46,571 nt of DNA from Bacteroidaceae bacterium (lineage in GTDB: Bacteria; Bacteroidota; Bacteroidia; Bacteroidales; Bacteroidaceae): the NCBI GenBank assembly GCA_017554605.1, contig JAFZIA010000030.1, positions 1-46,571 of the forward strand. The letters are read 5' to 3'. Numbering within the stretch: position 1 is the first letter of the stretch; each line of letters opens with the position of its first letter. Below, piece after piece: positions 1 through 46,571 of this stretch. Made by a program: the position numbers and the translations under genes. The notes beneath the pieces are model-generated. The model saw only the letters and a list, made by a program, of their open reading frames with translations, had not been told where the DNA came from and made no database searches.

Positions 1-394
1 AGACAAGGAACATAGAGGACTGGATAATAGACACAGTTGTGTAATTCCCATTATCTCGCAGGTTGCAGGCTGTTCATTGCCTTTATCACTACTGGCGGCA
101 ATTGTCAACCTGAGCGAAGCGAAAGGCCTCTAAAGCCCCAAGCCGAAAAGCGAAATTAAGGGACTAATTGCTAATAGAGTAAAAGAGTTCCTTTTTGTTA
201 CCGTTGAGTTTTACCAATAACAGCCCTATAAGATACAGATTGACAAAATTACAGGCAGCTTATAAAATATATTTTAAGGACATTTTATTAAATGACAATA
301 ATATAACAATGAATCAAAAGCTGGATTTCAACTACATATTCACTGCCATATAAAAAAAAGTAGAAATTTGCGTAATTTATTAAAAAAATTTCAC
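1..394. other. Intergenic stretch upstream of capsule operon, no gene seen
   Basis: I see no plausible coding region here. The stretch is AT-rich towards its right end and holds one recognisable repeat-like motif at 104-131. Any gene upstream of the capsule operon, such as a UpxY-type antiterminator, would lie outside the window. Confidence 0.6.
104..131 (+). repeat. Dispersed intergenic repeat of the CCTGAGCGAAGCGAAGG type
   Basis: The sequence contains CCTGAGCGAAGCGAAAGG. This is close to a short motif (CCTGAGCGAAGCGAAGGATC) that I recall as recurring in intergenic DNA of many bacteria, including Bacteroidetes. Only one copy is in this window, so its repeat status rests on memory rather than on anything seen here. 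Confidence 0.4.
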
Positions 395-402
395 TATTTT
401 TG
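367..402 (+). promoter_or_regulatory. Candidate Bacteroidetes-type promoter of the capsule operon
   Basis: A perfect -7 box TATTTTTG (395-402) is preceded by TTTG at 367-370. The 24-nt spacer is a little longer than the usual 19-21. The implied transcript has a leader of about 150 nt before ugd. No other -7-like box was found between it and the ugd start. Confidence 0.55.
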
Positions 403-559
403 TGAAGACAAGATATAGACTTTAGAACAGACATAATGATTTTGCTTATAAACAAGACATTTTCAAGAAGCTGGTAATTGATTAAAGAACGCTCCGACTA
501 TTGAAACAAATAAGATTTTACCAACCGAGTAAGTTTATTAATACTAATACAATAATATT

Positions 560-1873
560 ATGAAAATTGCAGTTGCAGGAACAGGTTATGTAGGTTTGAG
601 TATTGCTACATTATTGGCACAAAACAACAAAGTAACAGCAGTAGATGTTATCCCTGAGAAAGTGGAAAAAATCAACAAGCGCATCTCTCCCATTCAGGAC
701 GAATACATAGAAAAATATTTTGCAGAGAAGGAGCTTGACCTTACTGCAACTCTTGATGGAGCAGGCGCATACAGCGATGCTGACTTCATTGTCATTGCAG
801 CTCCCACCAACTACGACCCTCAAAAGAATTTCTTCGACACACATCACATCGAAGATGTCATCGACCTTGTACTCGAAGTAAATCCCAATGCCACTATGGT
901 AATCAAGAGTACAATCCCTGTCGGCTATTGCCGTAGCCTTTATGTAAAGTATGCAAAGAAATTCAAAGAGAAAGGTTGGGATTCAACACACAAATTCCGT
1001 CTGCTCTTCTCACCCGAATTCCTGCGCGAGAGCAAAGCCCTCTACGACAATCTCTACCCCAGCCGCATCATTGTAGGCTATCCCAAGATGATTGACAATT
1101 TCGACGAGGAGAACCAGGCCATCAAGGCCATCGCTGGCAACCACCTCGAAGAAGCAGCACACACATTTGCTGGTCTCCTGCAACAAGGTGCAATAAAGGA
1201 GGACATTCCTACACTCTTTATGGGACTCAAGGAGGCCGAAGCAGTAAAACTATTTGCCAACACATACCTTGCATTGCGCGTGAGCTACTTCAACGAGCTC
1301 GACACATACGCCGAGGTAAAAGGCCTCGACTCGGCAGCCATAATCAGCGGAGTGGGACTCGACCCCCGCATCGGCGAGCACTACAACAACCCCTCGTTCG
1401 GTTACGGCGGATACTGTCTGCCAAAAGACACCAAGCAGTTGCTTGCCAACTATCAGGAAGTACCTCAGAATATGATGAGCGCCATTGTAGAGAGCAACCG
1501 CACACGCAAAGACTTCATTGCCGACCGCGTATTGGAAATTGCAGGAGCATACGAAGCGAACAGCAGCTACGATGTAGCCAAGGAAAAGCCTGTAATAGTA
1601 GGAGTTTACCGTCTTACAATGAAGAGCAATAGCGACAACTTCCGCCAATCGTCAATCCAGGGAGTAATGAAGCGCATTAAAGCCAAAGGAGCCGAAGTCA
1701 TCATATACGAACCCACACTCGAGGATGCAAGCACATTCTTTGGAAGCCGTGTCGTGAACAACCTCGACGAATTCAAGGCACAATCACAAGCCATCATTGC
1801 CAACCGCTACGACAGTTGCCTTGACGATGTAAAGAGCAAGGTTTATACCCGCGATATTTTTGGTAGAGATTAA
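560..1873 (+). CDS. ugd: UDP-glucose 6-dehydrogenase
   Basis: Cytoplasmic NAD-dependent oxidation of UDP-glucose to UDP-glucuronate, a precursor for acidic capsule sugars. The 437-aa protein starts with the Rossmann motif GTGYVG (residues 7-12). It has the conserved KSTIPVG segment, the FSPEFLRE substrate-binding block, and the catalytic-cysteine motif [11 protein letters not shown] near residue 280. It is somewhat longer than the 388-aa E. coli enzyme, which I believe is normal for the Bacteroidetes form. The ATG at 560 follows an AT-rich leader with no strong Shine-Dalgarno site. It is the first gene of the capsule operon, and the epimerase that likely uses its product begins 17 nt after its stop. 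Another nucleotide-sugar dehydrogenase specificity (for example UDP-ManNAc) is possible, but the early position and the next gene favour UDP-glucose. Confidence 0.9.
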
Positions 1874-1890
1874 TCAAAATATAAATAGTT

Positions 1891-2946
1891 ATGTTACAGT
1901 ATAATATAGACCTTAGGGGCAAGGCGATATTAGTAACAGGTGCTGCCGGTTTTATCGGCAGCAACTTGTGCAGACGATTGCTTGTCGAAGTTGAAGGAGC
2001 GCATATCATAGGTATCGACAATATGAACGATTACTACGACGTAAACATCAAGAAAGAGCGCTTGAGTTCACTGAACAAATTCAACAATTTTACATTCATC
2101 GAAGGCAACATAGCAGACAAGACACTGATAGACAAACTGTTTGCCAGCCACAACCCCTATGTAGTCGTAAACTTAGCGGCACAGGCAGGTGTACGTTACA
2201 GCATCACTAACCCTGGAGCATACATTGAGAGCAACCTCATAGGTTTCTACAACATTCTTGAGGCTTGCCGTAACAACAATGTAGAGCACCTTGTCTACGC
2301 CTCATCGTCAAGCGTATACGGTAGCAACAAGAAAGTCCCCTATTCTACCGACGATAAGGTAGACAACCCCGTGAGCCTTTACGCTGCAACCAAGAAGAGC
2401 AACGAGCTTATGGCACACTCATATAGCAAGCTTTACAATATCCCAAGTACAGGATTGCGCTTCTTCACCGTATACGGACCTGCTGGCCGTCCTGATATGG
2501 CATATTTCGGTTTTACCAACAAACTTGTAAAAGGCGAGAAAATACAGATTTTCAACTACGGAAACTGCAAGCGCGATTTCACATACGTTGACGACATTGT
2601 TGAAGGCATAATACGTGTTATGCAGCACGCACCTGAAAAAGCCAACGGAGAGGACGGTTTGCCGATACCTCCGTACAAGGTTTATAACATAGGCAACAAC
2701 CAACCCGAGAACCTTCTTGACTTTGTAACAATACTTCAGGAAGAACTTCTACGTGCAGGAGTACTGCCACAAGACTACGATTTTGAAGCACACAAGGAAC
2801 TTGTACCGATGCAACCTGGCGATGTCCCCGTAACATTCGCCGACACCACTCCATTGGAGCAGGATTTCGGTTTCAAGCCATCGACATCACTGCGCAACGG
2901 CCTTAGAGCATTTGCCGAGTGGTATGCTGAGTACTACAAATCATAA
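1891..2946 (+). CDS. NAD-dependent epimerase, UDP-glucuronate 4-epimerase-like
   Basis: Extended short-chain dehydrogenase/reductase, probably interconverting UDP-glucuronate and UDP-galacturonate in the cytoplasm. The 351-aa protein has the cofactor motif GAAGFIGSNL near residue 17, the YASSSSVYG strand carrying the active-site serines, and the YAATKK (YxxxK) catalytic pair near residue 165. It also has LRFFTVYGPAGRPDMA and the RDFTYVDDIVEGI block typical of this epimerase group. It follows ugd by 17 nt and is clearly co-transcribed, and pairing with the dehydrogenase supports a hexuronic acid substrate. A 4,6-dehydratase is less likely because the GxRxFNxYG context and substrate block resemble GlcA epimerases. 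The exact substrate cannot be fixed from sequence. Confidence 0.85.
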   Translation: MLQYNIDLRGKAILVTGAAGFIGSNLCRRLLVEVEGAHIIGIDNMNDYYDVNIKKERLSSLNKFNNFTFIEGNIADKTLIDKLFASHNPYVVVNLAAQAGVRYSITNPGAYIESNLIGFYNILEACRNNNVEHLVYASSSSVYGSNKKVPYSTDDKVDNPVSLYAATKKSNELMAHSYSKLYNIPSTGLRFFTVYGPAGRPDMAYFGFTNKLVKGEKIQIFNYGNCKRDFTYVDDIVEGIIRVMQHAPEKANGEDGLPIPPYKVYNIGNNQPENLLDFVTILQEELLRAGVLPQDYDFEAHKELVPMQPGDVPVTFADTTPLEQDFGFKPSTSLRNGLRAFAEWYAEYYKS

Positions 2947-3046
2947 GAAAAAATCAATAGATACAGCCAAAGGACAGACAAAATTCCCTGCAAGCTATCA
3001 CTGTCACTCGGGATAACAATTGGCGTGTCAGATAACTATTAAGGTA

Positions 3047-3100
3047 AGCAACCGCACAGGTGGGACCCGACAGTCCGTGGTTCGATACCACCGGTTGCTA
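3047..3100 (+). other. tRNA-like stem-loop element before the flippase gene
   Basis: AGCAACC (3047-3053) pairs perfectly with GGTTGCT (3093-3099), like an acceptor stem, followed by A at 3100. Inside is a T-arm lookalike: GTGG, loop TTCGATA, CCAC (3077-3091). Directly before it is a 4-bp hairpin, GGAC/GTCC (3063-3076). A D-arm and a normal anticodon arm are missing, and the total is 53 nt instead of about 73. It ends 18 nt before the flippase ATG, so it probably lies in that gene's leader. It could be a degraded tRNA, a tRNA-mimic regulatory element, or a coincidence. Confidence 0.45.
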
Positions 3101-3117
3101 CAAAAAAAAGAAAAGAT

Positions 3118-4635
3118 ATGAGCAAACAGACGTCGAACAAGACAATAGCAAAAAACACACTATTCCTGTATTTCAGAATGATACTGATTCTATTTGTATC
3201 ATTATACACTACACGCGTTGTATTGAATGCATTGGGAGTAATTGACTACGGAATTAACAATGCCGTAGCAAGCGTTGTTACAATGTTTATGTTCTTGAAC
3301 ACATCAATGGCAAACGGAATACAGCGTTTCTACAACTACACAATGGGAAACAGCAGTAACCACAACCTTACCGAAGTTTACAATACAGCACTTCAGATAC
3401 AGGCAATAATATCCGTTATACTTATATTGCTATTGGAAACAGTAGGTCTATGGTATATGCACAACCAAATGGTAATACCTGCCGAGCGCTTCGACACCGC
3501 ATTGTGGGTATACCAATTCACAGCATTAACCATCATTCTGATAGTAATGCAAGCACCGTACACATCGGCAATTATGGCCCACGAAAAGATGGATACGTTT
3601 GCCTACATCAGTATCTTCGAAGTTCTTGCGAAATTAGCCGTAGCCTACTTGATTTCCACATCGGGTGGTGACCGACTTTTCGAATACTCATTACTAAACC
3701 TGTCGGTTGCATTCATAATATTCATAATATATTTTGCATATAGCAAATACAACTTCAAGGAGCTCAAAATAAAGTTCCAGTTCCACAAGCATCTGTTCAA
3801 GCCGATGCTCTCGTTCTCGGGTTGGAATATTTTCGGTTCATTTGCCTACGTGCTTAAGGCACAAGGAGTAAATCTGCTCCTAAACTCATTCTTCGGCCCT
3901 ATAGTAAACTCGGCACGTGGCGTATCGGGAATGATTATGACAGCCCTGCAAGGTTTCCAAAGCAACGTCGTGATAGCATTCCGCCCGCAAATTATAAAAT
4001 CATACGCCCAACGCGACTACGAGCGCGTGCGACAACTTATGTACAGCCTCTCGAAACTCTCATTCCTTATGCTTGCAACATTGTCAATTCCCATCATCAT
4101 AGAAATTGACTACATACTCAAACTGTGGTTAGGAGACATAATCCCCGACTACACTAAATCGTTTACCATACTCATATTGGCAAATATGATGATAGCAAGC
4201 CTTACAACACCATTGTCACAAGTTGTGCACGCAACAGGCAATATGAGAAACTTCCAAGTTGCCACAAGTGTCATTATATGTATGATAATACCCGTATCCT
4301 GGATATTCCTTAAATTAGGTTACGACCCCAATTCGGTATATATAGTAAGCCTTATTGTAACAATAATAAACCAAATTGTATGTAACTATATGCTTAAGAG
4401 AATTTTCCCCTACAGCATAAAAGAATACACAAAAGCAGTGATACTACCGTGCATATTATTGACAATAATAGTATTGGGCATTACCGAGTTGACAAAATCA
4501 TTGATACAGGAATCATTTGTGCGTCTTATAGTATCGGCAGCCGTTGCAGTTATCAGCTCGGCAATCACTGCATATCTTGTTCTGTTAAACAAACAAGAAA
4601 GGGGACTTATAAAAAAATTCATAAAGAAGAGATAA
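3118..4635 (+). CDS. Polysaccharide flippase (Wzx-like, MATE/MOP superfamily)
   Basis: Predicted inner-membrane flippase that would move the lipid-linked repeat unit across the membrane in Wzx/Wzy-dependent capsule assembly. The 505-aa protein is almost entirely hydrophobic, with about 12-14 membrane segments. It has features common in these proteins: an early YTTRVVLNALGVIDYGI segment, polar RFYNY after the second helix, and RPQIIKSYAQRDYERV in the central loop. It ends in a basic tail. The ATG at 3118 is preceded by an A-rich stretch. A 171-nt gap holding a tRNA-like fold separates it from the epimerase, the largest gap in the early operon. The Wzy-like polymerase at 7442 is its expected partner. 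Sugar specificity is unknown. Confidence 0.85.
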   Translation: MSKQTSNKTIAKNTLFLYFRMILILFVSLYTTRVVLNALGVIDYGINNAVASVVTMFMFLNTSMANGIQRFYNYTMGNSSNHNLTEVYNTALQIQAIISVILILLLETVGLWYMHNQMVIPAERFDTALWVYQFTALTIILIVMQAPYTSAIMAHEKMDTFAYISIFEVLAKLAVAYLISTSGGDRLFEYSLLNLSVAFIIFIIYFAYSKYNFKELKIKFQFHKHLFKPMLSFSGWNIFGSFAYVLKAQGVNLLLNSFFGPIVNSARGVSGMIMTALQGFQSNVVIAFRPQIIKSYAQRDYERVRQLMYSLSKLSFLMLATLSIPIIIEIDYILKLWLGDIIPDYTKSFTILILANMMIASLTTPLSQVVHATGNMRNFQVATSVIICMIIPVSWIFLKLGYDPNSVYIVSLIVTIINQIVCNYMLKRIFPYSIKEYTKAVILPCILLTIIVLGITELTKSLIQESFVRLIVSAAVAVISSAITAYLVLLNKQERGLIKKFIKKR

Positions 4636-4679
4636 TATTCAAGACAGATATAAGTAGGAATTCAAACAATTAGGATAAA

Positions 4680-5705
4680 ATGGCAAAAGTCAATCTTCTT
4701 ACAATACATTTCGGCAACAGCTATGGTGCAGTTATGCAAACATACGCAACCTGCAAGCTGCTCGAAGAAGCTGGTCACACAGTGACTGTTATCAATTTAA
4801 CTGTACCCCAACGCAAAATGAGCAAGCTTTCGCCACAGTATATTAAAAGTGCCATACGCGAATACACATTCAATAAATTCAAGAAAAAGTGTTTCTCGCC
4901 TATGACACAAGAGGGTTATTCCATTAACGAATGCAGGATTCCCGATGCCGATTATACAGTTGTCGGCAGTGACCAGGTTTGGAATCGCGACATCACAGGG
5001 CGCTTTGGTAAAGCATTCTTCCTCGATTTTGTCAACAGCAAGCAAAAAAGAATCTCCTTGTCATCGAGCTTCGGTAAGAGCGTATGGAACGAAGACAAGG
5101 GATATACCGAGGAGGTAAAACAAGAACTGGAAAAATTTGCAGCCCTCTCGGTTCGTGAACATACCGCAGTAGACATTCTGCGCGATACATTTGGGCTCGA
5201 ATCGGTACAACTGCTCGACCCCACGCTTGGCTATGGTAAATTCGAGCATCTCATTCTTAACAACAAACCCAGCGAGCAAATATTCCCATTCCTTCTGAAC
5301 ACAAGCAAAGAGGCCATAAAACGTGCCGAACTGATTGCAAAAGAGACTGCTACACCCATTTTCAAGCACAGTTCGTACACCGCGACATTCGCAAACTCGC
5401 CACGTCACTGGCTCACGAACATACATAATGCTAAGTTTGTTATAACAGACTCATTCCACGGATTGGCACTAAGCATCATATACCACAAGAATTTCTTTGT
5501 ATTCTGTGCCGACCCCAAGAAGTTTACACGCCTGCAATCACTTCTACAACTAATAGGACACGAAGAGAGATTTGTAACAAGCGAAGAGGACTTCCTCAAA
5601 CGTAAGGAGCAACTGATGCAGCCCATCGACTATACACGCGTCGATGCAATATTAAAGAAAGAACAGGAGAAATATAGAGAATTTATAAGAAAAAACATAT
5701 TCTGA
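4680..5705 (+). CDS. Polysaccharide pyruvyl transferase family protein
   Basis: Likely adds a pyruvate ketal from phosphoenolpyruvate to a sugar of the growing polysaccharide, giving negative charge. The 341-aa cytoplasmic protein has the family hallmarks: an N-terminal FGNSYGAVMQTYA motif, VVGSDQVWN near residue 97, the SLSSSFG segment, SVREH near residue 155, and the C-terminal ITDSFHGLALSIIY motif near residue 255. Its stop overlaps the start of the next acyltransferase gene (TGATG), which indicates translational coupling. Some members of this family sit on F420 or nitroreductase-type operons, but the capsule context supports pyruvylation here. Confidence 0.85.
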   Translation: MAKVNLLTIHFGNSYGAVMQTYATCKLLEEAGHTVTVINLTVPQRKMSKLSPQYIKSAIREYTFNKFKKKCFSPMTQEGYSINECRIPDADYTVVGSDQVWNRDITGRFGKAFFLDFVNSKQKRISLSSSFGKSVWNEDKGYTEEVKQELEKFAALSVREHTAVDILRDTFGLESVQLLDPTLGYGKFEHLILNNKPSEQIFPFLLNTSKEAIKRAELIAKETATPIFKHSSYTATFANSPRHWLTNIHNAKFVITDSFHGLALSIIYHKNFFVFCADPKKFTRLQSLLQLIGHEERFVTSEEDFLKRKEQLMQPIDYTRVDAILKKEQEKYREFIRKNIF

Positions 5706-6265
5706 TGATTAAAGAACTATTTATCAAGACAATTGGTTACATTGCTTATAAAATAGAATCCCTTTCAACTGCTTATAAAATACAGAAAAACAAGAAGCTA
5801 TTGGGAGGAGGCAAGCGAGTTATTGCTGAACCTAACATAATCAATGGTATTAAGAATATAATTATGGAAGCTCCCGTAAGCATAGGTCCAGGTGCTACCA
5901 TATATGCAGCAGGAGCAAAACTTATCATTAAGAAACACGTGATTACTGGTCCTAACCTAACTGTAATAACAGGCGACCACAAGTACATAGCCGGACGTTG
6001 GATAGACTCAGTAAAAGCCAATGAAAAAGAGGACTTCTACGACCAGGACGTAACAATAGAGGAGGACGTTTGGATAGGAGCGAATGTTACTATATTGAAA
6101 GGCGTTACCATAGGTAGAAGCTCCATTATTGCAGCGGGCGCACTTGTTGTTAAAGATGTACCGCCCTACAGCATTGTAGGAGGTGTCCCTGCAAAGGTAA
6201 TAAAAATGAAATATAGCCAGGAGGATATAGAAATACACAAAAAGTTTATTGACGAGAATAAATAA
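5705..6265 (+). CDS. Hexapeptide-repeat acyltransferase (LbH fold)
   Basis: Predicted O- or N-acetyltransferase decorating a capsule sugar, with acetyl-CoA as the usual donor. The 186-aa protein has an N-terminal amphipathic region, then left-handed beta-helix repeats. The catalytic-type histidine is in TGDHKYI near residue 88. The strong repeat run VWIGANVTILKGVTIGRSSII and the terminal SIVGGVPAKVIK cap are typical of the CysE/WcaF-like family. Its ATG overlaps the stop of the pyruvyltransferase gene. Acceptor sugar and position cannot be read from sequence. Confidence 0.85.
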   Translation: MIKELFIKTIGYIAYKIESLSTAYKIQKNKKLLGGGKRVIAEPNIINGIKNIIMEAPVSIGPGATIYAAGAKLIIKKHVITGPNLTVITGDHKYIAGRWIDSVKANEKEDFYDQDVTIEEDVWIGANVTILKGVTIGRSSIIAAGALVVKDVPPYSIVGGVPAKVIKMKYSQEDIEIHKKFIDENK

Positions 6266-6283
6266 TTTTATTTAGATATAAAT

Positions 6284-7432
6284 ATGGCAAAAAAGAAAAT
6301 ACTTGTAGTTGTTATGTCTTTAAGCACTGGAGGTACAACCTCGGCATTAAAGGCATTGATGCAGACCTCATTATCAAAAGACAATGATATTAGTATTCTC
6401 ATTTTTTGCAACACCGGTGTTGCGCAGAATCCAGAATTGCAGAAATACATAATTATGCCTGGCAAGCTCGCGCAGTTGTGGTTTCTCAACATTGCAAACG
6501 CATCATTGCTGACAAAGATTCTTATGCTTCCCATAAAAGTAATCAAGAATACACCTTGGTTGGGAAATAGAATAGACACGATGATAGCCAAGCACATAGC
6601 AAAGAGCGTAGAAAGAAAAGCCCAATACGATACTGTCATTTCATTTGCCGAGAACACCGTACCTGGTCTTGTGCAACATTTCGGTAATGAAAACAAGATT
6701 GTGTGGGTACACTGCGACTACGGCAACAGGGTTAAGAGAGAAGAGGAACACATTTTTAGCAAATACCGCAAGATTGTATGTGTTTCCAAATTCACGCGCG
6801 ATTCTTTTGCAAAGAGATATCCATCATTGGACTACAAGACGGAGTACGTTTACAATGTTTGCTCCTTTGACAGCATAAAAGCAAAATCCAAAGAAGACAT
6901 AAACGACAAACAGTTTGACACATCAGTCTTTACAATAATATCCATTGGCCGTATAGCTACGGTAAAACGCTTCCACAAGATTCCCGAGATAGCGAAGCGA
7001 CTAAAGGACACTGGTTGCACTTTCAAGTGGTACATAATGGGAGGAGGCAGCGCCGAAGATACCGACAAGATAAAGACTGCCATTGAAAGCAATGGTGTAA
7101 GTGGCGAGGTTATAATGCTGGGAGCAAGGTCTAACCCTTATCCTTATATAAAGAGAGCCAACCTGCTGGTATCAACATCTGAATCCGAGGCCTGTCCTAT
7201 GATTTTTAACGAAGCAAAGATATTAGGAATCCCCATTGTTTCGTCCAATTTCGGTTCGTCGTACGAATTCATTAAACAAGGAACAGATGGATATATTACC
7301 TCGATAGAAGAGATGCACAAGGTAATTGAAAAACTGATTACAGACAAAACTGAATATTCAAAATTAGCCCCTGTCGCCGACAAGGAGCTGCTTGAAGAAA
7401 CCATAATAGCAAAAATAAACAATATCATATAA
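6284..7432 (+). CDS. Glycosyltransferase family 4-like
   Basis: Predicted retaining glycosyltransferase of GT-B fold, acting at the cytoplasmic face of the membrane to extend the lipid-linked repeat unit. In the 382-aa protein the N-terminal half has STGGTTSALKAL after the first strand, and the linker has FAENTVPGLV. The C-terminal half has IISIGRIATVKRFHKIPEIA, a YIMGGGS strand, and an E-x7-E type motif, SESEACPMIFNEA, near residue 305 that would bind the donor nucleotide. It starts 18 nt after the acyltransferase and ends 9 nt before the polymerase gene. Donor and acceptor are unknown. Confidence 0.85.
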   Translation: MAKKKILVVVMSLSTGGTTSALKALMQTSLSKDNDISILIFCNTGVAQNPELQKYIIMPGKLAQLWFLNIANASLLTKILMLPIKVIKNTPWLGNRIDTMIAKHIAKSVERKAQYDTVISFAENTVPGLVQHFGNENKIVWVHCDYGNRVKREEEHIFSKYRKIVCVSKFTRDSFAKRYPSLDYKTEYVYNVCSFDSIKAKSKEDINDKQFDTSVFTIISIGRIATVKRFHKIPEIAKRLKDTGCTFKWYIMGGGSAEDTDKIKTAIESNGVSGEVIMLGARSNPYPYIKRANLLVSTSESEACPMIFNEAKILGIPIVSSNFGSSYEFIKQGTDGYITSIEEMHKVIEKLITDKTEYSKLAPVADKELLEETIIAKINNII

Positions 7433-7441
7433 GTAGAGACA

Positions 7442-8692
7442 ATGAGTAAGAAAGCACTTTATACATACTATCTTGTAATGCTGTTGCTACTATGTACGTG
7501 GACCGATGTCAACACTGCCCCGAACATAGTAATAAGGTTGGCTTATATTGCAGCACTCTTCTTCCCTGCACTGAAATATGCCCCCCAAATGTTTCCACCG
7601 GTATTTATCTGCTTTGTTGGAGCATCCACCTACTATGTATCGAGTTCGTTTATGCCAAACGAGATATATTACTTTGCAGCAATATTGTTTCTGATTTTAC
7701 TGTTCATAAACAACAAGAGGTATAACAAGATAAAGATACCTATACTTGTTGTTTTTCTCATATACGTAACAACAATAGATTTACTATATAACAGCAAGCT
7801 TGAAAACATTGAATATGCTATGTTTATAACTGTGATACTGCTGTCGTACATAGATATGAACAAGATAGAAACAACCCAATATTCATACGCTTTCATAGTA
7901 ATAAGTATTGTTGTTTGTATTACATTCTTTACCATTGGCGACCAATATACTGTTGAGATACAGGGACAGGAGCGTACTATGTGGGAGGACCCCAACTATT
8001 TGGGTTGCGTTGTAGGTATGGGAATCATTTGTGCCTACTTCGAACTTATGAGAAAGAACTACCCGAACAAGTTTGTCAGGATGTTATACCTGTTTACCAT
8101 ACTTATCGGCATTCCTATGTTGTTGCTCAACGCTTCGCGTGGTGCAGCCCTCTCAACAGCCATTGGTATAACATTCATAACAATGTTCTCCAACATAAGC
8201 AACAGCAAGAAAATATCGGCCATCATCATTGTAGCCATAGCTGTGGTCGCACTTTACCAATTGGATATGTTCAGTGCACTTGAGCAACGTATGGAGTCGG
8301 ACGACGGTACAGGAAATGCAAGAACAACCATTTGGGCATACAAGACCGCAGCATTCTTTCTCTGCCCTTCGTATGTAATACTTACAGGATTAGGCTATCA
8401 CGGTGGTTTTATGCTCGGAACATACGACGGTTATGGTTTCCATAGCGATTATGTTGCATTCTTTGTCGATTATGGTGTCATTGGCACTATGCTGCTTATT
8501 CTATTCTTTTTATACCCATTGTATTTGTCAAGAAAGAACAAGCCCAACAGAGGTATTATATATGCAATGACATTCTACCTTATGGCAAACTGCGCGACAC
8601 TTGAACCGCTTACTGGTGGCCGTGTAATTTATTTCCTGTTCTATATGTATATTATTATTTTAGCAAAAAAACTAAACTACAATGAAAAATAA
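7442..8692 (+). CDS. O-antigen/capsule polymerase (Wzy-like)
   Basis: Predicted inner-membrane polymerase joining repeat units on the periplasmic side. The 416-aa protein has about 11-12 membrane helices, a periplasmic-loop segment WEDPNYLGCVVGMG near residue 180, LLNASRGAALSTAIG near residue 225, and a long loop with a second Arg-rich stretch (EQRMESDDGTGNARTTIW) before helices 10-12. This two-loop layout and the NxSRG motif are typical of Wzy/WaaL proteins. Its last 11 nt overlap the next glycosyltransferase start. A WaaL-type ligase cannot be excluded on sequence alone, but location with a flippase supports the polymerase. Confidence 0.8.
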   Translation: MSKKALYTYYLVMLLLLCTWTDVNTAPNIVIRLAYIAALFFPALKYAPQMFPPVFICFVGASTYYVSSSFMPNEIYYFAAILFLILLFINNKRYNKIKIPILVVFLIYVTTIDLLYNSKLENIEYAMFITVILLSYIDMNKIETTQYSYAFIVISIVVCITFFTIGDQYTVEIQGQERTMWEDPNYLGCVVGMGIICAYFELMRKNYPNKFVRMLYLFTILIGIPMLLLNASRGAALSTAIGITFITMFSNISNSKKISAIIIVAIAVVALYQLDMFSALEQRMESDDGTGNARTTIWAYKTAAFFLCPSYVILTGLGYHGGFMLGTYDGYGFHSDYVAFFVDYGVIGTMLLILFFLYPLYLSRKNKPNRGIIYAMTFYLMANCATLEPLTGGRVIYFLFYMYIIILAKKLNYNEK

Positions 8693-9827
8693 TTTTGTTT
8701 TTTTGAACGTAACCAGCAATTACCCGAAACAGTTCACTGCCGGAAATACCAAGATGGAATATATGGCAACTGGTATTATGGAATTGGGGCATAATGTATC
8801 TGCAATAAACAGTATTAGCAGCTACACTAAAGAGAATAAGGACGAGATTGGTATATCGGAAAAAGGCATAGAATATATAACACTGAATTCGCACAAGAGA
8901 TTTAAGGGATTGTATAGAATGAGGCAGACATACAAACTGCTCAAAGCCAAAAAGACCGACGGAAGCAATGCTGTGATAATGGCAACGTCGCGCACCCATA
9001 AAATGCTAATAGACATATTTATAGCAAAATTGGCTGGGTACAAGACACTTTTCCTTTTTCACGAGTGGAGAGGGGCACTCAAGATGCACACCATTTTTCA
9101 CAAGATAGATGCGTGGCTCAAAGACCATTTTGTTATACGATTCTTTGATGCATATCTTCCTATCAGTCATTTTCTGTTGGATAAATGCAACGACGTCTCA
9201 AAAAAGAAGCCCAAACTGATTGTGCCCATAATGGCCGATTACACAAAAGAGCCTACACCCGAGGAAATTAAACCACGTTTCAGCTATTGTTGTGGTGTAT
9301 GGTATATGATGAGACACCCAATGCTGCTCGATGCAATGGATAAACTCATAGAGAAACATCCCTCGACAGAATTAATGCTGATATTATCGGGGCAAGAAAC
9401 AGACATTGAACTATTTAAAGAAAAGATTAAAGAACGTAAATGCGCCAATAATATAACGATAAGGTCGAAAGTACCATTTGATGAATTGAACAGGATTTAT
9501 CAAACATCGCTTGGACTTATTATACCATTAGACCCCGATTCTGTTGCGGACATAGCACGTTTCTCGCAAAAGATTGCAGAATATATAGCTACTGGACGAC
9601 CTATAATAACCAATGCTGTAGGAGAGATACCATACTATTTCAAGGACAGGGATTCTGCCTATTTTGCTGATTATACAGCCGATGGCTTTTACGAAGTAAT
9701 GAACGAAATGATGGAAAACAAAGAAACAGCCGACAGAATTGGACATTCAGGTTTTATGGTTGGCCGTGAACACTTTGACTCAAATGTAAATGCCCATAAA
9801 ATGCTGGATTTCATATCCAAGATGTAA
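8682..9827 (+). CDS. Glycosyltransferase (GT4-like)
   Basis: Predicted glycosyltransferase of GT-B fold. The 381-aa protein has an N-terminal domain with FTAGNTKMEYMATGIMELG and an LFHEWRGA segment. The C-terminal domain has LMLILSGQ, then IYQTSLGLIIPLDPDSVADIARFSQKIAEYIATGRPII, which is the usual donor-site region with acidic residues preceding the KIAEY helix. The classical E-x7-E is less clear than in its neighbours. It overlaps the Wzy gene by 11 nt, so expression is coupled. The linkage made is unknown. Confidence 0.75.
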   Translation: MKNNFVFLNVTSNYPKQFTAGNTKMEYMATGIMELGHNVSAINSISSYTKENKDEIGISEKGIEYITLNSHKRFKGLYRMRQTYKLLKAKKTDGSNAVIMATSRTHKMLIDIFIAKLAGYKTLFLFHEWRGALKMHTIFHKIDAWLKDHFVIRFFDAYLPISHFLLDKCNDVSKKKPKLIVPIMADYTKEPTPEEIKPRFSYCCGVWYMMRHPMLLDAMDKLIEKHPSTELMLILSGQETDIELFKEKIKERKCANNITIRSKVPFDELNRIYQTSLGLIIPLDPDSVADIARFSQKIAEYIATGRPIITNAVGEIPYYFKDRDSAYFADYTADGFYEVMNEMMENKETADRIGHSGFMVGREHFDSNVNAHKMLDFISKM

Positions 9828-9866
9828 GACACACAACATAAGACCAAACACAACCAAGATACAAAT

Positions 9867-10384
9867 ATGATAAAAAAAATCAAAACAGCGTATTATCGAT
9901 TCTTTAAGAGCGGCACAGAATATGCCCGATTCTTAGGGGTTAAGGTTGGAGAAAAGTGTTTTATTGCATCAGATGTACATTTTTCATCGGAACCTTATCT
10001 AATAGAAATCGGCTCCAATGTAGCTGTAACACAAGGAGTTATGATACATACCCACGGGGGGGTAGAATCGCGAGAACAAGAATTCCCGACTTTGACATTT
10101 TTGGACGTGTGACTATTTGTGACTATGCGTACATTGGTAGCGGTGCACAAATTATGCCAGGTGTTACAATAGGTAAAGGGTCACTTGTCGCAGCCGGAAG
10201 CATAGTTACAAAATCGGTCCCCGATGGTGTAGTCGTTGCTGGCAATCCTGCAAAACAGGTATGCACAGTTGAAGAATATATAGAGCGTAACAAGAAATAT
10301 AATTTAGGAACAAAAAAACTTTCGGCAGAAGAAAAGAAAAAGTACATACTCTCCTTAAGTCCCGATAAACTTATAATAAAATGA
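9867..10384 (+). pseudogene. Frameshifted hexapeptide-repeat acyltransferase, broken at a G7 tract
   Basis: The first frame reads MIKKIKTAYYRFFKS up to THGG and then runs out at a stop near 10112. The second frame picks up exactly at the G run (10056-10062) and continues to 10384 with the full beta-helix and GNPAKQ cap. Adding one G restores a protein of about 172 aa that aligns end to end with the next gene (THGGG, then xxFGKV/FGRV). The family role would be acetylation of a capsule sugar. The break sits in a homopolymer, so it may be a slipped-strand OFF state, a true mutation or a sequencing error. The downstream half has no good start of its own. Confidence 0.85.
10148..10254 (+). repeat. 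Near-identical segment shared with the next acyltransferase gene (copy 1)
   Basis: Bases 10151-10254 match 10731-10834 at 97 of 104 positions by eye, including long unbroken stretches. The flanking parts of the two genes are visibly more diverged. This suggests tandem duplication followed by local gene conversion. Confidence 0.8.
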
Positions 10385-10448
10385 TTTTCATTATTTGCAT
10401 TTGTCCTTAGAGAGTTTTCTGTTGTCGATTGTAAATGCTTATAAAAAA

Positions 10449-10982
10449 ATGATACAAAGACTTATCAAAGCTTTCTATAGGGTGTTTATGTCACCAAAGA
10501 AGTATGCACAATATATAGGTGTAAAGATTGGAAAGAATTGCTTCATCGCAACCAAGAACTGGAGTTCAGAGCCATACTTGATTGAAATAGGCGATAATGT
10601 ACAAATAACCCGTAATGTATCTGTTCATACTCACGGAGGCGGCCACGTCGTTAGGGGCAAACACCCGAATTACGATTCATTTGGAAAAGTAATAATAAAA
10701 GACGGAGCATACATAGGTGCTTTCTCGCAAATTATGCCAGGCGTCACAATAGGCAAAGGAGCACTTGTCGCAGCCGGAAGCATTGTTACAAAATCGGTCC
10801 CCGATGGTGTAGTCGTTGCTGGCAACCCTGCAAAGTTCGTGTGCACAGTAGATGAGTACATTGAACGCAATGAAAAATATAATATGGGAACTAAAGGACT
10901 CTCATACGATGCAAAGAAAAAAGCACTGCTTAATATGGAAGAGAGCAAATTTATTAAAAAAGGATATATAAAAATCAATTAA
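10449..10982 (+). CDS. Hexapeptide-repeat acyltransferase, intact paralog
   Basis: Predicted capsule-sugar acetyltransferase of the left-handed beta-helix family, 177 aa from the chosen start. I use the ATG at 10449 (MIQRLIKAFYRVF). An upstream in-frame TTG would add 18 residues with no counterpart in the paralog, whose start MIKKIKTAYYRFF aligns here. It has a THGGGH motif holding the likely catalytic histidine near residue 61, beta-helix repeats (IMPGVTIGKGALVAAGSIV) and a GNPAKFV cap. It follows the frameshifted paralog by 64 nt and shares a nearly identical 104-bp block with it. If the upstream copy is off, this one may supply a related but not necessarily identical activity. Confidence 0.85.
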   Translation: MIQRLIKAFYRVFMSPKKYAQYIGVKIGKNCFIATKNWSSEPYLIEIGDNVQITRNVSVHTHGGGHVVRGKHPNYDSFGKVIIKDGAYIGAFSQIMPGVTIGKGALVAAGSIVTKSVPDGVVVAGNPAKFVCTVDEYIERNEKYNMGTKGLSYDAKKKALLNMEESKFIKKGYIKIN

Positions 10983-10990
10983 CACACAAT

Positions 10991-11446
10991 ATGTCTAAAT
11001 TATTAAAAGGAATGTCGTTGAAAAGAATATCACAAATATTCTTTATGTGGCTGGCTAACACATTGCCATTGCGCGGACACCAACGATGGAGATTTGTAAA
11101 GCTTGGTGGTGTCGACGTCAAGGGGCCCTGCTGGATATATCGCAATGTCTATTTCGACAGTGTGGCTCCACACCTTGTAACAATAGGTAAGAACGTAACA
11201 ATAACACAGGACACAACAATACTGACCCACTTCCTCGACCCTACACAAAAGGGGCGTATGTATCGTTTAGGCAAGGTTGTGATTGAAGATGATGTATTCA
11301 TAGGGTGTAATACCGTAATATGCAATTCTGTTACTATTGGAAAAGGAGCAATAATAGGGGCAGGAAGCATTGTAACAAAGGATATACCTCCATACCAATG
11401 TTGGGCAGGAAACCCTGCACGATATATTAAGGACAGAGCACACTAA
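10991..11446 (+). CDS. Hexapeptide-repeat acyltransferase
   Basis: Predicted capsule-modifying acetyltransferase, 151 aa. It has a short basic N-terminal helix (LANTLPLRGHQRWRFVKLGG) and beta-helix repeats with the histidine in ILTHFLDP near residue 79. FIGCNTVICNSVTIGKGAIIGAGSIV and the C-terminal cap CWAGNPARYIK follow. It starts 8 nt after the previous stop. It is more distant from the 9867/10449 pair than those are from each other. Acceptor unknown. Confidence 0.85.
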   Translation: MSKLLKGMSLKRISQIFFMWLANTLPLRGHQRWRFVKLGGVDVKGPCWIYRNVYFDSVAPHLVTIGKNVTITQDTTILTHFLDPTQKGRMYRLGKVVIEDDVFIGCNTVICNSVTIGKGAIIGAGSIVTKDIPPYQCWAGNPARYIKDRAH

Positions 11447-11480
11447 GATATTGTTTTAATAAAATTACAAATTAAATCTT

Positions 11481-12092
11481 ATGGGTATAAAATATTATCT
11501 TGATAACAAAGCGCTGTACGTTAGCACCATTATCAAGAAATTCGAATATGCTTTTTGGAAAGCCGTGAACTACGCTTCGGCACGTTGGTGGGACGTAAAA
11601 ATGGGTAAAGGCTGCCGTTTTATCGGTAAGACACACTTTGTGCGCCTACAGGAAAGCAATATAACAATAGGCGATAATTGCAGGTTCAACTCTACACATA
11701 CATCAAACCTATCGGGACTCTTTGCTCCCTGCATCATTACTACAGCAAAAAAAGAAGCGAAATTAACAATTGGAAAAGGGTGCGGTTTCTCGGGAACAAG
11801 GATAAGATGCGGCAAAAGTATTACATTGGGAGATAATGTACGATGCGGAGCAAACTCATACATAGCCGATACCGATGCACATAGTGACGACTACAGAGCT
11901 GGCTTGGACAGACCAGTAGTTATAGAGGATAATGTTTGGTTGGGAATGAATGTGGTAGTTCTTAAAGGCGTACACATTGGAAAGAACTCGCTTATTGGTG
12001 CAAACAGTGTAGTAACAAAAGACATACCCGCAAATTCAGTAGCAGTAGGCTCACCTGCAAAGGTTATAAAGACTTTAGAAGTAAAGGAATAA
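11481..12092 (+). CDS. Hexapeptide-repeat acyltransferase
   Basis: Predicted sugar O-acetyltransferase, 203 aa. It has an N-terminal extension rich in aromatic residues (KKFEYAFWKAVNYASARWWDVKMG), then beta-helix repeats. A catalytic-type histidine occurs in IADTDAHSDDYRAG near residue 133, followed by VWLGMNVVVLKGVHIGKNSLIGANSVV and a SVAVGSPAKVIK cap. The spacing and the DAHS motif resemble maltose/galactoside acetyltransferase relatives. It is the fifth acyltransferase of the operon, counting the frameshifted one. Acceptor unknown. Confidence 0.85.
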   Translation: MGIKYYLDNKALYVSTIIKKFEYAFWKAVNYASARWWDVKMGKGCRFIGKTHFVRLQESNITIGDNCRFNSTHTSNLSGLFAPCIITTAKKEAKLTIGKGCGFSGTRIRCGKSITLGDNVRCGANSYIADTDAHSDDYRAGLDRPVVIEDNVWLGMNVVVLKGVHIGKNSLIGANSVVTKDIPANSVAVGSPAKVIKTLEVKE

Positions 12093-12146
12093 GCCAATAA
12101 CTATCTGAGTTGAAAGAAATTTTACCAGATAACAAAAAAACAAATT

Positions 12147-13208
12147 ATGAGCAAGAACATCGCAATATTAATACCGACAATAAATGCCGGCGGAGCTGAA
12201 AAGCAAGCATCACTTTTGGCATCGTTACTTTCAAAAAAGTACAAAGTATGTGTCATTCTGTATTCGGGTGAGGCAAAGACAAACGAAGCTAATGTAAAAA
12301 GACTCGAGGAAGCGAACATCAATGTCATCAAACTATTCGGTAATGTTTTTACGAAAACAAACAAGCTAAAATCGACATTGAAAGAAAAGAACATAGATTG
12401 TCTGTTCAATTATTTAACAAAGCCAAACTTTATTGGTGCCATAGCAGCTAAAAAAGCGGGAGTAAAACACATATACAACGGAATTAGAAACTCGCGCATC
12501 GACTGGTGGAAGCTCATTCTTGAACGTATAGCACACAACACCTATGCTACAGCCACTATATACAACTGCTACTCGGGCGAAGAGTATTTCTCGAGCAAAG
12601 GACTCAAAAAAGAAAAAGCAATAGTCATACCTAACTGCTTCCCTGATATTGCAGAACCCATAGTACGCGGGGAAAGAGACGTGAAGCACATTGTAACCGT
12701 AGGCCGTTTTGTTCCGCAAAAGGATTATAGGACAATAATACGCACTATTGCCGAGCTCAAGGAGCTGCGCCAGGATTTTGTAATGGGTATAATTGGCTAT
12801 GGCGAAGAGGAGCAGAACATACGCAGTTGGATAAAGGAGTTTGATGTAGAGAAATACATAAACATATACATTCGCCCAAACAATGTGCAGGATATTGTAC
12901 GCGATGCAGACATTTACCTCTCGACAAGCCTCTTTGAGGGAACAAGCAACAGTATTATGGAGGCGCTGAACTGGAGTCTGCCTGTTGTTGCAACGAATGT
13001 GGGCGACAACAACCACCTTGTAATAGATGGTGTTAATGGTACGCTCCACCCTATTGGCGATGCAAAGGGAATGGCTGCATCTATTGCAAGATTGCTGAAT
13101 GATTATGAGCTTCGCAAGGAGTATGGTTTGTCGAGCAACAAGAACCTTCGCGACAATTACTCAATGGAGATTTTTGAAAAGAGATACACTAAAATTATCG
13201 AACAATGA
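12147..13208 (+). CDS. Glycosyltransferase family 4
   Basis: Predicted retaining GT-B glycosyltransferase, 353 aa. The N-terminal motif INAGGAEKQASLLASLL near residue 12 is the usual acceptor-side loop. The C-terminal domain has IVTVGRFVPQKDYRTII, IIGYGEEEQNIRSWI, and the donor-site E-x7-E motif in SLFEGTSNSIMEAL near residue 263, followed by PVVATNVGDNNHLV. Its stop overlaps the next gene's start by 4 nt (ATGA), so the two are translationally coupled. It probably adds one sugar of the repeat unit. Confidence 0.9.
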   Translation: MSKNIAILIPTINAGGAEKQASLLASLLSKKYKVCVILYSGEAKTNEANVKRLEEANINVIKLFGNVFTKTNKLKSTLKEKNIDCLFNYLTKPNFIGAIAAKKAGVKHIYNGIRNSRIDWWKLILERIAHNTYATATIYNCYSGEEYFSSKGLKKEKAIVIPNCFPDIAEPIVRGERDVKHIVTVGRFVPQKDYRTIIRTIAELKELRQDFVMGIIGYGEEEQNIRSWIKEFDVEKYINIYIRPNNVQDIVRDADIYLSTSLFEGTSNSIMEALNWSLPVVATNVGDNNHLVIDGVNGTLHPIGDAKGMAASIARLLNDYELRKEYGLSSNKNLRDNYSMEIFEKRYTKIIEQ

Positions 13209-14311
13209 AAATTGTATTAGTAGGAGGTCAGGAAGTACCGGGCATAGGCGGTGCCGAGAATTATATGCTGAACCTTGCCCGAGAGCTGTGTGTGCAAGGA
13301 CATTCCGCTACAATAATATGTAGCGGCAGAAAGCCATATCAGACAACAATTGACAATGTGAAGATTATACATAAGACCTGCCCCAAATCAAATATAATTG
13401 CACTGCCCCTACTATTCTTCAAATCCATAGGGTATATTGTAAAGAACAGGAAAAATATTGATATTGTAAACTATCAGTCGATATTCTTGGCATTCGTGCC
13501 TGGCTGGATTACTACATTGTGCGGTTGCAGGGCATATTACACAATTCATAGCCTTGCCGAGGATAATCCCAAGCACGGAGCCTTTATGAAATGGCTGATG
13601 AAACTGGTAGCATTCATTTCGATATGGTGTTGCGGAAAGAACATAATTACGATAAGTAAATCCAAAGCACAGGAAATAAAGAAAAGATACGGTAAAAAAT
13701 GTACAGTTATCCCTTGTGGCATATCTGTAAACAGTAACTACAGCGAAACGGACATTCTTGACAGATTCAACATCGGAAAGGGGAAATATTATCTTACAAT
13801 AGGAAGAGTAGACCCCATAAAGAACCTTGATGTACTTATAAAAGCTTTCATAAAGCACAACAACCCCGATAAGCAGCTTGTAATTGCCGGTAATTACGAG
13901 AATGAACACGGCAACTACCTAAAGGAACTTGCAAAGGAGCACAATAACATTATATTTACTGGAATTGTAATGGGCAACGACAAAGATACCCTATTAAAAA
14001 ATTGCTTTGTGGATTGCCTTGTCTCATCGTCGGAGGGTATGCCTATCTCGTTATTGGAAGCTATGATATATGCCAAGCCTTGTATTGTTACAGATATACC
14101 TGCAATACACGAGATAATGGAAGAAGAATACGGTTACTGGTGCAAAGTGGGCGATGCGGAAACATTGTGCAAACAGATGGAGTGCATCGAAAAGGACTAT
14201 AGTTCGGCTATAGACAAAGGTTTGTATTTGAAGACAAATATTGAAAACAACTATATTTGGAAAACCGTAACAAAAAGGTACATAAGTTATATTACAGCCC
14301 GACAGGCTTGA
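13205..14311 (+). CDS. Glycosyltransferase family 4
   Basis: Predicted retaining GT-B glycosyltransferase, 368 aa, and the last gene of the capsule operon. It has an N-terminal GIGGAENYMLNLARELCVQGH loop near residue 13. The C-terminal domain has LTIGRVDPIKNLDVLIKAF, LVIAGNYENEHGNYL, and the E-x7-E region SSSEGMPISLLEAMIYAKP near residue 277. It overlaps the previous gene by 4 nt and is followed within 20 nt by a strong hairpin. Donor sugar unknown. Confidence 0.9.
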   Translation: MKIVLVGGQEVPGIGGAENYMLNLARELCVQGHSATIICSGRKPYQTTIDNVKIIHKTCPKSNIIALPLLFFKSIGYIVKNRKNIDIVNYQSIFLAFVPGWITTLCGCRAYYTIHSLAEDNPKHGAFMKWLMKLVAFISIWCCGKNIITISKSKAQEIKKRYGKKCTVIPCGISVNSNYSETDILDRFNIGKGKYYLTIGRVDPIKNLDVLIKAFIKHNNPDKQLVIAGNYENEHGNYLKELAKEHNNIIFTGIVMGNDKDTLLKNCFVDCLVSSSEGMPISLLEAMIYAKPCIVTDIPAIHEIMEEEYGYWCKVGDAETLCKQMECIEKDYSSAIDKGLYLKTNIENNYIWKTVTKRYISYITARQA

Positions 14312-14329
14312 TAATGACAACAAAGTTTT

Positions 14330-14359
14330 AACGGGACAGCGCTGCGGCGCTGTCCCGTT
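14330..14359. terminator. Perfect 13-bp hairpin ending the capsule operon
   Basis: AACGGGACAGCGC (14330-14342) pairs with GCGCTGTCCCGTT (14347-14359) around a TGCG loop. It lies between convergent genes, so it could stop transcription from both sides. There is no real T-tract on either side, so it may act with Rho or simply as a 3' end stabiliser. Confidence 0.7.
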
Positions 14360-14376
14360 GCTGTAAGCGGCTACAA

Positions 14377-16434
14377 TCAGCTCCAGGTTCTATTGGCCAT
14401 CATAAAGCCAAATATTCTGTTGGCAATCATCGGATAGGCATTTCTGGGATGCACGCCGTCACTTGCATAAACGTATATATTCTTTCTATTTATGCCCACG
14501 GAATCATACATATTGCAACAGGGAATATGATTGTGCTCCACACACTCTTTTATTCTTTTTACCAATGATGGAAAAGAAAGGCTGCCTACACTGTCGGTCT
14601 GCTCAGCTCTATAATCATCGCACCAAACATCGTTAACCATTCGAGGAAGGGGTGTGAAGAAATATATTGCCATTTTGGGTTTCACCGACAAAATTGAATC
14701 CACAATCTGATTTATGCCACCACAAGTATTGCCTACTGGACTACTGTCGACTGGTGCACCAAAAGTAGAATTGGCAAGGTCGTTTGTTCCTCCGAAAATG
14801 ATGACAATATCAGTATCCTCCACCGGAGTGGCTTTGAGCCTGTCAACCTGAGCACTGTTATCATCGCTCTTGTTCTCGGCAAGCCAAGCTACTGCATTGT
14901 CTACTGCTACCCAATCATTGGCAGTCCAAGCCTTAACAAGATTGGAAATATCGACAGCAGCATAAGCCTCAGAATAGTCCGTAGGGATTTCCTGTACCTC
15001 TTTTCTTGTTGCGAGTTGAGTACCGCCTACACCAGCCCGCACTATTTTGGCTCCTGTCAAATCCGAAAGATAGTCGGCATATCCTTTATTGTTCGAATCG
15101 TTGAATTCGGTAATGCTATCACCAAAACAAACAATAGTCTTGCCGTATAATGGAAATTGCAGCTTGGTTTCCAAGGTTTCCAACCTGTTGTCAATGTCAC
15201 CAACTCCAGCAATAACCTCGTAAGAAGTAAACTTTGCCACATCGGCGTTCAGATACAGGAAATGCTCGTTATCCTGAACCGTGAACTCATTACCCAACTC
15301 GGTTTTACTTCTTACAAAATCGCTACTGCCAACAGTTGGATATTCTTGCAATGTACGCAAGTTGTTGGCCAAGGGGGCTGTGTATCTTATTGTTTCTCCT
15401 GGATAAAGCGGAATTACAAAGCCATTGTAGCTGGCATTGCCACTCAAGAACTTAGTACCATTCCAAATAAGATTATCATAATCATCTGATGTCAGTACCA
15501 CAGTCCTGTTCTTTGAACCTATACTGTAATACAGTTCCTTACTCTGTCGATGATATTTGTCAAGAGTCGACGCTGTTGTTTCTTCCAATTGGTCGAGTTG
15601 GTTTCCGATATTCTTAAAATCGGTCATCAACCCGCTACCTTTTACTGAGATAACATAATCACTGCCGTCATATTTGGATACAGTTACGGCAATTACAAGG
15701 TATCCAGCTTCGGCACTGGCTATAAAAGGATTGCTGGTTACAGTTTCCATTGTAATGTCATTGCCAAGGACAGGATAATCGGTACACACTCTTTTGGATT
15801 GAACAAAAGAGTTATTAGGCAGGTTATATTCTCGTCTGCACGTTAATGGTACTATCCAGCAATTGTAATCTGTGCTGCTTGTCATTTTGCTACCATTCCA
15901 AACCATTGGTAATAGGTCGGCCGATGAAAGAGTTATTGACTCCTCATAAAAACCAAGCCTGTCGTTGATATCATTAACCGATTCCTGTATATACGAGTCT
16001 AATGCTGGTACTTTTCCTACATTCTCCCTTACATCATTGGCAAGTTTTTGCATAGTTATTGCGCCGTCCTGAATACCGACCGAAGTGGTGCTACCAAAAC
16101 TGTCCCAACCATTCCATTGCATTATGCCATTCTTATGTGTGACGCTGCGGTGATATACGGCTGTGCAGCCGTCGGCATCGGTGTATGTGAGCGTCTGTCC
16201 CACGGCGGCGTTCTTGAGGTTATCGGCGCTATGGTTGGTGTCACTTACTTCGAGATATGCCGAGAGGCAAGAGCCATCTACTCCGTCGGGGAAGCCGTCG
16301 CTTGCTGTTACTCCGCAGGCATCTATCTTGTAATGCCCGGGGGAGAGAATTTCGTCGATATTGTTTACTTGCATTATAATGCCTTTGCTTATAATGCTGC
16401 AAGTGATACTTTTTGTTCTGTTTGTGTTTTTCAT
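14377..16434 (-). CDS. SGNH/GDSL hydrolase with phage-tail-like N-terminal half
   Basis: The C-terminal third is an SGNH esterase or deacetylase domain: FGDSITEF with the nucleophile Ser near residue 438, GGTNDLAN near 546, and DGVHP with the catalytic Asp/His near 659. The first 400 residues have no signal peptide. They contain a knob-like LSPGHYKIDACG module, a GAITMQKLANDVRENVG stalk-like helix, and two beta-rich repeats starting LSSADLLPMVWNG and LTSDDYDNLIWNG. This mix resembles phage tail fibres or appendage proteins that deacetylate surface glycans. An alternative start at 16374 (MQVNNIDEIL) has an AAAGG stretch upstream. It is the last gene of a minus-strand cluster and converges on the capsule operon. 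A role in removing capsule acetyl groups is inference. Confidence 0.75.
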   Translation of the reverse strand: MKNTNRTKSITCSIISKGIIMQVNNIDEILSPGHYKIDACGVTASDGFPDGVDGSCLSAYLEVSDTNHSADNLKNAAVGQTLTYTDADGCTAVYHRSVTHKNGIMQWNGWDSFGSTTSVGIQDGAITMQKLANDVRENVGKVPALDSYIQESVNDINDRLGFYEESITLSSADLLPMVWNGSKMTSSTDYNCWIVPLTCRREYNLPNNSFVQSKRVCTDYPVLGNDITMETVTSNPFIASAEAGYLVIAVTVSKYDGSDYVISVKGSGLMTDFKNIGNQLDQLEETTASTLDKYHRQSKELYYSIGSKNRTVVLTSDDYDNLIWNGTKFLSGNASYNGFVIPLYPGETIRYTAPLANNLRTLQEYPTVGSSDFVRSKTELGNEFTVQDNEHFLYLNADVAKFTSYEVIAGVGDIDNRLETLETKLQFPLYGKTIVCFGDSITEFNDSNNKGYADYLSDLTGAKIVRAGVGGTQLATRKEVQEIPTDYSEAYAAVDISNLVKAWTANDWVAVDNAVAWLAENKSDDNSAQVDRLKATPVEDTDIVIIFGGTNDLANSTFGAPVDSSPVGNTCGGINQIVDSILSVKPKMAIYFFTPLPRMVNDVWCDDYRAEQTDSVGSLSFPSLVKRIKECVEHNHIPCCNMYDSVGINRKNIYVYASDGVHPRNAYPMIANRIFGFMMANRTWS

Positions 16435-16549
16435 AGTATAGACACGGTTTTGCGTTTAATGGTTTTATTCTTAATTCGTTGTTTGAATTACTTCGGTTAC
16501 TGCGCCCTGCCAGTATAGTTCAAAAAGCAGGTGAAAACTTTATTTTCAT

Positions 16550-16651
16550 TCAACATTTACCCTCGCGAAAGAATACACGCACCTCAATCGAGAAGTTATC
16601 GATGTTCAGCGTGTAGTGCACCTGTTTTTTTTCTAATGTGTTCATAGTCAT
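16550..16651 (-). CDS. Possible small protein of 33 aa
   Basis: A short ORF reading MTMNTLEKKQVHYTLNIDNF and then a beta-strand-like SIEVRVFFREGKC tail. A second ATG six bases downstream (16645) gives 31 aa. It fills the otherwise empty gap between two same-strand genes of the phage-tail-like cluster. No family is recognised. Evidence is limited to position, the open frame and a plausible composition. Confidence 0.35.
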   Translation of the reverse strand: MTMNTLEKKQVHYTLNIDNFSIEVRVFFREGKC

Positions 16652-16678
16652 AAAATTGTTTACGGCTGTTATATCTTC

Positions 16679-17263
16679 TTAGGCTATAGAGAGGCTTATT
16701 TCCGTCTTTTTGAATAAGATTTCATTGTCCACTTTGCTCTCCAACTCCCTTACTTTTCCCAACAGATAGTTTAGAGCATCGTTTACCTCAACAACCATTC
16801 CATCGCAAAGCAACTTGGCTGTAATGTCCCTCCACAGTGGACGGCCGTTCTTGGCGGGCACTGTGGCAAAAAGCGCTGCGCTCTCCTCGCTCAAAGGCAA
16901 TACAACTGTACCCGAGCCCGATATATCGCTACCTGCCACGCTCTCTACTTTGCCATCCTTGCTCTTAATGAAGCCAAAGACAATGTCGCTTCCGTTGCTC
17001 ACAGCGCGGAAACTTATGCTCTTGAAATGACCTTTGAAAGGTCTTAGGTCGATACGACAGCACATATACTCTTTACACGGAAGAATACTGCCGTCGTACT
17101 TTGCTGCTCCATTAATAACCTCGGACGGCTCCACTATACAAGGAACGCCTATGTAACGTGCCAGCGCATTGTGTCTTTCGCACAGATTCTCGAGTGTGAC
17201 TTTACTTACAACATTTGTGTTGTGAATCTTTTTTTTGTTCTTTGGGTTTTTCTTGTTTTCCAT
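16679..17263 (-). CDS. Unrecognised beta-rich protein, paralog of the next upstream gene
   Basis: A 194-aa protein with no signal peptide. It has a Lys/Asn-rich start, a central domain (about residues 45-155), and a C-terminal helix (NDALNYLLGKVRELESKVD) that could form a coiled coil. The central domain matches its upstream neighbour segment by segment: FRAVSNGSDIVFGFI against FRGIGNGNSIVSGYV, SAALFATVPAKNGRPLWRDI against SYALFATVPLSGKQPVWSNI. The pattern (hydrophobic strand, residue change, DG turn, LPL..., ALFATV) resembles carbohydrate-binding-like beta-sandwiches of phage tail proteins. I do not recognise a precise family. It is probably in one transcript with the SGNH hydrolase gene. Confidence 0.65.
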   Translation of the reverse strand: MENKKNPKNKKKIHNTNVVSKVTLENLCERHNALARYIGVPCIVEPSEVINGAAKYDGSILPCKEYMCCRIDLRPFKGHFKSISFRAVSNGSDIVFGFIKSKDGKVESVAGSDISGSGTVVLPLSEESAALFATVPAKNGRPLWRDITAKLLCDGMVVEVNDALNYLLGKVRELESKVDNEILFKKTEISLSIA

Positions 17264-17299
17264 AATAGATAGAATTATATATATAAAGTAAGAAGCATC

Positions 17300-17887
17300 T
17301 CAGTGCACAAGAGAAGCAACTGTATTCTGTATGAAACATATACGTGGCTCAGCCTCCCGCACAATGGCAGCATCGCTTGCTCTACGCGGAATAAGTTTCA
17401 CTGTTATATTGCTCCACACAGGCTGTTTTCCGCTCAAAGGGACTGTTGCAAAGAGTGCGTACGAATTCGGGGTGACTGGCAACACTGTATATCCGTCGGG
17501 CGAGCCGGGCGTTGCTGCAAATGACTCTATATTTCCTTGCCTGTCAATAACATAACCACTTACTATACTGTTACCGTTTCCAATGCCGCGAAAAACGACC
17601 TCGCTGTATTGGTCGGCAAAAGGCGCAAGTTGCACGCGATAGCCTCCGTAACCTTTGCGGCTCAACCCATATTCACTGAGTATTGCGGGATAAGGGGTTA
17701 TTCTCTCGGGCTTAAGAGTGCAGAGCACCCCGATGCGATGCATACGTGGTTCACTGCGTCGAAGCCGATGTTTACTGGTTATTCCTTGCTCTTTCTGTGA
17801 TTTTACATCGAGAGGAATTCCTTTGGTTGCTGCATTTTGCTTTTTGCATTCAAATGAATAGCTTGCTGTTATTTTCTCTTTTTTCAT
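17300..17887 (-). CDS. Unrecognised beta-rich protein, paralog of its downstream neighbour
   Basis: From the chosen ATG at 17887 (MKKEKITASYSFECKK) the protein has 195 aa. An upstream ATG at 17941 would add 18 residues, but it lies above a -7-like box TAACTTCG (minus strand, 17914-17921), which favours 17887. The domain from about residue 70 to 175 aligns with the 16679 gene. Unlike the neighbour it ends without a long coiled coil. It is first in the minus-strand cluster, 36 nt before the paralog. Function is unknown; a glycan-binding or appendage role is suggested only by the fold-like pattern and the SGNH partner. Confidence 0.65.
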   Translation of the reverse strand: MKKEKITASYSFECKKQNAATKGIPLDVKSQKEQGITSKHRLRRSEPRMHRIGVLCTLKPERITPYPAILSEYGLSRKGYGGYRVQLAPFADQYSEVVFRGIGNGNSIVSGYVIDRQGNIESFAATPGSPDGYTVLPVTPNSYALFATVPLSGKQPVWSNITVKLIPRRASDAAIVREAEPRICFIQNTVASLVH

Positions 17888-18020
17888 AATCGCTGGTGTT
17901 TTTATTGTCGGTGCGAAGTTAATACGACATTCAAACGACATTGTTGTAAAATTACCAATTTGTAAAAAAGGGATTTTTCGCTCGCTTATTTAGAAACTGT
18001 AATATAGATGTTGACCCAAC

Positions 18021-18214
18021 TTTCTCGCTCGTTTGTGCGTATCTTTGAACTAAAGTTCGAAGATACTTTCACTCGCTGTAAGAAATATTGAAGCAAGCTT
18101 CATATTTTTCACTCGTTTATGCGTATCTTTGATAAAAATCGAAGATTTTCTGCACTCGCTGTAAGAAATATTGAAGCAAGCTTCATATTTCTCGCTCGTT
18201 TGTGCGTATCTTTG
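18021..18214 (+). repeat. Tandem 83-84 bp repeats, each carrying a promoter-like box
   Basis: TATCTTTG, a perfect Bacteroidetes -7 box, occurs at 18040-18047, 18124-18131 and 18207-18214, spaced 84 and 83 nt. Between them a 38-bp block beginning CACTCGCTGTAAGAAATATT is exactly repeated at 18070-18107 and 18153-18190. That block contains the inverted repeat TGAAGC-AA-GCTTCA. The third box is about 60 nt upstream of the nucleotidyltransferase start. Confidence 0.85.
18207..18214 (+). promoter_or_regulatory. Likely -7 box for the nucleotidyltransferase gene
   Basis: TATCTTTG fits TAnnTTTG exactly. No clear TTTG -33 element sits 19-21 nt upstream. It is the nearest of three repeated copies to the ATG at 18278, and transcription would start near 18220. 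Confidence 0.5.
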
Positions 18215-18277
18215 CAACAAACAGAAGCAGATTATATAAATAGAATAAAGGTACTGCACATACTAACGACGTTAAAT

Positions 18278-19381
18278 ATGGAAGAGAAAAATATCACAAG
18301 GATTTTCTTTGAACTTATACAGATTGCAATAGGCACAAAAGATGCTGTTACTTTTACTCACACGCTAAACCGTGACGAATGGCAACAAATATATGACATT
18401 GCCAATAAACAGACTGTTGCCGGCATTGTATATATTGGTATCAATAAACTTCCTCAGGCAAAACGTCCACATAAAGAACTGTATATGCAATGGCACGTTC
18501 TGTGCGAGTTTATAAAGAATAAGAACAGAAGACTGAACAAGATTGCCGAGAATATATCCCGGAAATTCGAACAAATAGGATTCGGGAACACAATACTAAA
18601 GGGACAAGGAATAGCACTGCTCTACCCCGAACCGCTCTACCGTACACCGGGAGATATTGATATATGGTTGAAAGGGGAGAAAAAGAAGATATATCACTAT
18701 GTAAAAAGTATAATCCCCGAATGTACTCCTTTTTACCACCACGTCGATTTTAATGTAAGCAATGAGGTGGATATTGAGGTACATTTCACCCCATCGTGGA
18801 TGTTCAACTATTTTACTAACGCTGTGCTGCAAAAGTTTTTCGAGATGGAAGAGGAGCGACAGATGAAACACACAATAACCACAGTAGAGTGTAATACACT
18901 GCACACCCCCGACAACAACTTTAACCGTATCTATATCCTTGTACATATATACCGGCATCTCTTTACCGAAGGCATTGGACTGCGCCAGCTACTCGACTAC
19001 CATATGGTGCTATCACAAGGATTCACAAAAGAGGAACTTGCACAGACAATGAGTACACTCAAAAGCCTTAGAATGAGCAATTTTGCTGCTGCCTGTATGT
19101 ATGTATTGCAAACTGTATTTGCCACAAAAGAAGAATTTTTGCTCACAACGCCCGACGCCGAACAGGGCGAGTTCTTGCTGAGCGAGATTATGATAGCCGG
19201 AAATTTCGGTCACTACGATACACGGCAGAACATTTCAGCGAATGAAGCCCCTATAAAATCATTTTTAAGGAAAGTGAGGAACGCTTTCCGCTTCTTGAAG
19301 TATCACCCCACCGAAGTTCTGTGGAGTCCTCTGTTCAAGATTTGGCATCTTGCGTGGAGGGAAATCTACATTAAGATGTAA
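18278..19381 (+). CDS. Nucleotidyltransferase family protein (NTP_transf_5-like)
   Basis: A 367-aa protein of a family often found near capsule genes, with no well-defined reaction. It shows the nucleotidyltransferase signature ILKGQGIALLYPEP followed by RTPGDIDIWL (the G-D-x-D metal site, residues about 120-130). A second acidic motif, NEVDIEVHF, supplies the third carboxylate. I chose the ATG at 18278 (MEEKNITRIF). The longer frame from 18119 would translate the tandem repeats and the promoter boxes. It lies tail-to-tail with the SIMPL gene, 5 nt apart. It may modify a nucleotide sugar or another small molecule; this is inference. Confidence 0.75.
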   Translation: MEEKNITRIFFELIQIAIGTKDAVTFTHTLNRDEWQQIYDIANKQTVAGIVYIGINKLPQAKRPHKELYMQWHVLCEFIKNKNRRLNKIAENISRKFEQIGFGNTILKGQGIALLYPEPLYRTPGDIDIWLKGEKKKIYHYVKSIIPECTPFYHHVDFNVSNEVDIEVHFTPSWMFNYFTNAVLQKFFEMEEERQMKHTITTVECNTLHTPDNNFNRIYILVHIYRHLFTEGIGLRQLLDYHMVLSQGFTKEELAQTMSTLKSLRMSNFAAACMYVLQTVFATKEEFLLTTPDAEQGEFLLSEIMIAGNFGHYDTRQNISANEAPIKSFLRKVRNAFRFLKYHPTEVLWSPLFKIWHLAWREIYIKM

Positions 19382-19386
19382 ACAGG

Positions 19387-20085
19387 CTATTTCAGTTCAA
19401 AACGCACTGTGACGTTTATTGTATATGTGAGCTTGCTCACCGCTATGACAGGAGCGGCAGGTGCGCTGTCCTGGGCATTGCTCTCGCCCACAGCCATTGC
19501 AGCCGACTTGTACATACGTGGCTGCGGATTGCTCTGCGACATCCACGAGTTCACGCTCAATGCCTTTCCTATATCCTGCCCCACCGCTGCTGCAAAAGCA
19601 CGTGCCTGCTCTTGGGCCCTCTTCATAGCCTCCACTCCAAGCTCAATCTTGAGAGCGTCCTCGTTGCTGTATTTTGTCGATAGAAGGGAGATATTTGTGA
19701 TGGCTTTTTCTTCGAGGTCGTAGATTACCTTTTGCATCAACACTGCATCGCCCAGCTTGAGGGTGTACGTAGCCTGCGTACGCGGTACAACACGACCCGA
19801 GAAGCCTTTGTAGCTCACACTGCTGCCCATAAAATCTATCGACAATGCTTCGTTTACATCTATCTTGTTTGCTCTAAGAACAGCAATCATAGATTCTTGC
19901 ATCTCCTGGAGACTCTTTTTTCCTTTGTAGTCACTCTCTTTTATGGTTATTGAGAGGTAGAGCTCGTCGGGTGCCACTTCGCGCTCCACACGTGTCTGCA
20001 TCTCTATATAAGGAGTCTGTTCCTGGGCAAACGCGCCCTGCAGCGCAACAACCGACATTACAAGGATAAAAAACAGCTTTTTCAT
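19387..20085 (-). CDS. SIMPL-domain (DUF541) exported protein
   Basis: A 232-aa protein with a clear signal peptide (MKKLFFILVMSVVALQGAFA, cleavage before QEQTP). The rest is a SIMPL/DUF541 domain: VEREVAPDELYLSITIKE near the start, a central helix, and SKLTYTINVTVRFELK at the end. Family members are periplasmic or outer-membrane-associated and poorly understood. The gene follows the AraC regulator on the same strand, but a strong hairpin at 20155 separates them, so it is probably transcribed alone. Confidence 0.85.
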   Translation of the reverse strand: MKKLFFILVMSVVALQGAFAQEQTPYIEMQTRVEREVAPDELYLSITIKESDYKGKKSLQEMQESMIAVLRANKIDVNEALSIDFMGSSVSYKGFSGRVVPRTQATYTLKLGDAVLMQKVIYDLEEKAITNISLLSTKYSNEDALKIELGVEAMKRAQEQARAFAAAVGQDIGKALSVNSWMSQSNPQPRMYKSAAMAVGESNAQDSAPAAPVIAVSKLTYTINVTVRFELK

Positions 20086-20154
20086 AATTATATTATATTT
20101 AAGGTATATATCTTGCGCAGATTTCCTCCTGCACCCGATTTATGGAAATAACAA

Positions 20155-20187
20155 GCGCAATATAGCAAAAGTTATACTATATTGCGC
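20155..20187 (-). terminator. Hairpin terminator after the AraC-family gene
   Basis: GCGCAATATAG (20155-20165) pairs perfectly with CTATATTGCGC (20177-20187) around an 11-nt loop. It lies between the AraC stop and the SIMPL start on the minus strand. The sequence after it on that strand is T-containing (TTGTTATTT) but not a pure T-tract. Confidence 0.7.
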
Positions 20188-20211
20188 CTTGCTGTATGTT
20201 AATTAATCTTA

Positions 20212-21126
20212 TTAAAGCTCTGCATTCTGGCTTGTCTGAACCTGAGCATAGATTTTTCTCTTGCGGTACTCCAGCGGGGGCACGCCCACACGCTTACGGA
20301 AGAATGTGGAGAACTGTCCCAAATTCTCGAACGACAGATGCGATGCAATGTCGGCAATGCTTATGTTTGTTGTAAGGAGCAGCTCCTTTGCCTTTTCGAG
20401 CTTGGCCTCCTGACGGTACTGTCCGGGAGGTATCCCGCACAGGCGGCGGAACTCGCGGCGGAAAAGCGAATAGCTTATATCCAACTGACGGGCAATCTCG
20501 TCTATGGGCAAATGCATCTGCGCCTCGTCCTTCATAATGCTCTTTGCGCGGCCTATTATGCGCAGGATATAAACGTCGTCGAGGCTGTCGCTCTTCGATG
20601 CGTAGTAGAGCTTTCCAAGAATAAGATGCACCAGGCTGCCGGCATACTGCTGCTTGCCTGCTCCACTGCCCGACATTGTCTTTTGTATCTCCCTGAAAAT
20701 ATCCACTATATGATGAAGCTCGTTCACCTGGAAAATCTTGCTCCTCTCCGAGAAGAAGCCGTTCCTCACCATATTGTCTACGGCATATCCGCCAAACTCC
20801 ACCCAATAGAGGCTCCAGCCCTGCTCGCCGGGAGTGAGCGAATAGCTTTCTCCGGGCAACAGCATAATAATGTCCCCTGTCTCCAACGGCTTGTGCTTGA
20901 TAGCATCGCAATCCAAATATCCCGACCCGAAGGCCACACAGGCAATACAGAACTCTGTAGGCGACTTTTTGGGCTGTTTATTGTTCGACGATGTATAAGG
21001 CAGTGCCGAAGAGGTACGTCCTGTGGCCGATATACTCAATCCCCACATTCTCTCGTGCATATCATACGCTGCGGTAAGCAACACGTCCTGTTTGCTGCAC
21101 TCGTTACACTCATTAATCACACTCAT
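20212..21126 (-). CDS. AraC/XylS-family transcriptional regulator
   Basis: A 304-aa regulator from the ATG at 21126 (MSVINECNEC). The longer frame would need a TTG start inside the promoter. The N-terminal half looks like a cupin-type sensor (LETGDIIMLLPGESYSLTPG, WSLYWVEFGG). The C-terminal 100 residues hold two helix-turn-helix motifs: IDEIARQLDISYSLFRREFRRLCG and IADIASHLSFENLGQFSTFFRKRVGVPP, with the family-typical YR after it. It is divergent from the porin gene across a 514-nt intergenic region with a G14 tract, so control of the porin is possible. The ligand is unknown. Confidence 0.9.
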   Translation of the reverse strand: MSVINECNECSKQDVLLTAAYDMHERMWGLSISATGRTSSALPYTSSNNKQPKKSPTEFCIACVAFGSGYLDCDAIKHKPLETGDIIMLLPGESYSLTPGEQGWSLYWVEFGGYAVDNMVRNGFFSERSKIFQVNELHHIVDIFREIQKTMSGSGAGKQQYAGSLVHLILGKLYYASKSDSLDDVYILRIIGRAKSIMKDEAQMHLPIDEIARQLDISYSLFRREFRRLCGIPPGQYRQEAKLEKAKELLLTTNISIADIASHLSFENLGQFSTFFRKRVGVPPLEYRKRKIYAQVQTSQNAEL

Positions 21127-21161
21127 TATTGTCTTTTTCCTTGGTTTTTGCAAATTGCAGG

Positions 21162-21169
21162 CAAATGTA
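21162..21169 (-). promoter_or_regulatory. -7 box for the AraC-family gene
   Basis: The minus strand reads TACATTTG, matching TAnnTTTG, 36 nt upstream of the chosen ATG. No perfect -33 TTTG is at the normal distance. It supports starting the protein at 21126. Confidence 0.45.
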
Positions 21170-21321
21170 ACAAAAAGTCACAAAACTACAACTATAAATA
21201 AAGTTTTCTTTTAAAATTTCATATGCAATTTTTTAATATTTTTTATATCTTGCCTGCTAATCAACACTTTGCAAATTTATGATATTTTTCCGTAACAATC
21301 AACATAAAAAATCAAATTCTC

Positions 21322-21335
21322 GGGGGGGGGGGGGG
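21322..21335 (+). repeat. Homopolymer of 14 G in a divergent intergenic region
   Basis: Fourteen consecutive G residues lie in otherwise very AT-rich DNA between the AraC gene and the porin gene. A tract this long is prone to slipped-strand length change. It lies about 195 nt upstream of the AraC start and 305 nt upstream of the porin start. An inverted repeat TTTGTA-tatt-TACAAA follows at 21373-21388. Confidence 0.95.
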
Positions 21336-21640
21336 TAAAATGCTTATATTCAATAAAATACAAAATATCAAATTTGTATATTTACAAAGTATAAATATAC
21401 ATCAACAACCCACAAAAAGCATCTTCTATTGTATAATTAACACACAAAAAGTTATAAATAAAAGTTAAAACATTGATTATTACGATTATAGTTCCACGCC
21501 AATCCCCAATTTATAAAATAACATATTATCTGACATTTTTACACCGAGAGCAAGCTCACATCGCCACAAAAAAAATCCAGCGAAACAATAGCCCCTTGCA
21601 GGTTGTTTACAGAAGGTAAACCTCAAAATTCTTTGATAAT

Positions 21641-22918
21641 ATGAGAAAGAAAACAAAACTCTTGATGTTGGCCCTTGTGTCGACGTGCTTGTTGTTGCCT
21701 GCCAATGCACAGCGTTGGGGAAGAGTGCAGGGTGCACCTGTAACGGTGTACAGTTTCACCGAGAATGTAAACACCGCACCCGAGGTTATAAACATCTTCT
21801 ACGCCACGCAGGGTGAGTACTTCCGCGACCCGCAGGCCCCCCGCTTCATTCTCACCGACAGGCAGGGCAAATGGGCGCTGGGCATCGGCGGCTATGTGAT
21901 GGCCCGCAGCGAATTCGACTTTGACAAGATTGTGGACAATGCCGACTTCCTCCCCTCGCACATTCAGCGCGGCAACGGCCCTTCGACGCAGTACCAGATG
22001 GACGTGAGCACCTCGACACTTTTCATAAAACTTGTGGGACACAGCCGCTTGCTCGGCGATTTCCACATCTACACCGCCGGCGACTGGAGAGGCGACGGAA
22101 AGACGCTCCGCCTGCTCAATGCCTATATGGCCACCAGTTATATGACACTGGGATACTCTACAGGTAGTTTTATGGACCTTGCCGCCTATCCTGCCACTGT
22201 CGACAACGGAGGCCCTTGCGGTATGACATTCTACCGCGCCACACAACTGGCACTGCGATACGCCTTCGACTGGGGTTTGTCTATGGGTGTGGCAATAGAG
22301 TCGCCCGACCTTCAGGCAAGCGGCAACGAGTATGTGAGCGTGGGCGCGCAGCGCTTCCCCAATGTCCCCGTCTTTTTCAAATACCAGTTCGACAAGAACA
22401 CCCACGTGCGTGTGGGCGGCATTATGCGCGACGTATCGTACCGCAACCTTGTGAACGGCGCTCAGAGACAGAAGATAGCGTGGGGCGCGCAGGCGAGCAC
22501 CCTGCTCACAATGGGCAACTTCCACCTGAGCGGGCAATACACCGTGGGAGAGGGAATAGGCTCGCTAATAAACGATGTGTCGAACGTGGGAATGGACGTT
22601 GTACCCGTACCCGGAGAAGAGGGCAAGATGATGATGCTCCTCACCGATGCCTGGTTCGCGAGCCTGCAGTACAACATAAACAGGAGTATGTTTGTGGGTG
22701 CTGTCTACAGCCAGAGCAACATACGCTCGCGCAAGGGGTTTGCCGGCGCCAACCCCGATATGTACAAGCGCGGACAGTACGTGGCGGTGAATATGTTTGC
22801 CAATATGAGCCAGAATTTGCAGCTCGGCATTGAGTACCTGCACGGCTGGAGACTCGACTTTGACGAGCATACATACAATGCCAACCGAATAAACCTGTCG
22901 GCACGGTACAATTTCTGA
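21641..22918 (+). CDS. Outer-membrane porin, DcaP-like
   Basis: A 425-aa protein with a signal peptide (MRKKTKLLMLALVSTCLLLPANA, cleavage before QRWG). The mature part is rich in alternating beta-strands and aromatic girdles, and it ends in NLSARYNF, a typical C-terminal phenylalanine for outer-membrane barrel assembly. KWALGIGGYVMARSEFDFD near residue 85 resembles the first barrel strand of DcaP-type trimeric porins. It precedes the Pit phosphate transporter, but a terminator and a new promoter lie between them. Phosphate or an anionic solute as substrate would be speculation. Confidence 0.8.
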   Translation: MRKKTKLLMLALVSTCLLLPANAQRWGRVQGAPVTVYSFTENVNTAPEVINIFYATQGEYFRDPQAPRFILTDRQGKWALGIGGYVMARSEFDFDKIVDNADFLPSHIQRGNGPSTQYQMDVSTSTLFIKLVGHSRLLGDFHIYTAGDWRGDGKTLRLLNAYMATSYMTLGYSTGSFMDLAAYPATVDNGGPCGMTFYRATQLALRYAFDWGLSMGVAIESPDLQASGNEYVSVGAQRFPNVPVFFKYQFDKNTHVRVGGIMRDVSYRNLVNGAQRQKIAWGAQASTLLTMGNFHLSGQYTVGEGIGSLINDVSNVGMDVVPVPGEEGKMMMLLTDAWFASLQYNINRSMFVGAVYSQSNIRSRKGFAGANPDMYKRGQYVAVNMFANMSQNLQLGIEYLHGWRLDFDEHTYNANRINLSARYNF

Positions 22919-22967
22919 GCTGTACAATGTACATAGCAGGAGATTGAAAAAAGATTCTTCACAAGAA

Positions 22968-23017
22968 GTGCGCATATTAAAACCGCCTGTTTTCTTATGC
23001 GCACCTCCTTTTTTTAA
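22968..23017 (+). terminator. Rho-independent terminator after the porin gene
   Basis: GTGCGCATA (22968-22976) pairs perfectly with TATGCGCAC (22996-23004), followed by CTCCTTTTTTT. It is a standard intrinsic terminator about 50 nt after the stop codon. Confidence 0.85.
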
Positions 23018-23084
23018 CATTTTACCCAAAATATACCATAAAAGGCTATTTTGCGTCTGCCTGCAACATTTTTGTGCCCCGCTA

Positions 23085-23115
23085 TTTGATATTGTGAATA
23101 GTTTTCTTATTTTTG
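23085..23115 (+). promoter_or_regulatory. Consensus promoter of the Pit transporter gene
   Basis: TTTG (23085-23088), a 19-nt spacer, then TATTTTTG (23108-23115) match the Bacteroidetes primary-sigma consensus. Transcription would begin near 23121, giving a leader of about 187 nt. This argues against the longer in-frame start at 23123. Confidence 0.8.
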
Positions 23116-23177
23116 CTCGCGATTGATTTTTATATATTGCCTTGATACGTGCTGTACAGTTGAACAGGAATTGACAT

Positions 23178-23202
23178 TTCCGGCATTCTTCAAAATGCGG
23201 AA
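23178..23202 (+). other. Hairpin in the Pit transporter leader
   Basis: TTCCG (23178-23182) and CATT (84-87) pair with AATG and CGGAA (23194-23202) with a single bulged G. The leader between the promoter and the ATG is long and GC-rich compared with other leaders here. No known riboswitch class is recognised. Confidence 0.4.
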
Positions 23203-23308
23203 CGCGCCTGTCCAAGGGCTGGAAATTCGTCCCCGGCAGCACCTGTCGGAGCAAGACAAAGAGATAAACGGGAAACAGAAAATACAAAATAAAACTAACT
23301 ATTATTTT

Positions 23309-25573
23309 ATGGAAATCTCTTATTTGTTGATTATTGCCTTTATGTTTATGCTGGCGATAATAGACCTTACGGTTGGAGTGAGCAACGACGCCGTGAACTT
23401 CCTCAGTTCGGCAGTCGGCAGTAAAGCGGCCAAGCTCAGGACCGTCCTCCTGGTAGCATCGACAGGCGTATTTGTGGGTGCGGCTTTCAGCAGCGGTATG
23501 ATGGACATTGCCCGTCACGGCATATTCCAGCCGCAGTACTTCTACTTCAGCGAGGTGATGTGCATATTCCTTGCGGTTGTCATTAGCGACGTGTTCCTGC
23601 TCGACCTGTTCAACAGCCTGGGACTCCCCACGTCAACCACCGTCTCTATGGTATTTGAGTTGTTGGGAGCATCGTTCATCATCGCAATCATAAAGATGGC
23701 ATCGGGAACAATGGAGGGCAGCATAGTAGACCTGCTGAACACCGACAAGGCCCTTACAATGATTATCTCAATATTCCTGTCGGTGGCAATAGCCTTTGCA
23801 TTCGGCCTCGTCGTACAATGGATTTCCCGACTCATATTCACATTCCACTTCAAGAAGAACCTCTCAAGCAAGATTGGCATATTCGGCGGTATTGCCGTTA
23901 CTGCAATCCTCTACTTTATGCTCATCAAGGGACTCAAGGGCAGCACCCTTGTCCCCGCCGACGTCAAGGCATATATAGAGGAGAACACCGCGATGCTGCT
24001 GCTTGCATCGTTCGTCGTGTTCACCATACTGATGCAGATTCTGCACTGGCTCAAGGTAAACGTACTCAAGATTATTGTGCTCATCGGTACATTCTCGCTT
24101 GCGCTTGCCTTTGCAGGAAACGACCTTGTGAACTTCATCGGTGTTACACTGGCTGGACTATCGTCGTTCCAGGATTTTACAGCGAACGCTGGAGGTGTTG
24201 CAGCCGACCAGTTCCTTATGACCTCGTTGCAGGAATCGGCAAAGACCCCCGTCTACTTCCTTGTAGGAGCCGGCGCCGTGATGGTGTTCGCCCTCTGTAC
24301 AAGCAAGAAGGCCAAGAAGGTATTGCAGACATCAATAAACCTGTCGAGCAAGAGCAACGACGAGAACGATATGTTCGGTTCATCACCCCTCGCACGCAAC
24401 ATCGTGCGCGTGACAACAAATATGGTAACAGCCGTATCGCGCAAGATGCCGCAGAATGTAAAGGACTGGATAAACAAACGATTCACCCCCGTTGAGGAGC
24501 GCGAGGACGTAGCATTCGACCTTGTACGCGCATCGGTGAACCTTGTGCTTGCCGGACTGCTCATTGCAGTGGGTACATCGATGAAGCTCCCCCTCTCTAC
24601 AACATACGTTACATTTATGGTGGGAATGGGTTCATCGCTTGCCGACCGCGCCTGGGGCCGCGAGAGTGCCGTCTACCGCGTGACAGGCGTAGTTGCCGTA
24701 ATTGGCGGCTGGTTCATCACAGCCGGTGCAGCATTTATCCTTGCAGCTCTTGTTGCTACAATTATGTACTACGGCGGTCTTATTGCAATGTACATAATGA
24801 TTGCCCTGGTTATATACCTGCTTATCCACAGCCATCTGAACTACAACAAGAAGAAGAGCACCGACAACGAGGACAAGAAGATGCAGGTCATTATGACATC
24901 GGACAACAAGGAGGAAGTGTGGAGCGTACTCCAGCAGCACGCAGCCGAAACCCTATCGCACACATTGCAGTTCTCGGCCGATACATATAAGGTACTGTTC
25001 GACGCATTCGCACGCGACGACCACCGTCCGCTCCGCAGCTCAATTCTCAAGATTGAGGACGAAAAGGGACTGATGAAGAAGATGCGCCGCTTCGAGACAC
25101 GCGGAATGCAGCGCATAGACCAGTCGCTTGCCTTTGAGCGCAGCACCTGGTACCATCTGTGCACAAACAGTTGCCAGCAGATGCTCAACACCCTCACACG
25201 CATAGGCAAACCTATGAAAGAGCACGCCGAGAACAGCTTCAGCCCGCTCTCGAAGCAATACCTCGATGAGTTCACCCCCTACTGCCAGGACATCGTGCAG
25301 ACACTCCTGGACATTGACAAGATAATAGAGACAAACGACTACTCTACAGCCGAGGAGGTATCGGGACGTGCAAAGGACCTCAAGCACGCGCTTGCCAACC
25401 TGCGCAAGACCCAGACAATGCGTCTGCACAAGAGCTCGGGCAGCCTGCGTATGGACTTTGTCTATCTGAACCTGATACAGGAGTCGCACGAGCTTTTGAG
25501 TGAGGTGCGTAACCTCCTGCGCGGTGGAAACAAATTCTTCGCACAGGTAAACGAGACAAAAGCAGCAGAATAA
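23309..25573 (+). CDS. Inorganic phosphate transporter (Pit family) with PhoU-like tail
   Basis: Inner-membrane phosphate/cation symporter, 754 aa from the ATG at 23309 (MEISYLLIIAF). The frame extends 62 codons further up, but that part overlaps the untranslated leader. The Pit signature appears twice, as expected for the inverted-repeat fold: GVSNDAVNFLSSAVGSKAA near residue 25, and AGNDLVNFIGVTLAG in the centre. LPTSTTVSMVFEL and LPLSTTYVTFMVGMG are the paired phosphate-site loops. From about residue 530 a soluble helical domain (YKVLFDAFARDDHRPL, RGMQRIDQSLAFERSTWYHL) resembles PhoU/DUF47, a likely cytoplasmic regulator fused to the carrier. It has its own promoter and terminator. Other divalent or sulfate specificity is possible but less likely. 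Confidence 0.9.
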   Translation: MEISYLLIIAFMFMLAIIDLTVGVSNDAVNFLSSAVGSKAAKLRTVLLVASTGVFVGAAFSSGMMDIARHGIFQPQYFYFSEVMCIFLAVVISDVFLLDLFNSLGLPTSTTVSMVFELLGASFIIAIIKMASGTMEGSIVDLLNTDKALTMIISIFLSVAIAFAFGLVVQWISRLIFTFHFKKNLSSKIGIFGGIAVTAILYFMLIKGLKGSTLVPADVKAYIEENTAMLLLASFVVFTILMQILHWLKVNVLKIIVLIGTFSLALAFAGNDLVNFIGVTLAGLSSFQDFTANAGGVAADQFLMTSLQESAKTPVYFLVGAGAVMVFALCTSKKAKKVLQTSINLSSKSNDENDMFGSSPLARNIVRVTTNMVTAVSRKMPQNVKDWINKRFTPVEEREDVAFDLVRASVNLVLAGLLIAVGTSMKLPLSTTYVTFMVGMGSSLADRAWGRESAVYRVTGVVAVIGGWFITAGAAFILAALVATIMYYGGLIAMYIMIALVIYLLIHSHLNYNKKKSTDNEDKKMQVIMTSDNKEEVWSVLQQHAAETLSHTLQFSADTYKVLFDAFARDDHRPLRSSILKIEDEKGLMKKMRRFETRGMQRIDQSLAFERSTWYHLCTNSCQQMLNTLTRIGKPMKEHAENSFSPLSKQYLDEFTPYCQDIVQTLLDIDKIIETNDYSTAEEVSGRAKDLKHALANLRKTQTMRLHKSSGSLRMDFVYLNLIQESHELLSEVRNLLRGGNKFFAQVNETKAAE

Positions 25574-25603
25574 AAAAAATATATAGTATAAAAAACCACC
25601 AAG

Positions 25604-25645
25604 AACCCCTATCCTGCCAACAACAACCGCCGGACAGGGGTTTTT
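25604..25645 (+). terminator. Rho-independent terminator after the Pit gene
   Basis: AACCCCT (25604-25610) pairs with AGGGGTT (25636-25642), with inner CC/GG pairs, followed by TTTTT. It lies 30 nt after the Pit stop and just before endonuclease IV. Confidence 0.75.
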
Positions 25646-25677
25646 GATAAACAATAGACCTAAAAAACAAAAGGAAT

Positions 25678-26511
25678 ATGAAACATATCGGAGCACACGT
25701 ATCGGCAAGCGGAGGGGTAGAGAACGCCCCTCTCAACGCCACAGCAATAGGCGCAGACGCATTTGCGCTGTTCACCAAGAACCAGCGTCAATGGGTATCG
25801 GCACCACTGAGCGAGAAGAGTATAAGACTGTTCAAGGAGCGTTGTCAGGAGGGCTCGTTCGACCCACGGTACATACTGCCGCACGACAGCTACCTAATAA
25901 ACCTGGGCAACCCCGACGAGGAGGCAGAGCAGAAATCACGGGCAGCATTCATAGACGAGATGAAACGCTGCGAGCAACTGGGACTTACAATGCTCAATTT
26001 TCACCCCGGCAGCCACCTGAACAAAATATCGGTAGAAGAGTGCCTCGACAAGATTGCAGCCAACATAAACCTTGCGCTCTCAATGACAAGCGGAGTGACA
26101 GCAGTGATAGAGAACACTGCGGGACAGGGAAGCAACGTGGGCAACCGCCTCGAGGAGATACGCTACATAATAGACCGTGTAGAGGACAAGAGCCGCGTGG
26201 GATACTGCATAGACACCTGTCACTTCTACTCGGCAGGATACGACATTGTAGGCGACTACGAGGGTGCATTTGCCCAGCTTGACAGGGCTGTAGGACTGGA
26301 ATTTCTGCGCGGAATACACCTCAACGACACAAAGAAGGCCTTGGGCTCACGCGTAGACCGCCACGAGAGCATCGGCCTGGGCCTTTTGGGAACAGCCTTC
26401 TTCGAGAAATTTATGAAAGACCCGCGCTTCGACAATATCCCCATAATACTGGAGACACCCGACGAGAGCCGTTGGGCAGCCGAGATACAGCTTCTGCGCG
26501 AAATGGAGTAA
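25678..26511 (+). CDS. nfo: Endonuclease IV
   Basis: AP endonuclease of base-excision repair that cuts 5' to abasic sites. The 277-aa length is normal. The N-terminal signature [17 protein letters not shown] and the TIM-barrel metal ligands are visible: [10 protein letters not shown] near residue 110, [11 protein letters not shown] near 142, [15 protein letters not shown] near 178, [22 protein letters not shown] near 222, and ILETPDE near 258. These supply the trinuclear zinc site. It starts 105 nt after the Pit gene, past a terminator, and likely has its own promoter, which I could not pin down. Confidence 0.95.
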
Positions 26512-26592
26512 AGCCACCGCAACAGCCGCACTCGAGCAGCACAGCCAACATCGGCAAAAGCCTGAGGGGCAGCAGAAGCCCGCCACACAAAC

Positions 26593-26637
26593 AACAATGA
26601 TTCCCCGTCAGAATTACTCTAACGGGGAATCATTGTT
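26593..26637. terminator. 16-bp perfect hairpin between convergent genes
   Basis: AACAATGATTCCCCGT (26593-26608) pairs completely with the segment at 26622-26637 around a 13-nt loop. It separates nfo from the convergent WG-repeat gene and probably ends both transcripts. Confidence 0.75.
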
Positions 26638-26694
26638 GAAAATATCGCTTTTAAGCCTTTTTTACTTGAACCGATATCCTATTACCCACCATCA

Positions 26695-28575
26695 CTACTC
26701 CAGAATAATTTCACCGCCACCATTATCATCGTCCCCTTCTTGCTCTTCCTCCTCCTCATCATCTGCTTTGTCCGCATTCACCGGTATATCAACTTCCGAT
26801 TTGTTGGTAGCTGCAATTGTCATTCTGCCAATCTCGTCCGAGCCCTCAACAGGTTTCACATAGGTAATGATGAACGGCGTTATCTGTGCAGGACAGCCCT
26901 CCTCTTCGACATACACAAAAATAAAATTCTCGCCCTCCTTCAACGAATCTATGCTGCACTGATACTGGTCGCCGTTTATCTGGGCCGAGGCACAATTGGT
27001 CAAGGTACGCGACTCATTGTCCTTCATTTTCACATAGACTTTCAGAGGAATATCACCATTGTCAGGGTCATAGGTGTTTGTAAGATATATCTTGAAGGTT
27101 ATATCACCTTTGGTTACATTGACATCGGAATCCTTGATGCTCACGTCAATATATTTACGGTGCCAAGCTCTGACCTCAATATTGTAAACAGGATATTCAA
27201 TATTGTCGAACACAATTTTCACGGGATAACAGACAGGCTGCGGATCGCCGTCAGTCAAATCCATAGGAATACTGAGCTTGCAGTCGTACTCTATCTTATT
27301 GCCTCCTTCGGTATCTGTACTCTTTCTTGTAGTCCAGTCCACATTACAGCCACTCTTTTCGTCTACAAAGAAGCGGCACTTGCCGGAAGGCATAGAAGGA
27401 GGAAGCAGCAACCGTATCTTTGTCCTGAAGTAACGGTGCCTGAAACCTACCGCATCATTGTCATTTATTGAAAAAGCAAACTTTTTCTCTTTATTATAGT
27501 CAATCATTCCCCAATTTCCGTTGTTCATACACACAACAGCAAAATTGTCTATACAGAACTTTACATCCTTGAACTGGGCAGGCAGCACTGTATCGCCATT
27601 GCACAGGATACCGTATTTTGCAGCAGTGCTATCGCAGGATATGCTCAGGTCCGACTTATATTCAGCAACAGCCTTTAAGTTCTTCGCAAAGTGCTTTTCC
27701 TCGGTGACGCCATTCTCGGCATACCTTATTTTTATAGGTACCAGCTTCTCGTCCAAGAACAGGTACACCCTCTCGTTCTTACGTTTCCTGAATGCCACAC
27801 ACAGCGTATCGTTATATGTGAACGTCACGCCTCCACCATCTTGCTCAACCAAAGATACCTGTCTCTTGGGGTTGTTGTCCTGCATATTGGACGTAACGGG
27901 AAGCAACTCCCCGGTCTTTACATTAAAGCTGTACAAATCGTTCTTTATAATGGCGTACGAAATGCCCTCATCGGTAACAGAGGTGAGGAACTGAACGTCC
28001 TTATGTTCGAACTCCTTCTTATTGTACATCAATTTCACCGGCCTCTGGTCAATTGTCAAATATCTGTAGTGGAAATCCTTCTGCTTGAAGTAATCCTCGT
28101 ACCTCTCAACTACCGCAAGTCCGTTGCTGTAAGGATATATTTTCTTATACAGCCCGCCTGTTACCGCTTTTCCATCGGGAGCAATTATATTGTAGGTATA
28201 ATTCGAGGTTGAATAAGCAACCAAAAAGCCGTTGGAGAAGAAAGGCATATCGTAGGCAACAACGTGAGGGTCAGCAATGCCTGTAAAATGTCCTTTCTTG
28301 TCAAAGAAGCCGGTTATCTCTTTTGTACCCTTTCTGGTGGTAATGGCATACCCCTCATTAAATGAATGCAACGAATCGGCAGTCATTGCCAAGCGCTTGC
28401 CGTCGAGGGTCATCAGCACCGTATAAGAAAAGTCAAGCGAATCGCACAGCAACAGCGGCGCGCCGTCGGCAATGCGTATATTGTCATATTCAGGACAGAT
28501 TCTCCACTCGGTCATCTGCGCCTGGATATCCATACACGCAATAAGCAGCAGGAATAGTGATAGTATTTTTCTCAT
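26695..28575 (-). CDS. Exported WG-repeat-like protein with acidic tail
   Basis: A 626-aa protein with a signal peptide (MRKILSLFLLLIACMDIQAQ). Residues 20-380 show weak WG-type repeats with turns such as EGYAITTRKGTKEITGFFDKKGHF, NGLAVVERYED and NGNWGMIDYNKEKKF. Residues about 400-590 look like two immunoglobulin-like beta domains. The last 20 or so residues are almost all acidic or glycine. The protein probably sits in the periplasm or on the surface. Its start lies 7 nt after the Ser/Thr kinase stop, so the two form one operon and perhaps one signalling unit. Ligand or partner is not known. Confidence 0.65.
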   Translation of the reverse strand: MRKILSLFLLLIACMDIQAQMTEWRICPEYDNIRIADGAPLLLCDSLDFSYTVLMTLDGKRLAMTADSLHSFNEGYAITTRKGTKEITGFFDKKGHFTGIADPHVVAYDMPFFSNGFLVAYSTSNYTYNIIAPDGKAVTGGLYKKIYPYSNGLAVVERYEDYFKQKDFHYRYLTIDQRPVKLMYNKKEFEHKDVQFLTSVTDEGISYAIIKNDLYSFNVKTGELLPVTSNMQDNNPKRQVSLVEQDGGGVTFTYNDTLCVAFRKRKNERVYLFLDEKLVPIKIRYAENGVTEEKHFAKNLKAVAEYKSDLSISCDSTAAKYGILCNGDTVLPAQFKDVKFCIDNFAVVCMNNGNWGMIDYNKEKKFAFSINDNDAVGFRHRYFRTKIRLLLPPSMPSGKCRFFVDEKSGCNVDWTTRKSTDTEGGNKIEYDCKLSIPMDLTDGDPQPVCYPVKIVFDNIEYPVYNIEVRAWHRKYIDVSIKDSDVNVTKGDITFKIYLTNTYDPDNGDIPLKVYVKMKDNESRTLTNCASAQINGDQYQCSIDSLKEGENFIFVYVEEEGCPAQITPFIITYVKPVEGSDEIGRMTIAATNKSEVDIPVNADKADDEEEEEQEGDDDNGGGEIILE

Positions 28576-28582
28576 AAGTATC

Positions 28583-30085
28583 TTATTTTGTTTTTTTTCC
28601 TTTGATTTTTTTTCTCACTTCTATTAATCCATTTTCTATTTTCGGGAGCAGTCCTTTATCGCCTGCACGCATTGCATAGTTCTTGCCCAAAAGCAAATAT
28701 TCCAGTCCCTTTTCATAATCGGCTTCCTTCTTTTCGTCCAACAGCAAGCTATAAGCCGCCAACCTGTATGCTGCATTTGCCTTTAATCCAAGATTCTCGT
28801 CGGCATCGTCCAACAACAGAATCCTTTCATACATTTCACGAGCCATTCTGTTATGCTCGGGGTTCAATGGATAATTCTTCCTCTTCCCGTCTTGCGTGTC
28901 ATAATAAAGAAAGCCCAATGTGAGCTTACGGCTCAACGATGCCGAATCGGAAGGATACCAACCGTATGTCAAGGCCATTTCGTGCATTGCCTTGGGATAA
29001 TTCTTGCCGGCAAGTTTTTCCATTTCAACCAGTCCCGAGTGCGCTTCTTGTTTATTGGTGCTGTTCAACTTTTCAAGAGCTGCATTGTAGGCCTCCTCAA
29101 GGCTGGGCGGTAATGGCGGGACAATAATATATATGCACAACGACAGCAATAGCACAAGTACAGTATATGCAAAATACTTATACTTGCCTACAAACATTTT
29201 TTGCACAATCTCCAGCAGGCTTGCACCCCTACCTTTATATGGCAATAAGGACATAAATTCCTCAACCGTGGCAGGCCGGCTCTTGGGAGTCCCCAACAGC
29301 ACCTTGTTTATAGCATTTACAAACACCTGCGGTACACTCTTGGGATAATCCAGCCCATTCTTCTCTATTACCTTTGCGTGCGGCGGAGGAGTAGCAGTCA
29401 GCAAAAAGTAGAGTGTGGCAGCCAATGAGTAGACATCTAATCTGGGATCGAAAAATTGTGCAGGTCCTTCATCGTACATTTCGGCAGACGCATATCCTTC
29501 GCTGACACCAACCAGCGAGAGTGACGTTTGGTTACCCTTATTGTCATAATGCTTGGATACACCAAAATCAATAAGCACAGCCTCGCCATACTTGCTCACC
29601 ATTATATTGGAAGGCTTTACATCAAGATGGAGAATTTTGTTCGAGTGAACCTCGCGAAGAGCCTCGGCCACCTGACGGACATATTCCAAAGCCCCCTCGG
29701 GGTCTAACGCACCGTCCGCTTTCACCAAATCCTCAAGGCTGTTCCCCTCGTGATACTCCATAACATAATATGCAGTACCATTCTCCTCAAAGACATCATA
29801 AATCTTGACTACGTGCTTATTGGACAAAGCAGCAATGAGACGTGCCTCCTTAACGAACTGATTCTTCAGTTTCTTGATAAGCTCCTCCATCGAACTTTTC
29901 GAGACAACCTCGTATGTGGTATCCTTGCGGAAACAAATATTGCTGACAAAAAATTCCTTTATCGCAACCTTGCGTTTCAGCGAATCCTGATAACCCATAT
30001 AAGTTATACCGAACCCACCTTGTCCCAGCACACGTTCTATCCTGTACCGGTTATTTCCTATATATGCACCATTTCCAAGAGTCAT
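28583..30085 (-). CDS. Transmembrane Ser/Thr protein kinase (Hanks type)
   Basis: Predicted membrane kinase, 500 aa. The kinase domain spans residues about 14-275: glycine loop GQGGFGITYMG near 21, VAIKEFF with the ATP lysine near 42, EYHEGNSLEDLV hinge, catalytic loop HLDVKPSNIMV near 150, IDFGVSKHYD metal loop, and SEGYASAEMY activation segment. The catalytic loop has HLD instead of HRD, so it lacks the usual RD arginine. A membrane helix (YFAYTVLVLLLSLCIYIIVP) is near residue 310. The remaining 170 residues are helical TPR/Sel1-like repeats, probably periplasmic. The WG-repeat gene follows by 7 nt. No promoter box is obvious upstream. Autophosphorylation and targets are unknown. Confidence 0.85.
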   Translation of the reverse strand: MTLGNGAYIGNNRYRIERVLGQGGFGITYMGYQDSLKRKVAIKEFFVSNICFRKDTTYEVVSKSSMEELIKKLKNQFVKEARLIAALSNKHVVKIYDVFEENGTAYYVMEYHEGNSLEDLVKADGALDPEGALEYVRQVAEALREVHSNKILHLDVKPSNIMVSKYGEAVLIDFGVSKHYDNKGNQTSLSLVGVSEGYASAEMYDEGPAQFFDPRLDVYSLAATLYFLLTATPPPHAKVIEKNGLDYPKSVPQVFVNAINKVLLGTPKSRPATVEEFMSLLPYKGRGASLLEIVQKMFVGKYKYFAYTVLVLLLSLCIYIIVPPLPPSLEEAYNAALEKLNSTNKQEAHSGLVEMEKLAGKNYPKAMHEMALTYGWYPSDSASLSRKLTLGFLYYDTQDGKRKNYPLNPEHNRMAREMYERILLLDDADENLGLKANAAYRLAAYSLLLDEKKEADYEKGLEYLLLGKNYAMRAGDKGLLPKIENGLIEVRKKIKGKKTK

Positions 30086-30324
30086 AGACCTATATTATCT
30101 ACAATTTACAACGAAGGCATTAAAATTCGAGCTAAACATTCACACATTACAGCAGTCCTGCCGCGCCACGAGAAACGAACAATTCACAAATTACAGGACG
30201 AATGCTCTCTATTCACGGGTAGCAAAATAAAATCCAAATATCTTATCACAATCAAAAAAAAAGTACAAATGCCTCTACCAGGCTATGATGTGTTTTACAA
30301 AAAAAACGCAAATCCCCTTTTCAA

Positions 30325-30579
30325 CAAGCTGTCCAAATTTATATCGTCAAGTTTTTTATAGGTCAAAAAAAATAGTGCCAACGAGCAAAACGCAAGTTTA
30401 CTTGCTGGTTTCTTCAGCGAGTGCAAGCTATTTTGGCGCAAAGCAAATAGAATGTTTTACAATTTTTCGGGGGAACGTAGCGGGCTACGCAACCGGGAGA
30501 AAGAAGAAAACAGGCAATTCTGAACATAAAAAACAACGAAACAACAGCTTCCAATATGATAAAAACTAAAACAGTTTCT
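30325..30579 (+). mobile_element. MITE-like repeat, degenerate copy
   Basis: This segment matches the reverse complement of the element at 37752-37942 over most of its length. Shared landmarks are TATATCGT, AAGTTTTTTATAGGTCAAAA, CGTAGCGGGCTACG, AGAAAGAAGAAAAC and AACATAAAAAACAACGAAA. It carries about 75 extra bases after the GGTCAAAA landmark. Its ends are eroded versions of the other copy's terminal inverted repeats. It has no coding capacity. Confidence 0.75.
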
Positions 30580-30753
30580 AACAATACACGGATTCATTCA
30601 ATCCGTTCGTCTATCGCTACAAGCTATCGTAAAAGACAAAATCCACTGTATATAAAATATAATTGCACATTTCCCCAACTGCTGCAATTACAGACAAACT
30701 TGTAGAACGAGTGCTTACCCTAATGTATATCGGACAAAAGAGTACCTCTTAAA
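30580..30753. other. Intergenic remainder, nothing recognised
   Basis: Between the MITE-like repeat and the ribosomal-protein terminator I see no ORF, no promoter consensus and no repeat. The stretch 30086-30324 on the other side of the element is equally featureless. Confidence 0.5.
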
Positions 30754-30798
30754 AATAATTTAAGGCGACCTTATAATTAGCAGTCGCCTTAAATTATT
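30754..30798 (-). terminator. Terminator of the rplU-rpmA operon
   Basis: The segments 30754-30769 and 30783-30798 pair perfectly over 16 bp (AATAATTTAAGGCGAC and its complement). On the minus strand the hairpin is followed by T residues, so it is a normal intrinsic terminator just after rpmA. Confidence 0.85.
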
Positions 30799-30814
30799 CT
30801 ACTGAAAAGATAAA

Positions 30815-31078
30815 TCAGTTCTTTTCAAAAGGAGCTACCGAAACAAAGCTCTTGTTGTTCTTGCCACGCTTGAAGTTTACGATACCGTCAACCAAAGCAT
30901 AGAGAGTGTGGTCGCTACCCATACCGATGTTGTTACCGGGGTGATGTACTGTACCACGCTGACGAACAATGATATTACCGGCTTTACATACCTGGCCTCC
31001 CCAAATCTTTACACCAAGTCTCTGACTTGCAGACTCACGACCGTTCTTAGAACTACCAACACCTTTCTTATGTGCCAT
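30815..31078 (-). CDS. rpmA: 50S ribosomal protein bL27
   Basis: Ribosomal large-subunit protein near the peptidyl-transferase centre. The 87-aa sequence starts [25 protein letters not shown], with the usual GSSKNGRDS-type N-terminal arm, and continues [19 protein letters not shown], both diagnostic. There is no N-terminal cleavage extension as in Firmicutes. It follows rplU by 20 nt. Confidence 0.97.
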
Positions 31079-31098
31079 AATACTTAAACTTTTTTAGA

Positions 31099-31488
31099 TT
31101 AACCGATAATTTCTTTTACTACTAACTCTGTAAACTGCTGACGGTGACCGTTCAGCTTGCGGTAACCTTTGCGACGACGCTTGTGGAACACCAACACTTT
31201 GTCACCCTTAACCAATGTGGGGTCGATAACGCGTGTTGTAACAATGTTCTGACCGTCCTTAGACTTACGAACAATCTTCTGCTCACGTACCTCGCCAATG
31301 TGGCAAACTACCTTTGCGCCCTCTACAACGGGAGCACCTACGGTTACTGCACCGTCCTTGTCCAACAGCAATACACGGTCGAACTCTACGGTTGTGTCAT
31401 TCTGAGCACCCTTGATGTGGTGCACGAACAGCTTCTTTCCAGCCTCAGCCTTGAACTGCTGTCCGTTAATCTCAACAATTGCGTACAT
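31099..31488 (-). CDS. rplU: 50S ribosomal protein bL21 with internal insertion
   Basis: Large-subunit protein binding 23S rRNA. The N-terminus [19 protein letters not shown] and the C-terminal block [27 protein letters not shown] are diagnostic. The protein has 129 aa, whereas bL21 is usually 101-106. The excess lies between KVVCHIGEV and [10 protein letters not shown] (about residues 67-90), a charged stretch containing [13 protein letters not shown]. The frame is intact, so this is an insertion and not a frameshift. It is first in the rplU-rpmA operon, with a promoter box about 90 nt upstream. Confidence 0.95.
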
Positions 31489-31576
31489 TTAATTTAATCG
31501 CTTTTATTGTGAATTCCGCGAGGTGCATTCTCTTCGTGAGACTGTCTTATTGAACCCCTACGGACTAAATCGGCTG

Positions 31577-31584
31577 CAAAGATA
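31577..31584 (-). promoter_or_regulatory. -7 box of the rplU-rpmA promoter
   Basis: The minus strand reads TATCTTTG, matching TAnnTTTG. A TTTC, one mismatch from TTTG, lies 20 nt upstream. Transcription would start near 31571, giving a leader of about 80 nt. Confidence 0.65.
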
Positions 31585-31635
31585 AGCAATTCTTTTATAA
31601 TAAAGAAAAAAAAACTGCACTTTTTTGAAAAATCT

Positions 31636-32343
31636 TTATAGCAAGCCTTTAATGGAGGCAGGCAGCAAAAACATAAAAGGAAAGACATACAGGAGCAGCT
31701 CCACATAACCCGCATACACTCCCGCTCCAACGTATGAGAGGCAAGGCAACAGCCCCGATGCGGGCAGCATTGCAACAAACGCCGGAAGAAAAAGCGAAAA
31801 GAGACGGCACACCCCGTCGAGCACATCGGACAAGGAACGGTAATGGCCCGACACTGCCCCGTGCATTGCAGCAACCGTCAGCACCACTACAAAGGACAAT
31901 GGCAAGAAGCCCGCCGCAAGCGGCGACGAAAAGAAGCCCGAGGTTGCTGCAGCAAGGACATTCCACGGAGCGAATGTGCACAACAGCACCAGCACAACGC
32001 AAAAGAGGAACAGCAGCAACGACATTATGGCAGCCATCTTGCGGTTGTGCGACAAGGGTTTGCGCCTCGCAACAAGGGCGACAGTCTCCAACAGTCCCGA
32101 GCCGTAGAGCAACCCAAGCGCAACGACGCACAGCACCGCACTGCCCCACGGAGCAGCCTCGATGGAATCTGCTGCCGAGCGCAAAGCCCACCTTATACCA
32201 GGAGCCGACAGCAGCGACTCGTTGCGCTGCACGCCCGAGGACAACAGCCCCGCAATGCCCATTATCCACGACGCCACCCATATTGCCACAAGCAGCAACG
32301 AGTAGAGCAACACGGGAAAATACCGTCCGTTCCACTTATTCAT
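31636..32343 (-). CDS. Polytopic membrane protein, weakly AbgT-transporter-like
   Basis: About 235 aa from the ATG at 32343 (MNKWNGRYFP), with six to seven hydrophobic segments. The start overlaps the response regulator's stop by 8 nt (ATGAATAA), which favours it over the further-upstream ATG at 32367. The segment SAPGIRWALRSAADSIEAAPWGSAVLC resembles a conserved part of AbgT transporters, but those have about 500 residues, so this would be half length. No active-site motif is visible. It is the third gene of the kinase-regulator operon and may be a transporter or a sensor accessory. Confidence 0.5.
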   Translation of the reverse strand: MNKWNGRYFPVLLYSLLLVAIWVASWIMGIAGLLSSGVQRNESLLSAPGIRWALRSAADSIEAAPWGSAVLCVVALGLLYGSGLLETVALVARRKPLSHNRKMAAIMSLLLFLFCVVLVLLCTFAPWNVLAAATSGFFSSPLAAGFLPLSFVVVLTVAAMHGAVSGHYRSLSDVLDGVCRLFSLFLPAFVAMLPASGLLPCLSYVGAGVYAGYVELLLYVFPFMFLLPASIKGLL

Positions 32344-33070
32344 CGGGTTCAAGATTTTCCACGTCAATAATATTCAGTTCAATTGCCCTCACCACCAGAC
32401 GCGTGACATTTGTACCGCGCTGCTCAGCCTCGGTAAAGAGACGCGATATAAGGTCGGCCTGACGTTTCTCGAGCGACTTTACCCCAAAAGGCATTGTCCT
32501 GAGGCCGGCAATCATTTCCTTTGTATATCCCAGTGCCAAATGACGCAGGAAGCACTCGTCGTAGCGGTCTATCTCATAGTCTATGAGCGACTTGCGGCGC
32601 TTGGCGTCGCGCATCACCGCCTCGCGGAAACGCGCGGTAATCTTCTCCAGTACCGGTTGGTTGAACACATAGCGCCGTCCCGACATCACGCTGTGAATCT
32701 CGTTCTTTGTAAGAAGCTCGCCCGTCTTGAGCACAATGCCGTCGGCACCCGCATCGAGCACGTCGACCCACAGTTTCTCATTAAGCAGCTCGCCCGTGAA
32801 TATGAGCACCTTCACCGAGGGATACTCCTTTTTTACCCTTGCGCATATTGTAACGCCCACCGTAGTAGAGCCACCCAGCCCCAGGTCGAGCAACAGCAGG
32901 TGAGGCAACTGCTTCTCCATAAGCGGATAGAGTTCCGCCTCGCTCATTGCCGTTCCTATTATCTGCGCCTCGGGAATTTCGGTGCGGAAAATCTCCTCGG
33001 TTCCCTTAAGTTCCAAACGCGCGTCCTCAACTATAATTACACTGAAATTATTCTCCATAATATCGTCCAT
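32336..33070 (-). CDS. Response regulator with LuxR-like output domain
   Basis: A 244-aa two-component regulator. The receiver has acidic VEDARLE near residue 14, the phosphoacceptor Asp in LLLLDLGLGGST near residue 62, IFTGELL with the conserved Thr, and VLKTGE with the conserved Lys. The C-terminal part (residues about 165-235) is helical: LALGYTKEMIAGLRTMPFGVKSLEKRQADLISRLF, a divergent helix-turn-helix of LuxR/sigma-region-4 type. ATG codons at 33070 and 33058 are both possible. It begins 14 nt after the double-kinase stop and overlaps the membrane-protein gene, so all three are one operon. Confidence 0.85.
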   Translation of the reverse strand: MDDIMENNFSVIIVEDARLELKGTEEIFRTEIPEAQIIGTAMSEAELYPLMEKQLPHLLLLDLGLGGSTTVGVTICARVKKEYPSVKVLIFTGELLNEKLWVDVLDAGADGIVLKTGELLTKNEIHSVMSGRRYVFNQPVLEKITARFREAVMRDAKRRKSLIDYEIDRYDECFLRHLALGYTKEMIAGLRTMPFGVKSLEKRQADLISRLFTEAEQRGTNVTRLVVRAIELNIIDVENLEPDE

Positions 33071-33084
33071 CTGTTTTTAGTTCC

Positions 33085-36000
33085 TTATCTCATCTGCGGC
33101 AGGGTGAACAGCACCACTGTTCCGTCGGGGGAATCGTGTGCCTCGACCCTGCTGCCGCGTATATCCATATAATCCTCGTGCATACGCACTATTTCCTTCA
33201 CTATCAGATACTCCAGGCTTGCAGCGCCCTGCGCAGGGACAAACATTGCCGCAAGCTCCGCGGCCGTGAGCCTGCTGCGGGTGTCGAGTATCTCCACACG
33301 CAGGAGCCTGCCCTCGGGAACAGCCGTCAGACGCAGCTCCCCGTCACCCCCACGTACAAGAAGAGCGTCGAGCAGCGAGCCGAAGAGAAACTCCACAAGA
33401 ACAGCATCGCCACACGCCACCACCCCCTCTACCGAACATTGCAATGCGACATTCGCACCGCTGCGGCGGGCTTTATTCGCCACCCGACGCTGCATACGGG
33501 CACATATCTCATCGAGACGTATTTGCGACACTGCAAAGCTCGTGTCATCGAGCTGGCGCGAAGCACACCTGCTCAGAATACCGAACATCTCGTTATAATA
33601 GGTCATAAGTTCCTTTACGGCAGCCACTCTCCCGCACCACTCCTGCGGCGGTAAATCCTGCGTACGCAGCTTCTCCACAAGCGCCCCTATCCGCGGAGGA
33701 TAATATATTGTCTCGTGCTTTATCATCGACAGGCAATTGTCTATCACCATATTCCTCACGTGCATATAATTCTCCTCGTATTTCAGGCGCTCCGCCTCCT
33801 CGCCCACATCGTCGAGGGAGCGGTAATTCAGCTCCAGCGACACGATAGAATAGTATGCTGCCGACGCTGCATACGAGGCTACAAGCTCAAGCATTGCGGC
33901 CTCGCTCGCTGTGAGCGCCCTGTCGAGTTCGAGATACAGCACGCCCATTCTTTTTTCCTCGTGCGCGGCTTTTGCCACAAGTGGCAGCACACGCACCCTG
34001 CCGTCGTTGCTCACGTACGGCCCTTCACTCTCGAGTATTCCGCTAAGGAATATAGTGGTACGGCGGTCAATCTTGCCGGGCGCGGCAGCCGCCTGAACCG
34101 TTGCACCCTCCCTGAACAGCACAGCCACACTCCGTACACGCAGATACTCGTGCGTTCCTGCATACACCTCGGCCGCAATGTTCCCCGCCAACGAGCTGCC
34201 GGTGACACGTCCACCGCGCGCCACATTCAACAGACGCGCGTTCACATCGAGCAATATGCCGGTGTTCATTCTTTGGAGCACCACCCTTCGCATATACATT
34301 ATCACCGACATTACCAGGAGCAATATGAGCAACGCCACACACACAGCCACCGCCGCGTATCGGTAATTCGCTATCCCCTGCATTCTCTCATAGTGCTGCA
34401 GGAGTTCCCTGTCCTCGTGCACCATTCGGTAGAGCTGCGTGTATATGCTGTTGTTGTAACGGTACAGTTGCCATTCGTGCTCGGCAAGCGCCGCTACTGC
34501 AGCCTCGTTGCGTATGTCGAGCAGATTGTAATATACACTCTCCACAAGCGAGTCGGGGAAAAGCGACGAGCGCCACCAGCCGAGCTCGGCTGCACTGCCC
34601 GATGAAAAAGCGAGGGTATCTACACCCTCGGGCTGCACCGTGCGGTAGAATTCATTGAACAGCGCAACAGCCTCCGCGGCATAATGCAGCGCCTGAGCGT
34701 GCCTGCCCTCCACATTGCAGGAATATACCGAGTCGGCAAGCTCGCCCACACGGGCGAGCTGATTCCCTTTCGCCTCACCCGCAAAAGGCAACAACGCCAT
34801 AAGAAGCATTGCAAGCATACGCACCACACCCTTTGGCAGGCGGAAAGAGAAACGGCTGCCCTTACCCTTTTCGCTGCTTATGTCAAGGCTGCACACCGAG
34901 AAGAGCGAATCGCTCTTGCGGTACTTCTCAATTATTCCCTTGCAGTTCATAAGCCCGAAGCCGCTCCCCTTGTTCGTCGACAAGGGCTCGCCGCCGCCTA
35001 TGAGCGAAGCATCGTAGACCTTGTTGTTCAGAATGCGTCCAATATCCTCGCCGCTCATTCCGCAACCTGTGTCCGACACTGCCACCTCGACATAATCATC
35101 GGCCTCGACAGCCTCGACCGTCACGCACCCTCCACGAGGAGTGAATTTTCCCGCATTATCGGCAAGCGTGTTTATCATAAAAAGCGTCAGCGCCTTGTCG
35201 GCCTTTACCACCGCCTCAGTATCCTTTACACAAAAGTCGATTCCCTTGAGCAAGAATCCCTGCGTGCTGTTCCTGAGAATAGCAAAAAGCTCGCCCAATG
35301 AAAAGCTCTCAATATGCAGGCTAAGCTCGCCCTGACGGGTCTTTATCCACCGTTCGAGCACACCGTTATATTCGTCGAGCACAGCAATGAGCTCGGCAAC
35401 ATACCCGAGCCTCCGCTGCTCCCCCTCGCCCAGCCTTGCCGACACCGACAGATGGCGCAGCTCATTCAATATGCGGTTGATATACGGCTGCATTCCGTTC
35501 ACCACCGAAAGTGAGACACGCTTTATCACATTCTCGCGCTTATGCGAGGCAAGATATATTGCATACGACTCCTGCTTCTGCTGCAGCAGCGAACGCTCGT
35601 CGCCAATCCCTACCACGCGCATACCCTCCTCTATCGCCACTGCAACGTAGGGCAGGAGAATACCGAGCAGCAGCCGCTTGCTGCCGGAGAGAGGAAATTC
35701 AGTCTCCACGCACAGCGTCCACTGCGATGTTCCGTCCATCAGCACAAGCGGAAAAAGACAGCACCTATCTCCGCTCACATTTCCGTCGGCAGTCAACAGG
35801 AGAGAAAAAGCCGTATCGCCCGAAAAACCGCGCAACCCGTTGTTCAATATATCGCACACAGCCGCGTGCACAGCCGCGGCATCGGGCAGTTCGTTGGGCA
35901 TAGAGGACATAAGCCTGCGGCACACCTTGAGCAGACGTTCGAGGTCGGCAGCATACGCCGCATTGCGCCGTTTCCATCTGACATTCAGAAAAAGAGCAAC

Positions 36001-37329
36001 AACCACCACCGCCACCACAAGCAGCACCGACACCACAAGCCACACATACAGGCGGGTGGCATTCTGTTGCGCCGCAGCCATACGGCTCTCCGTCTGTTTG
36101 TTGAGCCTTGTACTGCGCAAGAGGTCGAGATAGGCGTTACGGTTGACGTCCGAGGCATATTTATTGCCAATACCAGCGTATGCGCAGCTCGCCTCGCGCC
36201 GCACGCTCAGCATACACTCGCAAATGTTGGCAACACTGTCGCTCTCCACACGCCGCCGCTCGGCCTCCTCGTCAACATCGTCAAGCACAAGCGGCTCAAA
36301 TGCACAGTGGGGATAAAAATTCTGATAGTAGCCGTTTATCCGCTGCAACGCATCGTCGAGCAAAGCTATCGAGAGTTCAAATTCTCCCGTCTGCGTGGCA
36401 CACGACGCAGCGGCACTCAACGCCTCGACAGCCATATACGCATCACCGTAACGCTCAAAATCGCGGGCGGCAGCAACAGAAAGCGTATATGGCAACACCC
36501 TTGTGTCGAGCGTATCGCCACACAGTTCCCTAATACGCGACGGGAACGCCGCCACAACCTTCCCCCGCGCCTCATCGCCACGCAACAGCACCGACAGCAT
36601 AAGCCTGCTGTTGGCAACTATCCACAATTGCCCCTCGCGCTGCGAGCGTCCCAGCACATTCAAAAGAGCCTCGGCACGCTGCAGCAGCGGAAGCCCGGTC
36701 CTGTAGTTGAGTGTCAAGCGGCCGTAGAGACGCTGCACAAGACTGTCGGCAGCCGCAATATTCCTTTCGAGGTAAGCAGCGGCACGCTCCGCCTCGTCGT
36801 TCATTCCCAGATTAGCAAAATAGCAGAGCGACACTGCCGCGAGCTCCACCTTTGCATCGGTAAATCGTTTCCTATCGTCTGGTGCAAGAGCCCCCTCCTC
36901 TTCGTTTATGCGGCGCACCCTGCCAAGAGCCCTCGAGCGATAATCGAAAAAAGCCCTGTTGGCCGACGTGCGGAAACTGAGCATCATAAGCCCCACATCG
37001 GCAACCAGACGCTCTACCTCGCAACGCGACCCGTCTATCACAGCAAGATACCCGTCTTCGGCAGCAGAATAATCCATACGCATAAGGGCAGCGTATGCCA
37101 ATGCGTTCCTTGCCACCGAACGCTGCTCGTCCGTAGCGGCAGCGAGCGTATCGAGCCTCAGGGCGGCAGCCTCCATCTGCCCGACGTCCCTGTATCTGCA
37201 GGCAGCAATCTCAGCGCACAGCGCCTCAGCCCCGGCCGACTTTTCACCGCCGGGAGAGCCGCACGCCGCAACTGCACACATCAGCACAGAGAGCAGCGAA
37301 TACAACATTACACCTGTAGCTTTTCTCAT
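33085..37329 (-). CDS. Fused tandem histidine-kinase-like protein (two sensor kinases in one chain)
   Basis: From the ATG at 37329 (MRKATGVMLY) the protein has about 1414 aa. The longer frame to 37413 crosses the promoter box. It reads as two sensor kinases joined end to end. Unit 1: lipoprotein signal with Cys 23, TPR-like periplasmic part, membrane helix 427-449, GAF-like region, a non-canonical helix with SHKRENV (His near 596), and a good ATPase (N box NTLADNAGKF near 720, DTGCGMS near 753, GSGFGLMN near 790). Unit 2 begins with a signal-like MLAMLLMALLPFAGEA at 838-853. It has a second periplasmic part, membrane helix 991-1013, a GAF-like region, a KHETIYYP motif (His near 1205), and a degenerate ATPase without N or G boxes. 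The layout recalls Bacteroides DUF5112/DUF5113 kinases. The response regulator follows by 14 nt. Confidence 0.8.
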   Translation of the reverse strand: MRKATGVMLYSLLSVLMCAVAACGSPGGEKSAGAEALCAEIAACRYRDVGQMEAAALRLDTLAAATDEQRSVARNALAYAALMRMDYSAAEDGYLAVIDGSRCEVERLVADVGLMMLSFRTSANRAFFDYRSRALGRVRRINEEEGALAPDDRKRFTDAKVELAAVSLCYFANLGMNDEAERAAAYLERNIAAADSLVQRLYGRLTLNYRTGLPLLQRAEALLNVLGRSQREGQLWIVANSRLMLSVLLRGDEARGKVVAAFPSRIRELCGDTLDTRVLPYTLSVAAARDFERYGDAYMAVEALSAAASCATQTGEFELSIALLDDALQRINGYYQNFYPHCAFEPLVLDDVDEEAERRRVESDSVANICECMLSVRREASCAYAGIGNKYASDVNRNAYLDLLRSTRLNKQTESRMAAAQQNATRLYVWLVVSVLLVVAVVVVALFLNVRWKRRNAAYAADLERLLKVCRRLMSSMPNELPDAAAVHAAVCDILNNGLRGFSGDTAFSLLLTADGNVSGDRCCLFPLVLMDGTSQWTLCVETEFPLSGSKRLLLGILLPYVAVAIEEGMRVVGIGDERSLLQQKQESYAIYLASHKRENVIKRVSLSVVNGMQPYINRILNELRHLSVSARLGEGEQRRLGYVAELIAVLDEYNGVLERWIKTRQGELSLHIESFSLGELFAILRNSTQGFLLKGIDFCVKDTEAVVKADKALTLFMINTLADNAGKFTPRGGCVTVEAVEADDYVEVAVSDTGCGMSGEDIGRILNNKVYDASLIGGGEPLSTNKGSGFGLMNCKGIIEKYRKSDSLFSVCSLDISSEKGKGSRFSFRLPKGVVRMLAMLLMALLPFAGEAKGNQLARVGELADSVYSCNVEGRHAQALHYAAEAVALFNEFYRTVQPEGVDTLAFSSGSAAELGWWRSSLFPDSLVESVYYNLLDIRNEAAVAALAEHEWQLYRYNNSIYTQLYRMVHEDRELLQHYERMQGIANYRYAAVAVCVALLILLLVMSVIMYMRRVVLQRMNTGILLDVNARLLNVARGGRVTGSSLAGNIAAEVYAGTHEYLRVRSVAVLFREGATVQAAAAPGKIDRRTTIFLSGILESEGPYVSNDGRVRVLPLVAKAAHEEKRMGVLYLELDRALTASEAAMLELVASYAASAAYYSIVSLELNYRSLDDVGEEAERLKYEENYMHVRNMVIDNCLSMIKHETIYYPPRIGALVEKLRTQDLPPQEWCGRVAAVKELMTYYNEMFGILSRCASRQLDDTSFAVSQIRLDEICARMQRRVANKARRSGANVALQCSVEGVVACGDAVLVEFLFGSLLDALLVRGGDGELRLTAVPEGRLLRVEILDTRSRLTAAELAAMFVPAQGAASLEYLIVKEIVRMHEDYMDIRGSRVEAHDSPDGTVVLFTLPQMR

Positions 37330-37339
37330 ATAATTATGG

Positions 37340-37347
37340 CAAACATA
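37340..37347 (-). promoter_or_regulatory. -7 box for the double-kinase operon
   Basis: The minus strand reads TATGTTTG, matching TAnnTTTG, only about 10 nt above the chosen ATG. The transcript would be nearly leaderless or start at a later ATG (37308). No TTTG lies at the normal -33 position. Confidence 0.45.
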
Positions 37348-37413
37348 CAAAAAAGTTCGGATTGGGACGACAATATTGGCCCGCAGGAGCAAAAAAAAAA
37401 GTCCGATGCACAT

Positions 37414-37751
37414 AAAAAGACACAGCCCCGCGTATCACTACGGAGGACTGCCAAAGGGGAATTGAATGATTAAGAAAAAGTAATATTAAGTAATGGAAGT
37501 GTCTTTGTTCTTTTACAGTAACAACGTAAAGGCAGAATTGTTTTTGCCCTTGATAGAAATTCCATAGGAAAGGTTCATTGCGGAATGTCACAATGATTTC
37601 AGGGAGGTTCCGAAACGCCATAAAATGAGAGGACAGCCGAAGAATAACACCGAGAAGGCAACTGAAAGAAACACCTGCGTTTATTTTGACACTCCCCCTT
37701 CTACTGTACATATTGAAAAATCCGGCTAAAAAAATCAGCCGGACCATATTC
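37414..37751. other. Intergenic stretch, no supported gene
   Basis: A minus-strand open frame crosses this stretch, but it runs into the kinase promoter, has no recognisable domain and has an odd composition. I see no promoter consensus or terminator. The right edge is the terminal repeat of the MITE-like element. Confidence 0.5.
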
Positions 37752-37942
37752 AGAAGCTGTTTAAATTTCTAAAAAAAGTTATTATTATATTGGAAACCGT
37801 TATTTCGTTGTTTTTTATGTTCAAAACAGCCCGTTTTCTTCTTTCTCTCGGTTACGTAGCCCGCTACGCGCCCTCGAAAAATAATAAAACTTTCCACTTT
37901 TGACCTATAAAAAACTTAACGATATAAATTTAAACAGCTTCT
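37752..37942 (-). mobile_element. MITE-like repeat with perfect 17-bp terminal inverted repeats
   Basis: AGAAGCTGTTTAAATTT (37752-37768) is exactly the reverse complement of 37926-37942. The 191-bp element has no coding capacity. It holds an internal hairpin, CGTAGC-CC-GCTACG (plus strand GTAGCCCGCTAC). ATATT occurs just outside both ends (37746-37750 and 37945-37949), a possible target duplication in AT-rich DNA. A degenerate copy lies at 30325-30579 in the opposite orientation. Confidence 0.85.
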
Positions 37943-37965
37943 CAATATTTAACATTTGTCGTTTC

Positions 37966-40176
37966 CTATAAATTCAAGTGCAGCGACACACCCATCTGCC
38001 TGGGCTTGCCCTGCGCAAAAAAATCGTTGCCTATGGAGCGGAAGTAAAAGGTATTGTACCTCTCGTCGAGGATATTCTTTGCCCACAGCGATGCACCGAA
38101 GTGCCCCTTTTCCCACGACAGAGAGGCCGACCACAACCCATAGAAGGCCTGTGTGAGGCTATTCTGCTCATTCCAATATATGCGTCCTATGCCGTTCCAG
38201 CCCACATTGAGAATGAGGAAATTGGCAAAGCTGCGCGGCACGGGCAGCGAATATGCCACATTGGCCGAGAGTGTCTCGCGCGGCGCCAAAGGCAGCCTGT
38301 TGCCCGAGTAGTCGTTCTCGCCGTCGCAGTACTCGTCGAATGTGGCGCAAGCATAGCCATAGGAAGCATCGAGTTGCAGAGCATTCATCTTGTACTGCAG
38401 CGACAGTTCGGCACCGTAGCTGTGCGAGCGTCCCGCATTGGACATCAAACGTCCCGTTGACTCACCCTTAGGGAAGACCGTCAGTTGCTGGTTGCGGCAA
38501 TCTATGTAGAAGAGCGCAGCCGAAAGGGAGAGTGCCCCGTCGGCAAAGGGCGAGAAACGGGCTCCAAGCTCGTAGTTCCAGGCTGTCTCGGGGTGATACA
38601 CCGTAGCCGAGGCATCGCCCTCATTGGGATTACGCATAATATCGTCGATAATCTTCTGCTTGAGAATATCGGAGAAGAGCTGGGTGTTGAATCCGCCCGC
38701 CTTGAATCCCTTGCTCACCGTAGCATAGATATTGCCCCTGCTATGATTGTAGGCAACAGAAAGGCGCGGCAGGAGCTCAAGCGCATCGGCCGTATCCTTT
38801 CCTTTGAAAGACGAGGGCAAGTGAATGAACTGTGCAGAGCTCCGCTTGTATTTGTAGTATATGTCGGCGTAGCTGTCATAATCCATCGACGCACGCTCAT
38901 AGTCGAGCCGCACACCCGCCTTCACAGAAAGCTGCCCCAGATGCAGCGCCGCCTCGCCATAGAGTGCCGCACCCGCCGTGGGTATTGTGAATTTGTCCTC
39001 GATGGTAAATGAGGGGTCGCGGAACTCAAGGCTGTAGTCGTCGCCCGCAGGGTGGAAAAAGTTCTCATTGGCATTCTTTATAATGAGATTGTCAATGCCA
39101 TACTGTTTGAAGAGCACGGGAGCCGAGAGCTTCAGATGCTTGTAGAAAGCCATCGCCCCCACAATCCAGGAGAGTTTCCTGCCCTGCACCGACTTTGCCA
39201 CAAGCTCCTGCGTAAAAGCACTCTCCCGCTGGTACTGCCCCATAGAGAAATAGTCGAGCGGAAGAAAATCATTGTCTATCCTCATACGGTCGCCCAGAAA
39301 CTGGTAGCCTGTTGTTGAAGAGAGGGTAAAACCGTCGAAATACTTTTTTATCACAAGCCCGTCGCTCACGTTGAAGCGGCGATAGGTGCAGGCATCGTTG
39401 TATGCAACGGGAAGCAGCACCCCCGACTCTCTGTCGTAGGAACGGTAGCCCCAGCCACCTTCGTCGACAAAGCCCACTGTAAGGGCATTGTCCACGCTCC
39501 ACCCGTCGGCAGGCAGCCACTGAACCCTCAGGCGCACAGCCCCATTGCTGCCGCCGTCGCACTCCTCGCCCCTCTCGCGGTTAAGGAAGAAGCCGTCGGT
39601 GCGGGCATAGTAGAGACTCGCCGACCAACCGAAGCTCCTGCTGGGGGCTGCATAGTGCGAAGCCTTAAGGCGCACGCTGTTCCCCGTACCATACTCCAGC
39701 ATAAGGCGCTTGCCCTGGAACGCAAGCGGCGAGAGCGTGAACAGGCTGATGGCACCGCCCGAAGTGTTACGCCCGTAGAGCGTACTCTGAGCTCCGCGCA
39801 TCAGTTGCACCTTTGAAATGTCGAAAAAGTCAAAATCGTAGCTGTTCTTGTTCATAACAGGCATCTCGTCAACCGACAGCGCCACAACAGGCTGGTCGAT
39901 GCGCGAACCGAAGCCGCGCACATAGATGGACGAGGTCATACGCGAGCCATAATCGGGCTTGTAGTAGTTGGGAGCAAGCGCCGTAAGCTCCTTGAGCGAA
40001 ACTATATGCCGGTTCTCAATATCCACCCTGTTTATGGTGGTGGACGAATACTCCCCTCCCTGCTCCTCGTCAACTTTTATGGACGCTACAATATCCACCC
40101 CCTGCAACACCACAGTGTCGGGACGCTCAAAGAAAGGGAGCGCAAAGAGAGTGACAAACAGAGATATAGCGTTCAT
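37966..40176 (-). CDS. TonB-dependent outer-membrane receptor
   Basis: A 736-aa receptor with a short signal peptide (MNAISLFVTLFALPFFERP). The plug domain spans residues about 40-160: INRVDIENRHIVSLKELTALAPN, YVRGFGSRIDQPVVALSVDEMP, VQLMRGAQSTLYGRNTSGGAI. A 22-strand barrel follows, with typical motifs (SKGFKAGGFNTQ, ELGARFSPFADGAL, LDERYNTFYFRSIGNDF) and ends MGVSLHLNL. It lacks the N-terminal carboxypeptidase-like domain of SusC proteins, and no SusD gene is near, so a siderophore, heme, metal or vitamin is more likely than a glycan. It is divergent from the fasciclin lipoprotein gene. Confidence 0.9.
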   Translation of the reverse strand: MNAISLFVTLFALPFFERPDTVVLQGVDIVASIKVDEEQGGEYSSTTINRVDIENRHIVSLKELTALAPNYYKPDYGSRMTSSIYVRGFGSRIDQPVVALSVDEMPVMNKNSYDFDFFDISKVQLMRGAQSTLYGRNTSGGAISLFTLSPLAFQGKRLMLEYGTGNSVRLKASHYAAPSRSFGWSASLYYARTDGFFLNRERGEECDGGSNGAVRLRVQWLPADGWSVDNALTVGFVDEGGWGYRSYDRESGVLLPVAYNDACTYRRFNVSDGLVIKKYFDGFTLSSTTGYQFLGDRMRIDNDFLPLDYFSMGQYQRESAFTQELVAKSVQGRKLSWIVGAMAFYKHLKLSAPVLFKQYGIDNLIIKNANENFFHPAGDDYSLEFRDPSFTIEDKFTIPTAGAALYGEAALHLGQLSVKAGVRLDYERASMDYDSYADIYYKYKRSSAQFIHLPSSFKGKDTADALELLPRLSVAYNHSRGNIYATVSKGFKAGGFNTQLFSDILKQKIIDDIMRNPNEGDASATVYHPETAWNYELGARFSPFADGALSLSAALFYIDCRNQQLTVFPKGESTGRLMSNAGRSHSYGAELSLQYKMNALQLDASYGYACATFDEYCDGENDYSGNRLPLAPRETLSANVAYSLPVPRSFANFLILNVGWNGIGRIYWNEQNSLTQAFYGLWSASLSWEKGHFGASLWAKNILDERYNTFYFRSIGNDFFAQGKPRQMGVSLHLNL

Positions 40177-40235
40177 TGTAATAGAATTGTCGGGTTATTG
40201 TTCTGCAAGAAAGAGGCCCTGCGATTTTCAGGCTG

Positions 40236-40267
40236 CGAAGTTACCAAAAACAGCACACATACACAAA
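40236..40267 (-). promoter_or_regulatory. Promoter of the TonB-dependent receptor gene
   Basis: On the minus strand TTTG (40267-40264), a 20-nt spacer and TAACTTCG (40243-40236) match the consensus with one mismatch in the -7 box. The leader would be about 55 nt, too short for a known riboswitch. Confidence 0.65.
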
Positions 40268-40471
40268 CCTTAAAAAGTTAAATAATATATAAATTGAAGC
40301 AGAAGCATCATTTATGCACGCGGGCACACAGTGCAGCAACCGCCCTCCCGCAAATCCGCCGCCCGGCAGATACAGCGGGCATTACCTAAAAAGTAACAGG
40401 CAAGAAGTGTGGCAACAAACAATAAAAAAGTCTAAAAAGAGAATATATCCACAAAAAAATAACAGAATATA

Positions 40472-40504
40472 TTTGTGCAATTAGAAACTTATTACTTAAA
40501 TTTG
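40472..40504 (+). promoter_or_regulatory. Promoter of the fasciclin lipoprotein gene
   Basis: TTTG (40472-40475), a 21-nt spacer and TAAATTTG (40497-40504) match the consensus perfectly. The leader is about 80 nt. Confidence 0.8.
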
Positions 40505-40588
40505 CAGTTGCTAACATTTGTTTGGAGTAAACTCTCCAAAAAGCACTTAAAAACAACGGGAATAAATAAATAACTAACAATAGCAGCT

Positions 40589-42655
40589 ATGTTAAAAAAG
40601 ATTTTCAAAGGAGCGATTATCGCCGCAGTAGCGTTATTTGCATCTTGTACCGAAGACATTGACAAGAGCAACCGTTACACATTTACTGAGGAGACTCTCC
40701 AGAGCTACCTTCAGAACCGTCCCGAATTTTCACATCTTGTCGACATTTTCAAAAGAGCGAATATGATGGGAACGCTCGGTACATACGGCGAGCACACCCT
40801 CTTTGCTCCCACCAACGCAGCCATTGAAAGATTCCTCTTCGAGCAGGATTCTATCTGGCAAGCTACAAAAGACACCGAAGAGCCCGTATGGACCGGTATC
40901 ACAAGCCCCTACCTTGAGGAGCTGAGCGACTCAATGGCAAATGTCATTGCAAAATCGCACCTTATCCCCGAGAAATACGAGACAATCGATATGACTTGGG
41001 AGACAATGCCCACACAGAACTACAACAAGCGCTACATCTCGCTGAACACCTCATCGGACAGCAACGGCTACCACATCTACATCGAGAACAAGGCCGAGAT
41101 TGTCATTGGCGACGAGCTCGTTGAGAACGGTGTGATACACATTGTGAGCCACGTGGTTGAGCAGACAACAAACACCCTGTACGAGCACATTGCAAGCTAC
41201 CCCTACTTCTCGATCTTTGCAGAAGCGATAGAGCGCACCGGATACGACCAGACAATGCTCGGTTATGTAGACGAGAGCTACGACCTGCAGTTCGTAGAGG
41301 CTACCCCTTATAGAACATACGAGGGAACAGGATACGCACGTCACCCCCAGCAGAAGCGCGACGGCTACTCGGCGTTCGTACCCTACGACAGCATACTTAT
41401 CTCAAAGTACAACATCAACAATATCGACGACCTTATAGCAAAGGCACAGCAGTGGTACGGCACAGAGGACGCAAACGACTACACAAGTCCCAAGAACGCC
41501 CTCAACAAGCTCGTGGCATATCACCTGCTCGACTGCGACGTACCCTACGACAAGCTCGTCATCTACAAGCTCAATCTGGGCGACAACTTCAAGAGCGAGT
41601 GGGCATATATGGCTGGCTACGACCGTATGGACTACTTTGTAACAAAGAACAACCTTATTATAAAGGCAATGCGTGCGCTCAGCAAGAACGAGAGCAAGAT
41701 TCGCGTCAACCCCAGCAACAGGAACATTCCCATCACCGACGGAATGCAGGACCACATAAACGTCCTTGTTTACAGCCCCAGCGAATTCACAGCCAAGGGA
41801 GGCGACTATGCGGCATTCCTTCCCAACGCATTGAACGGAACAATCCACCCCATCGACGGTCTTTTGATATACAATGTCGAGGAGATGGAGAGAAACGTCC
41901 TCTACGAGCGTATGCGTTTCGACTTTGCGACACTGTTGCCCGAGCTTATGACCAACGCAGTACGTTACACCACAAAGAAAGAGTCGGGAAGTACCTATCA
42001 GGCCGGTAACGGTATGGCAACAGCCGGTGACATCAATATTCCCGACGGATACTGCAAGAACCTCAAGATAAACAACCCCCTTACCCACTTGCACTACTTT
42101 ACACCCTGGGATTGGGGAGTAACACTCAACGGTGACGAGTTCATTGCTAGCGGTCAGTACGACTTCGAGTACCGTCTGCCGCCCGTACCCGCAGGTACAT
42201 ACGAGCTCCGCCTCGGTTACACCGCAACAGAAGTACGTTCAATCACACAGTTCTACGTGCGCAAGGGCAGCGAGAACAAGGCCGAGATTTGCGGTATCCC
42301 CGTCGACCTCAGAATATTTGCTACCGACAGCCGTATCGGTTGGATTAAGGACAGCGAGACAACCGACGACGGCGTTGAGAACGACAAGACTATGCGTAAC
42401 CACGGATATATGAAAGCACCCCTCTCTATGGCCGACTATGTCAACCACAAGGACGGTAACAATATGTCGAGTGCGCGCCACTACAGCGGAGCTATCCGTT
42501 ACATTGTCACAACATCACACTTCGAGGGATACGACAACTGGATACGTATGAAGAACGTGATGGAAGACAACACCAAGGAGGGTATGCACGACTACATCGA
42601 GCTTGTACCCATAGGTATTGTAAATGACGACATCAACCTTGAGGACAGAGAATAA
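40589..42655 (+). CDS. Fasciclin-domain lipoprotein
   Basis: A 688-aa lipoprotein: MLKKIFKGAIIAAVALFASC with the lipidated Cys at residue 20. A first fasciclin (FAS1) domain spans about residues 37-190: LQNRPEFSHLVDIFKRANM, GEHTLFAPTNAAIERFL, and NGVIHIVSHVVEQTTNTLYEHI. A second, more divergent FAS1-like region follows (SIFAEAIERTGYDQTML, AFVPYDSILISK, GTIHPIDGLLIYNVEEM). The C-terminal 200 residues are beta-rich with no recognised family (PAGTYELRLGYTATEVRSITQFYVRKG). FAS1 domains commonly mediate adhesion. The protein is probably exposed on the outer membrane. It is divergent from the TonB receptor and may work with it. Confidence 0.85.
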   Translation: MLKKIFKGAIIAAVALFASCTEDIDKSNRYTFTEETLQSYLQNRPEFSHLVDIFKRANMMGTLGTYGEHTLFAPTNAAIERFLFEQDSIWQATKDTEEPVWTGITSPYLEELSDSMANVIAKSHLIPEKYETIDMTWETMPTQNYNKRYISLNTSSDSNGYHIYIENKAEIVIGDELVENGVIHIVSHVVEQTTNTLYEHIASYPYFSIFAEAIERTGYDQTMLGYVDESYDLQFVEATPYRTYEGTGYARHPQQKRDGYSAFVPYDSILISKYNINNIDDLIAKAQQWYGTEDANDYTSPKNALNKLVAYHLLDCDVPYDKLVIYKLNLGDNFKSEWAYMAGYDRMDYFVTKNNLIIKAMRALSKNESKIRVNPSNRNIPITDGMQDHINVLVYSPSEFTAKGGDYAAFLPNALNGTIHPIDGLLIYNVEEMERNVLYERMRFDFATLLPELMTNAVRYTTKKESGSTYQAGNGMATAGDINIPDGYCKNLKINNPLTHLHYFTPWDWGVTLNGDEFIASGQYDFEYRLPPVPAGTYELRLGYTATEVRSITQFYVRKGSENKAEICGIPVDLRIFATDSRIGWIKDSETTDDGVENDKTMRNHGYMKAPLSMADYVNHKDGNNMSSARHYSGAIRYIVTTSHFEGYDNWIRMKNVMEDNTKEGMHDYIELVPIGIVNDDINLEDRE

Positions 42656-42670
42656 TCACCTCATATATAT

Positions 42671-42713
42671 AAATGAAATAACCTCGCTGACAATGAGCGA
42701 GGTTATTTCATTT
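42671..42713 (+). terminator. Terminator of the fasciclin gene
   Basis: AAATGAAATAACCTCGCT (42671-42688) pairs over 18 bp with 42696-42713 around a GACAATG loop. It lies 16 nt after the stop. The stem ends in ATTT, so part of the T-tract is in the hairpin. Confidence 0.85.
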
Positions 42714-42797
42714 TAACGAACATAAAACAAGAAAGCAGTATATACAATATTAGCGGCAAAGACTCCTTACAGGGCAATAGAGATACACTATAAAAAC

Positions 42798-42824
42798 AAC
42801 GGCCACTCTTTTAAAGCAGCCGTT
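42798..42824 (-). terminator. Terminator of the trpB2-hydrolase operon
   Basis: AACGGC (42798-42803) pairs with GCCGTT (42819-42824). On the minus strand the hairpin is followed by GTTTTTAT. It lies about 25 nt after the hydrolase stop. Confidence 0.7.
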
Positions 42825-42849
42825 ATACATTCCATTACACCCAAACCAA

Positions 42850-43449
42850 TCAAGAATTCTGCACAAGCATATCATTAATGAGTGGCACAAGTACAGTCTT
42901 CACAACAGTATCATTAAGACGATGCTCACCATTGAACCACAGGCAACGCTCCTCGCCATACATACTCGCCATAAGAGGACGAAAATGAACCACTGGGTCC
43001 TTATCGCCAAAAAGCCCTGTAACGAGTTTTTTATCCTCCTCGGTAATACCGTCAAACTGGTTCTTTTCCATCAACTTGAAACGCTCCACAAGAGCCTTGT
43101 CGACACGGAATTCCGTTGCACCGTCGCGTCTCTTCGACGTATATTTGTTACGCCCCATCTTGCCGAAAAGCAGGGAGCGCGACATCTCGAACGAAGGATT
43201 TACAATAATGCGGCGCACACCGCGCAACTGCTGCGTGTACATTCCGCCCATAGACGTTCCAATGACCACTGCGGGGCGCTCCTCATCGACCATACGGTGC
43301 AGGAGCTCCATAGCCTCGAAAGGGTCGACAGGAAGGTCGGGGGCAACCACGCGCCACCCCATAAAATGACGGCGCAATGCCATCACCGTACCCGAGCTGC
43401 CCGACGAGGCAAAGCCGTGTACATACATTATAGTCTTTTTTTCCTCCAT
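42850..43449 (-). CDS. YqiA/UPF0227-like alpha/beta-hydrolase
   Basis: A 199-aa cytoplasmic alpha/beta-hydrolase, probably an esterase. YVHGFASSGSSGT (residues 9-21) is the oxyanion region. GTSMGGMY (near residue 64) holds the nucleophile Ser in a GxSxG motif. LFGDKDPVVHF (near residue 146) holds the acid, and GEHRLND (near residue 174) the histidine. It begins 13 nt after trpB2, so it is the second gene of the attenuated transcript. The substrate is unknown. An esterase controlled by tryptophan supply is unusual and could be incidental. Confidence 0.8.
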   Translation of the reverse strand: MEEKKTIMYVHGFASSGSSGTVMALRRHFMGWRVVAPDLPVDPFEAMELLHRMVDEERPAVVIGTSMGGMYTQQLRGVRRIIVNPSFEMSRSLLFGKMGRNKYTSKRRDGATEFRVDKALVERFKLMEKNQFDGITEEDKKLVTGLFGDKDPVVHFRPLMASMYGEERCLWFNGEHRLNDTVVKTVLVPLINDMLVQNS

Positions 43450-43462
43450 AAGCTATACAGTG

Positions 43463-44818
43463 TCAAAGAGAAGCGACATTCTTTTCAATCTCCTCGTCGC
43501 TTATGGTATAGTTGCCCAAGCTGCCCGAGATATACTGGTCGTAGGCCGACATATCCATAAGGCCGTGGCCCGAGAGACAGAAGAGGATAACCCTCTCCTC
43601 GCCGCTCTCCTTGCAACGCAACGCCTCGTCAATGACAGCAGCAATAGCGTGGCACGACTCAGGCGCAGGAACAATTCCCTCGGCCTTGGCAAACATAAGT
43701 CCAGCCTCAAAAGAGCGCAACTGACTGATGTCCACTGCCTCCATAAGACCGTCCTTAAGGAGCTGCGACACAATCACTCCAGCACCGTGGTAACGCAATC
43801 CTCCCGCGTGGATATTGGCGGGCTTGAACTGGTGACCGAGAGAGAACATAGGCATAAGCGGAGTATAACCCGTCTCATCGCCATAGTCGTAGCAGAATTT
43901 TCCGCGTGTGAGCTTAGGGCACGACTCGGGCTCAGCCGCCACAAAGCGCGTCTTTTTGCCGTCACATATATTATGGCGCATAAAGGGAAAGGCAATACCC
44001 GAGAAATTGCTTCCGCCTCCAAAGCAACCGATTACAACATCGGGGTAGTCGCCCGCCATCTGCAACTGCTTCTCGGCCTCAAGGCCTATTATAGTCTGGT
44101 GCAGGCTCACGTGGCCCATCACAGAGCCAAGCGCATATTTGCAGCCAGGAGTTGTTACAGCCAGCTCCACTGCCTCGGATATTGCAGTACCGAGCGAGCC
44201 CTGATGGTTGGGGTATTTTGTGAGAATATCCTTTCCTGCACGGGTAGACATAGAGGGAGACGGCGTCACCTGAGCACCGAAGGCCTGCATCACGCTGCGT
44301 CGGTAGGGCTTCTGCTCGTAACTTATTTTCACCTGATACACCGCGCACTCCAGCCCGAAGACCTTGGAAGCATACGACAGCGCACAGCCCCACTGTCCCG
44401 CGCCCGTCTCGGTGGTAATGTTGGTACACCCCTCCTGCTTGCAGTAGTAGGCCTGCGGCAGCGCCGAGTTGAGTTTGTGCGACCCCACAGGACTCACGCT
44501 CTCATTCTTGAAATATATACGCGCAGGAGTACCCAGCGCCTCCTCGAGCCCGTATGCACGCACAAGAGGCGTAGAACGGTAATACCGGTACATCTCGAGC
44601 ACTGGCTCAGGAATATCTATCCAACGGTCGGTTGTATTGAGTTCCTGGCGCGCAGCCTCAACCGAGATGAGTTTCGAGAGTTCCTCGACGGTAATAGGCT
44701 CGCGTGTAGCAGGACTGAGCATAGGCTCGGGCTTGACGGCCATATCTGCCTGAATATTGTACCATTGCGTCGGTATCTCCGACTCACTCAAAAAGTAACG
44801 CTTCTGCTTGGTAGACAT
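43463..44818 (-). CDS. trpB2: Tryptophan synthase beta-like enzyme TrpB2
   Basis: PLP enzyme that condenses indole with serine to tryptophan. It is the stand-alone TrpB2 form, usually seen as an indole-salvage enzyme. The 451-aa length is typical, and TrpB1 is about 400. The N-terminal extension ESEIPTQWYNIQADM and RSTPLVRAYGLEE are characteristic. The PLP lysine is in VGSHKLNSAL near residue 112, ETGAGQWGCAL is the acceptor-site loop near residue 138, and GCFGGGSNFSG is the phosphate-binding loop near residue 240. It is the first gene of the transcript and is preceded by a Trp-rich leader peptide and an attenuator. No trpA or other trp genes are in the window. Confidence 0.95.
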   Translation of the reverse strand: MSTKQKRYFLSESEIPTQWYNIQADMAVKPEPMLSPATREPITVEELSKLISVEAARQELNTTDRWIDIPEPVLEMYRYYRSTPLVRAYGLEEALGTPARIYFKNESVSPVGSHKLNSALPQAYYCKQEGCTNITTETGAGQWGCALSYASKVFGLECAVYQVKISYEQKPYRRSVMQAFGAQVTPSPSMSTRAGKDILTKYPNHQGSLGTAISEAVELAVTTPGCKYALGSVMGHVSLHQTIIGLEAEKQLQMAGDYPDVVIGCFGGGSNFSGIAFPFMRHNICDGKKTRFVAAEPESCPKLTRGKFCYDYGDETGYTPLMPMFSLGHQFKPANIHAGGLRYHGAGVIVSQLLKDGLMEAVDISQLRSFEAGLMFAKAEGIVPAPESCHAIAAVIDEALRCKESGEERVILFCLSGHGLMDMSAYDQYISGSLGNYTISDEEIEKNVASL

Positions 44819-44843
44819 AATTTATTGCATTTTAATTATTGAC

Positions 44844-44916
44844 AAAAAAGAGGCTCGCCCCAATCGTGAGACAAGCCTTTTATATTTACGCATATACGCC
44901 GAAAGCCACTCACGAT
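44844..44916 (-). promoter_or_regulatory. Tryptophan attenuator: alternative antiterminator and terminator
   Basis: On the minus strand the terminator pairs 44872-44878 (AGGCTTG) with 44851-44857 (CGAGCCT), followed by CTTTTTTG. The competing antiterminator pairs 44909-44916 (ATCGTGAG) with 44863-44870 (CTCACGAT) over 8 bp. It also pairs 44902-44907 with 44875-44880 in 5 of 6 positions, which takes up the terminator's 5' strand. The antiterminator arm begins just after the leader-peptide stop. A pause hairpin (1:2) is only weakly visible. Confidence 0.85.
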
Positions 44917-44918
44917 AA

Positions 44919-44963
44919 TTACCACGAGCAATGCCACCACCATATATTTGTTGTAAAACTCAT
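44919..44963 (-). CDS. Trp leader peptide of the trpB2 attenuator
   Basis: A 14-codon ORF in the trpB2 leader reads MSFTTNIWWWHCSW and then TAA. Trp occupies codons 8, 9, 10 and 14. AAGG sits immediately before the ATG (AAGGTATG). A short upstream ORF (MCILLLCVDNV) in the same leader ends 3 nt before this ATG. Low charged tRNA-Trp would stall the ribosome on the Trp codons and leave the antiterminator arm free. Its position between a consensus promoter and an intrinsic terminator, 100 nt above trpB2, makes the assignment strong. Confidence 0.9.
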   Translation of the reverse strand: MSFTTNIWWWHCSW

Positions 44964-45012
44964 ACCTTATACATTATCGACGCACAGCAACAATATGCAC
45001 ATCTGTTAGCTG

Positions 45013-45043
45013 CAAAATTATCAATAATTTTATGCAATCCAAA
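45013..45043 (-). promoter_or_regulatory. Consensus promoter of the trpB2 leader transcript
   Basis: On the minus strand TTTG (45043-45040), a 19-nt spacer and TAATTTTG (45020-45013) match the Bacteroidetes consensus exactly. Transcription would start near 45006, giving a leader of about 188 nt that contains the leader peptide and the attenuator. Confidence 0.85.
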
Positions 45044-45057
45044 TAAAAAGAGAAAAA

Positions 45058-45762
45058 TTATTCGAAATAAAAGGAAAGTACTATCATTTTGGCAGAAGCA
45101 CCGCCAAGCGACTCGGTATACTTGAGATAATTCTTGTCGATAAGGTCGCTGCGGTTCCTGTCGAGAATATCGAGTATGCTGAACGAAAATTTCAGTTCGG
45201 GATTAAGTTTGAAGAAAGGAAGGTAAAAATCGCAGCCCAGGCCCACCTCGAACATAAGGTCAAAAGGCTTCAGAAGAACAGGACGCTGCTTTTTCACAGT
45301 GAGGTCGAGCATTGGACTCACGCCCGCTATAATGTAGGGACGGTAGTTATTAAACCTCTCGGCCGTAAACTTAGCCTCAACGGGCAAAGAGATATACGTA
45401 GACTTTATCTGCTGGCGCTCCCTGCTGCCGCTGTTCTGCTCACGAAAGACAACTATCTTGTCGCCGAAATGCATTGTGGGTATGAGGCGCAGCGACAGCA
45501 GGCTGTTTATGCGCAGGTCGGCAAGCACACCTACACTGAATCCCGGGCTGTACGAGACAACGTCGGCATACCACTGCTCCCCCTCGGGAGTCACATAACC
45601 GTTATTCTCGAACTCAATGTCCTGCGCGTGTACACCCACAAAAAAGCCGTAGTGCAGACGGCGATAGTCGATATACGGCTTGTTCTGCACTTTACGTTGC
45701 TGCGCCGTGAGTGTCAGTGCAGGCAGCATCAACAACAATATTATGTAAACGATTTTCCTCAT
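45058..45762 (-). CDS. PorT-like outer-membrane beta-barrel protein
   Basis: A 234-aa exported protein (signal peptide MRKIVYIILLLMLPALTLTA, cleavage before QQRK). It is followed by an eight-strand type small barrel with alternating hydrophobic strands, ending IVLSFYFE. DYRRLHYGFFVGVHAQDIEF near residue 32 and SLLSLRLIPTMHFGDK near residue 88 look like PorT, a membrane component of the type IX secretion system in Bacteroidetes. Length fits PorT (about 240 aa). A general porin-family barrel cannot be excluded. Its stop lies 15 nt before the trpB2 promoter region, so it is a separate unit. Confidence 0.7.
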   Translation of the reverse strand: MRKIVYIILLLMLPALTLTAQQRKVQNKPYIDYRRLHYGFFVGVHAQDIEFENNGYVTPEGEQWYADVVSYSPGFSVGVLADLRINSLLSLRLIPTMHFGDKIVVFREQNSGSRERQQIKSTYISLPVEAKFTAERFNNYRPYIIAGVSPMLDLTVKKQRPVLLKPFDLMFEVGLGCDFYLPFFKLNPELKFSFSILDILDRNRSDLIDKNYLKYTESLGGASAKMIVLSFYFE

Positions 45763-45912
45763 CGGTTATATTAACGCCCATACGCGCCACTTATTGCCAA
45801 TGCAATAGAGAAAATTCAAGAAAAAAGAGCAAAGTACAGTGTTAACAGAAGATAATTCAAATAAATTTATGTTAAATTCGTCTTAAAGAGTAGGCATATA
45901 TATAAAAAGCAG

Positions 45913-45920
45913 TATCTTCG
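45913..45920 (+). promoter_or_regulatory. Candidate -7 box for the ferredoxin gene
   Basis: TATCTTCG differs from TAnnTTTG by one base and lies 33 nt before the ferredoxin ATG. No clear TTTG element is at -33. Confidence 0.45.
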
Positions 45921-45941
45921 CAGCGGATAATTCAAACTTAA

Positions 45942-46121
<180 letters not shown>

Positions 46122-46147
46122 TCAGAAGCATAAACGCTTATCCGAAC

Positions 46148-46186
46148 TAAAGGGGCTTGTGTCATACACTCGTCCCTTTACTTTTT
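46148..46186 (+). terminator. Terminator of the ferredoxin gene
   Basis: TAAAGGG (46148-46154) pairs with CCCTTTA (46174-46180), with an inner GTGT-CAT-ACAC hairpin, followed by CTTTTTT. It lies 27 nt after the stop. Confidence 0.8.
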
Positions 46187-46228
46187 TCCAGATCCATACA
46201 CAAAAGCTACAGACAACCGCATTCCATT

Positions 46229-46324
46229 ATGAAAGAATTCCTGCACATTATAACAAAAAGCATAATACTCACAGTTGTGGGTATTGTGGTGTATCTGCTA
46301 TATATGTACCTGTTCCACTGGTAA
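46229..46324 (+). CDS. Possible 31-aa single-pass membrane protein
   Basis: A short ORF starts MKEFLHIITKS, continues with a hydrophobic helix (IILTVVGIVVYLLYMYLF) and ends HW. The composition is that of a genuine small transmembrane protein, with a charged N-terminus and aromatic C-terminus. It lies after the ferredoxin terminator and has no obvious promoter or strong ribosome-binding site. No family is recognised. Confidence 0.4.
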   Translation: MKEFLHIITKSIILTVVGIVVYLLYMYLFHW

Positions 46325-46437
46325 TTGCGGCTCAGTAGAAATTTAATGTGGGCAATAATTAAAGTCTACATTTATTCAAACATATATTTACACCTTTATA
46401 CTTTGTTGCAATTTTCTACCGCCTATTGTTTTTTTAC

Positions 46438-46463
46438 GTACTTTTCGTGCCGACGAAAAGTAC
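46438..46463. repeat. Perfect 11-bp inverted repeat
   Basis: GTACTTTTCGT (46438-46448) and ACGAAAAGTAC (46453-46463) flank a GCCG loop. A T7 run lies just before it. I recall similar palindromes scattered in Bacteroidetes intergenic DNA, but this is the only copy in the window. A second stem, GCGTGTA/TACACGC, lies at 46485-46510. The rest of the right end, 46325-46571, has no supported gene. Confidence 0.75.
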
Positions 46464-46571
46464 TCAAAAGCCACGAGTAAGCGAGCGTGTAGATGTTTAC
46501 ATATACACGCAGCGAGCGAGAGTGGGTTCGTAAAACAAAGGCTCTGCGCACAGAAAATCTTAACGTAAAAT

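Follow-up and report, generated by a model that had tools for sequence, protein, structure and literature searches.

The window, by which the whole stretch of 46,571 nucleotides analysed here is meant (contig JAFZIA010000030.1 from a Bacteroidaceae bacterium), harbors on its minus strand a stand-alone trpB2 gene, followed after a gap of 13 nt by the gene of a UPF0227/YqiA-like alpha/beta hydrolase, with which it is probably co-transcribed (Table 1). The TrpB2 protein scores 687 bits with NF009057 (cut-off 366) and 580 bits with TIGR01415 (cut-off 518.85). Immediately upstream of trpB2 lies a short leader, itself preceded by porT (NF052311, 45762-45058), whose stop codon is separated from the leader promoter by 15 nt. 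On the opposite strand, a 460-aa open frame (43460-44842, plus strand) runs antisense to the entire trpB2 gene and is probably a by-product of codon use.

The leader observation on the minus strand is real and its anatomy exact. Each of the parts listed in the initial annotation can be found in order, starting with the promoter, TTTG-N19-TAATTTTG, which fits the -33/-7 consensus of Bacteroides and is absent from the output of a sigma-70 promoter scan. The 14-codon leader ORF contains a run of three Trp codons and a fourth Trp codon at 44924-44922. Downstream, the terminator stem has a folding energy of -17.4 kcal/mol, and its T-run stops 26 nt short of the trpB2 start codon. The antiterminator said to overlap the 5' strand of the terminator is also present, since strand 2 is fully complementary to CUCACGAU (44870-44863), a segment within the 5' arm and loop of the terminator. 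A short ATG ORF with three consecutive Trp codons occurs once in the 46.6-kb window, 60 dinucleotide shuffles giving none, and the folding z of the leader is -2.18, an equally good fold being seen in 5 of 200 shuffles; a chance origin of the leader is rejected on these two results.

Table 1. Leader elements and genes at the trpB2 locus of the window.
Feature	Position	Strand	Basis
Promoter -33 element, TTTG	45040..45043	minus	Sequence; motif survey of other leader loci
Promoter -7 element, TAATTTTG	45013..45020	minus	Sequence; motif survey of other leader loci
Match to RF01692 (Bacteroid-trp)	44870..44983	minus	Model 1-131 of 131; 40.9 bits
Leader peptide ORF, MSFTTNIWWWHCSW, with stop TAA	44919..44963	minus	Sequence; 14 codons
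Regulatory Trp codons, TGG TGG TGG	44934..44942	minus	Sequence; invariance of TGGTGG in genus leaders
Strand 1 of the 1:2 hairpin, GCUCGUGGU	44921..44929	minus	Predicted folding with strand 2
Strand 2, AUCGUGAG, partner of strand 1 or of the terminator 5' arm	44909..44916	minus	Folding
Intrinsic terminator, stem-loop	44851..44878	minus	12 pairs, loop of 4; then CTTTTTT
T-run of the terminator	44844..44849	minus	Sequence
trpB2, TrpB-like PLP enzyme, 451 aa	43463..44818	minus	NF009057 and TIGR01415 profiles
UPF0227/YqiA-like alpha/beta hydrolase, 199 aa	42850..43449	minus	PF05728, 48.3 bits

Tryptophan Synthesis in the Genome of the Window

Three proteins of the PALP family can be found in the genome, namely IlvA, TrpB2 and ThrC. 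In this assembly, which is 87.6% complete, no protein scores above the TrpB1 cut-off, and neither TrpC (PF00218) nor TrpA (PF00290) was found with profiles that were positive in 14 of 14 control genomes. The same holds more widely, as TrpB1, TrpC and TrpA are all undetected in each of the 12 genomes having a leader-bearing trpB2 and no TrpB1, among the 24 genomes tested for all three; most of the genomes surveyed are draft metagenome assemblies. Behind the leader stand trpB2 and a hydrolase rather than a full trp operon. This gut Bacteroidales bacterium thus seems to have lost the pathway making tryptophan, and since no TrpB1, TrpA or TrpC was found, its TrpB2 is probably, from sequence, an indole-salvage enzyme.

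By analogy with a relative from B. thetaiotaomicron, the enzyme would make Trp from indole and serine. For the B. thetaiotaomicron TrpB2 (BT_RS23500), which is of the same enzyme kind, Trp formation from indole is supported by cross-feeding of E. coli, a trpA mutant growing better beside the wild type, an effect that the authors credit to indole (PMC11535334). The trpB2 genes at the named Bacteroides loci L070, L104 and L113 have no leader with consecutive Trp codons within 400 nt. Elsewhere in the genome of the window (contig C34, L125, 1904-3355), a protein of the tryptophanase subfamily can be found, with 564 bits for NF009709 (cut-off 285) and scores below every equivalog cut-off for tryptophanase or tyrosine phenol-lyase. 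Among 24 genomes scanned, 11, chiefly from the clade of the window, have PF01212 matches of comparable score.

Conservation of the Leader Within the Genus

A leader ORF with WW or WWW is found at 16 of the 22 trpB2 loci of the genus. Alignment of 14 of these leaders shows that TGGTGG is invariant and that the core of strand 2 lies 20 nt past the last Trp codon in 13 of them and 19 nt past it in the remaining one. Two leaders were left out of this alignment and of the ribosome model described below, namely the divergent leader of G449 (L188) and L198, whose sequence between the Trp run and trpB2 is that of L196 and which was also left out of the terminator/antiterminator folding comparison. The fourth Trp codon is present as annotated but is not a general trait, being shared by the window and its closest relative G730, i.e., by 2 of the 16 trpB2 leaders.

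Regarding the terminator, one is predicted in all 24 trpB2 leaders examined (15 from the genus and 9 from outside, with a permissive choice of the best hairpin; the T-run of L053 is weak), and a stricter scan is positive for 14 of the 16 leaders of the genus. Among the 14 aligned leaders, 6 of the 12 terminator pairs are altered on both sides, and none of 500 shuffles reaches such a number of cells. The antiterminator core is nearly invariant within the genus and therefore gives no covariation signal there, while in the 1:2 hairpin 77.6% of the cells are paired and no excess of covariation was found in these leaders. The promoter pattern TTG-N18..21-TAnnTTTG, expected 0.022 times per 400-nt region in shuffles, precedes 7 of the 16 trpB2 leaders of the genus, the full match being absent at the other 9, as well as 6 of 6 trpB1 leaders of the genus and 7 of 9 leaders outside it. 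The YqiA-like hydrolase gene lies downstream of all 16 leader-bearing trpB2 genes and behind none of the four leaderless ones of the genus with well-scorable downstream ORFs.

Kinship With the Bacteroid-trp RNA Family

Bacteroid-trp (RF01692) was first predicted in silico (PMC2864571), and a later report notes it ahead of the trp operon of Flavobacterium psychrophilum (PMC6414381). The leader of the window matches this model over its full length, and both have a leader ORF rich in Trp codons, then a hairpin and the 5' arm of a terminator. The score lies below the Rfam gathering score of 49, with E = 0.0024 for the whole genome, in which it is the sole match at E ≤ 1. Two other trpB2 leaders of the genus score 39.5 and 34.7 bits, and when 16 loci of the genus were scanned jointly against all Rfam families, RF01692 never reached E = 0.05.

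Within the order, 60 of 295 genomes match RF01692 at E ≤ 0.1, 15 of them above the cut-off. A WW or WWW leader is present at every one of the best 30 loci. The ORF behind it, named from sequence, is trpB1-like or trpE-like at 26 of them; at two others (L008, L025) a trp gene lies further downstream, and at the last two (L016, L032) no ORF was called. By profile, L006 is TrpB1 (TIGR00263, above cut-off) and L034 is TrpE-like (best model TIGR00564, below cut-off). Of 399 genomes in the family, 135 have a match at E ≤ 0.05, 74 of them above the cut-off, and 5 of the 23 matches read in 20 stretches precede trpB2, in four genomes (L158, L159, L166, L167, L173). RF01692 thus stands mostly ahead of the trp operon in Bacteroidales (trpB1-trpE or trpE), whereas the leader of the window precedes a stand-alone trpB2.

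The kinship is reciprocal. A covariance model (R1) built solely from the 14 trpB2 leaders of the genus was run on 75 further leader loci, mostly trp operons, and recovers the leader in 74 of them, with E from 7e-12 to 1.5e-4, the single locus missed being L016, where the leader is cut by a contig end. Over 76 trpB2 neighbourhoods (L035-L037, L039 and L040 left out), R1 matches at E ≤ 0.01 at the window, which belongs to the training set, and at seven others, each with an independently seen WWW leader. The trpB2 leaders of L096 and L109 give no R1 match at this threshold and may have a separate origin. In whole genomes of the genus, the 19 best R1 matches are 15 trpB2 leaders and 4 trpB1 leaders, the known leaders of G449, G660 and G706 being missing from the matches; those ranked 20-27 are all ordinary gene ends, so that among the 27 best of 58 matches (E ≤ 0.05) no leader stands before a gene other than TrpB. 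On sequence grounds, the leader of the window is a divergent relative of the known RF01692 kind, with a mechanism that would be classical.

Probable Attenuation and Its Alternatives

The E. coli trp leader combines tandem Trp codons with alternative antiterminator and terminator structures read by the ribosome, and controls trpEDCBA. The leader of the window shares all of these traits in its layout, but would control a single salvage gene. It is very probable that trpB2 is governed by an attenuator of transcription that acts through the ribosome and belongs to the Bacteroidales trp-leader kind; the hydrolase gene is probably under the same control.

When Trp-tRNA is plentiful, the ribosome would reach the stop codon of the leader and cover strand 2, the terminator would form and trpB2 would be off. 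When tRNA-Trp is uncharged, the ribosome would stall in the Trp run and cover strand 1, leaving strand 2 to pair with the 5' arm of the terminator, so that RNA polymerase would read through into trpB2, whose product would convert indole and serine into Trp. This scheme implies that the promoter would be used, that the leader would respond to tRNA charging and that indole would come from outside, released by neighbouring microbes. In a genome with no detected TrpB1, TrpA or TrpC, control of indole salvage by Trp-tRNA charging is plausible.

Several results argue for this reading. The short ORF has conserved tandem Trp codons, and folding predicts that the antiterminator and the terminator are mutually exclusive and set by the position of the ribosome. 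Pairing between strand 2 and the terminator arm has a mean of -12.64 kcal/mol for partners of the same leader against -9.25 kcal/mol between leader types, and 29 of 5040 permutations (one leader per type) are as good. The antiterminator core differs between leader types with partners that overall fit better within a type; exceptions are several trpB1 leaders and the majority of the Prevotellaceae-like type, whose own pairing is no better than that between types. When nascent RNA was masked as by a ribosome in 14 leaders of the genus, the chance that the antiterminator core forms averaged 0.17 without ribosome and 0.59, 0.83 and 0.86 with the ribosome at the first, second and last Trp codon, respectively; with the ribosome at the stop codon it was 0, almost by construction of the model. 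Without ribosome, the chance is already 0.84 in the leader of the window and at least 0.6 in 3 of the 14 leaders, and the leaders L190 and L192 barely switch. In the cell, the outcome is set by kinetics and coupling. Taken with the homology to trp-operon leaders and with the Trp codons, spacing and helices conserved in the alignment of close relatives, these sequence and folding results uphold the classical trp-attenuator reading of the initial annotation.

The poor switching of some leaders in the ribosome model and the lack of a recognisable promoter at others would suit a relic, brought in together with a trp operon or copied out of one and without regulatory effect on trpB2, the gene being transcribed from elsewhere or through a weak terminator. 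Such a relic is unlikely, because terminator pairing is preserved through double changes and because the Trp run and its spacing of 19-20 nt to strand 2 are kept in all 14 leaders while the intervening sequence drifts. Even less probable is a nascent-peptide arrest of the TnaC kind, sensing free tryptophan and inducing trpB2 when Trp is plentiful. The leader peptide is Trp-rich, and the genome encodes a protein of the tryptophanase subfamily, but an arrest peptide should keep its sequence, whereas conservation here is confined to the Trp run and the RNA strands, the other residues being variable; arrest would also leave the terminator/antiterminator pair and its strict spacing unexplained, and induction by Trp of an enzyme that makes Trp has little sense. 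Finally, T-box or TRAP control is known for Trp genes of other bacteria, but a T-box or some other riboswitch with incidental Trp codons is the most improbable reading of all, and any other Rfam family is rejected, RF01692 being the sole Rfam match in 44700-45100 up to E = 1, T-box models giving no match up to E = 5 in 40000-46571, and the shuffles giving no WWW ORF. Judged from sequence and folding models, ribosome-mediated attenuation would be by far the best mechanism.

The trpRBA operon of Chlamydia trachomatis offers a parallel, in that an indole-dependent Trp auxotroph has a predicted Trp leader ahead of its tryptophan synthase genes (PMC6504234). There, however, TrpR and YtgR also act and TrpB is of the TrpB1 type, with trpA, and firm experimental evidence for the attenuator is described as lacking (PMC6504234).

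One TrpB Gene Behind the Leader per Genome

Among the 44 genomes of the genus, TrpB2 can be found in 21, at 22 loci, and TrpB1 in 6, with a score above the cut-off in five and truncation at a contig end in the other. In each of the 22 genomes with a TrpB gene, exactly one TrpB gene is located behind a Trp leader. This gene is trpB2 in 16 genomes, none of which has TrpB1, and trpB1 in all 6 genomes with TrpB1, five of which also carry a leaderless trpB2. The sixth leaderless trpB2 locus of the genus is a second copy in G730, where the other copy has the leader. No trpE-like ORF follows trpB1 in the four loci examined (G550, G616, G706, G770), the other two being cut by contig ends. As the leaderless copies form one clade in the TrpB2 tree and the exclusivity is largely one split of that tree, the pattern reflects few evolutionary events and not 22. 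Neither TrpB1 nor TrpB2 was seen in 22 of the 44 genomes, many of them incomplete; among the 11 genomes at least 90% complete, TrpB2 occurs in 6 and TrpB1 in none.

A first survey, made with the best 80 of 593 trpB2 relatives, reaches outside the genus, with which it overlaps (L035-L042 correspond to G772, G449, G522, G722, G480, G410, G550 and G616, with identical TrpB2). In 74 of its 81 genomes (L105-L108 and L110-L112 left out of the TrpB1 counts), trpB2 with a leader goes with absence of TrpB1 in 12 and presence in 3, and leaderless trpB2 with absence in 17 and presence in 42 (Fisher p = 0.0006, kinship ignored). Outside the genus the rule does not always hold, since in 17 of the 29 genomes without TrpB1 the 400 nt before trpB2 contain no Trp leader. 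Frames with WW at L045, L046 and L080 are long membrane-protein frames and were not counted as leaders. At these three loci, which have no Trp leader and lie in genomes with no TrpB1, strong terminator-like hairpins (-19.6 to -26.7 kcal/mol) are located some 70 nt upstream of trpB2 and perhaps mark the end of the upstream gene or another control.

While the regulator itself is known, its target is new, namely a gene that stands alone, probably serves indole salvage and occurs in lineages lacking a trp operon, and so is the one-leader-per-genome pattern; neither a Trp leader before trpB2 nor this pattern was found in searches of open-access literature. Attenuators are usually described on whole biosynthetic operons, and here the control would bear on the one remaining Trp-making enzyme, no operon having been found. 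In genomes of gut Bacteroidales, a leader-bearing trpB2 could serve as a marker of indole salvage under regulation, with the prediction that such cells would convert indole into Trp chiefly while their tRNA-Trp is uncharged.

Origin of the trpB2 Leaders

Replacement in place of trpB1 by trpB2 behind one and the same leader is rejected on gene neighbourhoods. In the genus, porT lies upstream in 7 of 7 leader-bearing trpB2 loci examined, and the five leaderless trpB2 loci and four trpB1 loci examined have other neighbours. The trpB2 and trpB1 leaders of the genus share a modest similarity (z about 1.5 to 9, against simple shuffles), which fits moving and copying of the leader alike.

Outside the genus, in a Prevotellaceae-like group (L063, L075, L091), identity between trpB2 leaders and the trpB1 leaders found in the same three genomes is 81-86% over aligned columns (z 10.6-18.1), and all three genomes have TrpB1, TrpC and TrpA. 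Given this closeness to the trpB1 leaders of their own genomes, copying of the leader probably happened on more than one occasion. The leader MKTMKNTYWWWRPLQLSQS of G395 (L173), found before a TrpB2 (TIGR01415) 54% identical to that of the window, closely resembles two trpB1 leaders from Bacteroides (L115, L116). On a TrpB2 tree of 97 rows, the presence of the leader needs at least 8 changes, gains and losses counted alike, of which 5 are forced by well-supported branches. Recurrent copying is the simplest reading. The leader would have become attached to the TrpB gene on which a lineage relies, in at least some lineages through copying of the trpB1 leader.

Altogether, it appears fairly likely that the Trp attenuator of Bacteroidales is a transplantable cassette, which trpB2 has acquired several times, at least in part as a copy of the trp operon leader, with exactly one TrpB gene per genome of the genus behind it, and that auxotrophs have re-used this switch to tie the scavenging of indole from neighbours to the charging of tRNA-Trp. 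A rule open to testing would follow, on how a cis-acting regulator comes to control a new target when bacteria turn auxotrophic.

Copies of the leader can also be found within trp operons. In G566 (L164), and likewise in L163 and L165, the trp operon is split into a trpB-E-G part and a trpD-C-F... part with an unrelated gene between them. Each half has its own, near-identical WWW leader (MFSNKNTYWWWRNSRPEKS and MFLNKNTYWWWRNSRPEKS), in L164 at about 500-650 and 5480-5620. The split operons of L163-L165 represent a second case of leader duplication.
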